Assembly (NCBI RefSeq): GCF_004135625.1
Contig: NZ_SDPV01000002.1
Span: 1,178,001-1,242,000 of the forward strand
Source of the DNA: Pelagerythrobacter rhizovicinus
GTDB taxonomy: Bacteria; Pseudomonadota; Alphaproteobacteria; Sphingomonadales; Sphingomonadaceae
Length of the DNA: 64,000 bases
Reading direction: 5' to 3'
Numbering within the stretch: the stretch's first letter is position 1; every line of letters begins with the position of its first letter. This document shows, piece by piece, positions 1 to 64,000 of the stretch. The notes under the pieces are model-generated. The model was not told the origin of the DNA and searched no databases. It saw only the letters and a program-made list of their open reading frames with translations. The translations under genes and the position numbers were made by a program.

Positions 1-2
1 TC

Positions 3-239
3 AGCCGGCTGGAGGCGGAATACAAGGTCGAGGCCAATCTCGAGCCCGCCCCCTTCGCCACCGCCCGCTGGCTCAAGGGCGACGCGAAAGCGCTGGACGA
101 ATTCGAGAGCTTCAACCGCGCCAATCTCGCGCGCGACCGCGACGGCGATCTCGTGTTCATGGCCAAAAGCCCGTGGGACGTCGGCTACCAACAGGAAAAG
201 AACCCGGACCTGACCTTCTCCGCCACCAAGGAACGGTGA
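3..239 (+). CDS. prfC: Peptide chain release factor 3, C-terminal end (5' part outside window)
   Basis: Only the last 78 codons are in the window; the stop is TGA at 237-239. RF3 is the GTPase that removes RF1/RF2 from the ribosome after peptide release. The visible part matches the RF3 C-terminal domain: PFATARW, a FNRANLA segment, DGDLVFMA, and a final EKNPDLTFSATKE block like the end of other RF3 proteins. The GTPase domain lies upstream, outside the window. A GC-rich hairpin (CCCGCC/GGCGGG, about 251-270) follows the stop but lacks a T-run, so termination there is uncertain. Confidence 0.85.
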   Translation, partial: SRLEAEYKVEANLEPAPFATARWLKGDAKALDEFESFNRANLARDRDGDLVFMAKSPWDVGYQQEKNPDLTFSATKER

Positions 240-341
240 CAGGCGCGGCCACCCGCCTTACGGCGGGCGGATGGGCGACCGCGCTGACATGCCGAACCGC
301 GACTGCGCGAGAGCGGCCTTGCGAGCCGGTTCCGGCACCGT

Positions 342-1070
342 TTGATGCTGGATCGCGTTTCCTCCGGCGTGCACCTCGCGTTCGCCAGCTACAACATCCA
401 CAAGGCCGTCGGGCTCGACCGGCGCCGCGATCCCGACCGGATCATCGCGGTGCTGCGCGAGATCGATGCCGATATCATCGCGCTCCAGGAGGTCGACCGC
501 CGGATCGGCGACCGCGCGAGCGTGCTGTCGCGCGCGGCGCTCGACGACACGCCGTGGAAGCCGGTCCAGCTCGCAAAGAGGGTGCGGAGCCTGGGGTGGC
601 ACGGCAACGCCATCCTCGTCCGCCGAGAATACGAAGTGGTGGAGGCCGAACCACTTGACCTGCCTACGCTCGAGCCGCGCGGCGCCGTCCGCGCGGATAT
701 CGTGTGCGACGGCCGGCGACTTCGCGTGATCGGGACGCATCTCGACCTCTCCGGCCTCCGCCGGCGCGACCAGATCAAGGCCATTCTCGCACATCACGGA
801 GAGTGCGAGACCGGCTGCCCGACCGTTGTGCTGGGTGACTTCAACCAGTGGGGCGCGCGTTCGGGGGCGATGCGCGAGTTCGGCGACGGCTGGCAACTGC
901 TCGACCCCGGGCGCAGCTTTCCCAGCCGTCAGCCGGTGGCGAGGCTCGACCGGATCATCGCCTCCAGCGAATGGCAGGTGCACGCCACTGCCGTGCATCA
1001 TAGCGCGCTGGCGGTGCAGGCCTCGGACCACCTGCCGGTATGGGCCATGCTAGAAATGAACAAGCAATAG
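342..1070 (+). CDS. Endonuclease/exonuclease/phosphatase (EEP) family protein
   Basis: A protein of 242 residues (TTG at 342; ATG at 345 is the likelier start). It carries the EEP superfamily signature in order: YNIH near residue 18, LQEVD near 50, GTHLDLS near 135, LGDFNQW near 165, and LDRI plus SDHLPVW near the C-terminus. These correspond to the metal-binding Asn and Glu, the DxN pair and the catalytic SDH of DNase I-like enzymes. Members cleave phosphodiesters in DNA, inositol phosphates or lipids, so the substrate cannot be told here. There is no signal peptide, which suggests a cytoplasmic enzyme. No clear Shine-Dalgarno sequence is seen. It lies about 100 bp after prfC and ends before the sigma-54 promoter of glnK. 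Confidence 0.8.
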   Translation: MMLDRVSSGVHLAFASYNIHKAVGLDRRRDPDRIIAVLREIDADIIALQEVDRRIGDRASVLSRAALDDTPWKPVQLAKRVRSLGWHGNAILVRREYEVVEAEPLDLPTLEPRGAVRADIVCDGRRLRVIGTHLDLSGLRRRDQIKAILAHHGECETGCPTVVLGDFNQWGARSGAMREFGDGWQLLDPGRSFPSRQPVARLDRIIASSEWQVHATAVHHSALAVQASDHLPVWAMLEMNKQ

Positions 1071-1095
1071 GCAGAGCCTAAGTAATAGGCAGTAA

Positions 1096-1557
<462 letters not shown>

Positions 1558-1586
1558 GTGCGGCAAGAGACAAGAGGGACCAGACG

Positions 1587-2912
1587 ATGATCCGCAACAT
1601 GCTTTGCGGTGCAGGCGCACTCGGCGCCGCGCTGTTCGCCGCCGCGCCCGCGTTAGCGCAGGATGCAGCCGCCGTGCCCAACCCGGGCAACAACGCCTGG
1701 ATGATGACCGCGACGGTCCTCGTCCTGATGATGATCCTGCCCGGCCTCGCGCTGTTCTACGGCGGGCTCACGCGGCAGAAGAACATGCTCTCGACCATGA
1801 CGCAGGTCGGTGCGACCGCCGCGCTCGCGATGCTGATCTGGGTCATGTGGGGCTATTCGCTCGCTTTCGGGGACACGACCTACGACGGAACGCTGGGTTG
1901 GTTCATCAGCGGCGGGAGCTATTTCCTCGCCGGAACCGACGCGAGCAGCACGGCTGCGACCTTCACCGAGGAAGTCATCAGCAAGTACGTCTTCATCAGC
2001 TTCCAGATGACCTTCGCGGCGATCACCGCCGCGCTGATCCTCGGCGCGACGGCCGAACGCCTCAAGTTCTCCGCACTCATGGCCTTCGTGCCGATCTGGC
2101 TGACCATCGTCTACTTCCCGATAGCGCACATGGTCTGGGCCGGCGGCGGACTGCTGTATGAAGACGGCGCGCTAGACTTCGCGGGTGGCACGGTGGTGCA
2201 CATCAATGCCGGCGTGTCGGGCCTGGTGCTCGCCTATCTCCTCGGCCGGCGCCGCGGCTATCCGGCCGAGCCCATGCCGCCGCACTCGATGACGCTGACG
2301 ATGGTCGGCACCGGCCTGCTGTGGGTTGGCTGGTTCGGATTCAACGCCGGCTCGGCCCTCGAGGCCGACGGGTCGGCGGGCCTGGCGATGATCAACACGT
2401 TCGTCGCCACAGCGGCCGCGGCGCTGGCCTGGATGGTGATCGAACGGCTCGCGGGCCACAAGGGCTCGGCGCTGGGCTTCTGCTCGGGCGTGATCGCCGG
2501 CCTCGTCGCGGTAACTCCGGCGGCCGGCAATTCGGGCCCGTTCGGCGCGATCCTGCTCGGCATCCTCTCCTCGACCGTGTGCTACTTCGCCGTGGCCAAG
2601 GTTAAGGCGAAGTTCGGCTACGACGACTCGCTCGACGCTTTCGGCATCCACGGGGTGGGCGGCATCGTCGGCGCGATCGGCACGGCGGTGGTCTACCAGC
2701 CCTTCCTGGGCGGACCCGGCGACGGCTCCACCGCGCTCGGCGCGCAGCTCGGCGTTCAGGTGTTCAGCGTGCTCGTCACGATCGCCTGGGCCGGCCTCGG
2801 CACGCTCGTCGCCGGTCTGATCGTCAAGGCGCTGGTAGGCCTCAGGGTCTCCGAGGAGACGGAGGTCGACGGGCTCGACATCTCCGAACACGGGGAGCGC
2901 GCCTACAACTGA
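1587..2912 (+). CDS. amtB: Ammonium transporter AmtB
   Basis: A 441-residue Amt/Mep/Rh channel of the inner membrane. It has an N-terminal signal peptide (MIRNMLCG...ALAQ, about 28 residues) and about 11 hydrophobic segments. Diagnostic motifs are GLALFYGGL in the first segments and the pore twin histidines in VVHINAGVSG and GIHGVGGIVG. The C-terminal tail (VSEETEVDGLDISEHGERAY) matches the GlnK-binding tail of AmtB. The start is ATG 1587 with AGAGGGACC upstream; a GTG at 1554 overlaps the glnK stop but would put extra residues before the signal peptide. It is co-transcribed with glnK. Confidence 0.94.
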   Translation: MIRNMLCGAGALGAALFAAAPALAQDAAAVPNPGNNAWMMTATVLVLMMILPGLALFYGGLTRQKNMLSTMTQVGATAALAMLIWVMWGYSLAFGDTTYDGTLGWFISGGSYFLAGTDASSTAATFTEEVISKYVFISFQMTFAAITAALILGATAERLKFSALMAFVPIWLTIVYFPIAHMVWAGGGLLYEDGALDFAGGTVVHINAGVSGLVLAYLLGRRRGYPAEPMPPHSMTLTMVGTGLLWVGWFGFNAGSALEADGSAGLAMINTFVATAAAALAWMVIERLAGHKGSALGFCSGVIAGLVAVTPAAGNSGPFGAILLGILSSTVCYFAVAKVKAKFGYDDSLDAFGIHGVGGIVGAIGTAVVYQPFLGGPGDGSTALGAQLGVQVFSVLVTIAWAGLGTLVAGLIVKALVGLRVSEETEVDGLDISEHGERAYN

Positions 2913-2923
2913 CAGATGAGTTT

Positions 2924-3024
2924 GGCGGGCCGGGGTTCCCTCTCTATCCCCGGTCCGCCTGCCAGTGTTCCTCCTGCGAACACCGCCTTTACGGGCCGGA
3001 GCCAGCCGCTCCGGCCCGTTTTTT
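2924..3024 (+). terminator. Tandem hairpins ending the glnK-amtB operon
   Basis: Two inverted repeats follow amtB. The first has arms GGCGGGCCGGGG (2924-2935) and CCCCGGTCCGCC (2948-2959), with one G-T wobble. The second is a textbook intrinsic terminator: ACGGGCCGGAG (2991-3001), a 7-base loop, CTCCGGCCCGT (3009-3019), and a T-run to 3024. Confidence 0.85.
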
Positions 3025-3035
3025 AATGGCTCAAG

Positions 3036-3286
3036 CACCGGCGCGCGCATCCGCGCGCTTGGCTTTCCTCCGCCCGGAGCGCTCCGGGCGGGCGGTCGCC
3101 GTTGCGGTCCGCCTGCCGCGGACCGGACATTCTGGTCCTCCCCATTTTGCGTCAGCCAAATGGGGAGGGGGACCGCGAGACGCGCAGCGGCTCGTGGTGG
3201 AGGGGTCTTGCGTGACGATGCCCCTCCGTCAGACGCTTGCGGCGTCTGCCACCTCCCCATTTGTGCTGCCGCAAAAATGGGGAGGA
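3036..3286. repeat. Composite mosaic repeat: B-like part plus family A copy 1
   Basis: 3036-3135 is a GC-rich segment related to the B module at 24315 and 27536 (CATCCGCG, TTGGCT, TCCTCCGC and GCGCTCCGGGCG blocks). 3136-3286 is a full family A element: a left palindrome TCCTCCCCAT/ATGGGGAGG, the core GACCGCGAGACGCG...CTCGTGGTGGAGGGG, an internal CCCCTCCGTC plus AGACGC/GCGTCT hairpin, and a right palindrome CACCTCCCCAT/ATGGGGAGGAT. It ends 9 bp from the stop codon of the GMC oxidoreductase on the minus strand. Together with the amtB terminator it accounts for the gene-free stretch 2913-3295. Confidence 0.85.
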
Positions 3287-3295
3287 TCCGTTCCC

Positions 3296-4882
3296 CTAAG
3301 CCAGATCTCTCTTCATGAAATCCGCGCAGCGTTCGCCGATCATGATGCTGGGCGCATTGGTGTTGCCGCCGATGAGGCGCGGCATGATGGAGGCGTCGGC
3401 GACCCACAGGCCGTCGAGCCCGCGCGCCTTGAGCGTGGGATCGACCACCGCGTCCTCATCCGCGCCCATGCGGCACGTGCCGACTGGGTGATAGACGGTG
3501 TCGGCGCGGTTGCGGATCAGGTCGTCCAGCGCATCGTCGTCGTCCAGATCGATCGGATAGCGGTCCCTGGGGCGGTAGTCGCTCATCGGCGGCGCCTCGG
3601 CGATCTGGTGCGACAGCCGCACGCCCGCGCGCAGCACGGCCATGTCGCGCTCGTCCGCGAGGAAGTTCGGGTCGATCACCGGCGCCGCAGCCGCGTCGGC
3701 CGAGGCGAGCCGCACCGTTCCCCGGCTCTCGGGCCGCAGCACGCAGGCGTGGAGCGAGAAGCCGTGGCCTTTGACCTTCGTCCGCCCGTGATCCTCGAGC
3801 ATGGCCGGCACGAAGTGCCATTGCACGTCGGGCGCGGGGGAATCGGGCATGACGCGCCAGAACCCGCCCGCCTCGGCATAAGGCGTGGTCATCACGCCCG
3901 TCCTGCGGCGGCGGTGTTCGGCGATCGCCTTCAGCATGCGCCATGTGCCGGCGAGGCTGTCGCCGATGAAGTCGCGGCTCTCGGTCTCCCAGCTCGAGAC
4001 GTAGTCGATGTGGTCCTGCAGGTCGCTGCCGACGGCGGGGCGGTCCAGCACGACCTCGATCCCCTGCTCGCGCAGATGCTCGCCGGGGCCGATGCCGGAG
4101 AGCATCAGGATCTGCGGACTGTTGAATGCGCCGGCGGAGAGCACCACGCCGCCCCGCGCGCGCAGCGTCTCGCGCTTGCCGCCGCGCCGGACGGTGACGC
4201 CGGTTGCGCGGCCTTCCTCGATCACGATCCGCTCGACCAGTGTTCCCGTCATCACCGCCAGGTTCGAGCGGCCGCGCAGCGGTTCGACGTAGGCCCGCGC
4301 CGCCGACCAGCGCTCGCCGCCCTTCTGCGTCACCTGGTAGAGGCCGAACCCCTCCTGCTTCGCCCCATTGAAGTCGTCGTTCACCGGCAGCTGCAGTGCG
4401 GCCGCGCTCTCGACGAAAGCCATGCTGCCGGGATTGGGCCACTTCTGGTCGGAGACGCACAGGGGACCGTCGCTACCGTGGAATTCATCCGCCCCGCGCA
4501 CATTGCCCTCGGCGCGCTTGAAGTAGGGCAGGACGTCCTCGTAAGCCCAGCCGGCGCAACCGAGCGCCGCCCAGTTGTCGTAGTCCCACGCGTGCCCGCG
4601 GATGTAGATCATCGCGTTGATCGCGCTCGATCCGCCCAGCCCCCGGCCGCGCGGCTGATAGCCCGTCCGCCCGTTCAGCCCCTTTTGCGGGACGGTCTCG
4701 TAGCGGTAGTTCGCGGCCTTGGGCAGGAAGGGCATGAAGCCCGGCGTCTTGACCAGGAAGTTGTCGTTCGTCCCGCCCGCTTCGAGCAGGCAGACCTTGC
4801 GTCCGCCGTCTTCCGCCAGCCGCCCGGCGACCGCGCTCCCCGAGCTGCCGCCGCCGATCACGATCACGTCGAATTCCGCCAT
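3296..4882 (-). CDS. GMC family FAD-dependent oxidoreductase (choline dehydrogenase-like)
   Basis: A 528-residue flavoprotein. The Rossmann FAD motif GGGSSG is at residues 10-15, followed by LLEAGG. The GMC signature RGRGLGGSSAINAMIYIRG is near residue 80 and GAFNSPQILMLSGIGP near 250. The C-terminal YHPVGTCRMG carries the catalytic His, and GGNTNAPSIMIGE carries the partner His/Asn position. The family oxidises primary alcohols such as choline, alkanols or sugars; the substrate is not readable here. The start ATG at 4882 has GGAGGA about 8 bases upstream. The length is typical of bacterial alcohol or choline dehydrogenase members. It follows a hydroxylase gene on the same strand, 24 bp away, so the two may share a transcript and a hydroxylated-lipid substrate (inference). 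Confidence 0.9.
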   Translation of the reverse strand: MAEFDVIVIGGGSSGSAVAGRLAEDGGRKVCLLEAGGTNDNFLVKTPGFMPFLPKAANYRYETVPQKGLNGRTGYQPRGRGLGGSSAINAMIYIRGHAWDYDNWAALGCAGWAYEDVLPYFKRAEGNVRGADEFHGSDGPLCVSDQKWPNPGSMAFVESAAALQLPVNDDFNGAKQEGFGLYQVTQKGGERWSAARAYVEPLRGRSNLAVMTGTLVERIVIEEGRATGVTVRRGGKRETLRARGGVVLSAGAFNSPQILMLSGIGPGEHLREQGIEVVLDRPAVGSDLQDHIDYVSSWETESRDFIGDSLAGTWRMLKAIAEHRRRRTGVMTTPYAEAGGFWRVMPDSPAPDVQWHFVPAMLEDHGRTKVKGHGFSLHACVLRPESRGTVRLASADAAAAPVIDPNFLADERDMAVLRAGVRLSHQIAEAPPMSDYRPRDRYPIDLDDDDALDDLIRNRADTVYHPVGTCRMGADEDAVVDPTLKARGLDGLWVADASIMPRLIGGNTNAPSIMIGERCADFMKRDLA

Positions 4883-4906
4883 GTCCTCTCCTCCCGAAGA
4901 GGATGG

Positions 4907-5842
4907 TTAGGCAGGCTCGCCCTCCGCGGCAATCGGGTTTTCGTTTGGAACCTTTCGTTCGCCACCGTGCCTCTGGCGCCAGCGCGCGCGGATCATGTCC
5001 GAAGTCTCGCGGCTGCCGTCGTGCGACCAGCCCGGCTCGCGCAGGAGGTAGGACAGCTTGTGCCGCCACGGCGCGCGCCGGATGTCCTGCAGCATACCGA
5101 TCCATTCGTGGAACACCGACCACAGCAGGTTGAACGAGCCGAGCTGTCTCACGATGCCGTAGCGGATCCGTTCCTCGTCGTTCTCCGGCTCGAATGTGCC
5201 GAACATACGGTCCCACACGATGAACACGCCGGCATAGTTGCGGTCGAGGTAGCGCGGGTTGGTCGCGTGATGCACGCGGTGGTGGCTGGGCGTGTTCATC
5301 ACCGCCTCGAACCAGCGCGGCATTCTGCCGACCGCCTCGGTATGGATCCAGAACTGGTAGATCAGGTTGAAGCCGGCGCAGACTGCGATCATCGCCGGGT
5401 GGAAGCCGATCAGCACCAGCGGCAGCTTGAACGCGAACCCCAGCGTGAAGGCGCCGGTCCAGCTCTGCCGCAGCGCGGTGCTGAGGTTGTAATGCTGGCT
5501 GGAATGATGGTTGACGTGGCTGGCCCAGAACCAGCGCACGCGGTGCCCCGCGCGGTGGATCCAGTAGTAGGCGAGATCGTCGAGCACGAAGCAGGCGATC
5601 CACGCCCACCAGGCCCAGCCGATATCGAACAGACGGTACTCGTAGGCGGCGAGGAAGACGAGCACGGCGAATCCGCCGAACAGCACACCGGCGACCGTAC
5701 TACCGAGCCCGAAGGCAAGGCTCGTCAGCGTGTCCTTCGGTTCGTAAGCCTCCGGCCGCCGCTTCCACGCCCATAGCATCTCGGCGAGAACGAGCAGCAC
5801 GAAGGCGGGGATCGCGTAATCGACGGGCGAAAAATTGGGCAT
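4907..5842 (-). CDS. Sterol desaturase / fatty acid hydroxylase family membrane protein
   Basis: A 311-residue integral membrane di-iron enzyme. The three histidine clusters are HRAGH (96-100), HVNHH (109-113) and HHRVHH (187-192). Hydrophobic spans lie before and between them. The family hydroxylates or desaturates fatty acyl chains, sterols or carotenoids using O2. I took ATG 5842 (MPNFSPVDYA) because the in-frame TTG at 5881 lies inside the preceding gene. The upstream membrane gene ends 11 bp away and the GMC oxidoreductase follows 24 bp later, so a three-gene operon is likely. A sphingolipid or hopanoid substrate is possible in a sphingomonad, but this is not shown by the sequence. Confidence 0.88.
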   Translation of the reverse strand: MPNFSPVDYAIPAFVLLVLAEMLWAWKRRPEAYEPKDTLTSLAFGLGSTVAGVLFGGFAVLVFLAAYEYRLFDIGWAWWAWIACFVLDDLAYYWIHRAGHRVRWFWASHVNHHSSQHYNLSTALRQSWTGAFTLGFAFKLPLVLIGFHPAMIAVCAGFNLIYQFWIHTEAVGRMPRWFEAVMNTPSHHRVHHATNPRYLDRNYAGVFIVWDRMFGTFEPENDEERIRYGIVRQLGSFNLLWSVFHEWIGMLQDIRRAPWRHKLSYLLREPGWSHDGSRETSDMIRARWRQRHGGERKVPNENPIAAEGEPA

Positions 5843-5853
5843 GATGGACCGGT

Positions 5854-6252
5854 TCACAGCCTCCTGAGGCTTGCTGCCCAATACTGCGCCTGTGCGCCAA
5901 GGTCGAGCGTGACCTCGCCGAAGCGCGTCTCCGCCGTGCCAACGATAAGCTGGTGACGGTCGAGCCGCGCGTGGGCATGGCCGGTCAGCAACCGCGCGGC
6001 GAAGTGTGCTCCATGGCGGCGCAGCAGCAGGATGCGGCCGCCGGAGTCGCGCAACAGGGCAGCATGGCCCGCGCGGTCGATTGCGACGTCGACCGCCTCG
6101 AACCCGTACGCCGCCTCTTCCGCCAGTTCGCGTGCATGGGCCTCGTCACGGATCCGCAAGTCGCCGCCGAGGCGGAGCTTCCAGGCAAGCCCGGCAAGCG
6201 CGAAGATCGCGAGAAGCGAGCCGCCGAGGCGCAACATGAGATCGAGGTCCAT
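5854..6252 (-). CDS. Small membrane-anchored protein of unknown function
   Basis: A 132-residue protein starting at ATG 6252 (MDLDLMLRLGG). One N-terminal transmembrane segment (about residues 8-26) is followed by a soluble, mixed alpha/beta domain rich in Arg and Ala. The domain contains GHAALLRDSGGRILLLRRHG and ends at TCA 5854, 11 bp before the hydroxylase start, so the two are probably co-transcribed. I do not recognise the family. The spacing suggests a partner of the hydroxylase. The reading frame stays open much further upstream, but those codons are antisense to the M20 gene and are not used here. Confidence 0.6.
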   Translation of the reverse strand: MDLDLMLRLGGSLLAIFALAGLAWKLRLGGDLRIRDEAHARELAEEAAYGFEAVDVAIDRAGHAALLRDSGGRILLLRRHGAHFAARLLTGHAHARLDRHQLIVGTAETRFGEVTLDLGAQAQYWAASLRRL

Positions 6253-6351
6253 CGCTCGCGATCTGCCACGCACCTGCGGACGAGTCGAGCGGTCCACGTT
6301 TGCAAATCGGCAGGCGCGCTCTAGAGCCGTCTTCGCCAGAGGGAGAGATCG

Positions 6352-7773
6352 ATGAGGAAAGCCGCGTTTCTGTTCGCCGCCGCTGCGCTGGTGGCGCAAC
6401 CCGCCTTCGCGCAGACGTTCGATGCCGTGGAGGCGGTCGACGCGCAGTACGACCGCACCGAACGCGTCGCGCGTCAGCTCTGGGAATGGGCGGAGGTCGG
6501 CTATCAGGAAACGAAGTCGAGCGCGCTGCTGCAGTCGGAGCTCGAGGCCAATGGGTTCACCGTGCAGGAGGGCGTTGCCGGCATTCCGACGGCTTTCATC
6601 GCGGAGTACGGCAGCGAGGGTCCCGTGATTGCCATTCTCGGGGAATTCGACGCGCTGCCCGGGCTCAGCCAGTCGGCCTCGCCGCTGCGAGAGACTGTGG
6701 AGGGCAGGCATGCCGCCCACGCCTGCGGGCACAACCTGTTCGGCGCCGGCTCGCTCACCGCCGCAATCGCGGTGAAGCAGTGGCTCGAGGAGACCGGCAC
6801 GCCCGGTCGTGTGCGGTTCTACGGGACTCCCGCGGAGGAAGGCGGATCGGGCAAGGTTTACATGACGCGTGCAGGCCTGTTCGACGATGTGGACGTTGCG
6901 ATCCACTGGCACGCCGATGACGAGAACAGCGCGGCGGCGCAGACCAGCCTCGCCAACCGTTCGGCCAAGTTCCGCTTCCGCGGACGCTCCGCGCATGCTG
7001 CCGGTGCGCCGGAACAGGGCCGTTCGGCGCTCGACGGGGTCGAGGCGATGAACATGATGGTCAACATGATGCGCGAACACACGACCATGGACGCGCGCAT
7101 TCACTATGTGATCACCGATGGCGGAACCGCGCCGAACGTGATCCCCGACTTCGCCGAGGCGTTCTACTACGTGCGCCATTCGGACACGGCCGAGGTCGAG
7201 GCGATGTGGGAACGGCTTGAGGCCGCGGCGAAAGGTGCTGCCATGGGTACCGGCACCAAGGTCGAATGGGAGATCATCCACGGCAACAACCCTCTGCTGG
7301 TGAACGAGACGCTGGCGAAGATGATGGATGCCAAGCTGCGCCGGGTCGGTGGGGTGGACTATACGGCCGAGGAGCGCGCCTGGGCGCGGCAGCTTTCTGA
7401 AAGCCTCGGCGATGCCGCCCTGCCGCTCGCCACCGCGGCCGAGATCCAGCCCTACGAAAAGTCGCTCGGATACGGATCGACCGACGTTGGCGATGTCTCA
7501 TGGGCGACGCCGACGGTGGGAGTGCGCACCGCGACCTGGGTCCCGGGCACCGCGGCACATAGCTGGCAGTCGGCGGCGGCGAGCGGCACGACGATCGGTT
7601 ACAAGGGCGCACAAGTGGCGGCAAAGGCGATGGCGCTGGCCGCGGTCGAACTCTTTACCAACCCGGAGCTGCGCGAACGAGCCCGCGCCGAGTTCGAGGC
7701 TGCGCGCGGCGAGAACTACGAATACCGTTCGCTGCTCGGCGACCGGGACCCGCCGCTCGACTATCGGAAATGA
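6352..7773 (+). CDS. Exported M20 family amidohydrolase (AbgB-like)
   Basis: A 473-residue metallopeptidase-fold hydrolase. An N-terminal signal peptide (MRKAAFLFAAAALVAQPAFA, cut after AFA) sends it to the periplasm. Metal-site motifs follow: GEFDALPG near residue 100, HACGHNLF near 123, TPAEEGGSGK near 163 and VAIHWHADD near 185. A dimerisation domain sits between about 200 and 320. The layout matches subunit B of p-aminobenzoyl-glutamate hydrolase and related aminoacylases. AbgB itself is cytoplasmic and works with AbgA, which is not nearby, so the substrate is open. The start ATG 6352 follows AGAGGGAGAG. It is transcribed divergently from the membrane protein at 5854-6252. Confidence 0.85.
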   Translation: MRKAAFLFAAAALVAQPAFAQTFDAVEAVDAQYDRTERVARQLWEWAEVGYQETKSSALLQSELEANGFTVQEGVAGIPTAFIAEYGSEGPVIAILGEFDALPGLSQSASPLRETVEGRHAAHACGHNLFGAGSLTAAIAVKQWLEETGTPGRVRFYGTPAEEGGSGKVYMTRAGLFDDVDVAIHWHADDENSAAAQTSLANRSAKFRFRGRSAHAAGAPEQGRSALDGVEAMNMMVNMMREHTTMDARIHYVITDGGTAPNVIPDFAEAFYYVRHSDTAEVEAMWERLEAAAKGAAMGTGTKVEWEIIHGNNPLLVNETLAKMMDAKLRRVGGVDYTAEERAWARQLSESLGDAALPLATAAEIQPYEKSLGYGSTDVGDVSWATPTVGVRTATWVPGTAAHSWQSAAASGTTIGYKGAQVAAKAMALAAVELFTNPELRERARAEFEAARGENYEYRSLLGDRDPPLDYRK

Positions 7774-7787
7774 TCAGGCGGAACCGG

Positions 7788-8228
7788 TCAGCCGCGGGCG
7801 CGGGCGGCGAGCATATCGATCGCCGCCCGCACCGGCGTGACGTCGTAACCGGCGGCGGCGGCCGCGGCGGCAATCTCCTCCGAATCGCGGCCGTCCTGCG
7901 CCTGTGCGAGCGCCCATAGCAGCGTCGAACGCGTACCCGACCTGCAGTAGGCGAGCACTTTGCCCTCGGCCCGAGCAAGCGCATCGGCCATCGCGCGCAC
8001 TTGCGGTTCGCCGAAGCCCGATCCGCCGATCGGAATGGCGAGGTAGTCGAGACCTGCAGCGCGGGCAGCCGCTTCGATCTCTGCGCCGGTGGGCTGGTCG
8101 TCGGCCTCGCCGTCGGGACGGTTGTTCACGATCAGCGTCACGCCCTTCGCTTTCGCCGCCGAGACATCGGCAGGGGCGATCTGCGGACTGGCCAGAACCG
8201 TCGCGCTCAGCACCCTGAAATCGCTCAC
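7788..8228 (-). CDS. Beta-lactamase hydrolase-like / TIGR01244-type phosphatase
   Basis: A 146-residue protein with a dual-specificity-phosphatase-like fold. It opens [19 protein letters not shown], continues with VNNRPDGE near residue 40, and carries the Cys-based active-site loop CRSGTRS near residue 95 (C-x5-R). This pattern is the DUF442 domain found alone or at the N-terminus of Blh proteins, linked in other bacteria to sulfide or biofilm phenotypes. Its ATG overlaps the TerC stop (ATGA, 8225-8228), so translation is coupled. The partner and substrate are not evident. Confidence 0.8.
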
Positions 8229-9031
8229 TGCGAACCCGCCTGCGCCGTTCGTGCGCGCCGATTGCGCTGCACCATGTTGAGCAGTTCCACCCCGACCGAG
8301 AAGCCCATCGCCGCGTAGATGTAGCCCTTGGGAACGTGGAACCCGAACCCGTCAGCGATCAGCACCAGCCCGATCATGACCAGGAAGGCGAGCGCGAGCA
8401 TCACCAGCGTCGGGTTCTTCTCGATGAAGCGGGCGAGGGGATCGGCCGCGATCATCATGATCCCGACGGTGATCACGACGGCCGTTACCATGATCGGAAT
8501 ATCGTCGGTCATGCCGACCGCCGTCAGGATCGAATCGACGGAGAAGACGAGGTCGATCGCGATGATTTGTGCGATCACTGCGCCGAACGTCGCTGTTGCG
8601 GCGGTTGCCATGCCGGGTGTCTTGTCGAGCAACTCGCCCGAAGGATCCGTCGGCTCCATCGAGTGGTGGATTTCCTTCGTCGCCTTCCACAGCAGAAAGA
8701 GCCCGCCCACAAGCAGGATAAGATCGCGGCCCGAGAACGCCGTCTCGAAGCTCGGTTCCCCGTACTCGTTGGGGGAGCCCTGCAGACCGAGGTCGAACAG
8801 CGGCGTCTGCAGCGTCACGATCCAGCCGATCAGCATCAGCAGGCCGATCCGCATGACCAGCGCGAGCGTGAGGCCGATGCGACGCGCGCGCTGCTGCTGG
8901 TGCTCAGGCAGCTTGTTCGACAGGATCGCGATGAAGATGAGGTTGTCGACTCCGAGGACGACCTCGAGCGCGATCAGAGTGAGCAGCGCGGCCCATGCGG
9001 CCGGGTCGGAAAGGAGCGCGACGATGTCCAT
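8225..9031 (-). CDS. TerC family integral membrane protein
   Basis: A 268-residue multi-pass inner-membrane protein (seven or eight hydrophobic spans). The TerC fold's two repeated acidic motifs are visible: [15 protein letters not shown] near residue 20 and [15 protein letters not shown] near 140, each with the conserved Asp. The family is associated with metal (Mn) export or tellurite resistance. The start was set at ATG 9031 ([10 protein letters not shown]); in-frame codons further upstream run to 9103 without hydrophobic or family sequence. It is translationally coupled to the phosphatase-like gene downstream. It diverges from the cold-shock gene, with 262 bp between them. Confidence 0.88.
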
Positions 9032-9293
9032 GCGCGCCTGATGCCGCAAGCGGGGTTCGCGCGCAAGCTGGGTCAGTTTCGAAGCACAATGCCAAAATGT
9101 CACAATTTTGCGCCAAGGTAAGCAAAGCCGTTAAATCGTTCGCGCAGTCACGCTTTCTGCGCTATGGTTGGCGTTTGGCAGGTGGGGATTTTGCGCATTT
9201 TGCGCGGTTGGCCACCGACGTGACCTAGCCGGGGCCCGTCCGTCCGGCAGGCATGGGAGAGTTCGGGGGCGGTGCGAAGGTACGTGTTGAACT

Positions 9294-10085
9294 ATGGGTT
9301 ACGATAGAGGCCGCCGGGGTCGCGGACGCGACAAGCGCGATGGTTTCGGTGAAGACGGGTTCGATCCTTTCGGCGGGCCTGGCGGAGATTTCGGACAAGG
9401 CGGTTTCGGCGGCGACCGGTTCGGCGGCGGCGACCGCTTCGGTGGCGGTGGCGATCGCTTCGGTGGTGGCAGCGGCGGCGGAGGCGGTGGCCGTTTCGGC
9501 GGCGATCGTGGCGGACCGCGCGGTGGCGGTGGCGGAGGCGGAGGCGGCGGTTTCAGCCGCATGCCGGCACAGGTCGTCGGCACCGGCAAGGGAACGGTCA
9601 AGTTCTTCAACGGCCAGAAGGGTTTCGGCTTCATCCAGCAGGAAGGCGGCGGTGAGGACGTGTTCGTCCACATCAGCGCTGTCGAGCGCGCCGGTCTCGA
9701 AGGCCTCGGCGAAGGGCAGGAGCTCGAATTCAACCTCGTCGACCGCGGCGGCAAGATTTCCGCGCAGGACCTGCAGATCGTGGGCGATGTCGTTCCGGTT
9801 CAGGCGCGCAGCGATCGCCCCGATCGCGGCGGTGAGCGCGGCGGTGCCCCGCAGCGCGAATTGACGGGCGAAAAGGCAACCGGCACGGTCAAGTTCTTCA
9901 ATGCGATGAAGGGCTTCGGCTTCCTCGTCCGCGACGATGGGCAGCCCGACGCGTTCGTCCACATCAGCGCGGTGGAGCGTTCCGGCCTGACCGGCATCAA
10001 TGAGGGCGAACGCTACGAGTTCGACCTCGAGGTCGATCGACGAGGCAAGTACTCGGCGGTCAACCTGGTGCCCGTCCAGGGCTGA
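9294..10085 (+). CDS. Double cold-shock-domain protein with Gly-rich N-terminus
   Basis: A 263-residue protein. Residues 1-95 are a low-complexity Gly/Arg/Asp/Phe tract with repeated DRFGGG units and runs of Gly. Two cold-shock domains follow: the first near 100-165 with [15 protein letters not shown] and DVFVHIS, the second near 195-262 with [16 protein letters not shown] and [10 protein letters not shown]. Both keep the RNP1 (KGFGF) and RNP2 (VFVHI) nucleic-acid-binding motifs. Tandem CSD proteins are common in Alphaproteobacteria, but the long Gly/Phe-rich arm is unusual. The 262-bp leader upstream could hold a cold-responsive untranslated region; no clear sigma-70 boxes were identified. 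Confidence 0.9.
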
Positions 10086-10142
10086 CGCGCCTGCTTCCTG
10101 CCCGGTGTTTGACCGGGCGGCAGCGAAAATCTAGACGGTGCG

Positions 10143-10175
10143 AATGGCGGCTCTGAGGGGCCGCCATTTGTCGTT
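10143..10175 (+). terminator. Intrinsic terminator after the cold-shock gene
   Basis: Arms AATGGCGGC (10143-10151) and GCCGCCATT (10160-10168) form a perfect 9-bp stem with an 8-base loop, followed by the T-rich TGTCGTTT. It separates the cold-shock gene from argD. Confidence 0.65.
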
Positions 10176-10206
10176 TCCCGATCCCGATTCGCGAAGGATT
10201 CTGCCG

Positions 10207-11397
10207 ATGTCGATCACTCCGCTCATGCCCGTTTACCCGCGTTGCGGCGTGCGTCCGGTGCGCGGCGATCACTGCCATCTGATTGACGAGGACGGCACCC
10301 GCTATCTCGATTTCGCGAGCGGCATCGCGGTCAACCTGCTCGGCCACAGCCACGACGGCCTGATCGGCGCGATCCAGCGCCAGGCGGCGACGCTCATGCA
10401 CGTCTCGAACCTTTACGGCAGCCCGCAGGGCGAAGCGCTGGCCGAGCGGCTGGTGGACAAGACCTTCGCCGATACGGTGTTCTTCACCAACTCGGGCGCC
10501 GAGGCGGTCGAATGCGCGATCAAGACGGCGCGCGCCTATCATCAGCAGGCGGGCAACGGTGAACGCTACGAACTGATCACCTTCAAGAACGCCTTTCACG
10601 GGCGAACGATGGCGACGATCAGCGCCTCCAACCAGGAGAAGATGCACAAGGGTTTCATGCCCCTGCTTGGCGGCTTCAAGTACGTCGACTTCGACGATCT
10701 TGAAGGCGCGAAGGCGGCGGTCGGGCCGAACACCGCAGGCTTCCTGGTCGAACCGATCCAGGGCGAGGGCGGCATTCGTCCCGCGTCCGACGCATTTATG
10801 AAGGGGCTGCGCGCCCTGGCCGACGAGCACGACCTCATGCTGGTGCTCGACGAAGTCCAGTGCGGCGTTGCGCGCACGGGCAAGCTTTACGCCTACGAGC
10901 ACTACGGCATCGAGCCAGACATCCTCGCCACCGCGAAGGGCATCGGGGGCGGTTTTCCCCTCGGTGCGTGCCTCGCGACGGAGAACGCCGCGCGCGGCAT
11001 GGGCTTCGGGACGCACGGCTCGACCTACGGCGGCAACCCCCTCGCGATGGCCGCGGGCATGGCGGTGATGGACGCGGTCGCGAACGACGAGTTTCTCGCC
11101 GAAGTGACCGTGAAGGGCGAGCGCATCCGCGCCCGGCTCGAACAGTTCATCGGCAATTACCCCGATCTGTTCGAACTCGTGCGGGGGAAGGGCCTGATGC
11201 TCGGCATCAAGATGAAGGTCGAGAGCCGGCCGTTCTTCGTCCATCTGCGCGACAATCACCAGTTGCTGACGGTGGCCGCGGGCGACAATACTCTGCGCGT
11301 CCTGCCGCCGCTGGTGATCGGTGACGCCGAGATCGACGAATTCTTCGACAAGCTCTCGGCCGGCGCCGCCGACTACGTGATCCCCGAGGCGGTTTGA
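10207..11397 (+). CDS. argD: Acetylornithine aminotransferase
   Basis: A 396-residue class-III PLP aminotransferase. It has [14 protein letters not shown] near residue 95, [10 protein letters not shown] near 130, LDEVQCG near 215 (PLP-ring Asp), and the Schiff-base lysine in [13 protein letters not shown] near 245. It converts N-acetylglutamate semialdehyde to acetylornithine in arginine synthesis (and may also serve the lysine pathway). The start was placed at ATG 10207 (MSITPLMP) with GAAGGAT upstream; an in-frame GTG at 10138 falls in the preceding terminator. Its stop overlaps the argF start (TGATG at 11395-11399), so the two are translationally coupled. Confidence 0.93.
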
Positions 11398-12326
11398 TGA
11401 CCGTCCGCCACTTCCTCGACCTCTCCGACGCGGGGACGGACGCCCTTGCCGCGATGATCGATGATGCGCAGCAGCGCAAGGCGGCGCGCCGTGACTGGCC
11501 GAAGGGCAAGGCTGACGCCGACGCTCCGCTCGCCGGACACGTGCTGGCGATGGTGTTCGAGAAGAACTCGACCCGCACTCGGGTCAGCTTCGATATCGCC
11601 ATGCGCCAGCTCGGCGGTTCGGCGCTGGTGCTCGATTCGGCTTCCAGCCAACTCGGCCGCGGCGAATCGGTCGCCGACACCGCGCGCGTGCTCAGCCGCA
11701 TGGCGGACGCGATCATGCTGCGAACCGACGATCATGCGAAAGCGGAGGAGATGGCGCGCCATGCCAGCGTGCCGGTGATCAACGGCCTGACGGACCGCTC
11801 GCACCCATGCCAGATTGTCGCCGACCTCCTCACCGTGGTCGAGCGCGGCAAGCCGCTGCCCGGGCTGGAAGTTGCCTGGCTCGGCGACGGCAACAACGTG
11901 CTTCACTCGATCCTGGAGGCGGCCGGGCTGTTCAAGTTCAACGTCCGCATCGCCACACCGAAGGGCTACGAGCCTGATGGCGAATTCGTCGAGACGGCGC
12001 GCGCCCGCGGAGCGCAGGTAACGCTGACCGGCGATGCGGCCCAGGCGACGACAGGCGCCGACGTGGTCGTCACCGACACCTGGGTGTCGATGGGACAGGA
12101 CCACACGCACAACAAGCTTGCTGCGATGGCGCCGTTCCAGGTCAACGAGGCGCTGATGGCGCGTGCCAAGCCCGATGCGCCCTTCCTCCACTGCCTGCCC
12201 GCACACGTGGGCGAGGAAGTGAGCGAGGATGTGTTCGAAGGCCCGCAATCGGTCGTGTTCGACGAGGCGGAGAACCGCATTCACGCGCAGAAGTCCGTCC
12301 TGCTCTGGTGCTTCGGAAAGCTTTGA
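11397..12326 (+). CDS. argF: Ornithine carbamoyltransferase
   Basis: A 309-residue transcarbamylase that makes citrulline from ornithine and carbamoyl phosphate. Carbamoyl-phosphate contacts are seen as STRTR near residue 56 and HPCQ near 136. The ornithine loop is near VTDTWVSMG (225-233), and the catalytic HCLPAH lies near 263. The length and motif order match anabolic OTCs. ATG 11397 overlaps the argD stop by one base. argD-argF-hslO is a familiar order in sphingomonads. Confidence 0.95.
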
Positions 12327-12365
12327 GCGCGTCCACGCCTTACTTTCGCTGACTCGCCGCCCCAT

Positions 12366-13268
12366 ATGCGCGGCATGACGGACCGGACCGAGACCTTCTC
12401 CGACAAACTGCTGGGCTTCACGATTCCTGCGCACAACGCGCGCGGCAAGGCCGTGCGGCTCGATCGCGCGATCGACGAGATTCTTGCCGCGCACGACTAC
12501 CCGCCTGCCATCACGCATCTGCTGGCCGAAGCGCTCGTGCTGGCTACGCTGATCGGCGGACTGCTCAAGGACGAGAGCGGGCAATTGACCATGCAGGCGC
12601 AGACCGAAGGCGGCGTCGTACGCTTGCTGGTGTGCGACTACCGCAACGGGCAGCTTCGCGGCTATGCCGATTTCGACCGCGAACGGCTGACCGAGCTCGG
12701 AGCCAATCCGTCGCTCTTTGCGCTTTTCGGGAAGGGATATCTCGCGGTCACCTTCGACATGGCAGGCGGCGACGGGCGCTATCAGGGCATCGTCCCGCTC
12801 GAAGGTGAGACGCTGGCCGAAGCTTGCGAGACCTACTTTGCGCAATCGGAGCAGATCCCCACGCTGATCCGCGTCGCCGCGCGGGCCAGGGAGAATGGTT
12901 GCATCGCCGGCGGTCTGCTCGCGCAGCACCTGCCGGACGGGGAGGAAGGCCGCGAGCGGCTTCATGCGCGAACGGATCATCCCGAATGGGAGCACGTGAT
13001 GGCACTCGCCGGAAGCACCCGGCATGAGGAGCTCGTCGATCCCGCGCTTTCGCTGGATGCTCTGGTGTGGCGGCTGTTTCACGAGGAAGAGGAAGTGCGT
13101 GTCCAGCCCGGCGCGTCGATCGCCCGCGGCTGCCGCTGCTCGATCGAGCACTACGAGGAGGTCATCAGCCGCTTCCCCGAAGAAGATCGGGCCGAGATGC
13201 GAGATGAGACAGGATTGATTCTCGTCGACTGCGCCTTCTGCTCGAAAGTGTTCGAGATCGAGGCATGA
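12366..13268 (+). CDS. hslO: Redox-regulated chaperone Hsp33
   Basis: A 300-residue Hsp33 holdase, activated by oxidative unfolding. The N-terminal two-thirds is the substrate-binding domain (DKLLGFTIP near 13, LIGGLLKDESGQLTMQAQTEGG near 65). The C-terminal zinc module has CRCSIEHY near 258 and CAFCSK near 290, giving the four Cys of the CxC-x(n)-CxxC switch. The start is ATG 12366, with a second ATG at 12375. It lies 39 bp after argF and is probably the last gene of the argD-argF-hslO operon. Confidence 0.93.
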   Translation: MRGMTDRTETFSDKLLGFTIPAHNARGKAVRLDRAIDEILAAHDYPPAITHLLAEALVLATLIGGLLKDESGQLTMQAQTEGGVVRLLVCDYRNGQLRGYADFDRERLTELGANPSLFALFGKGYLAVTFDMAGGDGRYQGIVPLEGETLAEACETYFAQSEQIPTLIRVAARARENGCIAGGLLAQHLPDGEEGRERLHARTDHPEWEHVMALAGSTRHEELVDPALSLDALVWRLFHEEEEVRVQPGASIARGCRCSIEHYEEVISRFPEEDRAEMRDETGLILVDCAFCSKVFEIEA

Positions 13269-13354
13269 ACAGGCTGTCGCATAGATGCAACGGCTTGCCG
13301 TCAGAAGGATGATACATATCTAGATCGGCAGACGAGCTGTCGGGAGATTGACCA

Positions 13355-13762
13355 ATGCTCAAGTCGTCCATCGCTGCGCTCCGACCGATTGCAATGGTCG
13401 CAGGTCTTGCAGCGGGTATCTCCGCCGCTGCGCAGGCGCCGAGCCTTGCCATGCTCGATCGGCTCGAGCCGGGGCAGTGGCAACTGCGTTTTCGCGACGG
13501 CAGCTCGACGCAGCAGATCTGCGTCCGGAACGGCCGCGAGCTGATCCAGTTGCGGCACCCCGACAGCAAGTGTTCGCGCTATGTCGTGGAGGATGGCCAG
13601 GACGAGGTGACCGTCCAGTACACCTGCCGCGGCCCTAACTACGGGCGGACGAGCATCCGCCGCGAAACCGGCTCGCTGGCGCAGGTGGAAAGCCAGGGGA
13701 TCGCCGGCGGGCTCCCGTTCCAGTTCACTGCAGAGGCCCGCCGCACGGGCAACTGCCGCTGA
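13355..13762 (+). CDS. Exported hypothetical protein (DUF3617-like)
   Basis: A 135-residue protein with a signal peptide (MLKSSIAALRPIAMVAGLAAGISAAAQA). The mature part has LEPGQWQLRF, two early Cys (QQICVRN and DSKCSRY) and two later Cys (YTCRG, and GNCR at the end), probably forming periplasmic disulfides. The pattern of 'PG.W' followed by paired Cys resembles DUF3617, a family without known function. It stands alone between hslO and queC. Confidence 0.65.
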   Translation: MLKSSIAALRPIAMVAGLAAGISAAAQAPSLAMLDRLEPGQWQLRFRDGSSTQQICVRNGRELIQLRHPDSKCSRYVVEDGQDEVTVQYTCRGPNYGRTSIRRETGSLAQVESQGIAGGLPFQFTAEARRTGNCR

Positions 13763-13824
13763 CGAGAGCAGGGGCGGCGACACCCGCCATTGCTCTGCCG
13801 GGATTTTCTCCCTAGCGCGCCGGA

Positions 13825-14529
13825 ATGGGATCGAACACGGACAATCGGCGCGATGTGGCAGTGGTGCTGCTGTCCGGAGGGCTCGACTCGATGGTTTCCG
13901 CCGCGCTGGCACGCGAACGCGGCTTTGCCTTGCATGCGTTGACGATCGACTACGGTCAGCGGCACCGGATCGAGATCGACGCGGCGAGGAACATTGCCGC
14001 GATGCTGGATTGTGAGCGGCACGTCGTTCTTCCGCTCGATCTTGCCGTGTTCGGCGGCTCGGCGCTCACCGACGACATCGATGTGCCGACCGGCGGAGTG
14101 GGGACCGATATCCCGGTCACTTACGTACCGGCGCGCAACATCGTGTTCCTTTCGCTCACCCTCGCATGTGCTGAAGCTGCCGACGCACGCGATATTTTCA
14201 TCGGTGTGAACGCGCTCGACTACTCGGGCTACCCCGACTGCAGGCCCGAATTTATCGCGGCCTTCGAGGAGATGGCGCGGCTCGGCACCAAGGCTGGTGT
14301 CGAAGGCCGCGCAATAACGATCAACGCGCCGCTACAGCACATGTCCAAGGCGGAGATCGCTGCCGAGGCGCACCGGCTGGGGCTGGACACCGGCCTGAGC
14401 TGGTCCTGCTACGCGCCAACCGCGAGCGGCCGTGCATGCGGGCTTTGCGATAGCTGCCGCTTGCGCCAAAAGGGATTCGCCGAAGCGGGGTTGGAGGACG
14501 GGATCAGCTATGAACGACACCCAGACTGA
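13825..14529 (+). CDS. queC: 7-cyano-7-deazaguanine synthase
   Basis: A 234-residue ATP-dependent enzyme of queuosine precursor synthesis, turning 7-carboxy-7-deazaguanine plus ammonia into preQ0. The PP-loop [12 protein letters not shown] is near residue 12 and [10 protein letters not shown] near 40. [12 protein letters not shown] and [17 protein letters not shown] lie in the middle, and the zinc-binding C-terminus has [14 protein letters not shown] plus the earlier SCYAP Cys. The start is ATG 13825. Its last 20 bases overlap the start of the next MFS gene. Other queuosine genes are not in the window. Confidence 0.94.
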
Positions 14530-16126
14530 CGGGCCGCATGCGCCCGCCGAGGCGGAGCGCGCGCGGGAGAAGGTGCCAGCATACAGCTGGTACGCACTCG
14601 GGGTTCTGGTGGTCGTCTACATTCTCAATTTCATCGACCGGCAAATCCTCTCGATCCTCGCGAACGACATCAAGCTCGACCTGGGGGTGGAGGACGACTA
14701 CCTCGGCTTCCTCTACGGCACGGCGTTCGCCGTGTTCTATGCGCTGTTCGGCATCCCGCTGGGCAAGCTCGCCGATAGCTGGAAACGGTTGCGCCTGATG
14801 AGTCTCGGCCTGGCGCTTTGGTCGACCATGACCGCGCTCTCCGGCTTCGCTCGCAACGCAGCCACGCTGACGGTGGCTCGCATCGGCGTGGGCGTCGGGG
14901 AAGCGACCGCAAGCCCTGCCGCCTATTCGCTGATCTCGGACTGGTTCCCGGCGCGCCTGCGCGCGACGGCGCTGGCGATCTATTCCTCGGGCCTCTACCT
15001 CGGCGGGGGCATATCGCTGCTCATCGGCGGACTGGTGGTCGAGAACTGGAACGCAGCGTACCCGGGCGGCGGGCCATTCGGGCTTGTGGGCTGGCAAGCT
15101 GCCTTTCTGGCAGTGGGCGTTCCCGGAATTCTGCTGGCAGCCTGGGTCCTGACGCTACGCGAGCCGGTTCGCGGCGCGATCGACGGGTTGCCGACACCGG
15201 AAGATCCGCAGCCTTTCCGCGGGTTTCTGGGTGAGCTCGTTCAGGTCATTCCCCCGTTCACGCTGATCGGCGCAGCGGCGCGAGGCGCACGCGGCCTCGT
15301 CGCGAACATCGCGGGCGCGATTTTCTTCGCCGCGCTCGCCGTGCTCCTGTCGTCTGCAGTTCCGGCGACTTCGTCGCTCGTGCCCGGCCTCTCGGACCAG
15401 TGGCTCTTTCTCGCGGTAGGCTACTACGCCGTGTTCAGCTGGGCGATGTCGCTCAGGGCACGGGACCTGCCGACCTTCAGGCTCACCTGGGGCTCGCCCG
15501 CATTTCTCACGGTCGTCCTGGGATACGGCACGGTCGCCTTCGTCTCCTATTCCGCCGCCTATTGGGGCGCCCCTTATGCCGAGCGCGCGCTCGGCGCGGA
15601 CAAGAGCGACCTGGGCTGGTTTCTCGGCGCGCCCTCTGCCGTGGCCGGCTTTCTCGGCGTGATCATCGGAGGCCGGATGGCGGACTTCCTGCTCGAGCGC
15701 CGCCCCACCGGGCGTGTCTGGGTGGTGATGTTCGGCCTCCTCGCCTCGGTACCGCCGCTCGTGGTCGCCTACAACACGTCGAGTCTGATCATGTTCTATG
15801 TGGCAAGCTTCTTCGCCCAGATGACGTCGGCTTCGGCGCTCGGCGCCGCGGCGGCGAGCAGCCAAGCGCTCGTCCTGCCGCGCATGCGCGGCCTTGCCAC
15901 GGCGATCTTCTTTCTCTCGACGACGTTGATCGGGCTCGGGATCGGCCCCTTCATGGCCGGCTATGTCTCGGCCACCAATGGCGACGATCTGACTCTCGGC
16001 ATCATGTCGACGCTGATAGTCGTCCCGATCGGCTTCGTCCTGCTGCTCGCGGCGCTCAAGCTGGCGCCCGCTGCGGGCGCCAGCGTGGTCGAACGCGCGC
16101 GCGCAGCGGGCGAAGTTTTGCGCTAG
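14510..16126 (+). CDS. MFS transporter, spinster-like
   Basis: A 538-residue major facilitator with about 12 transmembrane spans. ATG 14510 ([10 protein letters not shown]) lies inside the queC 3' end; upstream in-frame codons are antisense-like or queC overlap and were not used. [16 protein letters not shown] sits in TM1, followed by [11 protein letters not shown] (the MFS loop 2-3 motif) and [19 protein letters not shown]. These are typical of the spinster family (sphingolipid or unknown substrates) that is abundant in sphingomonads. A large central cytoplasmic loop is seen near residue 230. The substrate is unknown. Confidence 0.85.
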
Positions 16127-16138
16127 ACGGCCGGCGCC

Positions 16139-16711
16139 TCAGGCGCGTTCGAGCACGCCGCAGGCGATCCGCGAGCCGGCGTTGCCGGTGGGATCGGTGC
16201 GATAATCGTCGGCATCCGCATGCACGACCACCGCGGTGCCATCGGCATCGAACAGCGCGTCGATCGCGCTCGCGCCGCCGTTGCCCAGCTCGACGGTGGC
16301 CGATGCGTTGCCGTCGGCGCCGGCGACGAGATTTGGAAGATCGCCCAGGTGGCTGCCGGCCGGGTTCTCGTGGCCATGCTCGTTGTCGGCAGGATTGAGA
16401 TGTCCGCCTGCGGAAGTGAAGTCTGGCGGCGTGCACTCGCCCGTCGTGTGAAGATGAAAGCCGTGCGGCCCTTCCGGAATTCCTGTGAGGGTGGCGCTGA
16501 GCGAAAGATCATCGCCTTCCGCCAGCAATTCGACCGTGCCGGCCGGGGTGCCGTCCGCGAGCGCGAGCGAAGCCGTCCCTACCGTCTCGCTGGTGGGCGC
16601 AGCCGACCTGTCCTCGCCCGAAGCATTCTCATCCGATGGATCTGACGCGGGAGAACAGGCCGCGAGTGCGGCCACGCTGGCCAGGGATGCGAGAAGAGAT
16701 AGACGAATCAT
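16139..16711 (-). CDS. sodC: Cu/Zn superoxide dismutase, lipoprotein form
   Basis: A 190-residue SodC. The lipobox is LAAC near residue 21 (MIRLSLLASLASVAALAAC), followed by an acidic Ser-rich linker to about 50. Cu ligands are seen in GFHLHTTGEC near 95; bridging and Zn ligands in GGHLNP and HENPAGSHLGDLPN; the last Cu His in VVVHADADDY near 165; and the disulfide Cys and catalytic Arg in GSRIACGVL. It dismutates superoxide in the periplasm. The start ATG 16711 with AGGAGCC just upstream was preferred over an in-frame TTG at 16735. Confidence 0.93.
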   Translation of the reverse strand: MIRLSLLASLASVAALAACSPASDPSDENASGEDRSAAPTSETVGTASLALADGTPAGTVELLAEGDDLSLSATLTGIPEGPHGFHLHTTGECTPPDFTSAGGHLNPADNEHGHENPAGSHLGDLPNLVAGADGNASATVELGNGGASAIDALFDADGTAVVVHADADDYRTDPTGNAGSRIACGVLERA

Positions 16712-16747
16712 GAAAGGCTCCTGTTTTGCGAACACGGTAGCCTTAAC

Positions 16748-16775
16748 AAAAAAGGGGCCGGATTGCTCCGGCCCC
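16748..16775 (-). terminator. Intrinsic terminator after the OmpA gene
   Basis: Read on the minus strand: GGGGCCGGA, a 4-base loop, TCCGGCCCC, then six T. The arms are 16767-16775 and 16754-16762. It lies 29 bp after the OmpA stop and separates that gene from sodC. Confidence 0.85.
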
Positions 16776-16804
16776 TTCCCTTGAAATCGTCGCTTTCGCG
16801 AGAC

Positions 16805-17890
16805 TTACATGCCCGAACCCGGACCGTAGGTGATTTCCACCCGACGGTTCTGGAGCTCGCGCACGCCGTCCGCGGTCGGAACGCGCGGCTGCGATTCGCC
16901 GAACGCCTCGCTCGAGATCCGCGTATCGGGGATGCCCCGACCGGTGAGATACGAGCGAACCGAGGCGTTGCGGCGCTCGGCCAGACCCATGTTGTAGGCC
17001 TGCGTACCCGAACGGTCGGTGTGACCGGCAAGCATGACCGAAGCCGAACCGCAATCCGCATAGGCCGAAACCGCGTTGTCGAGAATGGTCGCAGCCTCGG
17101 GCGTGATGTCCGACTTGTCCCATTCGAAGAACACGATGTACGGGCCCTGGTTGCACACCGGCGCAGGCGGCGGCGGGGGCGGCGGCGGCGGCGGCGGCGG
17201 CGGGGGCGGCGGCGGGGGCGGCGGGGGCGGCGGAGCCGCAGGTTCGCCACCGAAGTTGAACGTCAGCGTGCCCAGGATCGAGTGCGACCGGAAACGCGTG
17301 TCCGCCTGACCACCGGCCGCGTCGACCAGCGTAACGTCTTCCGCGTTGAAGAAGCGATAGCGCAGGCCGACGTCGATGTTGTCGGTCAGAGGCGCGCGGA
17401 CGCCGGCAAGAGCCTGCCACGCGAAGCCGGTGTCCGAATCGTCGATGACGTTCGGGCCGCCGATCGTGGCGTCGAGGCTGGTGCGCGCAACACCGGCACC
17501 GGCGCCGACGAAGCCCTGCAGACCATCATCTTCACCGAAGTCGACCAGTCCGTTCAACATGAACGCAAGAGCGCTGGCGTCACCGCCGGCGTCGAACTGA
17601 TCGCCCTCGGCCGTCAGCGTGCTGATCGGCGCAGAGCGATAGCTGGCATCGGCTTCGAGACGGAAGCCGCCGAAGTCGTAGCCGACCACGCCGCCAAAGT
17701 CGTAGCCCGTGTCCGTGTCGGCACCAGCGGTATCGATAACGTCGCCATCGGCGTCGACGATGTCGAAGTCGAAGTCTTCGACGATCATCGGGCCGCCTTG
17801 GCCTTCGATGTACCACTGGCCGTCACGTGCGAGGGCCGGCGATGCAAGGGCCGTAGAGGCCATCGCCAATCCAATGACGAGTTTCCGCAT
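16805..17890 (-). CDS. OmpA family outer-membrane protein with 23-residue polyproline linker
   Basis: A 361-residue outer-membrane protein. The signal peptide is MRKLVIGLAMASTALASPALA. An eight-strand beta-barrel domain (about 22-215) has alternating aromatic strands and two Asp-rich loops. An uninterrupted run of 23 prolines follows (codons 17165-17233, mostly CCG/CCC). Then comes the OmpA peptidoglycan-binding domain with FFEWDKSDIT, LAGHTDRSGTQAYNMGLAERR and the final NRRVEITYG. The C-terminal domain should anchor the barrel to peptidoglycan. A second in-frame start at 17992 lacks signal-peptide character. A GGGGAA sequence precedes ATG 17890. It is monocistronic, ending in a strong terminator. 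Confidence 0.93.
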   Translation of the reverse strand: MRKLVIGLAMASTALASPALARDGQWYIEGQGGPMIVEDFDFDIVDADGDVIDTAGADTDTGYDFGGVVGYDFGGFRLEADASYRSAPISTLTAEGDQFDAGGDASALAFMLNGLVDFGEDDGLQGFVGAGAGVARTSLDATIGGPNVIDDSDTGFAWQALAGVRAPLTDNIDVGLRYRFFNAEDVTLVDAAGGQADTRFRSHSILGTLTFNFGGEPAAPPPPPPPPPPPPPPPPPPPPPPPAPVCNQGPYIVFFEWDKSDITPEAATILDNAVSAYADCGSASVMLAGHTDRSGTQAYNMGLAERRNASVRSYLTGRGIPDTRISSEAFGESQPRVPTADGVRELQNRRVEITYGPGSGM

Positions 17891-18082
17891 TATATAATTC
17901 CCCTTTTCAGCGAAATAGAGCCACCGAGTGCTCTGTTTTCTAACTTTTCCCCAAGAGGGAGGCAAGCGGCCAATGTCCCGAAACTGTTGCAATAATGCCT
18001 CGCTTTGGGATGCTCCGGCCGAAAACTTGAACGAATTGACCCTCCTGTGCCTCCCCGAACGCGCGATCCCCGATTGGGTTCC

Positions 18083-18544
18083 TCATTCGGTGCGGGGCAA
18101 GATCCCTGCAACGCGGAGAGTTTCGATAAGGTTATCAATCACGGTGCGCGCCTCGGCGTCGATCGTGCTCCCTCCGGTGGGGTTTTCCGGCGCGGCAGCC
18201 CGCAGCCATTCGCCATCGTAGAGCGCGACCTGCCGGGCCGCCTTGTCGAATACGCGCAGCCCGTCGCGCGGGGCGCTGAACAGCCAGCCGCCCGCCTGCC
18301 GTCCCGCGAGCTGGCCCGCGCGTCCGTTCCAGTCGCCGGTCGGGGCCGGGCCCACGATCCACACCTCGCCTTCCGCCGGCGCAGCGGGCGGATCGTCTGC
18401 CTCTCCCTCGACTGCGCAGTGCAGGAGCATGTCGATCCGCGCATGTGATTCGTTGACGATGAATTCTTTCTGCGACTGCGCGGGGAAAAGGTGAGGCAGA
18501 TCGAACCGCGGCGTCGCGGATTCGAAAGTTACGGGCTGTGACAT
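18083..18544 (-). CDS. DUF2793 protein at the 3' end of the GTA cluster
   Basis: A 153-residue protein (ATG 18544, MSQPVTFESAT). It has the DUF2793 pattern: RFDLPHLFPAQSQKEFIVNESHARIDMLLH near the N-terminus, EGEVWIVGPAPTGDW in the middle, and GQLAGRQAGGWLF. The family sits beside phage or GTA tail genes and is thought to be tail-associated, possibly fibre-like; this is inference from context. It lies 25 bp after g15 on the same strand and is the last gene of the cluster. Confidence 0.8.
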   Translation of the reverse strand: MSQPVTFESATPRFDLPHLFPAQSQKEFIVNESHARIDMLLHCAVEGEADDPPAAPAEGEVWIVGPAPTGDWNGRAGQLAGRQAGGWLFSAPRDGLRVFDKAARQVALYDGEWLRAAAPENPTGGSTIDAEARTVIDNLIETLRVAGILPRTE

Positions 18545-18569
18545 GATGCTTGGCTCCCATGGCAAGAGG

Positions 18570-20750
18570 TCAGGCGAGGGTATTCAGGTACAGGGGATCG
18601 GACGCCGCGAAGCTGCCGATCTGCCGCACCCAGACGGCGGCGCCGGGGTGGGCGGCGGAAAGCGCGGCGAGATCGTCGGCTTCGATGACGAGCCGGGGTT
18701 CGGCCACTTCCCAGCTCGCTAGCGGGGCCTCTACGGGCCCTATGCCGACCCGATAGAGTTCTGCCTCCTCGACGAGTGGCAGCTCGATCTCTGCCGGCCA
18801 GGTCCAGCCGCCCCGCGCACGACGGATCCAGCGCAGCGAGAGCGCGCCGGAGGGCAGTACGGTCGCGCGCGGGTGAACCGGGGCGAGCGGTCGCCGCGTC
18901 ACGCCGGCGCTTTCGATCTGTGCGGCGACCGGCTCGTCCTCGGCGGCTCCGATCGCTGCGATCGTGGCGCCGTTCGGCCGGTCGAGAACGAGGGGCACCA
19001 GGCTCGCATCGAGCAAAGTGACAAGCGTCCCGGAGCCGTGCCCCGCCTGCGCGGCCGCTTCGGTGCCGCCGCGCCCGCGCACCAAGCCTTCGAGGCGCCA
19101 GCGCCGGTCGCCTTCGCGCATCGCGCGCATGAACTGCACGATCTCGCTGCCGACGAGCAGACGGTTGGCGCCCGCGGCGATCGCCTCGGCATCGGCCGAC
19201 GCCAAAGTCAGATCCTCGGCCACCAGATCGAGTGTCAGCACAGCCTGGCGTTCGAGCACGAGGGCTGGCGACGGCGGCAGCGGCGCAGCGAGCGCGCCCA
19301 TGATGCTACGCGTCCGCCCGGTCGTGCCGAGCGGTTCGAGCGCGCCCTGCCGATCGATATAGAGCGCCGCGCCGCGCCAGTGCGCACCGGCCGCACTCGC
19401 CACTGCGAACACGGCGGGCGTGGCAGGATCGCCGGTGCCGTCCCACGGCAGCTCGAAAGCGCGGAGGAGAGTCGGGGAGGGCGCGGTGTCCACCGGAAGG
19501 CCGGGAGTCCCGGCCTCGCCGGGCGGCGCGTGGACGGCGCCGAAGGCGTGCCGCACGAGATCGAGCTCGATGCCGTTCTCGCGCCACTCCCAGCTTGCGA
19601 CGCGCCAGAGCCCGTCGACGTCGGATACGCGGACGAGGCTGCCTGGCGCGACCGCGGGATCAAGCTCGGCCACCCGCCAGGCAAGCCGCTCGCGCAGCCA
19701 ATGCGCGCGCCTGCCGGCGGCGCCGACCAGCGCCCGCGCGGCGTCGGGATGGAGCGCGCCTGGGAATTCAAGCGTGCGGCTCGCCGCGTGCACCGCGCTG
19801 CCCTCGCTGCGCTGGAGGCCCGGCTGGAAATCGCGCGCAACGTCGTAGTAGCGCAACGCATCGGGACCGGCGGGCGGTGTTCCGTCCCGCTCCCGCAGCG
19901 CGCCGTCCTGCCTGCCGAAATCCTCCTCCTGCCATGCGACGACCGGCGGCGGGAGCGTGATCACCGGGTGATCCGGTGCTGCTTCGGGTGCGATCGTCAG
20001 CCCATCTCCGCCGCAATCGCAGGCAAGAGGAAAGAGCGCGCCGATCGTCTCCAGGCCGGCACGCAGGTCGCCGCCCTCATAGGAGAAGCCGTCGAGGTCC
20101 CCGAGCGGAACGCGTGTGGTGGCCACCGGAATCAGCGGCTCGATCAGGTCCCGGAGGTCGAAGTCGTCCACATCGGCAAGAACCTCGAAGCTGAGTGCGG
20201 GGATGCGATTGCCGAAGTCGGCAAGCTCCAGATCCTCGAACACGACATACGCGCAGTTACGAAAAGCCGGGCAGGCGCTGCCCTCGGCCGCCGCGATCAG
20301 CGGATCGGGCCGCTGGTCGCCGTGCCCTCTATAGATGCGCAGCGTGCCGCCGCTCTTGAGGTCGCCCGCCGCCCCGCGCAGCAGGTTGCCGTCGGCCCAG
20401 ATACGCCCCACGCCCTCGATCGGGCGGCTGGCCAGCGCCACGGCGAACGAGCTCGAATAGCTGTAGGTCGTCGTTTTCGGTTTCCCCTTACCGCCGCCGC
20501 TCGTCTCGCGGTTCTCGACCAGGTCGGTCGCCCAGATCACGCTGCCTGACACGCGCATTCGCCCGTGATGGCGCGGGAGCGGCTGGCCATAGCTTGAGGT
20601 GGTGATCGCAAGATCGCGCAGGCGCGGACCTTCGCGCTGCCCGCCGCCGGCCAGCACGCCGTCCACGCTGCGCCCGACCAGCGCGCCGAGCGCGCCGCCG
20701 ACCGGACCGCCGATCAGCGTGCCGACAGCGCCGAGTACCAGAGTAGCCAT
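18570..20750 (-). CDS. GTA tail-tip (megatron/host-specificity) protein, gp15-like but short
   Basis: A 726-residue protein beginning with the Gly-rich MATLVLGAVGTLIGGPVGGALGALVG typical of gp15 homologues. Next come TTSSYGQPLPRHHGRMRVSGSVIWATDL and the TTTYSYSSSFAVAL / RIWADGNLLR segment of phage tail-tip proteins. A tail-hub-like middle part and beta-rich C-terminal modules (LRWIRRARGGW) follow. It should form the baseplate spike that contacts the recipient. Rhodobacter gp15 is much longer (about 1300 residues) because of an N-terminal TIM-barrel glycosidase-like region, which is absent here. The start abuts the stop of g14 upstream on the minus strand (20748-20753). Confidence 0.82.
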   Translation of the reverse strand: MATLVLGAVGTLIGGPVGGALGALVGRSVDGVLAGGGQREGPRLRDLAITTSSYGQPLPRHHGRMRVSGSVIWATDLVENRETSGGGKGKPKTTTYSYSSSFAVALASRPIEGVGRIWADGNLLRGAAGDLKSGGTLRIYRGHGDQRPDPLIAAAEGSACPAFRNCAYVVFEDLELADFGNRIPALSFEVLADVDDFDLRDLIEPLIPVATTRVPLGDLDGFSYEGGDLRAGLETIGALFPLACDCGGDGLTIAPEAAPDHPVITLPPPVVAWQEEDFGRQDGALRERDGTPPAGPDALRYYDVARDFQPGLQRSEGSAVHAASRTLEFPGALHPDAARALVGAAGRRAHWLRERLAWRVAELDPAVAPGSLVRVSDVDGLWRVASWEWRENGIELDLVRHAFGAVHAPPGEAGTPGLPVDTAPSPTLLRAFELPWDGTGDPATPAVFAVASAAGAHWRGAALYIDRQGALEPLGTTGRTRSIMGALAAPLPPSPALVLERQAVLTLDLVAEDLTLASADAEAIAAGANRLLVGSEIVQFMRAMREGDRRWRLEGLVRGRGGTEAAAQAGHGSGTLVTLLDASLVPLVLDRPNGATIAAIGAAEDEPVAAQIESAGVTRRPLAPVHPRATVLPSGALSLRWIRRARGGWTWPAEIELPLVEEAELYRVGIGPVEAPLASWEVAEPRLVIEADDLAALSAAHPGAAVWVRQIGSFAASDPLYLNTLA

Positions 20751-21170
20751 CTATCGATCCTCCTCGATCGGACGCCAGTGGCGCAGCACCGGCCATGGCA
20801 GCGGCCCGGGCATGGCGACGACACGGCGCAGCCCCGCGTGGGCATGGATGAAGCCGTCTCCGCGCGCGCAGACGAGCAGATGCACTTGCGCCGGCCCGGG
20901 GCGGACGAGCAGCACGTCTCCCACCATCGGCGCACCTTCGACCGGGCGGAGCGCACTGCGCCGTGCCTGCTGGTCGGGATCGTCGATCGCGTGGTTGCGC
21001 AGCCCGTAGCCGCTCGGCGGTTCGGCCTGCAGCCCGGCGCCCTCGAGCGCGGACGCGACAAGGCCGATGCAGTCGAGCCCCCACCGAGGATCGCGCCCGT
21101 GCAGCCGGAACGGTGTGCCGACCAGCGCCTCGGCCGCCCGCGCGACGGCCTCGGCCCGCGCGCCGCTCAT
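20751..21170 (-). CDS. GTA NlpC/P60 peptidase, gp14-like
   Basis: A 139-residue cell-wall peptidase domain. The catalytic Cys is in RWGLDCIGLVASAL near residue 33, with His candidates in QVHLLVCARG and FIHAHAGLRRVV near 100-115. In GTAs and phages such proteins open peptidoglycan at the tail tip during delivery. ATG 21170 overlaps the g13 stop (ATGA), so an in-frame start at 21281 inside g13 was rejected. No signal peptide is present, as expected for a particle component. Confidence 0.88.
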   Translation of the reverse strand: MSGARAEAVARAAEALVGTPFRLHGRDPRWGLDCIGLVASALEGAGLQAEPPSGYGLRNHAIDDPDQQARRSALRPVEGAPMVGDVLLVRPGPAQVHLLVCARGDGFIHAHAGLRRVVAMPGPLPWPVLRHWRPIEEDR

Positions 21171-21982
21171 GGCGCCACCGGATAGCGCGCGAGCAGATCG
21201 TTGCCCGGCAGGTAGGGCTCGCCCTGAAAGTTGATCGCATTGGCGAACCGCCCCGCGCAGGTCGTCAGCCGCTTGTCGCATCCTTCGCGCAGCGCGGCGC
21301 GCATACCGGACGCGACGGCGCTGCCGATCGGCCGGTCGAGCGCCAGCCCCTGCGCCGATGCGGCGAGCACCTGCATCGTCTGCCCGGCATGCGGACCGTC
21401 GATCCAGCGGACCCGTCCGCCGCCCATCAGGTGCCAGCTCGGCGCGGAGAAGCGCACCAGGCCCGCCTCCAGATCCACGGCCTCGACCGAGGCCTCGTGC
21501 GTGAAGCGCGCGGCGGAGAGCGTGCAGCCCGGGCCGCAGAACTCGGCCCGGCAGGTCGGGCTGGTGCGGGGCACGAAGTCCTCCTCCAGCGCCGCCTTGG
21601 CCGAGCGGAGATCGGCTGCGAACCGCCCGCCGTCCTGCGCCACGCGGCCGATCGTCCCGTTGTAGAGCGTTGCGCGGTCGAGCGTTTCCCAGTCCACCGC
21701 ACCGATTTCGACCCGCGCCTGGTCGAAGCGGCCGGCGGCGAGGTCCTCGGCCGCGATGCTGTCATGCGACAGCGGGCCCTGCACTTCGGCGCTGTCGGGC
21801 GAGAAGTCGGCGGTGCGGCGCAGTGCACTCGGGAGCATCCCCGGCGCCGCGCGGTGGAGCACGCCGTCGAACCACAGGTCGCGGTCGTGGCTGGTGAAGC
21901 CGAGCGTCACCCCGTCGCGGCGATGGATGCGCCAGAAGGTCGCGACGCCTTCGAGCTCGTTGGCGAAGAAGACCCGGCTCAT
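21167..21982 (-). CDS. GTA baseplate hub protein (DUF2163), gp13-like
   Basis: A 271-residue protein starting MSRVFFANELEGVATFWR. It shows the DUF2163/DUF2163_C pattern: TLGFTSHDRDLWFDGVLHRA near the N-terminus, a Cys-rich PTCRAEFCGPGCTLSA near 165, and GCDKRLTTCAGRFANAINFQGEPYLPG at the end. In the Rhodobacter GTA the equivalent is the baseplate hub, which binds an iron-sulfur cluster; the Cys set here fits that, but this is inference. ATGA overlaps join it to g12 (21979-21982) and to g14. Confidence 0.88.
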   Translation of the reverse strand: MSRVFFANELEGVATFWRIHRRDGVTLGFTSHDRDLWFDGVLHRAAPGMLPSALRRTADFSPDSAEVQGPLSHDSIAAEDLAAGRFDQARVEIGAVDWETLDRATLYNGTIGRVAQDGGRFAADLRSAKAALEEDFVPRTSPTCRAEFCGPGCTLSAARFTHEASVEAVDLEAGLVRFSAPSWHLMGGGRVRWIDGPHAGQTMQVLAASAQGLALDRPIGSAVASGMRAALREGCDKRLTTCAGRFANAINFQGEPYLPGNDLLARYPVAP

Positions 21983-24303
21983 GCCGCCTCCCGCACTTCG
22001 ATCAGCGGCACCGACGGCGCCTCGCCCGCGGCGAAAGTCGCGCCCGAGATATCGAGCCGGTCCTGCGCGAAGCGCACCGGCACGTCGAACAGGAACCCGG
22101 CACGGACCACCGCCCCGGCAGGCGGCGCCGTGTCGAACCGGACCATGCCGCCGGGCAGGAGCGACCAGTCCGCGGTCTCGACGCCGTCGACGCTGACCCG
22201 CACGGTTTCCGCGCGCGGGCGGGTGATCGGGCGCACTTGCGGGTCCTCGCCCCCGCCGTAGGTCTTGACCAGCGGGAAGGTGTCGCGCGCGCCGTCGCCG
22301 GTGCCGAGCCGCTGGTCGAGCGGGGTCGGCGTGCCGGTCATCGCGTGCGAGCTGAAGTCGAACGGATCGGACAGGCGGAAGCCGCGGGCTGCACCCCGGC
22401 GGGCGCGGAAGAAGGCGATCAGCGTGCCGAGCTCGGCTTCCGAGCGGATGCCCGGCCCGACATCGAACCGCAGCCGCGCGTCGGACCACAGCGAGCCGCG
22501 CCGCTCGTGCCCCGACGCGGTGACCGCGACGGTGGTCGAGAACTCGGGGCTGACCGCCGCATCGCGCCCGAGGGCGAGCGGATAGAGCACGTCGTCGAAT
22601 GCCTGCATCTCGGTCTCCTTGGATGGGGCGAGCCGCGTGTATCCGTCGCGCGCCACTTGCGGCAGCGCCCAGACGTAGCGGCGGGTCACGCCGCGCTGCG
22701 CGGCCTCGTCGAGCGCGCGGTCGATCCGGCGCCAGTAAGTCTCGGCATCGGCGGCATCGAGCACGAAGCCGGAGAGATAGTCCTGCCGCTCCAGCGGATA
22801 GCCGAGCCGTGCGTCGACTTCGGCCAGCGCCGCGCGCCGCCGCGCGTCGAACCCGCCGGTGAGCCAGTCGTAGTCCTCGAGCTGCAACCGGTCGAACGCC
22901 GGCCAGGCCCAGCCGAGCGGCAGGTTGGCGCGCTTGAGCTCGGGCATGGCCGGATCGAAGATCGTCGGCGTGAAAGCGAGCAGCAGGATCTCCGCCTCGC
23001 CCCCGGCCGCGTCGCGCACCGCCTGCGCCAGCGCGGCGGTCGATTGCGCGAGCAGCGCGCCGGCCTGGTCGAGCAGTGCGGTCTGCGCCTCGTCCAGCGG
23101 CGCGCGCATGTCCACGATCACCGGCGGTGCGCCGCCGAACGCCGCCTGCGCAGCATCGTCGTAAAGGCATGGCGCCCCGCTTGCCGGCACAGTCCACCAC
23201 CACGGCTCGCCGATCTGGAAGCGCACCGGCAGTCCGCAGTCCTCCTGCAACCTGGTGAATTGCACGGCGACCGACTGCAGCCAGGCCATCGCCCCCGCAT
23301 TCGCGGGCGAGAGCAGGGCCGAGGGCGGGTCCCATCCGGTCCGCGAGGGCGTGCCGTCGTGTGCGCGCTGCTGCCATTCGTCCGGGCAATGCTCGGCCAG
23401 CAGTTCGTAGGAGAGGGAGACGATCGTGTCGTACCCCCACGCGTGGCATTGCTCAAAGAACGCCCGGTGCCACAGCAGCGCGGGCTCGGCGATCGCCGCC
23501 GGCCGCTCGACCGGCAGCGCGTCGCCTTCCGCGCGCAGCCGCGGGAAGTGGCTCATGCCGAGATAGTGCAGAATCGTGCCGCGATAGCCGAGCCCGCGGA
23601 CATTGCGCAGCAGGCGCGCGGGCGTCTGGTTGTAGAGGTCGTCGTAAGCGGTCGCCATGCGCTCGCCGTGGGGCGGGAGCAGGACGTCCCCGATCTCCAG
23701 CATCGCGCGGCTGCCCTCGCAGACGATGTCCGTCAGCTCGACATGGCCGGTGACGCGCTCGGGGAACGGCGCCGTGCTGCCCGGAACATGGCCCGGCGGC
23801 ACGATCGAGATGAACATCCGGTCGATATCGCCGGGATGGATCGGCTCGCCCGGCAGCGCCCAGCCGCTTTCGAGCTTGGAGAACGGCAGCTCGATCTGGG
23901 CATCGGTTGGGCTGCCCGCCGCGTAGTTCCACAGCCGCACGTACCAGGTGCGCGGCTGGCCGGCGGCATCGCGCCCCTCGATCGTCAGCGTCGGCCCGTT
24001 CGCCTGATCGAGCGCGACGAGCGACGAGGACGTCCAGCGAAAGCGCAGGATGGTGTGGGAATAGTCGCGGTCGGTCGCATAGGCGAGCAGCGGATGGTCG
24101 AGCCTGTCCTTGCTCGCCCAGATCAGCCCGGCGAGCTCGCCCCGGTGCAGGAATTCGCACTCGACCCGCAGGCTGTCGGGCCCGGTGGCGAGCACCGCCG
24201 CCATCATCGGGCGCGGGAAGTCGACCGTCCAGAAGCGCGGATCGAACCGCTGAATCCAGTCGCGATCCTGCCCGCGGCGTTCGCGGGCGAGCCAGAAAGG
24301 CAT
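21979..24303 (-). CDS. GTA distal-tail protein: large N-terminal module fused to DUF2460 (gp12-like)
   Basis: A 774-residue protein. The C-terminal ~200 residues match DUF2460/TIGR02217 (AFDDVLYPLALGRDAAVSPEF, RRGAARGFRLSDPFDFSSHA, DTFPLVKTYG, SVDGVETADW), the distal-tail gp12 of the Rhodobacter GTA, which is only about 200 residues long. The first ~560 residues are extra: a beta-rich head (RFWTVDFPRPMMAAV) and then a long alpha/beta part (FFEQCHAWGYDTIVSLSYELLAEH; RFQIGEPWWWTVPA) that looks like a TIM-barrel glycosidase fold. This arrangement resembles proteins annotated as non-contractile tail sheath in sphingomonad prophages. ATG 24303 has GAGGAG just upstream; upstream in-frame codons run through the repeat and were excluded. 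Confidence 0.82.
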   Translation of the reverse strand: MPFWLARERRGQDRDWIQRFDPRFWTVDFPRPMMAAVLATGPDSLRVECEFLHRGELAGLIWASKDRLDHPLLAYATDRDYSHTILRFRWTSSSLVALDQANGPTLTIEGRDAAGQPRTWYVRLWNYAAGSPTDAQIELPFSKLESGWALPGEPIHPGDIDRMFISIVPPGHVPGSTAPFPERVTGHVELTDIVCEGSRAMLEIGDVLLPPHGERMATAYDDLYNQTPARLLRNVRGLGYRGTILHYLGMSHFPRLRAEGDALPVERPAAIAEPALLWHRAFFEQCHAWGYDTIVSLSYELLAEHCPDEWQQRAHDGTPSRTGWDPPSALLSPANAGAMAWLQSVAVQFTRLQEDCGLPVRFQIGEPWWWTVPASGAPCLYDDAAQAAFGGAPPVIVDMRAPLDEAQTALLDQAGALLAQSTAALAQAVRDAAGGEAEILLLAFTPTIFDPAMPELKRANLPLGWAWPAFDRLQLEDYDWLTGGFDARRRAALAEVDARLGYPLERQDYLSGFVLDAADAETYWRRIDRALDEAAQRGVTRRYVWALPQVARDGYTRLAPSKETEMQAFDDVLYPLALGRDAAVSPEFSTTVAVTASGHERRGSLWSDARLRFDVGPGIRSEAELGTLIAFFRARRGAARGFRLSDPFDFSSHAMTGTPTPLDQRLGTGDGARDTFPLVKTYGGGEDPQVRPITRPRAETVRVSVDGVETADWSLLPGGMVRFDTAPPAGAVVRAGFLFDVPVRFAQDRLDISGATFAAGEAPSVPLIEVREAA

Positions 24304-24314
24304 CGTTTTTCTCC

Positions 24315-24565
24315 TCAGGCGCCGGCGGCCGCATCCGCGGCCTTGGCTATCCTCCGCGCAGAGCGCTCCGGGCGCGCAGTCGCGCTTTGGCTGCCGCGAC
24401 CAAGGTTTCCGATCCTCCCCATTTTGCGTCAGCCAAATGGGGAGGTGGCGCCCGCCGCAGGCGGGTGGCGGAGGGGCAATGGGGCGCGAAACCCCTCCAC
24501 CACGAGCCGCTTGCGCGTCTCGCGGTCCCCCTCCCCATTTGTGCTGGCGCAAAAATGGAGAGGAT
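24315..24565. repeat. Composite repeat B1 + family A copy 2
   Basis: 24315-24412 is module B (GGCGCCGGCGGCCGCATCC ... CTTTGGCTGCCGCGACCA). 24413-24565 is a family A element whose core is inverted relative to copy 1. The whole block is nearly identical to 27536-27783 and in the same orientation. It lies between g11 (stop 10 bp away) and g12. Confidence 0.9.
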
Positions 24566-24575
24566 CTTTGGGAGG

Positions 24576-25151
24576 CTACGGCAACAACGCCCTCCGCACC
24601 GCGCTCGCGACCTGACGGCTGGAGCGTTGCAGAGCGACCGGCGCATCGGCGCCGCGCTGTGGCGCAAGGTTGATCGACACGCGCACCTCGCGCGCCGGCG
24701 CGTTCGGAAGCGAGGGTTCGACCCGGCCCGCGGTGGTCGGCACGAACAGCTCGGGCCCGCGCTCGCCGACGAGATAGCCGCGCCCGGGCGAGACCGGGCC
24801 CCCGGTCGCACGTCCGGGCAGGCCGAACAGCGCTCCGACCAGCCCGCCGAACAAGCCGCCGAGGCCGCCGCCCTGCCGTCCGATCCCGCCGAACAGCTCG
24901 TCGAATCCCAACCGCAGCGATTGCGCCGCGATCTGGTCGATCGCGCTCAGCGCCACGCGCCGGAGATCGTCGAACCCGAGGGTCCCGCGGCGAATCGCCG
25001 ACAGCAGCCCGCGCTCGAGGATCGATCCCGCCTCGCGGAACCGCGCGACCAGTGTCGAATCGAGCGCGCCCCGCATTTCCGCGATGTCGGCGGCGAAGCC
25101 CTGCGTGCCCGCGCGCACTTCGATCAGCATTTCGTCCAGGTCGTCATCCAT
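24576..25151 (-). CDS. GTA tape-measure protein, gp11-like
   Basis: A 191-residue, Gly-rich protein. The start MDDDLDEMLIEVRAGTQGFAADIAEMRGAL and the central LGFDELFGGIG...GGLGGLFGGLVGALFG tract are characteristic. Then GPVSPGRGYLVGERGPELFVP, the usual tape-measure C-terminal motif, is followed by a Ser/Arg-rich end. In the Rhodobacter GTA the short tape measure sets the roughly 50-nm tail, and this protein has a comparable length (a little over 200 residues there). Its start overlaps the end of g10.1 by 8 bp. A composite repeat begins 10 bp after its stop. Confidence 0.85.
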   Translation of the reverse strand: MDDDLDEMLIEVRAGTQGFAADIAEMRGALDSTLVARFREAGSILERGLLSAIRRGTLGFDDLRRVALSAIDQIAAQSLRLGFDELFGGIGRQGGGLGGLFGGLVGALFGLPGRATGGPVSPGRGYLVGERGPELFVPTTAGRVEPSLPNAPAREVRVSINLAPQRGADAPVALQRSSRQVASAVRRALLP

Positions 25152-25476
25152 TGGTTTCGCGCTCCAGCATGCGTTCGATCTCGGTCCGGGTCGGGACCGC
25201 GGGCTGGCCGGCAGGGTCGGCCAGGCTCGCCGCCAGCTCGGCCGGCGTCGCCCGCCAGAATTCCTCCGGCCGCCAGCCGAGTGCTTGCGCGGCTACGGCT
25301 GCGAGGGGGAGAGAGGCGGCGCCGAAACGTCCCCCCTCCCGCTTGCGGGAGGGGTCGGGGGTGGGCCCGATATCATTGAGCGCCTCGCCGAGGCCCACCC
25401 CGCTGCGACTAGTACTTGCTTCGCAAGCCCAAGTCTCGCGCCCCTCCCGCGGGCGGGAGGGGGATAGGTCGCCCAT
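25144..25476 (-). CDS. GTA tail assembly chaperone (g10.1-like) with repeat-derived segment
   Basis: A 110-residue product. The conserved part is residues ~50-110 (RFGAASLPLAAVAAQALGWR, then PEEFWRATPAELA), the phage tail assembly chaperone pattern seen at this place in GTA clusters. Residues ~6-49 are encoded by the family E repeat (25333-25463) read in frame, so the gene carries an insertion of about 44 codons between its first five codons and its core. ATG 25476 overlaps the g10 stop as TGATG, the coupling seen across the operon. No ATG, GTG or TTG lies between the repeat and the core; an in-frame GTG exists only inside the repeat. Whether the longer product is functional is unknown. Confidence 0.7.
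   Translation of the reverse strand: MGDLSPSRPREGRETWACEASTSRSGVGLGEALNDIGPTPDPSRKREGGRFGAASLPLAAVAAQALGWRPEEFWRATPAELAASLADPAGQPAVPTRTEIERMLERETNG
25333..25463. repeat. Repeat family E, copy 1 (inside g10.1)
   Basis: About 131 bp bounded by CCCCTCCCGC hairpins: CCCTCCCGCTTGCGGGAGGG on the left and CCCTCCCGCGGGCGGGAGGG on the right. The interior has GTCGGGGGTGGGCC, GGCCCACCCCGCTGCGACTA and AAGTCTCGCGCC. The second copy is at 26265-26395. This copy is read in frame in the tail assembly chaperone gene. Confidence 0.9.
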
Positions 25477-25826
25477 CAGCCGGAACCCTGGAGAATCTGG
25501 CCGAGCAGTGTGCGTAGCGGCTTGGCGCATGCGGCGAGGCCCTGTGCCGTCACCGCCTCGCCCACTTGCTCGCGCGTCAGCTCGCCGCGATCGGCGAGGC
25601 AGTGCCAGAACAGCGCGGCCATCTCGGACAGCGCCAGCCGCCCTTCGCCCGCCCGCTCGACCAGCGCTAACAGCGGCCCGAGCTCCTCCTCGGCCGCGAC
25701 CAGCGCCGAGAAGCTCGGTCGCAGCACGCGCGCGCTTCCGGCAATGACCAGTGCCGCTTCGCCGCGATGCGGATTGGCTGGAATCCTTGTCGCGCTACCG
25801 CCTTCGGCTACTTGAGCGGGGGTCAT
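25476..25826 (-). CDS. Gene transfer agent family protein, gp10-like
   Basis: A 116-residue protein. After a variable N-terminus (MTPAQVAEGGSATRIPANPH) it has the conserved RGEAALVIAGSARVLRPSF, then a SALVAAEEELG stretch and LALSEMAALFWHCLAD, the pattern of the GTA gp10 family found between the major tail protein and the tail chaperone. It is probably a tail assembly chaperone partner (inference). ATG 25826 overlaps the major tail gene stop (ATGA), and the stop TGA overlaps the next ATG. Confidence 0.82.
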   Translation of the reverse strand: MTPAQVAEGGSATRIPANPHRGEAALVIAGSARVLRPSFSALVAAEEELGPLLALVERAGEGRLALSEMAALFWHCLADRGELTREQVGEAVTAQGLAACAKPLRTLLGQILQGSG

Positions 25827-26230
25827 GCCGGCACCACCGCGCCCGAGCTTTCGAGTTGCAGCGTATAGGTCCGCTCGCCGTTGAAATCGCCGGCGTAGTC
25901 GAGCCGCTGGACGAGGAACCGGCCGCGCAACCGCTCGCCATCCTCGAACGAGAGCTCGTAATCGTCGATCGTCCCCGCCAGTGCATGGGCGCGGACCGCG
26001 GCTTCGGCCTCGCTGGCGAGAAAGATCCCGCCCGCCGAAACCGACACCGACCGCGTCCCCGCACCCGACAGCAGCTCGCGCCAGCCGCCGCTTTCCTTGT
26101 GCGTGACGACCACGGTATCGCCGTTGATCGACATCTGCGTGGTCCGGAGGCCGGCGACGGTGGCGTAGGCGGGCGGCTGGGCGCCGTCGCCGATCTTGAG
26201 AAGGAAGGCGGAGCCTTTCTGGGCTGTCAT
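25823..26230 (-). CDS. GTA major tail protein, gp9-like
   Basis: A 135-residue tail-tube subunit: MTAQKGSAFLLKIGD, VAGLRTTQMSINGDTVVVT, ESGGWRELLSGAGTRSVSVSAGG, a segment with YELSFEDGERLRG, and DYAGDFNGERTYTLQLESSG. This is the phage major tail protein TIGR02126-type pattern. The subunits should stack as hexamers along the tape measure. The start is ATG 26230; an upstream in-frame codon at 26257 lies beside the repeat. Between it and g8 is repeat E copy 2. Confidence 0.9.
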   Translation of the reverse strand: MTAQKGSAFLLKIGDGAQPPAYATVAGLRTTQMSINGDTVVVTHKESGGWRELLSGAGTRSVSVSAGGIFLASEAEAAVRAHALAGTIDDYELSFEDGERLRGRFLVQRLDYAGDFNGERTYTLQLESSGAVVPA

Positions 26231-26264
26231 GGGTGATCTCCAAAAATGTGAACGCAACAGAATC

Positions 26265-26395
26265 CCCCCTCCCGCTTGCGGGAGGGGTCGGGGGTGGGCC
26301 TGTGGTCATTCGGCGGTCCGGCAGCGCCCACCCCGCTGCGACTAAGCGTCGCTTCGCGCCGCCAAGTCTCGCGCCCCTCCCGCTCGCGGGAGGGG
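26265..26395. repeat. Repeat family E, copy 2 (between g9 and g8)
   Basis: The same layout as 25333-25463: CCCTCCCGCTTGCGGGAGGG, GTCGGGGGTGGGCC, a divergent centre, CCCACCCCGCTGCGACTAAG and CCCTCCCGCTCGCGGGAGGG. It fills the g9-g8 gap and ends 2 bp before the g8 stop. Confidence 0.9.
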
Positions 26396-26397
26396 TG

Positions 26398-26790
26398 TTA
26401 GGTCGCCGCCAAGCACCTGAACCGGTATTCCAGCAGCACGCTGCGGCGGTTGTTGGCGCGGCGCTCGGCGCGGGCGCGCAGGAAGAGGATCGAGACGACC
26501 GTGAACCCCGGCTGCTCCCGCGGCAGGGCCTCGATCCGGCGTTCGATCGCGCGGACCAGCGCGCCGTCCGCCGCCGGATCGTCGCCGCGCGTGTGCAGTT
26601 CGAGCGCCACGCGAATCTCGCGGCCGGTGCGGTCCTTGGTGCTCCAGTCGGCGCTCGCGCTCGCGGCGATGCCGAGCCAGGGCGGACTGGCGCGCAGCGG
26701 CGCTTCCTCCTCCACCGCATTGAGCGTGTCGAGCGAGGCGGGGCCGCCGCGCAGCCAGGCGATCAGCGCGGCGCGCAAGGCATGTTCCAT
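26398..26790 (-). CDS. GTA tail terminator-like protein (DUF3168), gp8-like
   Basis: A 130-residue protein: MEHALRAALIAWLRG, PPWLGIAASASADWSTKDR, TGREIRVALELHTRGDDP and a terminal NNRRSVLLEYRFRCLAAT. This is the DUF3168 pattern. In phages and the Rhodobacter GTA it occupies the tail-terminator position between connector and tube. It starts 3 bp after the short gene upstream (26794). The repeat begins immediately after its stop. Confidence 0.85.
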   Translation of the reverse strand: MEHALRAALIAWLRGGPASLDTLNAVEEEAPLRASPPWLGIAASASADWSTKDRTGREIRVALELHTRGDDPAADGALVRAIERRIEALPREQPGFTVVSILFLRARAERRANNRRSVLLEYRFRCLAAT

Positions 26791-26793
26791 CGG

Positions 26794-26964
26794 TCAGTCC
26801 TCCGCGAAAGCGGGCCAGAGCAGCCGCGCGCTGCGCCAGCGGGCCGGGTCGCCCCGGCGGGCGCGGACGGCGTTCTCCGCGCGCGCCTGCGCGATCCGCG
26901 CCGCCTTGTGCGCGAGCCGCGCGGCGAGGGCGGCAAGCGGCGGGCGAGCTTCGGCCTCGATCAT
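26794..26964 (-). CDS. Short basic protein at the GTA g7 position
   Basis: A 56-residue Ala/Arg-rich helical protein (MIEAEARPPLAALAARLAHK ... RSARLLWPAFAED). ATG 26964 overlaps the g6 stop (ATGA), and the gene ends 3 bp before g8, so coupling and position argue that it is real. Rhodobacter g7 encodes a head-tail stopper roughly twice as long; I cannot show homology, and this may be a reduced or replaced version. It is too short and biased for a confident family call. Confidence 0.55.
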   Translation of the reverse strand: MIEAEARPPLAALAARLAHKAARIAQARAENAVRARRGDPARWRSARLLWPAFAED

Positions 26965-27506
26965 GTCAGCCGCATCCGGCGCCACGGACGCCAAAGCGCG
27001 GTCACGGCCGAGGGCAAGGCCGCCGCCGCGCCCTCGTCGCGCGCGCGGTAGAGCTCGGCCGCGAGACGGACGATCCCGTGCCGCAAGCCGCCCGGCAGCG
27101 CGTCCCACTCAGGCACAAGGCCCGCGGCGAAGCGCACCGCGATCCGCCCCTCCGCGCCCTGCCGCAGCAGGCGCACCCGCCCGGTCCCGTCGGCGTCGAG
27201 TTCGACTTCGTAGGCACCCGCCGCCAGCGCAAAGCGCGGACCTTCGGCCGGAATGCCCTCGATGCCGACGATCGCCTGCACCGGTCGCGTCGCGAGCGCC
27301 TGCCACTCGCGGCATGCGGGAAGCACTTCCTCGCAGGTCGCTTCCAGCGGCACGGCCCCGGTGAAAGCCTCGCACGCCTCGGCACTCGCGCCCAGCAGCG
27401 CGGTGAGCGAGGCATCCTCGGCCGCAGTGGTGATCGCCAGCCATCGCTTGCAATCCGCCAGCGCGGCGCCCGCCAGATCGGGCGGCGTCAATACGGTCCG
27501 CTTCAT
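26961..27506 (-). CDS. GTA head-tail connector (adaptor), gp6-like
   Basis: A 181-residue connector protein. MKRTVLTPPDLAGAALADCK, then LLGASAEACEAFTGAV, and a C-terminal WDALPGGLRHGIVRLAAELY with YRARDEG agree with the phage gp6-like head-tail connector family. It should sit below the portal ring. ATG 27506 has AGGGGGAG upstream; the open frame continues far upstream through the repeat and antisense to the capsid gene and was discarded. ATGA couples it to the short gene downstream. Confidence 0.85.
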   Translation of the reverse strand: MKRTVLTPPDLAGAALADCKRWLAITTAAEDASLTALLGASAEACEAFTGAVPLEATCEEVLPACREWQALATRPVQAIVGIEGIPAEGPRFALAAGAYEVELDADGTGRVRLLRQGAEGRIAVRFAAGLVPEWDALPGGLRHGIVRLAAELYRARDEGAAAALPSAVTALWRPWRRMRLT

Positions 27507-27535
27507 CGCGAACTCCCCCTTTTTTTGTTTGAGCC

Positions 27536-27783
27536 TCAGGCGCCGGCGGCCGCATCCGCGGCCTTGGCTATCCTCCGCGCAAAGCGCTCCGGGCGCGCAG
27601 TCGCGCTTTGGCTGCCGCGACCAGGTTTCCATTCCTCCCCATCGACTTGCGATGGGGAGGTGGCGCCCGCCGCAGGCGGGTGACGGAGGGGCCTGCGCCG
27701 GGCAGGGCGGCCCCTCCACCACGAGCCGCTTGCGCGTCTCGCGGTCCCCCTCCCCATTTGCGCTGCGCGAAAATGGGGAGGAT
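27536..27783. repeat. Composite repeat B2 + family A copy 3
   Basis: Module B (27536-27632) plus an inverted-core family A element (27633-27783), in the same order and orientation as 24315-24565. It fills the gap between the capsid gene stop (10 bp away) and g6. Confidence 0.9.
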
Positions 27784-27793
27784 CTTCTCCCGC

Positions 27794-28933
27794 CTATCCC
27801 TCGATCTTCAGCAGCTTGATCGCGTTCGAATCGAGCACCTGCCCGCCCACGCGCTTGGTTGCGTAGAAGTGGACGAAGGGCTTGTTGGTGAACGGATCGC
27901 GCAGGATCTGCGTGGCCGAGCGCTCGGCGATCAGATAGCCGGCGCGGAAGTTGCCGAATGCGATCGGGCATTCGCCCGCGGCGATGCCGGGCATGTCCTC
28001 CGCCTCGATCACCGGATAGCCGAGCAGCCGGTCGGGCTGGCCCTCGACGAGCCCCGGCTGCCACAGGAACGCGCCGTCGCTGGTCTTGAGCTTGCGCACT
28101 TCGGCCAGCGTGGACGAGTTCATCACGAAGCTCGCGCCCTGCCGGTACCCGGCCTTCAGCGTGTGGACGAGCACGATCAGCGCCAGATCGGGATCGCTGC
28201 CGAGGCCCGCCGCGTCGCCGCTGCCGATATACTGCAGCGTGCCGAACGCCCGCGCGGCATCGTCGGCGGCGGAGGAGGGCGCGGCGAGGAAGCCCGCCGG
28301 CTGGTTCGCGCCGGTGCCGTTGACGAACGCGGCGCCTTCCGCGCGGGCGAACTCCATCGCGATCTCGCTCGCCAGCCAGGCCTCGACGTCGAACGCCGCG
28401 TCGTCGAGCATCGCCTGGCTCGCCGCCGGATTGGCGTAGAGCTCGCCGCTCGGCGGCGCGATCTCGGTGAACTGCGGCGTCGCGGTCTCGGGCCGCCCGG
28501 CGGTCTCGCTGACCCAGCCCGAGGCGGTGCCCCCGGTGCTGACCAGCTTGCGGTAGCCGCTCGTGCCGGTCTGCACGACTTGCGCGAGGCTGCGGATCGG
28601 GCTGATCTCGGTCAACTCGCGGGCGATCGCCGCGTCGATCTCGCGCGGCACGGCATAGCCGCCGTCGGCCGGCACGCCGATCGAGAGCGACTTGACCTCG
28701 GCCGTCGAGCCGCGGCGCAAGTAGCCGTCCACGAAGCCTTTCACTTCGGGGTTGTCGCTCGCGCCGGAAATGGCGGGCCGCTGCGCTGCGCGGCCGATCC
28801 TGTCGACGCGGGCCTTCACCTCGTCGACATCGCTGCGCAGCGCGGCGACCTCGGCCTCGGTCTTCTCCTGCCGGGCGACGAGGTCGAAGCTCTCCTCGAG
28901 CGGATCGGCGGGGGTGGTGGGGGGCGTATCCAT
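27794..28933 (-). CDS. GTA major capsid protein (HK97 fold), gp5-like
   Basis: A 379-residue HK97-family coat protein. It has an N-terminal coiled-coil scaffold-like segment (residues ~10-50, VARQEKTEAEVAALRSDVDE), then a region containing VKGFVDGYLRRG. The shell domain begins near residue 90 with GGYAVPREIDAAI, then SPIRSLAQVVQTGT, SGWVSETAGRPET, a segment with FVNGTGANQPAG, and FLWQPGLVEGQPDRLLGYPV. The N-terminal part is probably removed by the gp4 protease. ATG 28933 follows GAAAGG. A4 and C1 repeats precede it, and A3 follows 10 bp after its stop. Confidence 0.93.
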   Translation of the reverse strand: MDTPPTTPADPLEESFDLVARQEKTEAEVAALRSDVDEVKARVDRIGRAAQRPAISGASDNPEVKGFVDGYLRRGSTAEVKSLSIGVPADGGYAVPREIDAAIARELTEISPIRSLAQVVQTGTSGYRKLVSTGGTASGWVSETAGRPETATPQFTEIAPPSGELYANPAASQAMLDDAAFDVEAWLASEIAMEFARAEGAAFVNGTGANQPAGFLAAPSSAADDAARAFGTLQYIGSGDAAGLGSDPDLALIVLVHTLKAGYRQGASFVMNSSTLAEVRKLKTSDGAFLWQPGLVEGQPDRLLGYPVIEAEDMPGIAAGECPIAFGNFRAGYLIAERSATQILRDPFTNKPFVHFYATKRVGGQVLDSNAIKLLKIEG

Positions 28934-28974
28934 AAGGCAACCTTTCTTCAGAGTGGTGGTGGTGATGAGGCAGA

Positions 28975-29115
28975 TCCTCCCCATCGACTTGCGATGGGGA
29001 GGTGGTGCCCGCCGCAGGCGGGTGACGGAGGGGGACTGGAGCACAAGGCCCCTCCACCACGAGCCGCTTGCGCGTCTCGCGGTCCCCCTCCCCATCGCGA
29101 GACGATGGGGAGGAC
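28975..29115. repeat. Repeat family A, copy 4
   Basis: Tips are CCCCATCGACTTGCGATGGGG on the left and CCCCATCGCGAGACGATGGGG on the right. The core is inverted relative to copy 1. It lies between g5 and g4, 22 bp from repeat C1. Confidence 0.9.
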
Positions 29116-29137
29116 TGGGTAGAGTTTGAAAACGATG

Positions 29138-29219
29138 TGCGAGCCCCAGCGCAGGCTGGGGCCTCCGACCGCTGGCGCTTCGCCGGATAGCCCGAGGTCC
29201 CAGCCTTCGCTGGGACTCA
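29138..29219. repeat. Repeat family C, copy 1
   Basis: Hairpin GAGCCCCAGCGCAGGCTGGGGCCTC, middle GCTGGCGCTTCGCC, and terminal hairpin GTCCCAGCCTTCGCTGGGAC, then TCA. The final TCA is the stop codon (TGA) of g4 on the minus strand, so the repeat abuts or supplies the end of that gene. Confidence 0.85.
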
Positions 29220-29624
29220 GGCCGCGATCAGATGCACCCGCGCCCGGTGCTGGAGGGGATGCGTGACGAGGCTCACCTCGAACAGCTCGACGTCCTCCAG
29301 CACGCGGCCTTCGGGTTCGTGGCGGAAGGCCCGCGCGCGGTAGCCGAAGCTGAGGCCGCTCACCGCGCGGCGGCGGAGCATGGCGGCGGCGCGGCCGTCC
29401 GGGTTGTCGAGCGCGGCGATCACGCGCAGGCCGCGCGGGTCCTCCGCGATCCGCTCGACCCAGCCGATCCGCTGCTCGGGCCGGTGCTGCCAGTAGAGCG
29501 GCAGCGGCCCGAGCGATGCGGCCCGGCGCTCGGCAAGCGTGCGGGCGAAGGCGCCGGGCCGGATCGTGTCGCGGCTGGCGTCGGCGCGGTCGAACAGCGC
29601 CGCGTAGCCGGCCAGGCGCGTCAT
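29217..29624 (-). CDS. GTA prohead protease (HK97 family), gp4-like
   Basis: A 135-residue HK97 prohead protease: MTRLAGYAALFDRADASRD, TIRPGAFARTL, PLYWQHRPEQRIGW (His of the catalytic set), AVSGLSFGYRARA (Ser), and LFEVSLVTHPLQHRA (second His/Glu region). It trims the capsid scaffold segment. ATG 29624 overlaps the g3.5 stop (ATGA). The TGA stop coincides with the edge of repeat C1. Confidence 0.9.
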   Translation of the reverse strand: MTRLAGYAALFDRADASRDTIRPGAFARTLAERRAASLGPLPLYWQHRPEQRIGWVERIAEDPRGLRVIAALDNPDGRAAAMLRRRAVSGLSFGYRARAFRHEPEGRVLEDVELFEVSLVTHPLQHRARVHLIAA

Positions 29625-29929
29625 CGCAGCACCTCGGTCACGCCGAGGCGCACGGCAATGCCGATCAGCACCAGCGCGAGCACCCCGCGCACCAGCCAGG
29701 CCAGCGCCGCACGCCACACGCTCGCCTTGGCGTCGCGCCAGGCCTGGAGCAGCTCGCGCAGCTCGTCGAGGTCGTCGCGCGCATCGGGATCGGCGAGCCC
29801 GGTGCGCTGGAGCGCGCGGTCGGCGCCGAGGTCGGTCGCCTCCTCGACGATCGCGCGCAGCGTCACCAGCTCGCAGCCACCCGCTTTCGCCTCGGCCATC
29901 AGCCGGGCGATCATGTCGGTCCTGTCCAT
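29621..29929 (-). CDS. GTA gp3.5-like membrane protein (DUF6127-like)
   Basis: A 102-residue protein: MDRTDMIARLMAEAKAGGC, LVTLRAIVEEATDLGADRAL, then a DDLDELRELLQAWRDAKASVW helix and one hydrophobic C-terminal segment (LAWLVRGVLALVLIGIAVRLG). It holds the g3.5 position between portal and protease. DUF6127 is my best family match. Its role is unknown; a membrane segment suggests assembly or release rather than a virion structural part. ATGA coupling joins it to g4. Confidence 0.75.
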   Translation of the reverse strand: MDRTDMIARLMAEAKAGGCELVTLRAIVEEATDLGADRALQRTGLADPDARDDLDELRELLQAWRDAKASVWRAALAWLVRGVLALVLIGIAVRLGVTEVLR

Positions 29930-29958
29930 GTGATTGGTGTCCTTGTCTCTATCTTCAG

Positions 29959-30099
29959 TCCTCCCCATCGTCTTGCGATGGGGAGGGGGACCGCGAGACG
30001 CGAAGCGGCTCGTGGTGGAGGGGCCTTGCGCACCAGTGCCCCTCCGTCACCCGCCTCCGGCGGGCGCCACCTCCCCATCGCAAGACGATGGGGGAGGAC
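29959..30099. repeat. Repeat family A, copy 5
   Basis: Tips are CCCCATCGTCTTGCGATGGGG and CCCCATCGCAAGACGATGGGG. The core is in the same direction as copy 1. It lies between g3.5 and g3, ending 8 bp from the g3 stop. Confidence 0.9.
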
Positions 30100-30107
30100 C
30101 TTTCTCG

Positions 30108-31244
30108 TTACTCCAGCCCCAGGAGCGCGCGCTTCTCGTCCGCCGAGAGGAACTCCGCCGCGGAAACCTGCGCCCACAGCTTCTCCCGGTCCTCGGCCAG
30201 CGCCGGCACCCGGTCGAGATCGACCGCCAGCGCCGCCTCGGGGAACCACGGCTCCAGCCCCTCGCGCAGGCCGGCGAGGATCTTGCCCGCCAGCGGCAGC
30301 AGCGTCAGCCGCCACAGCGCGCGGTTGGCCTCGCGGTAGTTGGCGTAGGTGTTGTCGCCCGGCAGCCCGAGCAGCATCGGTGGCACGCCGAAGGCGAGCG
30401 CGATGTCGCGCGCCGCGGCGGCCTTGAGGGTGGCGAAGTCCATGTCGGCCGGCGAAAGCGCCATGGCCTGCCACTTGAGCCCGCCTTCGAGCAGCATCGG
30501 CCGCCCGGCATTGGCCTGGCCCTGGAAGCCGGCGGCGAGCTCGTCCCGCAGCCGCTCGAACTGCTCACCGGTCAGCCCGCCGCCGTCGCCGCTTTCGAAC
30601 ACCAGCGCGCCCGAGGGCCGCGCGGCATTCTCCAGCAGCGAGCGGTTCCAGGCGCTCGCGGCATTGTGGATCGCCACCGCCTGCTCCGCCGCCGCCAGCG
30701 CGCCGGCGCCGTAGTGATCGTCGCCCGGATGGAAGCCGCGCAAGTGGACCAGGTTCGGCCAGCCTGCCTCGTCCTCGACCGGGATGGTCAGAGTCCGGTC
30801 GGCGAGGCGGTAGGCATAGGCCGCGGGCCAGCCGTCCTCCCCCGCCACGACTGACACCCGCTCGGGCCGCAGAGCGAACAGCTCGACCGGCTGGCCGGCG
30901 GCGTCCTTCATCACCTGGACATAGGCATTGCCGTGCAGCAGCAGATGCGCCGCCACGGTCTCGACCAGTGCCTGCCCCGCGCTCGTCGCCGCGACCAGCG
31001 CCTCGAGCGCGGGATCGGTCGGCTGGAGCGGTGCGCTGCCGACCCCCTCGGCCACGATCCGCACGCTGCGCTGCGCCACCGGATTGTCGCAATAGGCCCG
31101 CCGCACGCTGCGGCCGTATTCGTAGGGCGGCGCCCCGGCGCTCTCGAACGCCAGCGCCCACGGCGAAACGAACCCGCGCGCGAGCGGCGCGCGGGCGTGG
31201 CTCCCGCCCTTGAAGGCGGAAGCGATGGTGGTGAGGAAGGACAT
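30108..31244 (-). CDS. GTA portal protein, gp3-like
   Basis: A 378-residue HK97-type portal. MSFLTTIASAFKGGSHARA, CDNPVAQRSVRIVAEGVGSA near residue 50, LLLHGNAYVQVMKDAAGQP near 105, RGFHPGDDHYGAGALAAAE near 185, and a C-terminal AFGVPPMLLGLPGDNTYAN plus REANRALWRLTLLPL are classic portal motifs. It forms the dodecameric DNA gate. ATG 31244 has AGGAG upstream; the frame remains open through the repeats to 31520, which was ignored. Confidence 0.93.
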   Translation of the reverse strand: MSFLTTIASAFKGGSHARAPLARGFVSPWALAFESAGAPPYEYGRSVRRAYCDNPVAQRSVRIVAEGVGSAPLQPTDPALEALVAATSAGQALVETVAAHLLLHGNAYVQVMKDAAGQPVELFALRPERVSVVAGEDGWPAAYAYRLADRTLTIPVEDEAGWPNLVHLRGFHPGDDHYGAGALAAAEQAVAIHNAASAWNRSLLENAARPSGALVFESGDGGGLTGEQFERLRDELAAGFQGQANAGRPMLLEGGLKWQAMALSPADMDFATLKAAAARDIALAFGVPPMLLGLPGDNTYANYREANRALWRLTLLPLAGKILAGLREGLEPWFPEAALAVDLDRVPALAEDREKLWAQVSAAEFLSADEKRALLGLE

Positions 31245-31258
31245 TGGATTGCTCCTGT

Positions 31259-31340
31259 GTGCGAGCCCCTGCGCAGGCAGGGGCCTCAGGCTGTCGGGCA
31301 GAGCGCCGGCGGCCTGAGGTCCCAGCCTCCGCTGGGACTC
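31259..31340. repeat. Repeat family C, copy 2
   Basis: GCGAGCCCCTGCGCAGGCAGGGGCCTC, a GGCAGAGCGCCGGCGGCCTGAG middle and GTCCCAGCCTCCGCTGGGAC. It lies between g3 and family A copy 6 (22 bp apart). Confidence 0.85.
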
Positions 31341-31362
31341 GGTGATGGACGAACATCGAAAA

Positions 31363-31502
31363 TCCTCCCCATCGACTTGCGATGGGGAGGGGGACCGCGA
31401 GACGCGAAGCGGCTCGTGGTGGAGGGGCTCTGCGCTCCAGTTCCCCTCCGTCACCCGCCTGCGGCGGGCGCCACCTCCCCATCGCAAGTCGATGGGGAGG
31501 AC
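31363..31502. repeat. Repeat family A, copy 6
   Basis: The same direction as copies 1 and 5, with CGACTTGCG/CGCAAGTCG tips. It lies between g2 (stop 22 bp away) and repeat C2, so the 280-bp g2-g3 gap is almost wholly repeat. Confidence 0.9.
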
Positions 31503-31524
31503 TGAAAAACACACGTGCAAAGTT

Positions 31525-32865
31525 TCAAATCACCGAAATCCGCGGCCTTGCCCGCTGCCCCAGCATCAGCTCGGTCAGCGCCCAGACCAGTGCGTCGGTG
31601 CGGTCGGGCGACCGGCCCGGACCTTCGTAGCGGCCGCCGGCCATCAGGCCGCACATCTGGTCTTCGAGCTGCGCGAACAGGCCCGCGTGGTGGACCCGGC
31701 CGCTTTCGTAGAGCGCGGCGACCGGTTCGGCCCGGGCCACCTTGCTGCGGCTGGCGTGGACCAGCCGCAGCGGCAGCGAGAGATCCGCGGCGCGCAGCAC
31801 GCTGGCGACCATCGCGCCGCCCTGGTTCGCCTCCGCGACGACGCGATCGGCCCGCCATGCGTGCGCCGCCTCGGCCACGGCGCGGGCCCAGCGTTCGGGG
31901 CTCGGCCGTTCGACCGAGCAATCCGCCAGCACCAGCGCCTCGCCGCAGGGCAGGAGCCCGGCGACCACGATCCCGCAGGCGTCGCCCTGCGCCCCGGCCG
32001 GAGGATCGACCCCGACAACCACGCGGGCCGGCTCCTCATGCGCACCCTCGTCGCGGCACCGTTCGAGCAGTGCCCGGCTCCACAGCGCGCCGTCGATTTC
32101 GGTCAGCAGCTCGCCGCCGAGTTCCTGGCGGGCGAAGCTGGTGCCGGCGAAGCGGCGGTCGATGTCCTCGACGAACCGCTCGGGCAGGTTCGGCCGGTTG
32201 GCGTGGGTCGTACCGCGCGTCACCGCGATCTCGCCCTTCGCCTCCTCCTCCAGCAGGCGCAGCATGAGCGGCACCGGGCGCGGCGTCGTGGTCGCGAGCA
32301 CGCGCGGCAGGTCGCCGAGCCTCAGACCGAGCAGCAGATTGTCCCACGCCCGCGTCGCCCGCTCGCCGGCCATATCCCATTTGGCGATCTCGTCGCACCA
32401 GGCGTGGCTGTGCTGCGGGCCGCGCAGGCTCTCGGGCTCGGCCGCGGAGTAGAGCGTGGCCTGGGCCCCGTTGGCCCAGCTGAGCCGCCGCAGCGAAGGC
32501 TCGAACGCGGGGCAGCGGTGCGGCGGCGAGCAGGCGAGGACACCGCTCTCGCCCTCGACCATCACCGCGCGGGCTTCGGCGAGCGAGGCGCCGACCAGCG
32601 CGATCCGCGCCTCCGGATCGCGCTTCGCCACCTCGCGCACCCATTCGGCGCCCGCGCGGGTCTTGCCAAAGCCGCGCCCGGCGCAGATCAGCCAAGCCGA
32701 CCAGTTGCGGGCCGGCGGCAACTGGTCGCGCCGGGCCCAGAGATTCCAGTGATGGCGCAGTTCCTTGCGCTCGTCGTCGGTGAGCCTGGCGAGTTCCTTC
32801 TGCCGTTCCTTCTCCGGAAGATCGAGCAGCTCCGCGAACTTGGGGTCGAGCGGTTCATCCTCCAT
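31525..32865 (-). CDS. GTA large terminase subunit, gp2-like
   Basis: A 446-residue packaging motor. The N-terminal ATPase has Walker A GRGFGKTRAGAEW near residue 63, Walker B HAWCDEIAKW near 155 and coupling motif ATTTPRPVPLML near 190. The C-terminal RNase H-like nuclease has VVVGVDPPAGAQGDACGIVV near 290, ADRVVAEANQGGAMV near 345 and SPDRTDALVWALTELM near 425, giving the acidic triad. It is full length, arguing for an active headful packager rather than a decaying prophage. ATG 32865 overlaps the g1 3' end by 11 bp. Confidence 0.94.
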   Translation of the reverse strand: MEDEPLDPKFAELLDLPEKERQKELARLTDDERKELRHHWNLWARRDQLPPARNWSAWLICAGRGFGKTRAGAEWVREVAKRDPEARIALVGASLAEARAVMVEGESGVLACSPPHRCPAFEPSLRRLSWANGAQATLYSAAEPESLRGPQHSHAWCDEIAKWDMAGERATRAWDNLLLGLRLGDLPRVLATTTPRPVPLMLRLLEEEAKGEIAVTRGTTHANRPNLPERFVEDIDRRFAGTSFARQELGGELLTEIDGALWSRALLERCRDEGAHEEPARVVVGVDPPAGAQGDACGIVVAGLLPCGEALVLADCSVERPSPERWARAVAEAAHAWRADRVVAEANQGGAMVASVLRAADLSLPLRLVHASRSKVARAEPVAALYESGRVHHAGLFAQLEDQMCGLMAGGRYEGPGRSPDRTDALVWALTELMLGQRARPRISVI

Positions 32866-33352
32866 CGCCCGGCTCCCCGGCCGAGGGGGTCGCCTCGGCC
32901 GCCGCGCGCATGGCGATCCGCCGCTGCCGCATCTTCTCCAGCTTGGCGTCGATCGAGGCGAGCAGCTCGTCCTCGTGGGCATAGTCGTTGCGGCCGCGTT
33001 CGCGCTGGACCGAGGTGCGGTGCGCGGCGAGCAGGCGGAAGGCGGTCGCATTGTCGAACTTGCGCCGGGCCTTGCCCGCGGGGGTCGTCGTCCCGGCCAG
33101 CTCGCCTTCGCGCAGGCGGCACAGCAGGTCGAGCTCGAGATTGTCGTAGCCTTCGCACAGCGCCTCGAACCATTGCCGCGCGAAAGCGGGCTCGGCGCGG
33201 CGGATCTTGTACACGGTGCTGACGTCGACCTGCGCCGCGCGGGCAGAGGCCGAAACGTTGGACGTGCGCGCAAGCTCGGCCAGGAATGTCTTGCGCCATG
33301 CCCTGCCGGCAGCCGTGCGGCCGCCAGCGGGCGAAGCGTTCGCCTTGGTCAT
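32855..33352 (-). CDS. Putative small terminase / GTA g1-position protein
   Basis: A 165-residue protein from ATG 33352 (a second ATG at 33364 adds 4 residues). The N-terminal half has a helix-turn-helix: ARTSNVSASARAAQVDVSTV near residue 30, then a segment with AFARQWFEALCEGYDNLELD. The C-terminal half is charged (EDELLASIDAKLEKMRQRR), fitting an oligomerising coiled helix. Position directly before the large terminase and a DNA-binding HTH support a small-terminase role. It is the first gene of the GTA operon. Confidence 0.8.
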   Translation of the reverse strand: MTKANASPAGGRTAAGRAWRKTFLAELARTSNVSASARAAQVDVSTVYKIRRAEPAFARQWFEALCEGYDNLELDLLCRLREGELAGTTTPAGKARRKFDNATAFRLLAAHRTSVQRERGRNDYAHEDELLASIDAKLEKMRQRRIAMRAAAEATPSAGEPGDGG

Positions 33353-33433
33353 GATCGGTTCCATTCGGGAAGGAGAGGGAGGGGGCGGGTGCGACCCGAG
33401 CCGTTTCGAATCACATTATCGCGATGTTCCTTT

Positions 33434-33462
33434 CCTCTAACCAAAGAGCGTCACGGTGTCAA
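33434..33462 (-). promoter_or_regulatory. Possible promoter of the GTA operon
   Basis: On the minus strand TTGACA (33462-33457) is followed after 17 bp by TAGAGG (33439-33434), about 80 bp before g1. The -35 box is perfect, but the -10 box is weak. The region is the only AT-richer stretch upstream of g1. No TTAA-N7-TTAA CtrA box was found in it. Confidence 0.3.
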
Positions 33463-33519
33463 GAGAAAAGTGCCAAAGAGGTTATTTGTTTAGAAGTCCC
33501 AACATTCCCCTCCTCCCCG

Positions 33520-33596
33520 ATCCCCTGCGAAGGCAGGGGCCTCAGGCTATCGGGCGAAGCGCCAGCGGCCTGAGGTCCCAGTCTCCGCTGGGACTC
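33520..33596. repeat. Repeat family C, copy 3
   Basis: CCCCTGCGAAGGCAGGGGCCTC, GGGCGAAGCGCCAGCGGCCTGAG and GTCCCAGTCTCCGCTGGGAC. It lies 11 bp from family A copy 7. With that copy and the possible GTA promoter it accounts for the gene-free stretch 33353-33820. Confidence 0.85.
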
Positions 33597-33607
33597 GCAG
33601 TTCCCAA

Positions 33608-33748
33608 TCCTCCCCATCGTCTTGCGATGGGGAGGGGAACCGCGAGACGCGTAGCGGCTCGTGGTGGAGGGGCCCTCGCGCGCCAGTGCCCCTCCGTCAG
33701 ACGCCTTCGGCGCCTGCCACCTCCCCATCGCAAGTCGATGGGGAGGAT
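33608..33748. repeat. Repeat family A, copy 7
   Basis: Tips CGTCTTGCG and CGCAAGTCG, with an internal AGACGCC/GGCGCCT hairpin like copies 1 and 8. It lies upstream of the GTA operon and of the divergent YqaA-like gene. Confidence 0.9.
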
Positions 33749-33820
33749 CACGATGGGGGAGGTTTCATAGATGCACGCGACTCGCTTGCGCCCCCCGACC
33801 CGCTCGCATAGGGCGCGGCG

Positions 33821-34456
33821 ATGCTGCGCAAACTCTACGACTGGACGATGGAGAAGGCGGCTCACCCGCACGCCGAGTGGTGGCTGGCGCTGATCAGCTT
33901 CGTCGAGGCGAGCTTCTTCCCGATCCCGCCGCATCCGCTGCTCGGCCTGATGTGCCTGGCCGAGCCGAAGAAGGCGATTCGCTTCGCGCTGGTCTGCACT
34001 TTCGCGTCGGTTCTGGGCGGCCTGTTCGGCTATGCCATCGGGTACTTCCTCTACGACACCGTCGGCGCGGCAATGCTTTCCGCGATCGGGCTGGCCGAGG
34101 AGTTCCCGGTCGCCGCCTGCCACTTGCGCGAGCGCGACTGGGAAGTGATCTTTCTCGCCGGCAGCACGCCCGTGCCATTCAAGCTGCTGACCATTACCGC
34201 CGGCTTCATCGAGATGGCGCTGGTGCCGTTCATCCTCGCCAGCATCGCCGGCCGCGCGCTGATCTTCCTGACGGTCGGCGTGCTGTTCCGCCTGTTCGGC
34301 GCCCCGATCAAGCGGGTGATCGACGAATACCTGATCACCGTCACCACCGTTTTCGCGGTGCTCGTGGTCGGCGGCTTCCTCGCGCTGTCCTACCTCTCGG
34401 ACGGCGACGATGCGGCGCACGACACCTGCGCCGCCGCCGCGATCGAAGCGGTATAG
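33821..34456 (+). CDS. YqaA family membrane protein (SNARE-associated/DedA-like)
   Basis: A 211-residue inner-membrane protein with four or five hydrophobic spans. It has SFVEASFFPIPPHPLLGLM near residue 26 (the re-entrant Pro-rich motif of the VTT/DedA fold), GGLFGYAIGYFLYDT near 66, and VIFLAGSTPVPFKLLTITAG near 110, the second re-entrant helix. Members are linked to lipid scrambling or envelope homeostasis; the specific role is unknown. It is transcribed away from the GTA operon and ends at a convergent junction with osmC filled by repeat F. Confidence 0.85.
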   Translation: MLRKLYDWTMEKAAHPHAEWWLALISFVEASFFPIPPHPLLGLMCLAEPKKAIRFALVCTFASVLGGLFGYAIGYFLYDTVGAAMLSAIGLAEEFPVAACHLRERDWEVIFLAGSTPVPFKLLTITAGFIEMALVPFILASIAGRALIFLTVGVLFRLFGAPIKRVIDEYLITVTTVFAVLVVGGFLALSYLSDGDDAAHDTCAAAAIEAV

Positions 34457-34466
34457 GGACCATAGC

Positions 34467-34600
34467 CCTCTCCCCTTCAGGGGAGAGGGTTGGGAGAGGG
34501 GGAGTCGCGAGACGGTTCCCGTTGCGGTTCCTCCCCCTCTCAACTCCGGCTAGCTCGCTGCGCTCGCAAGCCTGCGTATCTCTCCCCTGAAGGGGAGAGA
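34467..34600. repeat. Repeat family F (convergent junction)
   Basis: A 134-bp inverted element. Outer arms are CTCTCCCCTTCAGGGGAGAG on the left and CTCTCCCCTGAAGGGGAGAG on the right, and inner arms GGGAGAGGGGGAG and CTCCCCCTCTC. It lies between two convergent stop codons and could end transcription from both sides. Only one copy is seen in the window. Confidence 0.75.
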
Positions 34601-34608
34601 GGCCCCGC

Positions 34609-35040
34609 TTACTCCTCGAACGTCGTCTCCAGCGTGATCTCGGCCTTGAGCAGCTTGGAGATCGGGCAATTCGCCTTCGCCTCGGCGGCGAGCTTCTCGA
34701 ATTCCTCGCGCCCGATGCCCTCGATCCGGCTGGTGAGTGTCAGGTCGGAGCGGGTGACGGTGAAGCCTTCGCCTTCCTTCTCCAGCGTCACCTTGGCCTC
34801 GGTGTCGAGTGTGCCCTGCTCGTGCCCGGCGCGCGCCAGCGCGAAGCTCAGCGCCATGGTGAAGCAGCTCGCGTGGGCGGCGGCGATCAGCTCCTCGGGA
34901 TTGGTCCCCGGCGCCCCTTCGAAGCGGGTGGCGAAGCCATAGGGCTGATCGTTCAGCGCGCCGGAGCCGGTCGAGACGTGCCCCTTGCCATTCTTGCCGA
35001 GCCCTTCGTAACGCGCGCTGCCTTTGTTGACGGTCTTCAT
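34609..35040 (-). CDS. osmC: OsmC/Ohr family peroxiredoxin
   Basis: A 143-residue OsmC-type hydroperoxide reductase: MKTVNKGSARYEGLGKNGKG, GALNDQPYGFATRFEGAPGT, then NPEELIAAAHASCFTMALSF with the peroxidatic Cys near 59 and KANCPISKLLKAEI with the resolving Cys near 125. The spacing of the two Cys and the SxGALNxxP start fit OsmC rather than Ohr. It detoxifies organic peroxides in the cytoplasm. Confidence 0.9.
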   Translation of the reverse strand: MKTVNKGSARYEGLGKNGKGHVSTGSGALNDQPYGFATRFEGAPGTNPEELIAAAHASCFTMALSFALARAGHEQGTLDTEAKVTLEKEGEGFTVTRSDLTLTSRIEGIGREEFEKLAAEAKANCPISKLLKAEITLETTFEE

Positions 35041-35080
35041 CGCTTCCGATCTCCTTCACAATCGAGACGGCCGGCGGGCG

Positions 35081-36088
35081 TCAGCGTTCCGCGCTTTCGC
35101 GCCAGTCCTGCCAGTACGACGCCAGCTCGCCCGGAACGGATCGTGCGAACGCGGCGTCGAGCGGATAGTGCGGCATCGCCTGTGCGACCGCATCGAGCAC
35201 CGCGTTGCCTTGCGCCCGATCCTTGCGCCGCTTGAGCGGGTTGCGCTCGGCCTGATCGGCGAGCCACAGCTTGTGCAGGGCGAACCAGCGGGGGTCGGGC
35301 ACCACCAGTCGGGCGGCGCTCCAGTCACGGCATGGAACGACCTGATTGACCGGGCGCCCGAGCAGCAGCCATTCCTGAGAAGGCAGTGAGATCGGGCGGG
35401 GTCGCTCGCGCGGGGCGAGCGTTTCGGCGCGCGATGGCGCGACCAGCAGATCGACTTCGTAGGTCGCGGCGTTCCGCGCCTGGCAATGTCGCTCGCTATT
35501 GACCGTGAACGTCGGATCGACCGCCTTGAGCGCCGCCCATAGTCCCGCCTCCTCGGCTTGCTCTTCGGCGACCCACGCAAGATCGAAGTCTTCGGTCTCG
35601 TCGGGCGCATCTGCAATCGCGCCACCGGCCTCGATAGCGTAGGCCGGGAGGCAATTCGTCCCGATGACGAGCAAGGTCCCGTCGAGCAGCCGACGCCGGT
35701 CGAGCTCGCGCAGCAGTTCGCCCGCGGCGCTCGACAGCATCGGAAGGTGCAGGGGGCGTGCCATGCGCCCGGTCTCTTCGACCAGCCTGCTGGCTTTCGT
35801 CAGGCGGTGCTGCAGGTCCGACTTGGTGGCGCGATAATCGGCGAGCCGTCGTTCCAGTTCGGGCGACATCCGGCCGAGGCTCTTGCCGTTGTTCGACCTG
35901 TCGATTGCCTCGTAGAGATATTCGTACTTGCCGACTCGTTTGCGCACGAGATTGTAAGGCAGCCGGGAGAGACTGCGCTGCGCCTCGATCATCGCCTCGT
36001 AGCGCGGCCGCAGGTTGATCAACGCTCGCGCCTGCTCGTCGCTGAAGGGGCTTACGCGGTCTTCCATGAGCAACAATTTATCCTGCAT
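35081..36088 (-). CDS. GSU2403-type nucleotidyltransferase-fold protein
   Basis: A 335-residue protein. Residues ~1-110 are helical and charged (MEDRVSPFSDEQARALINLR; ATKSDLQHRLTKASRLVEET). The nucleotidyltransferase core follows with LLVIGTNCLPAYAIEAG near 145 and TEDFDLAW near 170 (the metal-binding acidic pair), then EVDLLVAP near 220. This is the GSU2403 family, unstudied but related to AbiEii/MenT-like folds. The start is either ATG 36088 or ATG 36067; the latter has AGGA 12 bp upstream. A perfect 17-bp inverted repeat covers the start region (36074-36120), and flanking DNA is unusually AT-rich, hinting at acquisition or special control. Confidence 0.75.
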   Translation of the reverse strand: MQDKLLLMEDRVSPFSDEQARALINLRPRYEAMIEAQRSLSRLPYNLVRKRVGKYEYLYEAIDRSNNGKSLGRMSPELERRLADYRATKSDLQHRLTKASRLVEETGRMARPLHLPMLSSAAGELLRELDRRRLLDGTLLVIGTNCLPAYAIEAGGAIADAPDETEDFDLAWVAEEQAEEAGLWAALKAVDPTFTVNSERHCQARNAATYEVDLLVAPSRAETLAPRERPRPISLPSQEWLLLGRPVNQVVPCRDWSAARLVVPDPRWFALHKLWLADQAERNPLKRRKDRAQGNAVLDAVAQAMPHYPLDAAFARSVPGELASYWQDWRESAER

Positions 36089-36120
36089 TCCTGAAAAACG
36101 CAAGAATGCAGGATAAATTG
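36074..36120. promoter_or_regulatory. 17-bp perfect inverted repeat over the start of the nucleotidyltransferase gene
   Basis: Arms CAATTTATCCTGCATTC (36074-36090) and GAATGCAGGATAAATTG (36104-36120) are exact reverse complements, with a 13-bp spacer. The left arm contains the complement of the first five codons of the gene (Met-Gln-Asp-Lys-Leu) and the AGGA that would serve the second ATG. It could be a protein operator or, in mRNA, a 17-bp stem hiding the start. Confidence 0.7.
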
Positions 36121-36135
36121 CTTTATATCAGATAG

Positions 36136-37386
36136 TTAGATAATCCCAACCGCGTTCCCAGCCCGCTCGAACATGCCGAGGATCGTTTCGACTTCCTCTT
36201 CTGAATGTTCGGCGCAGAGCGAGCAGCGGAGCAGGGTCATGTTGGCCGGGGTCGCGGGCGGGCGGGCGAGGTTGACGTAGAGGCCCTCCTTGAGCAGCGC
36301 CTCCCACATCGCGGCGCCTTTCTCGAGGTCGGGCATGATCACCGCGACGATCGCGCTCTGCGGTTCCTCGGTCCCGAGCTGGAAGCCGAGATCCTTGAGG
36401 CCGCCGTGCAGCCGCTTGGAATTCTCCCACAGGTGCGCGCGCTTGTTCGATCCCCGCATCAGCTTGCGGATGCTGGTCGCCGCGGTCGCGACCACGCTCG
36501 GCGGGAGCGAGGCGGTGAAGACGTAGGGCCGGCAGACCAGCCGCATGATCTCGAACTTCGGGTGGTTGGAGACGCAGAAGCCGCCGACCGTGCCGACGCT
36601 TTTCGAGAAGGTGCCGATGATGAAGTCGACGTCGTCGATCACGCCCGCCTGCTCGCACACGCCGCGGCCGTGCTCGCCGATGAAGCCCATCGAGTGCGCC
36701 TCGTCGACCAGGACCATCGCGCCGTACTTCTTGGCGACCGCGACCATCTCCTTGAGCGGCGCGATGTCGCCGAGCATCGAATAGACGCCTTCCAGCACGA
36801 CCAGCTTGCCGGCGCCTTCGGGAATGCGGCGCAGGCGCTTCTCCATCGCCTCGAGGTCGTTGTGCTTGAACGGCACGACTTCCGCCTTGCCCATCGCGCA
36901 CCCGTCCCAGATGCTCGCATGGCTGTCGATGTCGAGGACGATGTAGTCGCCCTTGCCGGCGATCGTAGAGATGATTCCGAGGTTGGCCTGATAGCCGGTC
37001 GAGAACACCATGGCGTGATCCATGGCGTAAAATTCACGCAGGGCGTCCTCGCATTCCTTGTGGCCCTGATACGTCCCGTTGAGCACGCGGCTGCCGGTCG
37101 TGCCGCTGCCGAAATCGTCGAGCGCCTGCTTGCCCGCCTCGACCACGTCGGGGTCGAAGGTCATGCCCATGTAATTGTACGTTCCGAGCAGGATCGTGTC
37201 GCGCCCGTTGCAGATCGCGCGGGTGGGGGAGAGGACTTTCTCCATCACCAGATTGAAGGGGTCTTCCTGCCCGGTCGCGAGCAGGCCCTCGCGCATGGCG
37301 ATCAGATCGTCGAACTTGCTGAACAGGTCGCGCGAGTCGCCCTCGAGCGTCTCGGGCTTGTCCGGCTGGGAAATACCCTCGCTCAC
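36136..37386 (-). CDS. spt: Serine palmitoyltransferase (alpha-oxoamine synthase)
   Basis: A 416-residue PLP enzyme condensing serine with an acyl thioester to 3-ketodihydrosphingosine, the first step of sphingolipid synthesis. The length is close to the characterised Sphingomonas paucimobilis enzyme (420). Motifs: RDTILLGTYNYMGMTFDP near 60, DIDSHASIWDG near 152 (PLP-stacking His), VDEAHSMGFIGEHGRG near 226 (Asp), and GTFSKSVGTVGGF near 259 (Schiff-base Lys). The GTG start at 37386 overlaps the acp stop (GTGA), the same coupling that supports it as SPT rather than KBL or BioF. This gene is the best sphingomonad marker in the window. Confidence 0.92.
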   Translation of the reverse strand: MSEGISQPDKPETLEGDSRDLFSKFDDLIAMREGLLATGQEDPFNLVMEKVLSPTRAICNGRDTILLGTYNYMGMTFDPDVVEAGKQALDDFGSGTTGSRVLNGTYQGHKECEDALREFYAMDHAMVFSTGYQANLGIISTIAGKGDYIVLDIDSHASIWDGCAMGKAEVVPFKHNDLEAMEKRLRRIPEGAGKLVVLEGVYSMLGDIAPLKEMVAVAKKYGAMVLVDEAHSMGFIGEHGRGVCEQAGVIDDVDFIIGTFSKSVGTVGGFCVSNHPKFEIMRLVCRPYVFTASLPPSVVATAATSIRKLMRGSNKRAHLWENSKRLHGGLKDLGFQLGTEEPQSAIVAVIMPDLEKGAAMWEALLKEGLYVNLARPPATPANMTLLRCSLCAEHSEEEVETILGMFERAGNAVGII

Positions 37387-37628
37387 CGGTCGGCCTGCAG
37401 CTTGTGCACCGCATCGACGAGCTGCCCGTAGGTCTCGATCTCGGCCTGCTGGTTCATGGAGATGATCACGTCGAAGTCGTCCTCGATCGCGGCGACAAAA
37501 TCCATCACCGTCAGGCTGTCGAATTCGAGGTCGCCGGCGAAGGTCGTCGCATCGGTGATGGCCACGCGCTTCTTGTTGAACGGCTCGATCAGGCGGCGGA
37601 TGGTCTGGTCGGTTTCGGCGCGATCCAT
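37383..37628 (-). CDS. Acyl carrier protein for sphingolipid synthesis
   Basis: An 81-residue ACP. The phosphopantetheine serine sits in FDSLTVMDF near residue 38, and the helical pattern (TIRRLIEPFNKK; FVAAIEDDFDVII) fits the four-helix carrier fold. It is distinct from the fatty-acid ACP (GADSLD in that family). The gene overlaps spt by 4 bp; in Caulobacter and sphingomonads this dedicated ACP delivers the acyl chain to SPT. ATG 37628 lies about 115 bp from the solo hairpin and repeat C4. Confidence 0.88.
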   Translation of the reverse strand: MDRAETDQTIRRLIEPFNKKRVAITDATTFAGDLEFDSLTVMDFVAAIEDDFDVIISMNQQAEIETYGQLVDAVHKLQADR

Positions 37629-37743
37629 AGGGGGTGGTTTCCAATCTCATGTGCGGCGGGCGCTACGCCTGCCATGTCAATGCGGCGGAAAAGCGGTTCG
37701 CGCCCCGGTTTGTCAAGCGCGGCGGGCGTGAAGCCTGCGCCGG

Positions 37744-37773
37744 TCCTCCCCATCGCAAGACGATGGGAAGGAC
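37744..37773. repeat. Solo palindromic tip of repeat family A
   Basis: TCCTCCCCATCGCAAGACGATGGGAAGGAC: just the end hairpin of family A, without the core. Repeat C4 follows 5 bp later. It shows that the end module can exist on its own. Confidence 0.75.
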
Positions 37774-37778
37774 AAAAT

Positions 37779-37861
37779 GCGCGAGCCCCTGCGAAGGCAG
37801 GGGCCTCAGGCCGCTGGCGCTTCGCCCGTTAGCCTGAGGTCCCCGCCTTCGCGGGGACTCA
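37779..37861. repeat. Repeat family C, copy 4
   Basis: GCGAGCCCCTGCGAAGGCAGGGGCCTC, a GCTGGCGCTTCGCCCGTTAGCC middle and GTCCCCGCCTTCGCGGGGAC, then TCA. As at 29217-29219, the last TCA is the stop codon of the minus-strand gene beside it, here divK. Confidence 0.85.
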
Positions 37862-38251
37862 CGCGGCGGGCACCAGCCGCCGGACCGCCGCCATGAACGG
37901 CCCGATCGAGACCGGCTTCGCCAGATAGTCGGCCGCGCCGGCATCGCGAATCCGGTCCTCGTCCCCCTTGCCGGCATAGGCGGTCACGGCCAGCACCGGC
38001 ACGTCGGCCAGCCCCCGCTCGCGCTTGAGCGCGGCGATCAGGTCGACGCCGGAGACGTTGGGGAGCTGAATGTCCATCAGCACCAGATCGGGCGCGAAGG
38101 CCCGCGCGGCGTCGAGCACAAACTCGCCGTCGGCGACCGGCTCGACTTCGAAACCGTTCGCCCGCAGGACGTCGCAGAACAGCTTCCGGTTGAGGTCGTT
38201 GTCCTCGACAACCAGCACTCTCTTTGCCACAGGCTCGCTCACGTCGGGCAT
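37859..38251 (-). CDS. divK: Single-domain response regulator DivK
   Basis: A 130-residue receiver domain (ATG 38251, MPDVSEPVAKR). The acidic pocket is VVEDNDLNRKLF near residue 16, the phosphoacceptor Asp is in PDLVLMDIQLPNVSG near 59, and the Lys is in YLAKPVSIGPF near 110. The LNRKLF start and single domain match DivK, the cell-fate regulator that with DivJ and PleC controls CtrA through DivL and CckA. The ctrA gene is also in the window (60398-61093). The stop codon coincides with the edge of repeat C4. An ATG at 38299 upstream lies across the start region of the divergent gene. Confidence 0.85.
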   Translation of the reverse strand: MPDVSEPVAKRVLVVEDNDLNRKLFCDVLRANGFEVEPVADGEFVLDAARAFAPDLVLMDIQLPNVSGVDLIAALKRERGLADVPVLAVTAYAGKGDEDRIRDAGAADYLAKPVSIGPFMAAVRRLVPAA

Positions 38252-38292
38252 GCTCCCCTTGCTGCCCCACGCCTTATGCCTCCCGGAGGACG

Positions 38293-38583
38293 CTGACAAT
38301 TATTCGCGAGACTCGATCGAACGACCATGCCCCGGGCGACGCCGATTCGCTGGCGCTCGCCGCGCTCGGCTGGGTGCTGCAGGACGACGATCGGGCGCAG
38401 CGCCTGCTCTCGCTGACCGGCCTCACGCCCGAGATCCTGCGCGAGCGGCTGACCGACCGCGGGGTGCTCGCCGCCGTTCTCGAATTTCTCGCCAACCACG
38501 AGCCCGACCTCGTCCTCGCGGCCGACGCGCTGAACGTCGCGCCCGAGACGCTGATCGAGGCGCACAGGAGCCTTTCGCAATGA
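38293..38583 (+). CDS. DUF3572 family protein, probable CTG (or ATT) start
   Basis: About 96 residues from CTG 38293. The conserved part is DADSLALAALGWVLQDDDRA, LLSLTGLTPEILRERLTDR, GVLAAVLEFLANHEPDLVL and APETLIEAHRSL, the DUF3572 pattern. No ATG, GTG or TTG precedes this part except a TTG at 38224 that lies antisense to divK and before the GGAGGA at 38285-38290. That GGAGGA is 2 bp from CTG 38293 and about 8 bp from ATT 38299, so a rare start codon is likely. The stop overlaps the next ATG (ATGA, 38580-38583). Function unknown. Confidence 0.65.
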   Translation: MTIIRETRSNDHAPGDADSLALAALGWVLQDDDRAQRLLSLTGLTPEILRERLTDRGVLAAVLEFLANHEPDLVLAADALNVAPETLIEAHRSLSQ

Positions 38584-39224
38584 GCCGCCCGCTGATCATC
38601 TCCGACTGCGACGAAGTGCTGCTGCACATGGTGGCGCATTTCCGCGACTGGCTCGGCGAGAGCGAGGGGGTGGATTTCACCATCGGTAGCAACAGCTTCG
38701 CCGAAGCCATGCGCTGGCGCGAGAGCGGCGAGGTGGTGGGGGAGCGCGACATGTGGCGCCTGCTCGGCCGCTTCTTCGACACCGAGATGGACCGCCAGCG
38801 TCCGATCGAGGGCGCGGTCGCGGGGGTCACGGCGCTGGCCGAGCATGCCGACGTGGTGATCCTGACCAACCTCAACGACGAACGGCAGGAGCGCCGCGCG
38901 CGCCAGCTCGCCGATCACGGAATCGCGGCGCGGGTCTTCACCAATCAGGGACCCAAGGGGCCGGCGCTCAAGGCGATCGTCGAGGAATATGCGCCCAGCC
39001 GCGCGATCTTCATCGACGACCTGCCGCAGCACCACCACTCGGCCGCCGAGACTGTGCCAGAGGTCGTTCGTCTGCACCTCTGCGGCGAGCCGCAACTCGC
39101 GCCGCACATCGACTGCGCGCACCGCGCCGGCCATGCGCATGCCCGCATCGACACCTGGTGCGAGGCGCTGCCGTGGCTGATGGACCAATTGAATCTGGAA
39201 ACACAGGATAGGGAACACGCATGA
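38580..39224 (+). CDS. HAD superfamily hydrolase
   Basis: A 214-residue haloacid-dehalogenase-fold enzyme. Motif I is IISDCDEVLL near residue 6 (nucleophile Asp and acid/base Asp), motif II VVILTNLND near 96, and motif IV AIFIDDLPQHHHSA near 142; a Lys in GPKGPALKAI near 126 fits motif III. A His-rich C-terminus (HIDCAHRAGHAHARID) may bind metal. The cap region lies between motifs I and II. It is probably a phosphatase of unknown substrate. ATGA overlaps join it to DUF3572 upstream and RidA downstream. Confidence 0.85.
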   Translation: MSRPLIISDCDEVLLHMVAHFRDWLGESEGVDFTIGSNSFAEAMRWRESGEVVGERDMWRLLGRFFDTEMDRQRPIEGAVAGVTALAEHADVVILTNLNDERQERRARQLADHGIAARVFTNQGPKGPALKAIVEEYAPSRAIFIDDLPQHHHSAAETVPEVVRLHLCGEPQLAPHIDCAHRAGHAHARIDTWCEALPWLMDQLNLETQDREHA

Positions 39225-39679
39225 GCATCGAAGCGAAACTTGCCGAGCTGGGGATCACGTTGCCGGAGGCCGCTGCACCGGTCGCGAGCTATGTTCCGGT
39301 GGTGGTCGCGGGCGGGCTCGCCCATGTCTCGGGCCAGTTGCCGTTCGTCGACGGCAAGCTGGTGACGGGACGGCTGGGCGAGGATGTCGCGCTCGACCAG
39401 GGCGCCGCGGCGGCGCGCGCCTGCGGACTGATGATCCTCGCGCAGCTCAAGGCCGCGCTCGGCTCGCTCGACCGGGTGGAGCGGATCGTCAAGCTCGGCG
39501 CCTTCGTCAACTCGGCGGGTGACTTCACCGACCAGCCCAAGGTCGCCAACGGGGTATCGGACCTGATGCTGGAAGTCTTCGGCGACGCCGGCCGCCATGC
39601 CCGCGCCGCGGTCGGCGTGCCGGCGCTCCCGCTCGGCGCCGCGGTCGAGGTGGACGCGATCGTCGCCGTGAGGGGCTGA
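39221..39679 (+). CDS. RidA family protein
   Basis: A 152-residue YjgF/YER057c/UK114 protein: MSIEAKLAELGITLPEA, VVVAGGLAHVSGQLPF, VALDQGAAAARACGLMILAQ, a segment with VERIVKLGAFVN, and the C-terminal HARAAVGVPALPLGAAVEVDAIVAV carrying the imine-binding Arg. The sequence type is the RidA subgroup with an insertion after GQLP. RidA deaminates reactive enamines and imines. It is translationally coupled to the HAD gene. Confidence 0.88.
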   Translation: MSIEAKLAELGITLPEAAAPVASYVPVVVAGGLAHVSGQLPFVDGKLVTGRLGEDVALDQGAAAARACGLMILAQLKAALGSLDRVERIVKLGAFVNSAGDFTDQPKVANGVSDLMLEVFGDAGRHARAAVGVPALPLGAAVEVDAIVAVRG

Positions 39680-39680
39680 G

Positions 39681-40439
39681 CTGAACCCGATCGACGCATG
39701 GCGGGCGCCGGCCCCTGATCCTCGGCGGGTCGAATGGCTCGCGCAGTGGACTTATGCCCACCGTGGCCTCCATTCGCCCGGTGTTCCGGAGAACTCGCCT
39801 TCGGCCTTCGCCGAGGCAATGGCGCACGGGCTGGCGATCGAGTGCGACGTGCAGCGCACCGGCGACGGGCGCGCGGCGGTGTTCCACGACTGGGAGCTCG
39901 ACCGGCTGACCGACGAGCGCGGCCCGGTGATCCGGCGCCCGCTGGCGGAGATCGAGACGATCGCGCTCTCCGGCAGCAGCGACCGGATTCCCTCGCTCGA
40001 GCGCACGCTGGCGCAAGTCGGGGGCAGGGTGCCCATGCTGATCGAGCTCAAGTCCAAGCGCGAACGGCGTGTCGCGCCGCTGTGCCTCGCCGTGCGCCGC
40101 GCGCTCGACGGCTACCGCGGCCCGCACGCGGTGATGAGCTTCGACCCGCGCGTGTCGCGCTGGTTCTCGATCCATTCGCCGCGCACGGTGCGCGGGCTGG
40201 TGGTGACCGAGGAGGACGACAAGAGTTTCGCCGGCCTCTGGCGGCGTCACGCCGCGCTGTGGCACGCGCGGCCCGACTTCCTCGCTTACGACGTGCGCGA
40301 CCTGCCGAGCCGCTTCGCCGAAGGGCAACGCAAGCGCGGGCTGCCGCTCCTGACCTGGACCGTCCGCTCGCCCGAGCTTCGCGACCGCGCCGCTCTCCAT
40401 GCCGATGCGCCCATTGCCGAGGGAGAAGGACTGGCGTGA
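39681..40439 (+). CDS. Glycerophosphodiester phosphodiesterase, probable CTG start
   Basis: 252 residues from CTG 39681. Catalytic motifs: YAHRGLHSPGVPENSPSAF near 28, GLAIECDVQRTGDGRAAVFHDW near 54, LIELKSKRERRVAPL near 116, and WTVRSPELRDRAA near 232. The first canonical start (ATG 39819) would cut off the HR and PENS motifs needed for catalysis, and no ATG, GTG or TTG lies upstream in frame. CTG 39681 is preceded by GAGGGGCTGAG with suitable spacing and gives LNPIDAWRAP. The stop overlaps the next GTG (GTGA). Confidence 0.8.
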   Translation: MNPIDAWRAPAPDPRRVEWLAQWTYAHRGLHSPGVPENSPSAFAEAMAHGLAIECDVQRTGDGRAAVFHDWELDRLTDERGPVIRRPLAEIETIALSGSSDRIPSLERTLAQVGGRVPMLIELKSKRERRVAPLCLAVRRALDGYRGPHAVMSFDPRVSRWFSIHSPRTVRGLVVTEEDDKSFAGLWRRHAALWHARPDFLAYDVRDLPSRFAEGQRKRGLPLLTWTVRSPELRDRAALHADAPIAEGEGLA

Positions 40440-41575
40440 GTCACGGCGAGCCGCGCGTGCGCACCGCCGAATCGGTCGGCTCGCTGCCGCGCGCCGAATG
40501 GGGCGCGCTCGCCGGAACCGACAATCCGTTCGTCTCCTACGACTTCCTCACCGCGCTCGAGGATTCGGGCAGCGTCGGGCCGGAGACGGGCTGGCTGCCG
40601 CTGCCGATCGTGGTCGAGCGCGGGCCGGACCACAGGCTCGCCGCCGCGATGCCGGCCTACGTCAAGTCGCACAGTCAGGGCGAATACGTGTTCGATCATG
40701 CCTGGGCCGACGCCTACGAGCGCGCGGGCGGGGCCTATTACCCCAAGCTGCAGATCGCGGTCCCCTTCACGCCCGCCACCGGGCCGCGGCTGCTGGCCGC
40801 GACGCCGGGCGACGCCGAAGTGCTCCTGCGCGCGGCCGAATGGGTCTGCGGCCACTTCAAGCTCTCCTCCGCCCACGCGACCTTCATCGAACCCGAACAG
40901 CGCGCGCTGTTCGAGCGGGCGGGGTGGATGCTGCGCAGCGACATCCAGTTCCACTGGGAGAACCGCGGCTACGACAGCTTCGATGCGTTCCTCGGCGCGC
41001 TCAGCTCGCGCAAGCGCAAGGCGATCCGCAAGGAACGTGCCGCGGCGCAGGAGGGGCTGGAGATCCGCCATCTCACCGGCGACGCGATCCGGCCCGAGCA
41101 CTGGGACGCGTTCTGGGAATTCTACCAGGACACCGGCGCGCGCAAGTGGGGTTACCCCTACCTCACGCGCGAGGCCTTCACCCTGCTCGGCGAGCGGATG
41201 GCGGACCGCATCCTGCTGGTCTTCGCCTACGAGGACGGCGTGCCGATCGCCGGCGCGCTCAACGTGATCGACGGGACGACGCTGTTCGGCCGCTACTGGG
41301 GCTGCACCGCCGAGCGGCGCTTCCTCCATTTCGAGCTATGCTACTACCAGGCGATCGACGCCGCGATCGAGCGCGGCCTGGCGCGGGTCGAGGCCGGCGC
41401 GCAGGGCGGGCACAAGCTCATGCGCGGCTACGAGCCGGTCGAGACATGGTCGGCGCACTGGATCGCCGATCCGGGGTTCCGCGAGGCGGTCGCCGATTTC
41501 CTCGAGCGCGAACGCGAAGGCGTCTCGCTCGACCGCTCGTTCATGGCCGAGCGGAGTCCGTTCCGGAAAGCTTAG
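40436..41575 (+). CDS. GNAT/FemAB-like acyltransferase (DUF482 type)
   Basis: A 379-residue protein from GTG 40436, coupled to the GDPD gene by a 4-bp overlap. It shows the DUF482/PF04339 pattern: SLPRAEWGALAGTDNPFVSY near 20, HSQGEYVFDHAWADAYER near 85, SSRKRKAIRKERAAAQEGL near 200, KWGYPYLTREAFTLLG near 240, and RYWGCTAERRFLHFELCYYQ near 295. The fold is two GNAT domains as in FemABX aminoacyl or peptidoglycan-modifying transferases. The acceptor is unknown. It ends 1 bp past the start of the convergent Sel1 gene's stop. Confidence 0.82.
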   Translation: MSHGEPRVRTAESVGSLPRAEWGALAGTDNPFVSYDFLTALEDSGSVGPETGWLPLPIVVERGPDHRLAAAMPAYVKSHSQGEYVFDHAWADAYERAGGAYYPKLQIAVPFTPATGPRLLAATPGDAEVLLRAAEWVCGHFKLSSAHATFIEPEQRALFERAGWMLRSDIQFHWENRGYDSFDAFLGALSSRKRKAIRKERAAAQEGLEIRHLTGDAIRPEHWDAFWEFYQDTGARKWGYPYLTREAFTLLGERMADRILLVFAYEDGVPIAGALNVIDGTTLFGRYWGCTAERRFLHFELCYYQAIDAAIERGLARVEAGAQGGHKLMRGYEPVETWSAHWIADPGFREAVADFLEREREGVSLDRSFMAERSPFRKA

Positions 41576-41901
41576 GCGACCTTGCGCTCGCCTTCGCGGA
41601 GCCAGTTGCGCGCGCGGCGCTGCGCCTCGGCGATCTCGCGGGCGGTCATTTCCTCGGAGACCTCGGCGCGGCAGCCGGCGGCCGCCTCGTGCCCGCCCAG
41701 CGCGGCGAGATTGAACCACTTGTGCGCCTCGACCAGATCGCACGGCGCACCGTGGCTGCCGGTCGAGAACGCTACGCCGAGATCGAAATAGGCGGCCGGA
41801 TCGCCGTGCGCCGCTGCGGCCAGGCAGTGCGCAACCAGCATTTCGGCTGCACTGGTGTCGACGGGCGTGGTCAGCCCGCCTTCGATCGGAATGAGTTCCA
41901 T
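41572..41901 (-). CDS. Small Sel1-like repeat protein
   Basis: A 109-residue protein with one clear Sel1/TPR-like unit (AAAAHGDPAAYFDLGVAFST; LVEAHKWFNLAALGGHEAA) and a basic C-terminal helix (REIAEAQRRARNWLREGERK). No signal peptide is seen, so it is likely cytoplasmic. Sel1 units bind other proteins; the partner is unknown. Its stop overlaps the convergent acyltransferase stop. Confidence 0.75.
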   Translation of the reverse strand: MELIPIEGGLTTPVDTSAAEMLVAHCLAAAAHGDPAAYFDLGVAFSTGSHGAPCDLVEAHKWFNLAALGGHEAAAGCRAEVSEEMTAREIAEAQRRARNWLREGERKVA

Positions 41902-42179
41902 CGTTACCCCCCGTTGTCGGCGATCCCATCGCCATGGGGCGGATTTGCAACGGATATGGTCAACAAAGGGTTAATGCGGCCGGTGTGCTTTTTCGAAGGA
42001 GCAGACGATCGTTCGGCTTGTCTTAATTTGCGCGAGGGTAGCGGGGGATCGATTGTCGCTTGTGCGTGCTTTTGCCCCCGCCTATAGGCGCGCCCAACGC
42101 AAGGCCCGGGTCGCCGGAATGTGCCGGACGATCCGACAGACAAGCGCCGGCTGAGGCCGGCAGGGGTTGAGAGGCAACT

Positions 42180-42638
42180 ATGGCGTCCGCGGTGTCCAGC
42201 GACATCGAAGTTCTCGAAAAGGCCAGAAAATCGGTCGCTGCGGACTATGTGCCGCGCGAAGACGAGCCTTATATGAGCGAGCAGCAGGTCAACTTCTTCC
42301 GCAAGCTCCTCCTCGAATGGAAACGGTCGATCCTCGACGCGTCTTCGGCGACCCTGCAGTCGCTGCAGGACGGTCCGATCCGGGAACCCGATCTCAACGA
42401 CCGCGCGTCGAGCGAGGCGGACTGGGGGATCGAGCTGCGCACCCGCGACCGGCAGCGCAAGCTGATCGCCAAGATCGATGCGGCACTGCGCCGGATCGAT
42501 GCGGGCGAATACGGCTATTGCGAGGTGACCGGCGATCCGATCGGCATCCGCCGCCTGATTGCGCGACCCGTCGCGACGATGACGGTCGAGGCCCAGGAAG
42601 CGCACGAGCGGCGCGAGAAGATCTCGCGTGACGATTGA
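42180..42638 (+). CDS. dksA: RNA polymerase-binding transcription factor DksA (single-Cys type)
   Basis: A 152-residue DksA. The coiled coil has FFRKLLLEWKRSILDASSAT near 40 and DRASSEADWGIELRTRDRQRK near 82, including the Asp-rich tip DLNDRASSEAD. The globular C-terminus has YGYCEVTGDPIGIRRLIARP and then VATMTVEAQEAHERR. Only the first of the four classic zinc Cys remains, the others being T, T and A, as in Rhodobacter DksA. With ppGpp it redirects RNA polymerase on starvation. ATG 42180 follows a 278-bp leader with no other gene. Confidence 0.92.
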   Translation: MASAVSSDIEVLEKARKSVAADYVPREDEPYMSEQQVNFFRKLLLEWKRSILDASSATLQSLQDGPIREPDLNDRASSEADWGIELRTRDRQRKLIAKIDAALRRIDAGEYGYCEVTGDPIGIRRLIARPVATMTVEAQEAHERREKISRDD

Positions 42639-42774
42639 TTGCCCGCGACGCGCAGCCCCACGGGTGATAAACACGCTTAAAGCTTCCTTAGCCAATCGCG
42701 CCTAAGCCGATTCGAACCCGCGGGTCGCTCGGCGGCGCGGAGTTTTTTGACCGAGGAAAGGACGGAAACCGCGA

Positions 42775-43149
42775 ATGTCCGGCGTCGACACCCGACACGA
42801 CCCACGCGACAGCCTGTTTTTGCTCGCCTCGCTTCGCTTTGCCGAGGACGATGCCGAGCATCGCGTCAAGGTCCGCAATCTGTCCGCCGGCGGGATGATG
42901 GCCGAAGGCGAGGTGCGCGTCGAACGCGGCGCGCGGCTTTCGGTTCACCTGCGCAATGTCGGCTGGGTCGACGGCACGGTGGCCTGGGTCCAGGACCGGC
43001 GGTTCGGCATCGCCTTTTCCGAAGAGATCGACGCCAGGCTCGTGCGCGCGCCGGTCGGCGCGCCCGACACGGGCACGCCCCGGTTCACCAAGCCGGCCTC
43101 GATCCTTCCCGGACAGCCGATCGACGTCTCCCGCCTGCGCAAGCTCTGA
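42775..43149 (+). CDS. PilZ domain protein
   Basis: A 124-residue protein. The c-di-GMP motifs are RHDPRDS at the start (RxxxR variant) and VRNLSAGGMMAEG near 37 (D/NxSxxG). Then come VHLRNVGWVDGTVAWVQD and FGIAFSEEID, the beta-barrel strands of PilZ. The first motif deviates from RxxxR by spacing, so c-di-GMP binding is not certain. Standalone PilZ proteins often control motility or polysaccharide. Confidence 0.8.
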   Translation: MSGVDTRHDPRDSLFLLASLRFAEDDAEHRVKVRNLSAGGMMAEGEVRVERGARLSVHLRNVGWVDGTVAWVQDRRFGIAFSEEIDARLVRAPVGAPDTGTPRFTKPASILPGQPIDVSRLRKL

Positions 43150-43204
43150 GCCGCGCTCTTCGCGGCTGACCTCGCCCGCTTTGCTTGCTAGGCACTGGGC
43201 GGAG

Positions 43205-44674
43205 ATGCGAATCCGCAGGCTGGCCCTTTCTCTCGTTGTCCCCCTTGCGCTTGCCGGCTGCGGCGACGCGGGCGACGACTTGGTGGATGTCGTCTTCATC
43301 GGTCAGCCCGAACAGCTCGAAGAGGACGGGTTGCGCCTCTCACCCGCGGCCCAGCACTTGCGGGCCGCCACGGCGGAAGGGCTCGTGTCGCTGGACGCGA
43401 GCGGCAATGTCGTGCCCGGCGTGGCCGAGCGCTGGATCGTCACCGACGACGGCCTCAGCTACATCTTCCGCCTGCGCAATTCGGACTGGCCGGACGGCAC
43501 GCCGATGGAATCGCAGGACGTTCGCGCCGAACTGCGGCGGATGATTGCGCGGCTCCAGGGCACCTCGCTCGGGCTCGATCTCGCCAAGATCAGGGAAGTG
43601 CGCGCGATGACCGGCCGGGTCATCGAAATCCGCTTGTGGAGCCCGATGCCGGACCTGCTGCAGGTCCTCGCGCAGCCGGAGCTCGGGCTGCGCCGCAATG
43701 GGCGGGGCACCGGCCCGATGGCAGTCACGCGTGCCGACGACGCCTGGATGCTGGAGCCGCGTCCGCCCGAGATGCGCGGCCGGCCGGAGGACCCCGAGTG
43801 GGATCAGCGCATCCGCCAGATCCGTCTGCGGGCGCTTCCGGCCGAACAGGCGGTGGCGGTGTTCGAATCGGGCGGGGCCGATCTGGTTCTCAACGGCACG
43901 CTCGCCGATCTTCCGCTGGCCGACGTTGGCGCGCTGTCACGCGGCACCGTTCGGCTCGATGCAGCCCTGGGGCTGTTCGGGCTGCGCGTCCATTCGCAGG
44001 AGGGCCTGCTTGCCGACGCCGCGCAGCGCGAGGCGCTGGCGATGGCGATCGACCGCGCGACCCTGCTCCAGCCGTTCAACATCGGCGGCTGGATTCCGAC
44101 CACCCGGATCGTCGCCCCGGACCTGCCCGACGACATCGGGACGATCGACGAACGCTGGAGTGACCTTTCGCTGGAAGAGCGCCGCAGCCAGGCGGCGCAA
44201 CGCATCGCCGCGTGGAGGGCGGACGGCGAAGATCGCACCGCGCGCGTCTCGATCGCGCTGCCGTCAGGCCCCGGCTCGGACCTTCTGTTCAACGAACTGG
44301 CGCGGGACTTCGCGGCGATCGGCGTCGATCTCGAGCGCGTGGACGATCCGCAGGATGCCGATTTGACGCTGGTGGACCGCGTCGCCCGCTATGGCAGCGC
44401 GCGCTGGTTCCTCAACCAGTTCAACTGTTCGCTGGATAACGGCCTCTGCACGCCCGAGGCCGATGCGCGGATCGCCGAGGCGCGGACCGAGATCGACCCC
44501 ATGGTGCGCGCCGCGCTCTATGCCGAAGCCGAAGCCGAGCTCGCGGCGAGCAACGTCTATATCCCGATCGGCGCGCCGATCCGCTGGTCGCTGGTGCGAG
44601 GCGGGACCGATGGGTTTCAGGAGAACCGCTGGAACGTCCATCCCTTGCTCCCGCTCGCGCTCCGCCCCATCTAG
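43205..44674 (+). CDS. Solute-binding lipoprotein, family 5 (peptide/nickel type)
   Basis: A 489-residue lipoprotein with lipobox LALAGC near residue 20. The SBP_bac_5 fold shows AATAEGLVSLDASGNVVPGV near 58, ERWIVTDDGLSYIFRLRN, then DWPDGTPMESQDV near 97, the shared start of DppA/OppA-type proteins. Toward the end there is WFLNQFNCSLDNGLC and VYIPIGAPIRW. No permease or ATPase genes flank it, so it is either an orphan receptor or works with a transporter elsewhere. ATG 43205 is 55 bp after the PilZ gene. Confidence 0.82.
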   Translation: MRIRRLALSLVVPLALAGCGDAGDDLVDVVFIGQPEQLEEDGLRLSPAAQHLRAATAEGLVSLDASGNVVPGVAERWIVTDDGLSYIFRLRNSDWPDGTPMESQDVRAELRRMIARLQGTSLGLDLAKIREVRAMTGRVIEIRLWSPMPDLLQVLAQPELGLRRNGRGTGPMAVTRADDAWMLEPRPPEMRGRPEDPEWDQRIRQIRLRALPAEQAVAVFESGGADLVLNGTLADLPLADVGALSRGTVRLDAALGLFGLRVHSQEGLLADAAQREALAMAIDRATLLQPFNIGGWIPTTRIVAPDLPDDIGTIDERWSDLSLEERRSQAAQRIAAWRADGEDRTARVSIALPSGPGSDLLFNELARDFAAIGVDLERVDDPQDADLTLVDRVARYGSARWFLNQFNCSLDNGLCTPEADARIAEARTEIDPMVRAALYAEAEAELAASNVYIPIGAPIRWSLVRGGTDGFQENRWNVHPLLPLALRPI

Positions 44675-44692
44675 GGCGGTGAGGAGAAACGC

Positions 44693-45109
44693 ATGGACGA
44701 GCGTCGGCAAACCCGCGCGATGGGCGTCGAACTGCCTCTGGGCAGCGACCCGCAATCGGTTCGCAAACGGATCGAGGCGATGGAGATGTTGCTCGAACGC
44801 AGCTTTCGCATTCCGGGAATCAACTATCCGGTCGGGCTCGACGCGATCGCCGGGCTCGTTCCCGTCGTCGGAGATGTCGTGACTGCGGCGATGGGCGCCT
44901 ACATCGTGTGGGAAGCGCGCAACCTGGGTATGCCCAAGTGGAAGCTGTGGCGCATGGCGGGCAACGTCGCGTTCGACACCGCCGTCGGTGCGATCCCGGT
45001 CGCGGGCGATGCCTTCGACCTGCTGTTCCGCTCCAACACGCGCAACCTGAAGATCGTGCGCAAGCATCTCGACAAGCACCATCCCGAGACCCGGATCATA
45101 GAGGGCTAG
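44693..45109 (+). CDS. DUF4112 membrane protein
   Basis: A 138-residue protein with the DUF4112 pattern: RIEAMEMLLERSFRIPGINY, PVGLDAIAGLVPVVGDVVTA, YIVWEARNLGMPKWKLWRM, and a second GAIPVAGDAFDLLFRSNTRN. The two 'GL.P..GD' hydrophobic hairpins probably sit in the membrane. Function is unknown. It lies 18 bp after the binding lipoprotein with GAGGAG before ATG 44693. Confidence 0.82.
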   Translation: MDERRQTRAMGVELPLGSDPQSVRKRIEAMEMLLERSFRIPGINYPVGLDAIAGLVPVVGDVVTAAMGAYIVWEARNLGMPKWKLWRMAGNVAFDTAVGAIPVAGDAFDLLFRSNTRNLKIVRKHLDKHHPETRIIEG

Positions 45110-45144
45110 TTTCATTGGTGACCGGTTCGCGGTAGAGGCCGCCC

Positions 45145-45936
45145 ATGGCCCGCGACGTCACCTATTCGTCCTATCTCGACCTCGACCGCATCCTGGCGGC
45201 GCAACACCCGGTCTCGGGCGCGCACGACGAGATGCTGTTCATCATCGTCCACCAGGCGAGCGAGCTGTGGCTCAAGCTCTGCCTGCACGAGCTCCAGTCC
45301 GCGCGCGAGCACATCGCAGCCGACACGCTGCGCCCGGCGTTCAAGATGCTCGCCCGCGTCGCCCGTGCGCAGGGGCAGCTGATCCAGAGCTGGGACGTGC
45401 TCTCGACGATGACGCCGCACGACTATTCGACCGTGCGGCCCTATCTCGGCAGTTCGAGCGGGTTCCAGTCGGCGCAGTACCGGCTGATGGAATTCCTCCT
45501 CGGCGGCCGCAATCCCGACATGGTGACGATCCACGAGGCGACGCCGGACGTGGCCGAGGCACTGCGCGCCGAGCTTGCCCGCCCGAGCCTCTATGCCGAG
45601 GCGATCCGCCTGCTCGCCCGGCGCGGGTTCACGGTTCCCGACGAGGTGCTCGAACGCGACCACGGCGCCCCGTGGGAGCATTCGCCTGCGGTCGAGGCGG
45701 CCTGGGCGGAGATCTACCGCGAGCCTTCGGCGCACTGGGATCTCTACGAGCTGGCCGAGAAGCTGGTCGATCTCGAATACCACTTCCAGCGCTGGCGCTT
45801 CGGCCACCTGAAGACGGTCGAGCGCATCATCGGCTTCAAGCGTGGCACCGGCGGCACGCCGGGTGTGCCCTATCTCGAAGGCGTGCTGAAACAGGCGTTC
45901 TTCCCCGAACTGCTCAGCGTCCGGACGGCGATATGA
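45145..45936 (+). CDS. kynA: Tryptophan 2,3-dioxygenase
   Basis: A 263-residue haem enzyme opening the indole ring of tryptophan to N-formylkynurenine. YSSYLDLDRILAAQHP, HDEMLFIIVHQASELWLKL near 30 (distal His region), SSSGFQSAQYRLMEFLLG near 108 and EYHFQRWRFGHLKTVERIIG near 212 (proximal His) are diagnostic. The length is typical of bacterial TDO. It is followed by kynU, interrupted only by repeat D1. The formamidase (kynB) is not in the window. Confidence 0.94.
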   Translation: MARDVTYSSYLDLDRILAAQHPVSGAHDEMLFIIVHQASELWLKLCLHELQSAREHIAADTLRPAFKMLARVARAQGQLIQSWDVLSTMTPHDYSTVRPYLGSSSGFQSAQYRLMEFLLGGRNPDMVTIHEATPDVAEALRAELARPSLYAEAIRLLARRGFTVPDEVLERDHGAPWEHSPAVEAAWAEIYREPSAHWDLYELAEKLVDLEYHFQRWRFGHLKTVERIIGFKRGTGGTPGVPYLEGVLKQAFFPELLSVRTAI

Positions 45937-45961
45937 GCGTCTCACGGTCCACGCCCGCAAC

Positions 45962-46054
45962 CCCGTTCGCCCTGAGCTTGTCGAAGGGCCGCACTTTACT
46001 TCAAGCGCTCCGCCCGAAAAAAGAGCGGTGCTTCGACAGGCTCAGCACGAACGG
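45962..46054. repeat. Repeat family D, copy 1 (between kynA and kynU)
   Basis: CCGTTCGCCCTGAGCTTGTC...GGGCCGCACTT on the left and GGTGCTTCGACAGGCTCAGCACGAACGG on the right form a long imperfect inverted repeat. The kynU ribosome-binding GGAGGAGG begins at its right edge. Copy 2 is at 62698-62794. This type of element is widespread in sphingomonads. Confidence 0.85.
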
Positions 46055-46065
46055 AGGAGGGTAGG

Positions 46066-47295
46066 GTGAGCCAGGGTTTGCTCGCCGAAGCCCGCGCGCT
46101 CGATGCCGCCGACCCCTTGCGTGAATATCGTGCGCGGTTCGATCTGCCCGAGGGCGTGATCTATCTTGATGGTAACTCGCTCGGCGCATTGCCGAAGGTC
46201 ACCGCCGACCGGATGGCGCAAGTCATCCGCGGCGAATGGGGCGAGGGGCTGATCCGGAGCTGGAACAGCGCGGACTGGATCAACCTTCCGCAGCGCGTCG
46301 GCGGCAAGATCGCCCCGTTGATCGGCGCCGCGCCGGACGAGGTGATCGCCTGCGACAGCACTTCGGTGAACCTGTTCAAGCTGATCGCGGCGGCGCTCCG
46401 CATGCGGCCGGGCCGCAAGGTCGTGCTGTCCGAACCGGGCAACTTCCCGACCGACCTCTACATGATCGCCGGGCTCGAGGCGCAGGGACTTGCCGAGCGC
46501 CGCCTCGCCCCGCGCGAGCGGATTGCCGAGGCGCTCGATGGCGACGTCGCGCTGCTGCTGCTGACCCAGGTCCACTACAAGACCGGCGCGGTGTTCGACA
46601 TGGCCGCGCTCACCCGAGCCGCGCACGAAGCGGGCGCGCTGGTCCTGTGGGACCTGTCGCACAGCGCCGGGGCGATCCCGGTCGATCTCGACGGATGCGA
46701 GGCCGATTTCGCGGTCGGCTGCGGCTACAAGTACCTGAACGGCGGGCCTGGCGCCCCGGCCTTCGCCTATGCCGCCCGCCGCCACCACGAGGCGCTGGAG
46801 CAACCGTTGACCGGCTGGATGGGCCACGCCGCGCCCTTCGCCTTCTTCGACGACTACGCCCCGGCGACCGGTGTGGACCGCCTGCTCACCGGCACCCCGC
46901 CGATCCTCGGCCTCGCAGCGCTCGAATGCGGCGTCGAGCTGATCGCGGAGATCGGCATCGAGCGCCTGGCGGCAAAGTCGCGCGAACTGTCCAAGTTCTT
47001 CCGCACCTGCCTCGACCGCACTGGCGTCGAACTCGATCTCGTCAGTCCCACCGACCCGGAGCAGCGCGGCAGCCAGCTCTCCTTCCGCCACCCGGAGGCC
47101 TATGCGATCTGCCAGGCCCTGATCGCGCGCGGCGTGATCGGCGACTTCCGCGACCCCGACATCCTGCGCCTCGGCTTCGCCCCGGCCTACGTGTCGTTCG
47201 AGGACGTGGCCGAGGCCGCCCGGCATGTGGCCGAAGTGCTCGAAACCGGCGAATGGCAACGCGAGGAATTCCGCGAGAGAGCGGCGGTGACCTGA
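46066..47295 (+). CDS. kynU: Kynureninase
   Basis: A 409-residue PLP enzyme cleaving kynurenine to anthranilate and alanine. IYLDGNSLGALPK near 28, GEGLIRSWNSADWINLP near 58, VLWDLSHSAGAIPVDL near 190 (PLP Asp), and AVGCGYKYLNGGPGAPAF near 214 (Schiff-base Lys) are seen; the last is the kynureninase signature. The GTG start 46066 has GGAGGAGGG upstream, exactly where repeat D1 ends. With kynA it makes a tryptophan catabolic operon lacking an adjacent kynB. Confidence 0.94.
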   Translation: MSQGLLAEARALDAADPLREYRARFDLPEGVIYLDGNSLGALPKVTADRMAQVIRGEWGEGLIRSWNSADWINLPQRVGGKIAPLIGAAPDEVIACDSTSVNLFKLIAAALRMRPGRKVVLSEPGNFPTDLYMIAGLEAQGLAERRLAPRERIAEALDGDVALLLLTQVHYKTGAVFDMAALTRAAHEAGALVLWDLSHSAGAIPVDLDGCEADFAVGCGYKYLNGGPGAPAFAYAARRHHEALEQPLTGWMGHAAPFAFFDDYAPATGVDRLLTGTPPILGLAALECGVELIAEIGIERLAAKSRELSKFFRTCLDRTGVELDLVSPTDPEQRGSQLSFRHPEAYAICQALIARGVIGDFRDPDILRLGFAPAYVSFEDVAEAARHVAEVLETGEWQREEFRERAAVT

Positions 47296-47319
47296 CCGTT
47301 CGGCGGGGCCGGCTACCGG

Positions 47320-47898
47320 TTACTCGCCCGCGTCGCGCGCTGTAAGCTCGGCGAGCCGCTCCTCCTGCATTGCGATGGTGGGAACCCCGGAGGCTTCACG
47401 CATGGCGTCGCTTAGCAGCTCTCGCTCAAAAGGCTCCTGGGACCAGCCATCGCTGCGCTTCTGGAACTGAGTTCCGTAGATTTGCGGCTGTCCGATAGCC
47501 ATGAGGTAGCGGTCCAGAGTCGCGGCGGCGATCCAGGTCGCCTCCTCCTTTCCGCGGGCCACCGCGACAAGCGCCAGTGCGTGCGCCTTCAGATAATCCG
47601 ATGGCTCACTGCCATGCTGGAAGACGAAAGCAGCATGGTAGAAATCGTCGCCGCTACGCAGTTCGCCGGTGCCGAGCAGTTCACCGACGTGTTTCCTGCG
47701 TTCCGCGTCCTCTTTGGCAACGGTTGCCCAATCTATGTTCGGCGCCTTCCGCGCGGCCTGATCCGCTTCGAAGATCGCCGTCATTTCGGGATTGGCCGGC
47801 CTCTGGGCAGTCTGTGACGCGATGTCATCGCAGGACTCCTGCGCTGCGGCTGGTGCCGCCAGCAAAAGCACCGATAACCAAGCCGCTTTTCCAAGCAT
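47320..47898 (-). CDS. Exported hypothetical protein
   Basis: A 192-residue protein with signal peptide MLGKAAWLSVLLLAAPAAAQ. The mature part begins ESCDDIASQTAQRPANPEM and has DIDWATVAKEDAERRKHVGE-like text near 70 (here APNIDWATVAKEDAERRK). A helical GDDFYHAAFVFQHGSEPSDY and AHALALVAVARG follow, giving a tetratricopeptide-like feel. It resembles DUF6624-type proteins; this is a weak match. ATG 47898 was chosen because it begins the signal peptide; in-frame codons run to 47922. Confidence 0.6.
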   Translation of the reverse strand: MLGKAAWLSVLLLAAPAAAQESCDDIASQTAQRPANPEMTAIFEADQAARKAPNIDWATVAKEDAERRKHVGELLGTGELRSGDDFYHAAFVFQHGSEPSDYLKAHALALVAVARGKEEATWIAAATLDRYLMAIGQPQIYGTQFQKRSDGWSQEPFERELLSDAMREASGVPTIAMQEERLAELTARDAGE

Positions 47899-47949
47899 CA
47901 CGATTTGCCTCTCCCAAAACATGGATCGTGCCGATCTGCCGACGCCGTC

Positions 47950-48555
47950 TTATTCCTCCAGCTCGATGTCCCAGTAGAGCCAGTCGCGCCAGGTTTCGTG
48001 GAGGTAGTTGGGCGGGAAGGCCTTGCCGCGTTCCTGCAGCTGCCAGCTTGTCGGGCGGATCGGGCTGACGTGCGGCATGTGCGCCTGGCGGGGCGTGCGG
48101 CCGCCCTTCTTCATGTTGCACGGGGCGCAGGCGGTGATGATGTTCTCCCAGGTCGTCTTGCCGCCCAGGCGGCGGGGCACGACGTGGTCGAAGGTCAGAT
48201 GCTCGGGGCTGCCGCAGTACTGGCAGGCGAAGCGGTCGCGCAGGAACACGTTGAAGCGGGTGAAGGCGGGGAATTCCGAGTGCTTCACGTATTGCTTGAG
48301 CGCGATCACGCTCGGGATCTTCATGTCGAGCGAGGGTGAATGGACTTCGCGTTCGTAGGTCGCGACCACGTCCACCCGGTCGAGGAAGATCGCCTTGATC
48401 GCGGTCTGCCACGGCCACACGCTCAGCGGATAGTACGAGAGCGGCGTGAAGTCGGCATTGAGGACGAGCGCGGGGCATGCCGACAAGCTGCGTGTCGGAT
48501 CTTCCTCGGCGCTCCTGAACCGCGCCGCCCGTTCGATCAGTTCGGCCTTGAACAC
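47950..48555 (-). CDS. HNH endonuclease
   Basis: A 201-residue protein from GTG 48555, chosen because GGGAGGA lies 9 bp upstream and because codons before it are not conserved-looking (an ATG at 48669 would overlap the leader of gluQ). LVLNADFTPLSYYPLSVWPW near 32 is the usual start of this family. The HNH core is FACQYCGSPEHLTFDHVVPR near 130, then a RRLGGKTTWENIITAC stretch and CNMKKGGRTPRQAHM, with two CxxC zinc pairs. It is a standalone chromosomal HNH protein common in Alphaproteobacteria, of unknown biological role. Confidence 0.85.
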   Translation of the reverse strand: MFKAELIERAARFRSAEEDPTRSLSACPALVLNADFTPLSYYPLSVWPWQTAIKAIFLDRVDVVATYEREVHSPSLDMKIPSVIALKQYVKHSEFPAFTRFNVFLRDRFACQYCGSPEHLTFDHVVPRRLGGKTTWENIITACAPCNMKKGGRTPRQAHMPHVSPIRPTSWQLQERGKAFPPNYLHETWRDWLYWDIELEE

Positions 48556-48680
48556 CTTCGCGTGTCCTCCCTGATACGTCGGAAGGGAGCACTTGCCGCA
48601 AAACGCGTCAAGACTGTTACAGGAGCGGAATCCACAAGCATTTTCCGCGAGTCGCGGCATTTGCGCCACGGAGGCCTTCG

Positions 48681-49514
48681 CTGATCGTCACCCGGTTCGC
48701 CCCCAGCCCGAACGGTTCGCTGCATCTCGGGCACGCCTTTTCGGCGATCGTCGCGCACGATCTCGCCCGGGAGCGCGGCGGGCGTTTCCTGCTCAGGATC
48801 GAGGACATCGACGGGGCGCGCAGCAGGCCGGAGCTCGCGGAGGAATTCCGTGCCGACCTCGCCTGGCTGGGGCTCGAGTGGGACGAGGTCGCTCCGCAAT
48901 CGGCGCGCGTGGCGAGCTATACCGCCGCCGCCGACCGGCTGCGAGGCGAGGGCCTGCTCTACCCCTGCACCTGCACGCGGGCCGAGATCGCCGCGGCTGC
49001 CAAGACCGTCGGACCCGAAGGGCCGGTCTACCCCGGAACCTGCAAGGGCCGCGCCGTCGACACGGGCGAACCGGCCGCCTGGCGCCTCGACGTGGCGGAG
49101 GCTCTCGCGCGCACCGGCCCGCTGACCTGGACCGACGAATGCGCCGGCGTCCAGCAGGCCGATCCGGCGCGTCTCGGCGACGTGGTGCTGGTGCGCAAGG
49201 ATCGCGAGACCCCGGCGAGCTACCACCTCGCGGCCACGCTCGACGATGCGGCCGACGGCGTTACTCTGGTGACGCGCGGACGGGATCTGTTCGCCGCGAC
49301 CCATATCCACCGCCTGCTCCAGGCGCTGCTCGGCCTGCCCGTGCCGACCTGGCACCATCACCCGCTGCTGCTCGACCGCGAGGGCAGGAAGCTGGCCAAG
49401 CGCCGCAATTCGCCTTCGCTGGCCGACCGCCGCCGGGCGGGCGAGGACGGCCTCACCCTCGCGGCCGATCTGCGTGCCGGGCGCTTCCCCGCTGGCATTT
49501 CGCTCGGCGAGTGA
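48681..49514 (+). CDS. gluQ: Glutamyl-Q tRNA(Asp) synthetase, CTG start
   Basis: 277 residues from CTG 48681, which GGAGG (48670-48674) precedes by 6 bp. The product begins LIVTRFAPSPNGSLHLGHAF, containing the HIGH-equivalent; the first canonical start in frame (ATG 48909) would remove it and the DIDGARSRPEL motif. Zinc Cys are in YPCTCTRAEI near 97, and the KMSKS-like KLAKRRN is near 237. GluQ glutamylates queuosine in tRNA(Asp), which fits with queC at 13825. The length is usual for GluQ. It is divergent from the HNH gene. Confidence 0.88.
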   Translation: MIVTRFAPSPNGSLHLGHAFSAIVAHDLARERGGRFLLRIEDIDGARSRPELAEEFRADLAWLGLEWDEVAPQSARVASYTAAADRLRGEGLLYPCTCTRAEIAAAAKTVGPEGPVYPGTCKGRAVDTGEPAAWRLDVAEALARTGPLTWTDECAGVQQADPARLGDVVLVRKDRETPASYHLAATLDDAADGVTLVTRGRDLFAATHIHRLLQALLGLPVPTWHHHPLLLDREGRKLAKRRNSPSLADRRRAGEDGLTLAADLRAGRFPAGISLGE

Positions 49515-49527
49515 CTAGGTTACGCAG

Positions 49528-49758
49528 ATGACCACTTTCTTCGTCATCGTCCTCGTCGTCCTCATGGGACTGGTCGTCTATTCGCTGGTGCGCGGCATCG
49601 TCGCTTTCCTCAAGAGCACCAAGATGGACCTCGAGCGTGAGGATACCGGGGGGGCGACCGAGATGCAGCTGATGCAGAACAAGATGATGTTCGCGCGCAT
49701 CAAGTATCAGGCCCTGGCGGTCGTGGTCGTGGCGGTCCTGCTCGCCATTTCCAGCTAG
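49528..49758 (+). CDS. HIG1-domain small membrane protein
   Basis: A 76-residue protein with two transmembrane segments (TTFFVIVLVVLMGLVVYSLV and YQALAVVVVAVLLAI) joined by a charged loop with QNKMMFARIKYQ. This is the HIG_1_N pattern, the bacterial relative of hypoxia-induced respiratory supercomplex factors. It follows gluQ by 13 bp and precedes the adenosyltransferase by 18 bp. Confidence 0.8.
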   Translation: MTTFFVIVLVVLMGLVVYSLVRGIVAFLKSTKMDLEREDTGGATEMQLMQNKMMFARIKYQALAVVVVAVLLAISS

Positions 49759-49776
49759 GCGGTGCCGGCCTAGCGC

Positions 49777-50346
49777 ATGGTCAAGCTCAACAAGATCTAC
49801 ACCCGCACCGGCGACGACGGCACGACCGGCCTCGTCGACGGCTCGCGCACGGCCAAGCATTCGCTGCGCATCGCCGCGATCGGCAAAGTCGACAGCGCGA
49901 ACAGCGCGCTCGGCCTCGCTGCGGTCGCGCTGGAGGGCGGCGAGCACGCGGACACGATCTACCGCATCCAGAACGACCTGTTCGACCTCGGCGCCGATCT
50001 CGCCACGCCGGGCGAGGATTTCGCGCCGTCGGAGATGACGCTGCGGATCGTGCAGGCGCAAGTCGACTGGCTGGAGAGCCAGATCGACCGCATCAACGCG
50101 CGGCTCGAGCCGCTCAGGAGCTTCGTTCTCCCCGGCGGCACCGAAGCGGCGGCGCGCGTCCATGTCGCCCGTGCCTCCGCGCGCGAGGCGGAGCGGGCGA
50201 TGACCGCGCTGGCGGAGCGCGAGCCGGCCAATCCCGCGGCGCTCGCCTATATCAATCGCCTGTCAGACTACCTCTTCGTCCTCGCCCGTGCGCTCAACGC
50301 GGACGGGGCGGACGACGTGAAGTGGGTGCCCGGCGCCAACCGCTAG
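49777..50346 (+). CDS. Cob(I)alamin adenosyltransferase, PduO type
   Basis: A 189-residue enzyme making adenosylcobalamin. The ATP-binding start KIYTRTGDDGTTGLVDG near 5, IRIAAIGKVDSANSALGLA-like RIAAIGKVDSANSALG near 32, SFVLPGGTEAAARVHVARAS near 112 and RAMTALAEREPANPAALAYI plus NRLSDYLFVLAR near 150 are the PduO signatures. It forms a trimer. The gene sits in a plus-strand run with the HIG1-like protein; no B12 riboswitch was seen. Confidence 0.92.
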   Translation: MVKLNKIYTRTGDDGTTGLVDGSRTAKHSLRIAAIGKVDSANSALGLAAVALEGGEHADTIYRIQNDLFDLGADLATPGEDFAPSEMTLRIVQAQVDWLESQIDRINARLEPLRSFVLPGGTEAAARVHVARASAREAERAMTALAEREPANPAALAYINRLSDYLFVLARALNADGADDVKWVPGANR

Positions 50347-50406
50347 CCAGGGTCCCGCCGAGCCGCTAACAGCCTCCCTTCTGCTGCAACTGCGAAGGGT
50401 TTTGCG

Positions 50407-51276
50407 ATGCGAAAGGTCGGGATCATCGGGGCGGGCCAGATGGGCTCCGGCATAGCGCAGACGGTCGCGCAGCACGGAATCCAGGTGCTGCTCGCCGACG
50501 TCGAACTGAGTGTCGCCGAAAAGGCCAAGAGCGGGATCGACCGCGCGCTCGGCAAACTCGTGAGCAAGGGCAAGATCGAGACCGCCGAGGCGGAGGCGGC
50601 CCTGGCGCGGATCACGCCGGTAGCCGGCTACGAGGCGATGGCCGACGCCGAGCTGATCATCGAGGCCGCGACCGAGCGCGAGGAGATCAAGCGCGCGATC
50701 TTCGAAGCGGCGGGCAAGATTCTGGCGCAGGACGCGATCCTTGCCAGCAACACCAGCTCGATCCCGATCACCCGCATGGCGAACTGGTCGCCCGACCCCG
50801 CGCGCTTCATCGGCCTCCATTTCTTCAACCCCGTGCCCGTGATGGGGCTGATCGAGGTCATCCCCGGCCTCGCGACCTCGGACGAGACGACCGCCCGGAT
50901 GCGCGCCTTCGCGGAGGAGCTGGGCAAGGAAGTCGTGCTCTCGCAGGACGAGCCGGGCTTCGTCGTCAACCGTATCCTCCTGCCGATGCTCAACGAGGCG
51001 GTGTTCGTGCTCGGACAGGGCACGGCCAGCATCGAGGACATCGATAAGGGCTGCCGGCTCGGCCTCAACCATCCGATGGGCCCGCTGCAGCTTGCGGATT
51101 TCGTCGGCCTCGACACCTGTTTCGAGATCATCCAGGTGCTCCACAAGACCACCGGCGATCCCAAGTACCGCCCGGCGCCGCTGCTGGTGAAGTACGTCGA
51201 GGCGGGCTGGCTCGGCCGCAAGACCGGCCGCGGCTTCTACGACTATTCGGGCGAGGAGCCCGTTCCCACGCGCTGA
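50407..51276 (+). CDS. 3-hydroxybutyryl-CoA dehydrogenase
   Basis: A 289-residue NAD(P)-dependent dehydrogenase. The Rossmann motif [20 protein letters not shown] is near residue 5, [18 protein letters not shown] near 82, [12 protein letters not shown] near 115, [19 protein letters not shown] near 137 (catalytic His, Glu and Asn), and [15 protein letters not shown] near 183. The length matches Hbd/PaaH. It interconverts acetoacetyl-CoA and 3-hydroxybutyryl-CoA in fatty-acid or polyhydroxyalkanoate metabolism. Confidence 0.92.
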
Positions 51277-51329
51277 ACGGAGGAACGGCCGGCACGCGCC
51301 GCCGTTGGCCATGCGAAGGAGAATTTCGC

Positions 51330-51668
51330 ATGGCCGACAAACCCGTGAAGAGCCAGGAAGAGCGCCAGGCCGACCTCGCGCCCGAGACGCACAACGACGA
51401 GCAGGACGATCACCGCTCGCAGACCCAGGAAGTCGCGGACGAGGCGATGGAGCCTTCCGAACGCAGTCCGACGGAAAGCGAGAAGGACGACAACTCCAGC
51501 GGCCTGATGAACGATTCGACCCAGGACATGGTTGACCGCATGCGCGACATGGAAAGCTCGGGCCGGATCGACATGGACGCCTACCGCGGCGAGCCGAACC
51601 ACGACGACAACGTCGACAAGTACGGCAAGGCGCACAAGCCCGACGGGCTGCGCGGCGACGGGACCTAG
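51330..51668 (+). CDS. Acidic, disordered hypothetical protein
   Basis: A 112-residue protein, highly hydrophilic and rich in Asp, Glu, Gln and Ser (QEERQADLAPETHNDEQDDH), with a C-terminal VDRMRDMESSGRIDMDAYRG plus DDNVDKYGKAHKPDG. No hydrophobic core, signal or known motif is present. Such proteins are seen in sphingomonads and could be stress-related; no function is assigned. ATG 51330 follows GAAGGAGAATTTCGC, a good binding site. Confidence 0.65.
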   Translation: MADKPVKSQEERQADLAPETHNDEQDDHRSQTQEVADEAMEPSERSPTESEKDDNSSGLMNDSTQDMVDRMRDMESSGRIDMDAYRGEPNHDDNVDKYGKAHKPDGLRGDGT

Positions 51669-51675
51669 TATCCCG

Positions 51676-52068
51676 CTAGCCCGAAATGTCCCCGTCGTTG
51701 AGGATCCACAGCCCGGCGATCAGGATCGCCGAGCCGAGGATCACTGCGAAAGCAAGTAGCCGGAAGTTAGGGGAAGTTGCCCGTTCGAACGAGTGGGCGT
51801 GGAGCTGCGACATCGTGTGCCGCGCGCGCCGCTGTGCCGAGAATGCCAGCGCGCCCCCCGCGGCGATGAACAGCGTCGCGATCGCCTTCGCGAGCCACGG
51901 CGGCTCGAGCTCTCCGAACAGCGCATGAAACGCGACGCCGATGCCGATCGCGGCGAAAGCCGTGCGGATCCATCCGGCGAAGGTCCGCTCCATCGCCATG
52001 ATGTTGCGATCTTCGGCGTACTTGGTCCGCTCGACCGCGAGTTCGCTACGATCCTGATCCTTCGACAT
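51676..52068 (-). CDS. DUF202 (YidH family) membrane protein
   Basis: A 130-residue protein. It starts with a hydrophilic segment (SKDQDRSELAVERTKYAEDR), then NIMAMERTFAGWIRTAFAAI near 22 (the DUF202 signature), and three hydrophobic segments. Function unknown. ATG 52068 lies within the end of the next gene upstream (23-bp overlap). Confidence 0.82.
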   Translation of the reverse strand: MSKDQDRSELAVERTKYAEDRNIMAMERTFAGWIRTAFAAIGIGVAFHALFGELEPPWLAKAIATLFIAAGGALAFSAQRRARHTMSQLHAHSFERATSPNFRLLAFAVILGSAILIAGLWILNDGDISG

Positions 52069-52450
52069 CGTAGGGGAGCATAGAGACCTCCTCCTCCGCT
52101 TCAAGAACCGGGTTCTCGTCCGGGGCCTCGGAAATGATCATCGGGCCGGCGTCGAACCCTTCGGCAGCATCGATCAGCTCCGAATCGGGTGTGAAGCTTC
52201 CCCCATCGATCGGCTCGCTGAACTCGCCCTCCGGCGGGGCAAGCGCCGGCGGCGGCACGCGTTCGGGCATCTCGCTCGGCCCGGGGGGTTCCGAATCGCC
52301 CGCGCGCTGCCGGTCGGCCATCCGGTCGAGCAGCCCGCCGCTGTCCTCACTACCGACGAGCGCGGCAGCGGCGAGCAGGATCAGACCGGCGAGGGCGAGC
52401 GCCGCCCATTTGTTGCGGAACGGGTCGAAATACATTGCGCGGGAGAGCAT
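52046..52450 (-). CDS. Single-pass membrane protein of unknown function
   Basis: A 134-residue protein with one transmembrane segment (ALALAGLILLAAAALVG, about 16-33) and a long Pro/Glu-rich, acidic C-terminal part (EPPGPSEMPERVPPPALAPP). ATG 52450 or ATG 52435 (MYFDPFRNKW) could be the start; the second is typical of small anchored proteins. It overlaps the DUF202 gene by 23 bp, suggesting co-expression. It lies 13 bp after mutS. Confidence 0.6.
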   Translation of the reverse strand: MLSRAMYFDPFRNKWAALALAGLILLAAAALVGSEDSGGLLDRMADRQRAGDSEPPGPSEMPERVPPPALAPPEGEFSEPIDGGSFTPDSELIDAAEGFDAGPMIISEAPDENPVLEAEEEVSMLPYDVEGSGS

Positions 52451-52462
52451 GAACGCGAATGC

Positions 52463-55069
52463 TTAAGGTTCGGTGGAGGCCGCGTCCTGCTTGAGCGTAT
52501 AGAGCGCATCGAGCGCATCGCGGGGGGAGAGCGCATCGACGTCGAGCTCCCGCAAGCGGTCGCGCAGGGTGTCGCGGCGTTCCTCCTGCACGGCGCTGGC
52601 CGCGGCGAACAGCGGCAGATCGCCGAGCCCCGCGGCGAGACCGCCGGTTTCGGCGCGCCCTTTCTCCAGCCGGTCGAGGACCGACTTCGCACGCGCCACG
52701 ACCGCGTCGGGCACGCCCGCCAGGCGTGCCACGGCAAGCCCGTAGCTGCGGTCCGCCGGCCCCTGCGCCAGTTCGTGCAGCAGTACCAGATCGCCCTTCC
52801 ACTCGCGCGCGCGGACGTGGTGGAGGCTGAGCGCCTCGCAGGTCTCCGCCAGCCGCGACAGCTCGTGGTAGTGCGTCGCGAAGAGGCAGCGGCAGCGGTT
52901 GGTCTCGTGCACCGCCTCGACCACCGCCCAGGCGAGCGCGAGGCCGTCGTACGTCGAGGTACCGCGGCCGACTTCGTCGAGGATCACGAAGCTGCGCTCC
53001 GTCGCCTGCGACAGGATCGCGGCGGTCTCGACCATCTCGACCATGAAGGTCGACCGGCCGCGCGCGAGGTTGTCAGACGCGCCGACGCGGCTGAACAGGC
53101 GGTCGACCAGTCCGACCCGCGCCGCTGCAGCGGGCACGAAGCAGCCGGCCTGCGCCAGCAGCACGATCAGCGCGTTCTGCCGCAGGAAGGTCGACTTGCC
53201 GCCCATGTTGGGCCCCCCGATCAGCCACAGCCTGTCCTGATCATCGAGCCGGCAGTCGTTGGCGACGAAGCGCTCGCCGCCTTTCGCCAGCGCCTGCTCG
53301 ACCACGGGGTGGCGGCCGCCGACGATCTCGAGGCAGCGGTCCTCCAGGATCTCCGGCCGGCACCAGTCGCCCTCGGCCGCGCGCTCGGCATTGCCGGCCG
53401 CTACGTCGAGCCGGGCAAGGGCGGTCGCGGTCGCTGCGATCGCCTCGCGCGCGTCGATGACGGCGGCGGTGAGTTCTTCGAAGTGCGCCTCCTCGGCTGC
53501 CAGTGCGTGGCCGCCCGCTTCGACAATCCGCGCGGCTTCCTCGTGCAGGCCGAGCGAGTTGAAGCGCACCGCGCCGGCCATGGTCTGGCGGTGGGTGAAG
53601 CCGCTGTCCGAGGCCATCAGCGCGTCGGCGTGCTTGGCGGGCACTTCGATGAAGTAGCCGAGCACGCCGTTGTGCTTGATCTTGAGCGCGGCGATCCCGG
53701 TTTCCTCGCGGTAGCGCCCCTCGAGCGCGGCGATCGCGCGGCGGGCGTTGCCCGACGTCTGCCGCAGCTCGTCGAGCGCGGCGTCGTAGCCTTCGGCGAT
53801 GAATCCGCCGTTCTGCCGCTCGGTCGGCGGCGCGGGCACGAGCGCGCGCTGGAGCAGGTCGACCAGCGCGCCGTGGCCGCCCATGGCCGGCAGCAGGCGT
53901 TCGAGCAGGGCGGGCCGGTCGGGCTCGCCCTGCAGATGATCGCGAATCCGTCGCGCTTCGGCGAGACCGTCGCGCACCTGGCCGAGATCGCGTGGGGATC
54001 CGCGCCCGGCGACGATCCGGCCGAGCGCGCGGCCGATGTCGGGCAGGGCGCGCAGGACCTCGCGCAAGTCGGCGCGTAGCAGCGGATCGGCATGGAGCCA
54101 GCCGACCAGCGCCAGCCGCGCCTCGATCGCCTCGCGGTCGGTCAGCGGGGCGGCGAGGTCGTCCGCCAGTTGCCGCGCGCCCGCGCCGGTCGCGCAGCGG
54201 TCGATCGCCGCGATCAGGCTGCCCTGCCGCCCGCCGCGCTGCGCCTCGAGGATTTCCAAGCTGGCCCGGGTCGCCTCGTCCATCGCCATGGCCGAATCGC
54301 TCTCGCGCGCGACCGGCGGCAGGAGCAGCGGCATCGTGCCGCGCCCCGCATGGTCGAGATAGGCGAGCAGGCCGCCTGCCGCCGCCAGCATCGGCCGCGT
54401 GAACGCGCCGAACCCGTCGAGCGTCGCGACCCCGTGTACCGCCTTGAGCCGCGCTTCGCCCCCCTCGCTGGCGAAGTCCTGCCGGGCCCGTTCGATCGCG
54501 TCGGCAGGCCTCGCGTCCCAGTCCTCGGGCGCGACGACTTCGCTCGGGCCGAGACGGGCGAGCGCGGCGCCAAGCCGGTCGGCGGCACATTCCTCTAGCT
54601 CCATCCGCCCGGTCGAGATGTCGACGGCGGCAATGCCGATCATGCCGCGCAGTTCGCATGCCGCGACGAGGACGTTCGCGCGCCGCGGTTCGAGCAGCGC
54701 TTCCTCGGTCAGCGTTCCGGCAGTGACGAAGCGCACGATGTCGCGCCGCACCAGCGCCTTCGAGCCGCCGCGCTTCTTCGCCTCCTCGGGCGTCTCGACC
54801 TGCTCGGCGATCGCGACGCGGCAGCCGGCCTTGATCAGCCGCGCGAGATAGCCCTCGGCCGAATGAACCGGCACGCCGCACATCGGCACGGCCTCGCCGC
54901 CGTGTTCGCCGCGCGTGGTCAGCGCGATGTCGAGGATCGTGGCGGCCTGGCGCGCGTCGTCGAAGAACAGCTCGAAGAAGTCGCCCATGCGGTAGAACAG
55001 CAGGCACCCTTCGGCCTCGCGCTTCAGCGCATGGTACTGCTCCATCATCGGGGTCGACTTGCCCGCCAT
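52463..55069 (-). CDS. mutS: DNA mismatch repair protein MutS
   Basis: An 868-residue MutS. Domain I has STPMMEQYHALKREAEGCLL, then the mismatch-reading YRMGDFFELFFDDA (F-x-E) near residue 26. The core and clamp domains follow. The ATPase has Walker A GGPNMGGKST near 620, SDNLARGRSTFMVEM near 665 and Walker B FVILDEVGRGTSTYDG near 700, then LFATHYHELSRL. The HTH and C-terminal part (ALSPRDALDALYTLKQ) are complete. ATG 55069 (MAGKSTPMM) was chosen; the frame is open to 55165 without family sequence. It is divergent from maeB. Confidence 0.95.
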   Translation of the reverse strand: MAGKSTPMMEQYHALKREAEGCLLFYRMGDFFELFFDDARQAATILDIALTTRGEHGGEAVPMCGVPVHSAEGYLARLIKAGCRVAIAEQVETPEEAKKRGGSKALVRRDIVRFVTAGTLTEEALLEPRRANVLVAACELRGMIGIAAVDISTGRMELEECAADRLGAALARLGPSEVVAPEDWDARPADAIERARQDFASEGGEARLKAVHGVATLDGFGAFTRPMLAAAGGLLAYLDHAGRGTMPLLLPPVARESDSAMAMDEATRASLEILEAQRGGRQGSLIAAIDRCATGAGARQLADDLAAPLTDREAIEARLALVGWLHADPLLRADLREVLRALPDIGRALGRIVAGRGSPRDLGQVRDGLAEARRIRDHLQGEPDRPALLERLLPAMGGHGALVDLLQRALVPAPPTERQNGGFIAEGYDAALDELRQTSGNARRAIAALEGRYREETGIAALKIKHNGVLGYFIEVPAKHADALMASDSGFTHRQTMAGAVRFNSLGLHEEAARIVEAGGHALAAEEAHFEELTAAVIDAREAIAATATALARLDVAAGNAERAAEGDWCRPEILEDRCLEIVGGRHPVVEQALAKGGERFVANDCRLDDQDRLWLIGGPNMGGKSTFLRQNALIVLLAQAGCFVPAAAARVGLVDRLFSRVGASDNLARGRSTFMVEMVETAAILSQATERSFVILDEVGRGTSTYDGLALAWAVVEAVHETNRCRCLFATHYHELSRLAETCEALSLHHVRAREWKGDLVLLHELAQGPADRSYGLAVARLAGVPDAVVARAKSVLDRLEKGRAETGGLAAGLGDLPLFAAASAVQEERRDTLRDRLRELDVDALSPRDALDALYTLKQDAASTEP

Positions 55070-55184
55070 GCGCAGGGGCCTAGCGCCGCCCCCGGCGATT
55101 CGGGAAGGGGAGCGGGGCGCCTTTCCCCTACCGCTCGCGCGGCGAGTGTGTTTAAGGGGCGCCACAGTTCAGGAGACACGCACT

Positions 55185-57449
55185 TTGGCCGAGGAAAAAC
55201 AGGCGAGCTTCACCGCGCGCGAGGCGCTTTTCTACCACGAGACGATCCGGCCGGGTAAGATCGAGATCATCGCCTCGAAGCCGATGGCAACCCAGCGCGA
55301 CCTCAGCCTGGCCTATTCGCCGGGCGTCGCGGCGCCGGTGGAAGCGATCGCCGAGGATCCGGCCAACGCGGCGCGCTATACTGCGCGTTCGAACCTCGTC
55401 GCCGTGATTTCCAACGGCACCGCGATCCTCGGCCTCGGCAATCTTGGCGCGCTCGCCTCCAAGCCGGTGATGGAAGGCAAGGCGGTGCTGTTCAAGCGCT
55501 TCGCCGACGTCGATTCGATCGACATCGAGCTCGACACGGAGGATCCGGAGAAGTTCATCGAGGCGGTCGCGCTGATGGAGCCGAGCTTCGGCGGGATCAA
55601 CCTGGAAGACATCAAGGCGCCCGAGTGCTTCATCATCGAGCAGGCCCTGCGCGAGCGGATGAACATTCCGGTCATGCACGACGACCAGCACGGCACGGCG
55701 ATCATCGCCGCCGCGGGCCTGATCAACGCCTGTTACCTGACCGGGCGTGATTTCAAGGACGTGCGGATGGTGGTCAACGGCGCGGGCGCTTCGGCGCTCG
55801 CCTGCACCGCGCTGATCAAGGCGATCGGCGTGCCGCACGATCACGTGATCGTCTGCGACCGGTCGGGCCCGATCTATCGCGGCCGCACGGACTCGATGGA
55901 CCAGTGGAAGAGCGCCCACGCGGTCGACACCGAGGCGCGCAGCCTCGAGGAAGCGCTGGTCGGCGCCGATATCTTCCTCGGCCTCTCCGCCGCCGGTGCG
56001 CTCAAGCCCGAATGGGTCGACGGGATGGCCAAGCAGCCGATCATCTTCGCGATGGCCAATCCGGTGCCCGAGATCATGCCCGACGAGGCCAAGGCCGTTC
56101 GCCCCGATGCGATCATCGCCACCGGCCGCAGCGACTTTCCGAACCAAGTCAACAACGTGCTCGGCTTCCCCTTCATCTTCCGCGGTGCGCTCGACGTGCA
56201 GGCGACCGCGATCAACGAGGAGATGAAGATCGCCGCCGCCCGCGCCATCGCCGAGCTTGCGCGCGAACGCGTGCCTGATGAGGTTGCCGCCGCCTACGGC
56301 AAGAATCACGCCTTCGGGACCGACTACATCATCCCCGCGCCGTTCGATCCGCGGCTGATGGAAGTCGTCTCCTCCGCCGTGGCGCAGGCGGCGATGGACA
56401 CCGGCGTCGCGCTCGCGCCGATCGAGGACATGCACGCCTACCGGATGTCGCTGAAGGCGCGGCTCAACCCGACGACCTCGGCGCTGACCAACACCTACGA
56501 GCTGGCGCGCGCCAATCCGAAGCGCGTGGTCTTCGCCGAGGCGGAGGAAGACGTGGCGCTGCGCGCGGCGATCCAGTTCCGCGACTTCGGCTACGGCACG
56601 CCGGTGCTCGTGGGGCGGACCGAGAAGGTGCGGGAGAAGCTGATCGAGCTGCAGGTGGACGATCCCGGCGAGTGGGAGATCCAGAACTCGGCCGATTCCG
56701 AGCTCGTCCCGCAGATGGTCGAGTACCTGTACCAGCGGCTGCAGCGCAAAGGGCGGACCGAGCGCGACGTGCGCCGCATGGTCAACCAGGAGCGCAACGT
56801 ATTCGCCGCGCTGCTGGTCGCGCTCGGCCACGGCGATGCGATGATCTCCGGCCTCACGCGCACCTTCTCGCAGACCGCGCGCGAGGTGAACCTGGTGCTC
56901 GATCCGAAGCCGGGGCAGGTGCCGTTCGGTGTGCACATGATGGTCGGCAAGAACCACACGACTTTCCTTGCCGACACGACGATCAACGAACGGCCGACGG
57001 CGGAGCAACTCGCGCACATCGCCCGCGAGACCGCAGCGGTCGCCCGGCGCATGGGGCACGAGCCGCGCGTCGCGTTCCTCTCCTACTCGACTTTCGGCAA
57101 TCCGCCGGGGCAGTGGCTGGGCAATATCCGCGAGGCGGTGGCGATCCTCGATGCCGAGAACCCGCCGTTCGAGTACGAAGGCGAGATGGCGCCCGACGCC
57201 GCGCTCAATCCCAAGGTCATGGAGCTCTACCCGTTCAGCCGCCTGTCGGGCCCGGCCAACGTGCTGATCATGCCGGGCCTGCAATCGGCCAATCTCTCGG
57301 CCAAGCTGCTGCGCGAACTGGCCGGCGACGCGACGATCGGCCCGATGCTGATCGGCATGGAAAAGCCGGTCCAGATCGCCCCGATGACCGCCATCGCGCC
57401 CGACGTGCTCACCCTGGCCGTGCTGGCCGCGGCCGGTGTGGTGGGCTGA
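55185..57449 (+). CDS. maeB: NADP-dependent malic enzyme with phosphotransacetylase-like domain
   Basis: A 754-residue two-domain MaeB, usual length. The malic domain carries ASKPMATQRDLSLAYSPGVA near 32 and NLGALASKPVMEGKAVLFK near 88 (active-site Lys), HDDQHGTAIIAAAGLINA near 165 (metal Asp) and a Rossmann VVNGAGASALACTA near 196. The C-terminal phosphotransacetylase-like domain (about 430-754) has VFAEAEEDVALRAA and GPANVLIMPGLQSANLSAKL, probably a regulatory unit. The TTG start at 55185 has AGGAGA 9 bp upstream; longer in-frame codons to 55059 overlap the mutS leader. Confidence 0.93.
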   Translation: MAEEKQASFTAREALFYHETIRPGKIEIIASKPMATQRDLSLAYSPGVAAPVEAIAEDPANAARYTARSNLVAVISNGTAILGLGNLGALASKPVMEGKAVLFKRFADVDSIDIELDTEDPEKFIEAVALMEPSFGGINLEDIKAPECFIIEQALRERMNIPVMHDDQHGTAIIAAAGLINACYLTGRDFKDVRMVVNGAGASALACTALIKAIGVPHDHVIVCDRSGPIYRGRTDSMDQWKSAHAVDTEARSLEEALVGADIFLGLSAAGALKPEWVDGMAKQPIIFAMANPVPEIMPDEAKAVRPDAIIATGRSDFPNQVNNVLGFPFIFRGALDVQATAINEEMKIAAARAIAELARERVPDEVAAAYGKNHAFGTDYIIPAPFDPRLMEVVSSAVAQAAMDTGVALAPIEDMHAYRMSLKARLNPTTSALTNTYELARANPKRVVFAEAEEDVALRAAIQFRDFGYGTPVLVGRTEKVREKLIELQVDDPGEWEIQNSADSELVPQMVEYLYQRLQRKGRTERDVRRMVNQERNVFAALLVALGHGDAMISGLTRTFSQTAREVNLVLDPKPGQVPFGVHMMVGKNHTTFLADTTINERPTAEQLAHIARETAAVARRMGHEPRVAFLSYSTFGNPPGQWLGNIREAVAILDAENPPFEYEGEMAPDAALNPKVMELYPFSRLSGPANVLIMPGLQSANLSAKLLRELAGDATIGPMLIGMEKPVQIAPMTAIAPDVLTLAVLAAAGVVG

Positions 57450-57456
57450 CGGCGCT

Positions 57457-57933
57457 TCAGAAGGCGATCAGGCGGCCGGCGAGGATCGCGGCCGCCCACA
57501 GCGCGATCGACAGCGCCGCGGAGCTGCGCAAGCGCCTGCCGATCGGCGCGTCGTCGCGGACGAGCGCCTTCCACGCCGTGCTGCGGTGGACCAGGACCGC
57601 GTGCGCGGTGCCGAGGCCGACCAGCGATACTTTGCTGAGGAAGGCGGTGTTGGCCGCGTAGTCGAGCGGCTCGACCGTGAAGAGCAGGAACCCGGTCAGC
57701 ACCGCGAGTGCGAGGCCCGATGCGGCTATGCGGGGAAGGACGAGGGCGAGGGGCCGCGCCGGTATCGCCGAAAACGCGCCGAGCAGCCTGAGATCGAGCG
57801 AGAGGATCGATCCGAACAGCGTCGCCAGCCCGAGGATGTGCGCGGCGTTGACCAGCGGATAGATATAACGCGAGGCCGCAAGCGCTTCGGCCATGGGCGA
57901 AGCCTCGAGCCACGCGAGCGCCGCGTCGATCAT
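57457..57933 (-). CDS. Small multi-pass membrane protein (DUF2214/DUF6644-like)
   Basis: A 158-residue protein with four hydrophobic segments: SRYIYPLVNAAHILGLATLF, SIPARPLALVLPRIAASGLA-like PARPLALVLPRIAASGLALAV, YAANTAFLSKVSLVGLGTAH, and a C-terminal SSAALSIALWAAAILAGRL. The His in AAHILGLA and AHAVLVHRS could be haem or metal ligands. Function unknown. It starts 10 bp after the DUF6152-like gene on the same strand. Confidence 0.7.
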   Translation of the reverse strand: MIDAALAWLEASPMAEALAASRYIYPLVNAAHILGLATLFGSILSLDLRLLGAFSAIPARPLALVLPRIAASGLALAVLTGFLLFTVEPLDYAANTAFLSKVSLVGLGTAHAVLVHRSTAWKALVRDDAPIGRRLRSSAALSIALWAAAILAGRLIAF

Positions 57934-57943
57934 TGCGTGCGGA

Positions 57944-58333
57944 TCAGCCCGCCGGTTTCAGCGTCTTGGGGCGGTTCGGATAGACGTCGTAGGTCTTGCC
58001 GTTCACCGTGATCGTCTCGGCCTTGAACGCGAGCTCGCCGGCGTCGCGCGAGCGATGGCCGGTGAGCACGGCCCTGTCGCCAGGCTTGGCCACGCCTTTC
58101 ACGAAGCCCGCTCTGGTCGAGGCCGAAGGCGGGGCGAGATCAACCTCCCACACCCCTTGCGCATTGCGCAACTCGAGGCTGGTGTGCGGGTTGCCGTAGT
58201 CGATCGACACAATCGTGCCCGAGAGGCGGCTTTCCTTCTCCTCGGTCCAGTTCCACCCGTGGTGGGCCATTGCCGCGGCGGGGATCAGCAGGGCGGCCGC
58301 CGCGAGGAGCTTGAGGGGGCGCAGGTCCAGCAT
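57944..58333 (-). CDS. DUF6152-like exported protein
   Basis: A 129-residue protein with signal peptide (LKLLAAAALLIPAAAMA) and a mature start HHGWNWTEEKESRLSGTIVS, followed by IDYGNPHTSLELRNAQGVWE and VKPGDRAVLTGHRS-like KPGDRAVLTGHRSRDAGEL. The N-terminal HHGW and the beta-rich layout match DUF6152. Function is unknown; the paired His at the mature N-terminus could bind copper (inference). It is followed by the multi-pass membrane protein gene, probably in one transcript. Confidence 0.72.
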   Translation of the reverse strand: MLDLRPLKLLAAAALLIPAAAMAHHGWNWTEEKESRLSGTIVSIDYGNPHTSLELRNAQGVWEVDLAPPSASTRAGFVKGVAKPGDRAVLTGHRSRDAGELAFKAETITVNGKTYDVYPNRPKTLKPAG

Positions 58334-58423
58334 GATGTCTCTCTCCAGTCGGTCGCTCCACCGATAGCAGAATCTTGGCGCCGCGTCCCGGCCGCGTGGC
58401 AGTGCCTTGCCGGCCGCCGCAAG

Positions 58424-59125
58424 TCACCGCCGCCGATAGCGGAAGTACCAGACCTCGTGGTCGTAGACGTTGCGGGCCTTGGCTTCGTAGCGGGTCTCGC
58501 ACCAGCCGCTCGGGCGGTTCTGCCAGCTTTCGGGGCCGTCGACGACCCACTCGAACGCGTCGGTATGGCGGCGCATGACCATCAGCGCGTGGCGCAGGTA
58601 GACCGGGTGGTCGGTGCCGAAGCGGAACTCGCCGCCCGGTTTCAGCTTGGCGGCGATCATCTCGACCGGGCCGTCGTTCATCATCCGCCGCTTGGCGTGG
58701 CGCGCCTTGGGCCAGGGATCCGGGTGGAGCAGGTAGAGCATCGTCAGCGACCCGTCGGGGATGCGCGAGAGCACCTCCAGTGCATCGCCGTGGTGCAGGC
58801 GCACGTTGGCAAGCCCGCCGTCGCGCACGTGGACGAGCGCCTGCGCGACGCCGTTGATGAACGGCTCGGCGCCGATGAAGCCGTGGTCGGGCAGCAGATC
58901 GGCGCGATAGGCGAGATGCTCGCCGCCGCCGAAGCCGATCTCAAAGTGGAGCGGACGGTCGTGGCCGAACAGCCGCTCCGCCGTCACCGGGCCCTCGGCC
59001 GGCACCGCGATCTGCGGCAACAGCTTCTCGACCAGCTCCGCTTGCCCCTTGCGCAGCGGCTTGCCCTGGCTGCGGCCGTAGAGCCGGTTGAGCGTGGTTG
59101 GATCGCCGGGCTTGTTCGCGGTCAT
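58424..59125 (-). CDS. trmB: tRNA (guanine-N7-)-methyltransferase
   Basis: A 233-residue SAM enzyme forming m7G46 in tRNA. RLYGRSQGKPLRKGQAELV near 14, HFEIGFGGGEHLAYRADLL near 61 (SAM loop), GAEPFINGVAQALVHV near 84, LLHPDPWPKARHAKRRMMN near 133 (substrate motif) and GTDHPVYLRHALMVM near 168 are all in place. The C-terminal TRYEAKARN is the tRNA-binding end. Confidence 0.94.
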   Translation of the reverse strand: MTANKPGDPTTLNRLYGRSQGKPLRKGQAELVEKLLPQIAVPAEGPVTAERLFGHDRPLHFEIGFGGGEHLAYRADLLPDHGFIGAEPFINGVAQALVHVRDGGLANVRLHHGDALEVLSRIPDGSLTMLYLLHPDPWPKARHAKRRMMNDGPVEMIAAKLKPGGEFRFGTDHPVYLRHALMVMRRHTDAFEWVVDGPESWQNRPSGWCETRYEAKARNVYDHEVWYFRYRRR

Positions 59126-59165
59126 GCCGCGCCCGATAGCGGGGTGCGGTGAGGAGGGAAAGGCG

Positions 59166-59930
59166 TCAGGAAAGCGCCGTGTAGATCCCGTAGGCGCTGG
59201 TCACCGTCAGCGCGGCGCCGACCATGATCAGCATGAGCTTGGGGCTGAAGTACTTCGCCGCGAATGCGCCGAGCGGGGCCGCGGCGATGCCGCCGATCAG
59301 CAGGCCGAGCGTGGCCCCCGCGAGGTCGGCAACGCCGAGGTGGAAGATGAAGGCCGCCGAGATGGTCACCGTCAGGAAGAATTCGACCGCGCTCACCGTG
59401 CCCACGACCTTGCGCGGCTCGGCGCCCTGGATGAGCAGGTTGGAGGTCACGATTGGCCCCCAGCCGCCGCCGCCGGCTGCGTCGAGGAAGCCGCCGATCA
59501 GGCCGAGCGGCGCGACCCGCTTGGCCTCGCGCACCTTCGGGGGATAGAGCAGGCCGCGCACGAGCAGGTAGAGGCCCATCCCGGCGAGATAGGCCAGCAC
59601 GAAGGGCTTGATCACCGAAGCATCGATCGAGGTCAGCAGGTAGGCGCCCGTCACGCCGCCGATCACGCCGGGGATCAGGAGGCGAAAGAAGAGCCGCTTG
59701 TCGATGTTGCCGTGCAGCAGGTGGCTGATGCCGCTGGTCGCGGTGGTGAAGCACTCGACCACGTGGACCCGCTGCGAAGCCTGCGCCGGTGGCAGGCCGA
59801 GCACGCCGACCAGCATCGTGTTGGTGATCACCCCGAACGCCATGCCGAGCGCGCCGTCGACGAGCTGCGCGGCGAAGCCGATCGCGATAAAGGGCAGGAG
59901 GCCCGTGAGGTCTATCCCGAACAGTTCCAT
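59166..59930 (-). CDS. TSUP (TauE/SafE) family permease
   Basis: A 254-residue membrane protein with about eight spans. LPFIAIGFAAQLVDGALGMAF near residue 13 is the TauE/SafE signature, repeated later as LGLIGGFLDAAGGGGWGPIV near 140. Members move sulfonates, sulfite or other anions; the substrate is unknown. It is 40 bp from trmB. Confidence 0.88.
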   Translation of the reverse strand: MELFGIDLTGLLPFIAIGFAAQLVDGALGMAFGVITNTMLVGVLGLPPAQASQRVHVVECFTTATSGISHLLHGNIDKRLFFRLLIPGVIGGVTGAYLLTSIDASVIKPFVLAYLAGMGLYLLVRGLLYPPKVREAKRVAPLGLIGGFLDAAGGGGWGPIVTSNLLIQGAEPRKVVGTVSAVEFFLTVTISAAFIFHLGVADLAGATLGLLIGGIAAAPLGAFAAKYFSPKLMLIMVGAALTVTSAYGIYTALS

Positions 59931-60082
59931 CGCGGGAGGCCTTTCTGCCGCCGATATATCGCGCCGCTAGAACCGTCGATGCACGCTGGCGAGTGGGAAA
60001 ATGCTACGCCCCCGCGAAGAAAAGCGCGGGATGGGTGTTGGTCGGCGCACGCGCGTTGAGAGGCCGGAATGTCCTGAAAAGA

Positions 60083-60397
60083 TCCTCCCTATTTTCGCCG
60101 CAGGCGCAAATGGGGAGGGGGACCGCGAGACGCGAAGCGGCTCGTGGTGGAGGGGGTATGCGGACCAATGCCTCTCCGTCAGACGCCTGCAGCGTCTGCC
60201 ACCTCCCCATTTGGCTGACGCAAAATGGGGAGGATCAAGTCCGGTCACCGCAAAAACCAGCAGATCAAAATCCCGGTCCGCGACCAGCGGGCCGCAAGGG
60301 CGACCGCCCGCCCGCAGGCGCCCCGTACCCCGGACTTGATCCGGGGGGAGGGAACAGCGCCGAGGACGCACGCGCGGATGCGCGTGCGAAAAACAAG
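60083..60397. repeat. Composite repeat: family A copy 8 plus inverted B-like part
   Basis: 60083-60235 is a complete family A element in the direction of copy 1, with tips CCCTATTTTCGCCGCAGG and CCCCATTTGGCTGACGC. 60236-60397 is related to module B in inverse orientation (CGGTCCGCGACCAGCGGG, GGGCGACCGCCCGC, CGCGCGGATGCGCGTGCG) and holds a CCCCGGACTTGATCCGGGG hairpin. It ends at the ctrA stop. It occupies most of the gene-free stretch 59931-60397; no gene is seen there. Confidence 0.8.
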
Positions 60398-61093
60398 CTA
60401 CGCGGCTTCCGCCTGACTCTCGGGATCGCGCAGCACGTAGCCGCGGCCCCACACGGTTTCGATGTAGTTCTCGCCGCCGCAGGCGTGGCTGAGCTTCTTG
60501 CGCAGCTTGCAGATGAACACGTCGATGATCTTGAGCTCGGGCTCGTCCATCCCGCCGTAAAGGTGGTTGAGGAACATTTCCTTGGTCAGCGTCGTGCCCT
60601 TGCGCAGCGAAAGCAGCTCGAGCATCGCATATTCCTTGCCCGTCAGGTGCACGCGGGCGCCGTCAACCTCGACCGTCTTGGCGTCGAGATTGACCGCCAG
60701 CTTGCCGGTGCGGATGACCGACTGGCTGTGACCCTTGCTGCGGCGGACGACCGCATGGATGCGCGCGATCAGCTCTTCGCGGTGGAACGGCTTGGTCACG
60801 TAATCGTCGGCGCCGAAGCCGAAGCTGCGAATCTTGCTGTCCATCTCCGAAATGCCCGACAGGATCAGAACCGGCGTCTGCACTTTGGCGACGCGCAGCT
60901 TCTTGAGCACGTCGTACCCGTGCATGTCGGGCAGGTTCAGATCGAGCAGGATGATGTCGTAATCGTAGAGCTTGCCGAGATCCAGGCCCTCTTCGCCGAG
61001 ATCGGTCGAATAGACGTTGAACCCTTCAGTCGTCAGCATCAGCTCGATGGCCTTCGCCGTGGTCGGCTCGTCCTCGATCAACAGTACGCGCAT
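60398..61093 (-). CDS. ctrA: Cell-cycle response regulator CtrA
   Basis: A 231-residue OmpR-type regulator, the same length as Caulobacter CtrA. The receiver has [10 protein letters not shown], phosphoacceptor Asp51 in [15 protein letters not shown], and the Lys in [12 protein letters not shown] near 104. The winged helix has [20 protein letters not shown] near 160, then a [20 protein letters not shown] stretch and [13 protein letters not shown]. The protein ends in Ala-Ala, as in CtrA forms degraded by ClpXP. It is a global cell-cycle and, in many Alphaproteobacteria, GTA and motility regulator. A near-CtrA box lies 90 bp upstream. Confidence 0.95.
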
Positions 61094-61183
61094 GGGTATC
61101 CCCCTTTTACCCTCGCCCGGGCCGCAGCGCCCCGCCTGAAGGTGTAGCCCGATATTAACCACACAAGGTATGAATGGAAAAGG

Positions 61184-61198
61184 TTAACATGATCTAAA
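61184..61198. promoter_or_regulatory. Near-consensus CtrA box upstream of ctrA
   Basis: TTAA-CATGATC-TAAA (61184-61198) differs from the CtrA site TTAA-N7-TTAA by one base. It lies between rpoN and ctrA, 91 bp before the ctrA ATG, where autoregulation is expected. Confidence 0.45.
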
Positions 61199-61217
61199 CC
61201 AACCGACAGCAAGTGTT

Positions 61218-62681
61218 TCATCCGCCGGCGGCCAGCCTCTTCTGCCGCCGCCGCTGGACCGAACTGCCGATCCCCATCGCCTCGCGGTACTTGGCGACCG
61301 TGCGGCGGGCGATGTCGAACCCTTCGGCCTTGAGCAGGTCGACCAGCGTGTCGTCCGAGAGGATCTTCTTCGCGTCCTCCGCATCGATCAGCGCCTTGAT
61401 CCGCGCCTTCACCGCCTGCGAGCTCGCGCCCTCGCCGTCGGCGCTGCCGACGCCGCTGGTGAAGAAGTACTTCAGCTCGAAGGTGCCGCGGTCGCAGTGC
61501 AGGTACTTGTTGCTGGTCACCCGGCTGACCGTGCTCTCGTGCATCTCGATCGATTCGGCCACGTCGCGCAGGGTGAGCGGCCGCAGCTCGGAGACGCCGC
61601 GGCGGAAGAAGCCTTCCTGCTTCTTCACGATCTCGGCGGCGGTCCTGAGAATCGTCTTCTGCCGCTGGTCGAGCGCGCGGATCAGCCAGTTGGCATCGGC
61701 GAGCTTTTCCCCCAGCCATGACTGGGCGGCCTTGCCCGGACAGCCCTGCCGCAGCTCAAGATAGTAGGCGCGATTGACAACCAGCCGCGGCAGCGTCTCT
61801 TCGTTGAGCGCGATGTCCCAACCGCCGTCCTTGGCCCGGGTGACGAGAATGTCGGGCACCACCGCGCTTTCCGCAGCGCCGCCGAAGCGGCAGCCGGGCT
61901 TGGGATCGTAGCCGCGCAGCTCGGCGAGCATCTCCGCGAAATCCTCGTCGTCGACATCGCACATGCGCTTGAGCCGCGCGAACTCGCCGCGCGCGACGAG
62001 GTCGAGGTTGTCGATCAGCCGCGCCATGCACGGATCGTAGCGATCGGCTTCCTGCGCCTGGAGGGCGAGGCATTCGCCCAGGGAGCGCGCACCGACGCCG
62101 GTCGGGTCGAGCGACTGCACGACCGCGAGCGCGCGTTCGGCCTCCGCCAGCGGAATGCCGAGCTCGCCCGCCACGTCGCGCAAGTCGGCCGCGAGATAGC
62201 CGGCCTCGTCGAGCAGACCGATCAGGTGCCGGGCGACGAAAGCCTCGCGCGCGTCGCCCGCGGCCGCGCCGACCTGCTCCTCGAGATGCTCGGCCAGCGT
62301 GGGACCGTCGCCGCCGCGCTCATCGATGCCGGGCAGGTCATCGGACAGCGCGGAGGCGTGGGCGGCGCCCCATTCACCGTCGCCGGTATCGCGGTCGCGG
62401 TCGAGTGCCGAGGGGTCGATGTCGAGAGCGCTCTCTCCGTCGACAGCGCTGCCGTCCATCGCAGCGTCCGCGCCAGGCTCCTCGCCCGCAGGTTCGATCG
62501 TCTCGCCATCCTCGCGCTGGACCTCGCCCGCCTCCAGCAGCGGGTTCGCCTCCAGCGCCTCGCCGATGAAAGTCTCGATCTCGAGGTTCGACAGTGCCAG
62601 CAGCTTGATCGCCTGCTGGAGCTGCGGCGTCATCACCAGCGACTGCGTCTGCCGGAGATCGAGGCGCGGCGCGAGGGCCAT
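61218..62681 (-). CDS. rpoN: RNA polymerase sigma-54 factor
   Basis: A 487-residue RpoN. Region I has LDLRQTQSLVMTPQLQQAIK near residue 7 (activator-interaction, Gln/Leu-rich). A long acidic linker covers about 50-115. The core-binding region follows, the HTH is RDVAESIEMHESTVSRVTSN near 370, and the exact RpoN box ARRTVAKYRE (the -24 reader) is near residue 463. ATG 62681 begins MALAPRLDLR; codons upstream fall in repeat D2. The lptB-rpoN order is conserved in Proteobacteria. A target promoter lies at 1157-1172. Confidence 0.95.
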   Translation of the reverse strand: MALAPRLDLRQTQSLVMTPQLQQAIKLLALSNLEIETFIGEALEANPLLEAGEVQREDGETIEPAGEEPGADAAMDGSAVDGESALDIDPSALDRDRDTGDGEWGAAHASALSDDLPGIDERGGDGPTLAEHLEEQVGAAAGDAREAFVARHLIGLLDEAGYLAADLRDVAGELGIPLAEAERALAVVQSLDPTGVGARSLGECLALQAQEADRYDPCMARLIDNLDLVARGEFARLKRMCDVDDEDFAEMLAELRGYDPKPGCRFGGAAESAVVPDILVTRAKDGGWDIALNEETLPRLVVNRAYYLELRQGCPGKAAQSWLGEKLADANWLIRALDQRQKTILRTAAEIVKKQEGFFRRGVSELRPLTLRDVAESIEMHESTVSRVTSNKYLHCDRGTFELKYFFTSGVGSADGEGASSQAVKARIKALIDAEDAKKILSDDTLVDLLKAEGFDIARRTVAKYREAMGIGSSVQRRRQKRLAAGG

Positions 62682-62697
62682 GGGCGTCCCTAAAATC

Positions 62698-62794
62698 CCG
62701 TTCGCCCTGAGCCTGTCGAAGGGCCGCACTTCACTTTCGGCGTTGCGCTGGAAAAGAAGAAAGGCGGTGCTTCGACAAGCTCAGCACGAACGGC
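62698..62794. repeat. Repeat family D, copy 2 (between lptB and rpoN)
   Basis: CCGTTCGCCCTGAGCCTGTC ... GGGCCGCACTT on the left and GGTGCTTCGACAAGCTCAGCACGAACGG on the right; the same layout as 45962-46054 with a different centre. It separates lptB from rpoN, which are usually adjacent. Confidence 0.85.
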
Positions 62795-62808
62795 GGGGCG
62801 GCGGAGGG

Positions 62809-63597
62809 TCAAAGCGAAAAACTCTCGCCCAGATAGAGCCGGCGCACGTTCTCGTCGGCGACGAGGTCTTCCGGCGTGCCGGCGAACAGCACCTGGCCGC
62901 CGTAGATGATGCAGGCGCGGTCGACGATGTCGAGTGTCTCGCGCACGTTGTGATCGGTGATCAGCACCCCGATTCCGCGCTGCTTGAGATCGAGCACGAG
63001 GTGGCGGATGTCGCTGATCGAGAGCGGGTCGATGCCGGCAAACGGCTCGTCGAGCAGCATGATCGAGGGCTTTGCCGCCAGTGCGCGAGCGATCTCGCAG
63101 CGCCGCCGCTCGCCGCCCGAGAGCGCCATCGCCGCGCTCTCGCGCAGCCTGGTCAGGCCGAACTCCTCGAGCAGCCGCTCCAGTTCCTGCGCGCGGGTTT
63201 CCTTGTCGGGCTCGACCATCTCGAGCACGCAGTTGATGTTCTGCTCGACCGTCATCCCGCGGAAGATGCTCGTCTCCTGCGGCAGGTAACCGAGGCCGAG
63301 GATCGCGCGGCGGTACATCGGCAGGTTGGTGACATCCTCGCCGTCCATCAGGATGCGGCCCGCGTCGGGCTTCACCAGCCCCATGATCGAATAGAAGCAG
63401 GTCGTCTTGCCCGCGCCGTTCGGACCCAGCAGACCGAGCACCTCGCCCTTGCCGACGGTGAGGGAAATGTCGGTCAGCACCGCGCGCTTGTCGTAGCTCT
63501 TGGCGATCGAGATCACCTCCAGCCCGCCTTCCTGCGGCAGCGGGGCGGTGGCGTCGGCGCGGGGCGCGGCATCGGCGATCGGCTCTGGCGTGTCCAT
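62809..63597 (-). CDS. lptB: LPS export ABC transporter ATP-binding protein
   Basis: A 262-residue ATPase of the LptB2FG complex that extracts LPS from the inner membrane. After a ~25-residue Ala/Pro-rich extension, LEVISIAKSYDKRAVLTDIS begins the domain. Walker A is GLLGPNGAGKTTCFY near 56, the Q-loop in LGYLPQETSIFRGMTVEQNI near 100, the signature LSGGERRRCEIAR near 156, Walker B SIMLLDEPFAGIDP near 176 and the H-loop VLITDHNVRETLDI near 208. ATG 63597 (MDTPEP) was selected. Confidence 0.94.
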   Translation of the reverse strand: MDTPEPIADAAPRADATAPLPQEGGLEVISIAKSYDKRAVLTDISLTVGKGEVLGLLGPNGAGKTTCFYSIMGLVKPDAGRILMDGEDVTNLPMYRRAILGLGYLPQETSIFRGMTVEQNINCVLEMVEPDKETRAQELERLLEEFGLTRLRESAAMALSGGERRRCEIARALAAKPSIMLLDEPFAGIDPLSISDIRHLVLDLKQRGIGVLITDHNVRETLDIVDRACIIYGGQVLFAGTPEDLVADENVRRLYLGESFSL

Positions 63598-63770
63598 CGA
63601 TCGGCCATGTAGCATTGCAGCGCGTGCAGGAAACCCCCGCGCGCACCGGAATTGTCCGAAACTGGCAGGATTCGTGCATGACCCACGGTGGAACGGATGG
63701 TCATGACGCTTGCTTGCGAGGTCAGCCTCTGAAATACTCCGATTCGGACGAGGACATTGGGAGAAAGCGC

Positions 63771-64000
63771 ATGGTGAAGGCGCTGCACCGGACTGACGAA
63801 GGCAGGGGATACAACCACGCGGCCGGCCGCCACGCGGCGCGCGACTGGCGCAAGGGCATGAGCGACAACGTCGCCTACGCTCTGCTCGTCTACACCGCAC
63901 TGCAGATTTTCATCACCGTCCATGCGATCAAGGAAGTCGGATCCTCGATCCTGCCCTATCTCGCGCTCGTCGTGCTGGTCGCAGGCATCATCCCGGCATG
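63771..64000 (+). CDS. Putative membrane protein, 3' end outside window
   Basis: The first 76 codons are visible. ATG 63771 follows GGGAGAAAGCGC. The N-terminus is polar (MVKALHRTDEGRGYNHAAGR), then DWRKGMSDNVAYALLVYTAL begins two hydrophobic segments (about residues 38-55 and 63-76). The pattern resembles a conserved small integral membrane protein of sphingomonads; no function can be given. It diverges from lptB. Confidence 0.65.
   Translation, partial: MVKALHRTDEGRGYNHAAGRHAARDWRKGMSDNVAYALLVYTALQIFITVHAIKEVGSSILPYLALVVLVAGIIPA

Follow-up and report, generated by a model that had tools for sequence, protein, structure and literature searches.

How does a palindromic repeat with copies between genes come to lie in frame in the gene of a conserved protein? 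The question is raised by a g10.1-type tail assembly chaperone gene of Pelagerythrobacter rhizovicinus, encoded on the minus strand of a 64,000-nt window (the whole stretch of DNA that was analysed). The 110-codon frame (25144-25476) runs from ATG 25476 to TGA 25144-25146 and, as the original prediction held, the start overlaps the stop of the upstream g10 gene (25476-25826, minus strand; Phage_TAC_11, PF11836, E 2e-23, start taken from sequence) in the motif TGATG (25478-25474). The ATG and first codons (25464-25476) are followed by a 134-nt palindromic repeat (25330-25463) and then by the conserved core (25147-25326, FGAASLPLA...ERETNG), for which four helices are predicted. The observation of an in-frame repeat in g10.1 is confirmed, although its extent is codons 5-49 rather than codons 6-49, for which a span including the first codons had been given (25333-25476). 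No stop or frame change interrupts the 150 nt from ATG to core, and the conserved chaperone core resumes after the repeat, both as had been claimed; the PF09550 match covers only residues 58-106 (E 1.9e-11; 44.6 bits, cut-off 23.4). The earlier interpretation, that the repeat may have supplied a new peptide segment, is supported by the comparisons that follow.

The gene can be assigned to the GTA g10.1 chaperones by its Phage_TAC_6 core (PF09550) behind g10 and by its neighbours in a GTA-type cluster; the NCBIfam model TIGR02216 scores it below cut-off (25.8 against 56.1). Pfam matches were obtained for 12 of the 14 cluster proteins tested, including terminase, portal, capsid, tail completion, tail tube, baseplate hub and tail proteins, with no match for the g11-type protein or for 26964-27506. 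Around g10.1, terminase, portal, capsid and several tail genes keep intact frames. Its predicted gene content marks the cluster as a structural one, GTA-type or phage-like; judged by gene order and family names it is presumably a GTA rather than a prophage. Within the cluster and around it, many spacers contain palindromic repeats that belong to other families (24313-24566, 27534-27785, 28967-29226, 29951-30100, 31257-31508, 33516-33750 and 37736-37868), and a low-complexity CGGCGG array lies at 17159-17245, away from the g10.1 locus.

The second copy of the repeat that had been predicted between genes was found at 26263-26395 on the minus strand (originally 26265-26395), between the tail tube gene (25823-26230) and a gp17-like gene (26398-26790). 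It is 82% identical to the g10.1 copy and lies 1 nt past the upstream stop. The same genome has 36 matches to a 146-nt query at E <= 1e-3, and many of these cover just one arm of the element. Six of the seven genomes of the genus (G000 to G006) carry the repeat at E <= 1e-9 and the seventh, G004, at 8.6e-9, while a family-level scan found it in at least 44 of 119 genomes at E <= 1e-8, a lower bound because at most seven candidates were scored per genome. The fetched loci yielded 28 distinct full-length copies, 116-136 nt long, and 27 of them (all except L041) were aligned for a consensus fold. These share a 20-bp outer stem, formed from both terminal units, and two inner hairpins; the repeat has two similar terminal hairpin units that are able also to pair mutually around the inner hairpins. 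The 20 outer pairs join the two ends, as the terminal inverted repeats of a MITE would, and the length and long stem-loop are those of Rickettsia palindromic elements (RPEs), at about 100-150 bp. Two-sided changes occur at 8 of the 40 predicted pairs, all within one inner stem. For the window copy the fold energy is -92.4 kcal/mol (z -6.3), a level that none of 200 shuffles reached, and with its flanks (221 nt) the fold excess is weaker (z -1.9). Given the 36 matches within the genome and the fold z of -6.3, the identification of the g10.1 segment as a repeat exceeds chance. A known RNA family was rejected, as cmscan of 24400-26900 returned only two sub-threshold matches, both outside the repeat. 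A mobilising REP transposase (REPIN/RAYT) was likewise rejected for this genome, in which the Y1-type domain PF01797 was not found; that domain is present in one of the seven genus genomes (G001).

In 26 of the 28 distinct full-length copies, the stop codon of a gene is found 1-18 nt from one edge of the repeat, with the repeat in either orientation. Merging similar flanks leaves 14 groups, or 15 sites when the two GTA copies are kept separate, and 14 of these 15 sites are post-stop. By the identical rule, 691 of 5388 non-coding, non-repeat points in the window (12.8%) lie within 18 nt of a stop (binomial for 14 of 15 sites, 4e-12), with genes called throughout by a simple custom codon-usage score. 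The exception (L005/L040) is a copy within an open frame lacking a Pfam match. Placement near the 3´ ends of ORFs is a mark of the CGTC/GTAG REP superfamilies, and a comparable preference of REPs, those of S. wittichii among them, is described in the part of PMC3733652 available to us. The g10.1 copy falls within the ordinary range of the family, 10-13 nt past the g10 stop in the window, G006 and G003; in the window the stop is 10 nt ahead of the query edge (25465) and 12 nt ahead of the repeat edge (25463). This copy is inside g10.1 only because g10.1 begins at the g10 stop. A post-stop niche that overlaps the start of the next gene would therefore explain the in-frame insertion.

Within the genus, the g10.1 core is present in four of the seven genomes (the present one counted), and all four carry the repeat or a remnant of it at the identical site, in frame. 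The distance from ATG to core is 150 nt in the window, 153 nt in G006, 210 nt in G003 and 45 nt in G002, and the stop-start junction is kept in all four species, as TGATG or, with the start immediately after the stop in G006, G003 and G002, as TAGATG. The G002 length is that of G006 minus 108 nt, and in each of the six GTA-cluster copies that were measured, the sister copy included, the two GCGGGAGGGG units likewise stand 108 nt apart. On these lengths the 45-nt form equals a putative hairpin-to-hairpin deletion of 108 nt from the 153-nt form, and the collapse matches slippage or recombination between the terminal units. Unit spacing is a multiple of three in just 11 of the 22 copies having both units intact, so keeping the frame on collapse is not a feature of these repeats in general. 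Between repeat and core, G003 shows a 57-nt in-frame gain (L095, 5407-5469); another repeat was rejected as its source, there being no second copy in the G003 genome. The spacer before the tail tube gene in G003 (L095) holds a different palindrome-like sequence, and that of the window, G006 and G002 holds the repeat described here.

Outside the genus, no insert was seen, by alignment or by eye, in 32 distinct g10.1 loci with a readable N-terminus (11 loci and 22 of 24 from two sets that share one genome, G014). Each of the 22 has a start codon 17-31 codons ahead of an invariant LGW motif, against 65 codons for the window ATG. The two unparsed loci are L157 and L159, and the weak matches L022 and L023 stayed outside the alignment. 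In L159 (G183), g10 and g10.1 appear to be fused into a single frame that lacks the g10 end and the g10.1 start. Core matches occur in 148 of 249 genomes, 30 of which had fetched loci and were inspected. The comparison of homologues that the original prediction proposed has thus gone in its favour, and the finding that would have counted against it, the same N-terminal segment in genomes that lack the repeat, did not appear.

The conserved junction suggests that translation begins at ATG 25476, and other codons could serve as starts. A GTG lies in frame inside the repeat, at codon 27 (25396-25398) and at the same codon in G006 and G003; it had gone unmentioned when the original prediction stated, correctly for this genome, that no canonical start separates repeat and core. 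A TTG is found just past the repeat at codon 50 in G006 and G003 and at codon 14 in G002. The repeat might then be mostly untranslated leader, with translation beginning within or past it, perhaps with the purine-rich GGGAGGGG end as a putative ribosome-binding site. An argument of this kind is made for many N-terminal REPs in the part of PMC3733652 available to us, which cautions that they may be extragenic. We consider this reading unlikely here. ATG 1 and GTG 27 are the only in-frame ATG, GTG, TTG or CTG codons ahead of the window core, and either choice would put no fewer than 23 repeat codons (27-49) into the protein. Moreover, all four ATG-to-core lengths are in phase with the upstream ATG, and the TGATG/TAGATG junction has been preserved in four species. 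Since only one of the three forward frames in the window copy contains any stop, openness by itself tells little; the agreement in phase across three independent length changes, to which simple arithmetic gives a chance probability of about 1 in 27, provides moderate evidence for in-frame maintenance.

It is less likely still that the insert has been retained for a useful RNA structure, for example one that sets the g10 : g10.1 ratio or protects the mRNA, with translation incidental. The very stable fold fits such a role, as do the two-sided changes across the 27 copies, which are a property of a family whose copies are mostly non-coding. However, G002 has lost most of the insert and its core is still conserved, and the other genera examined manage without any insert. 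Against translation through the repeat, a structure of -92 kcal/mol from codon 5 onwards might be an obstacle to elongation.

Selection distinguishes the two parts of the gene. For the core, dN and dS in the six congener pairs are 0.106 and 0.639, 0.156 and 0.612, 0.081 and 0.388, 0.069 and 0.451, 0.109 and 0.668, and 0.155 and 0.529, giving ratios of 0.15-0.29 in all six; those of g9, g10 and g11 are 0.07-0.35 (g11 from three pairs, with G006 left out). Decay of the gene or of the whole cluster, with the insert lying in a pseudogene, has in its favour that three of the seven genus genomes give no g10.1 match, and is very improbable in view of these ratios and of the intact terminase, portal, capsid and tail gene frames. 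For the repeat segment (three pairs, 48 codons), dN is 0.128, 0.270 and 0.289 against dS of 0.070, 0.283 and 0.269, with differences scattered across codon positions. The g10.1 core is under purifying selection and the repeat-encoded part is not. The frame is conserved while the peptide it specifies drifts, and the sequence of that peptide has no sign of conservation.

An AlphaFold2 model built from 15 sequences (mean pLDDT 70.7, pTM 0.35) gives residues 1-50 no secondary structure (pLDDT 50-60) and the core four helices (block means 77-90). The extension, with eight positive and eight negative residues, is thus probably disordered and charge-balanced; for the disorder the model is weak evidence, because only four of the sequences reach into the extension.

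Taken together, we think it probable that the repeat was inserted past the g10 stop, is read in frame from ATG 25476 and is tolerated. In an ancestor of the genus, a presumably mobile palindromic repeat of 116-136 nt would have inserted at its usual place, a few nucleotides past the g10 stop, and would have ended up after the g10.1 ATG because g10.1 starts at that stop. The phase of insertion would have left the element open and joined to the core in frame. A ribosome coupled to g10 termination may then read the ATG and the repeat, yielding an N-terminal extension, probably disordered and charge-balanced, that the chaperone would tolerate. Later changes in length would have kept the phase: a loss of 108 nt in G002, a gain of 57 nt in G003 and a 3-nt difference between the window and G006. 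The four species, with a full insert twice, an insert plus a gain and a collapsed insert, against insert-free outgroups, form a series in which a repeat is taken into a coding frame and in which selection can be seen on the core but not on the insert. They also suggest a path by which an intergenic repeat enters a gene, through a post-stop niche that overlaps the start of a coupled gene.

Other conserved genes of the same genome carry the repeat in frame, a feature shared with RPEs: besides g10.1, short forms (the two terminal units in inverted order) are found inside UvrA and GlyS, and a composite form inside a Uup-like ABC-F protein. In alignments to relatives of solved structure, the inserts separate conserved blocks in UvrA (query 238 and 291 against 256 and 261 of 2r6f) and in GlyS (query 396 and 435 against 378 and 383 of 7yse), and the Uup-like insert follows the second ABC domain and precedes the C-terminal domain. 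Where the 7yse alignment has a gap, the GlyS of this genome (L061) appears to carry a further repeat-like segment, APAQAGASGEGEQPHEAPASAG, different from the first. Among the seven genus genomes, the UvrA loop has an insert in four (G000, G003, G005 and G006), each encoding a different peptide, and is short in three. GlyS has inserts in three (G000, G002 and G004) and none in four (G001 by contiguous match). The Uup-like linker contains this repeat in G000 and G005, apparently related sequence in G001 and G006 and Pro-rich sequence in the rest.

The survey of the family parsed 54 UvrA loops, of which 53 were folded. Values of z below -2 were obtained for 15 of 20 long loops (measured span of at least 86 residues) against 2 of 33 short ones, although z is length-dependent and the species are related; 11 of these 15 long loops come from 11 other genera. 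The sample is uneven: 55 genomes were matched, 26 with split matches, 20 of which were fetched for that reason (two of them unparsed), while G015, G016, G019 and G044 stayed outside the inspected set. Apparently, then, the same UvrA loop is filled in frame by different palindromes in many genera (L127-L132, L204-L220) and kept short in others, with the loops assigned to repeat families by eye from the peptides, the copy in the present genome excepted. If so, UvrA offers a natural experiment on how much sequence a conserved repair protein can accommodate. Rather more tentatively, and as a reading we doubt somewhat more than we favour, in-frame palindromic insertion could in this alphaproteobacterial family be a recurrent and partly site-specific route of protein change, in which unrelated repeat families repeatedly enter a shared set of permissive places (the UvrA loop after the interaction domain, the GlyS loop, the Uup linker and the g10/g10.1 junction) and add disordered, species-specific peptide modules.

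That repeats add stretches to proteins is a known route, seldom well documented, and an in-frame palindrome in a protein gene is an already known kind of event. E. litoralis and S. alaskensis, in which intragenic REPs also occur, belong, like the present host, to the Sphingomonadales. In the part of PMC3733652 available to us, intragenic REPs are reported for several species, including in tRNA synthetase genes of these two and in the uvrA genes of O. terrae and Thioalkalivibrio. The suggestion that alphaproteobacterial repeats may create new peptide segments therefore gains from the copies in UvrA, GlyS and the Uup-like protein, and loses its novelty. A literature search that took in few subscription journals, and PMC3733652 apart from its supplementary lists, turned up no paper that treats this repeat, repeats within GTA genes or, for the family, the UvrA loop; as far as we have seen, the repeat family, the g10.1 series, its explanation by a post-stop niche and the shared UvrA site are new.

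Three known systems invite comparison, each as described in the parts of the sources available to us. The RPEs (Ogata et al., 2000; PMC2229807; PMC10969869) are likewise palindromes of 100-150 bp, with intergenic copies, in-frame copies in conserved proteins and stem-loop transcripts, and the Rickettsia proteins that contain them include a guanylate kinase that has been put to test (PMC2229807). The host here is not Rickettsia, and we claim no kinship in sequence; the usual site of the present repeat is directly after stop codons. The enterobacterial RU-1/ERIC, RU-2 and RU-3 elements are also small and mobile, and have open frames that are joined in phase to genes (PMC2229807; PMC2759123), in other hosts and with other termini. 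The CGTC/GTAG REPs are strong in alphaproteobacteria and have copies within uvrA and tRNA synthetase genes; their units are 20-40 bp long and tagged CGTC (often TGTC or CCTC) or GTAG, those of CGTC type with 8-9 bp stems and mostly CCA tails (PMC3733652). Membership of this class gains no support from exact tags, none being conserved among the 27 aligned copies of our repeat (CGTC and GTAG in 2 copies each, with the variants TGTC and CCTC outside the count, and the reverse complements GACG in 8 and CTAC in 1). Length and stem differ as well: where the CGTC/GTAG REPs are short units, the repeat that lies in g10.1 is an element of 116-136 nt closed by a 20-bp outer stem.
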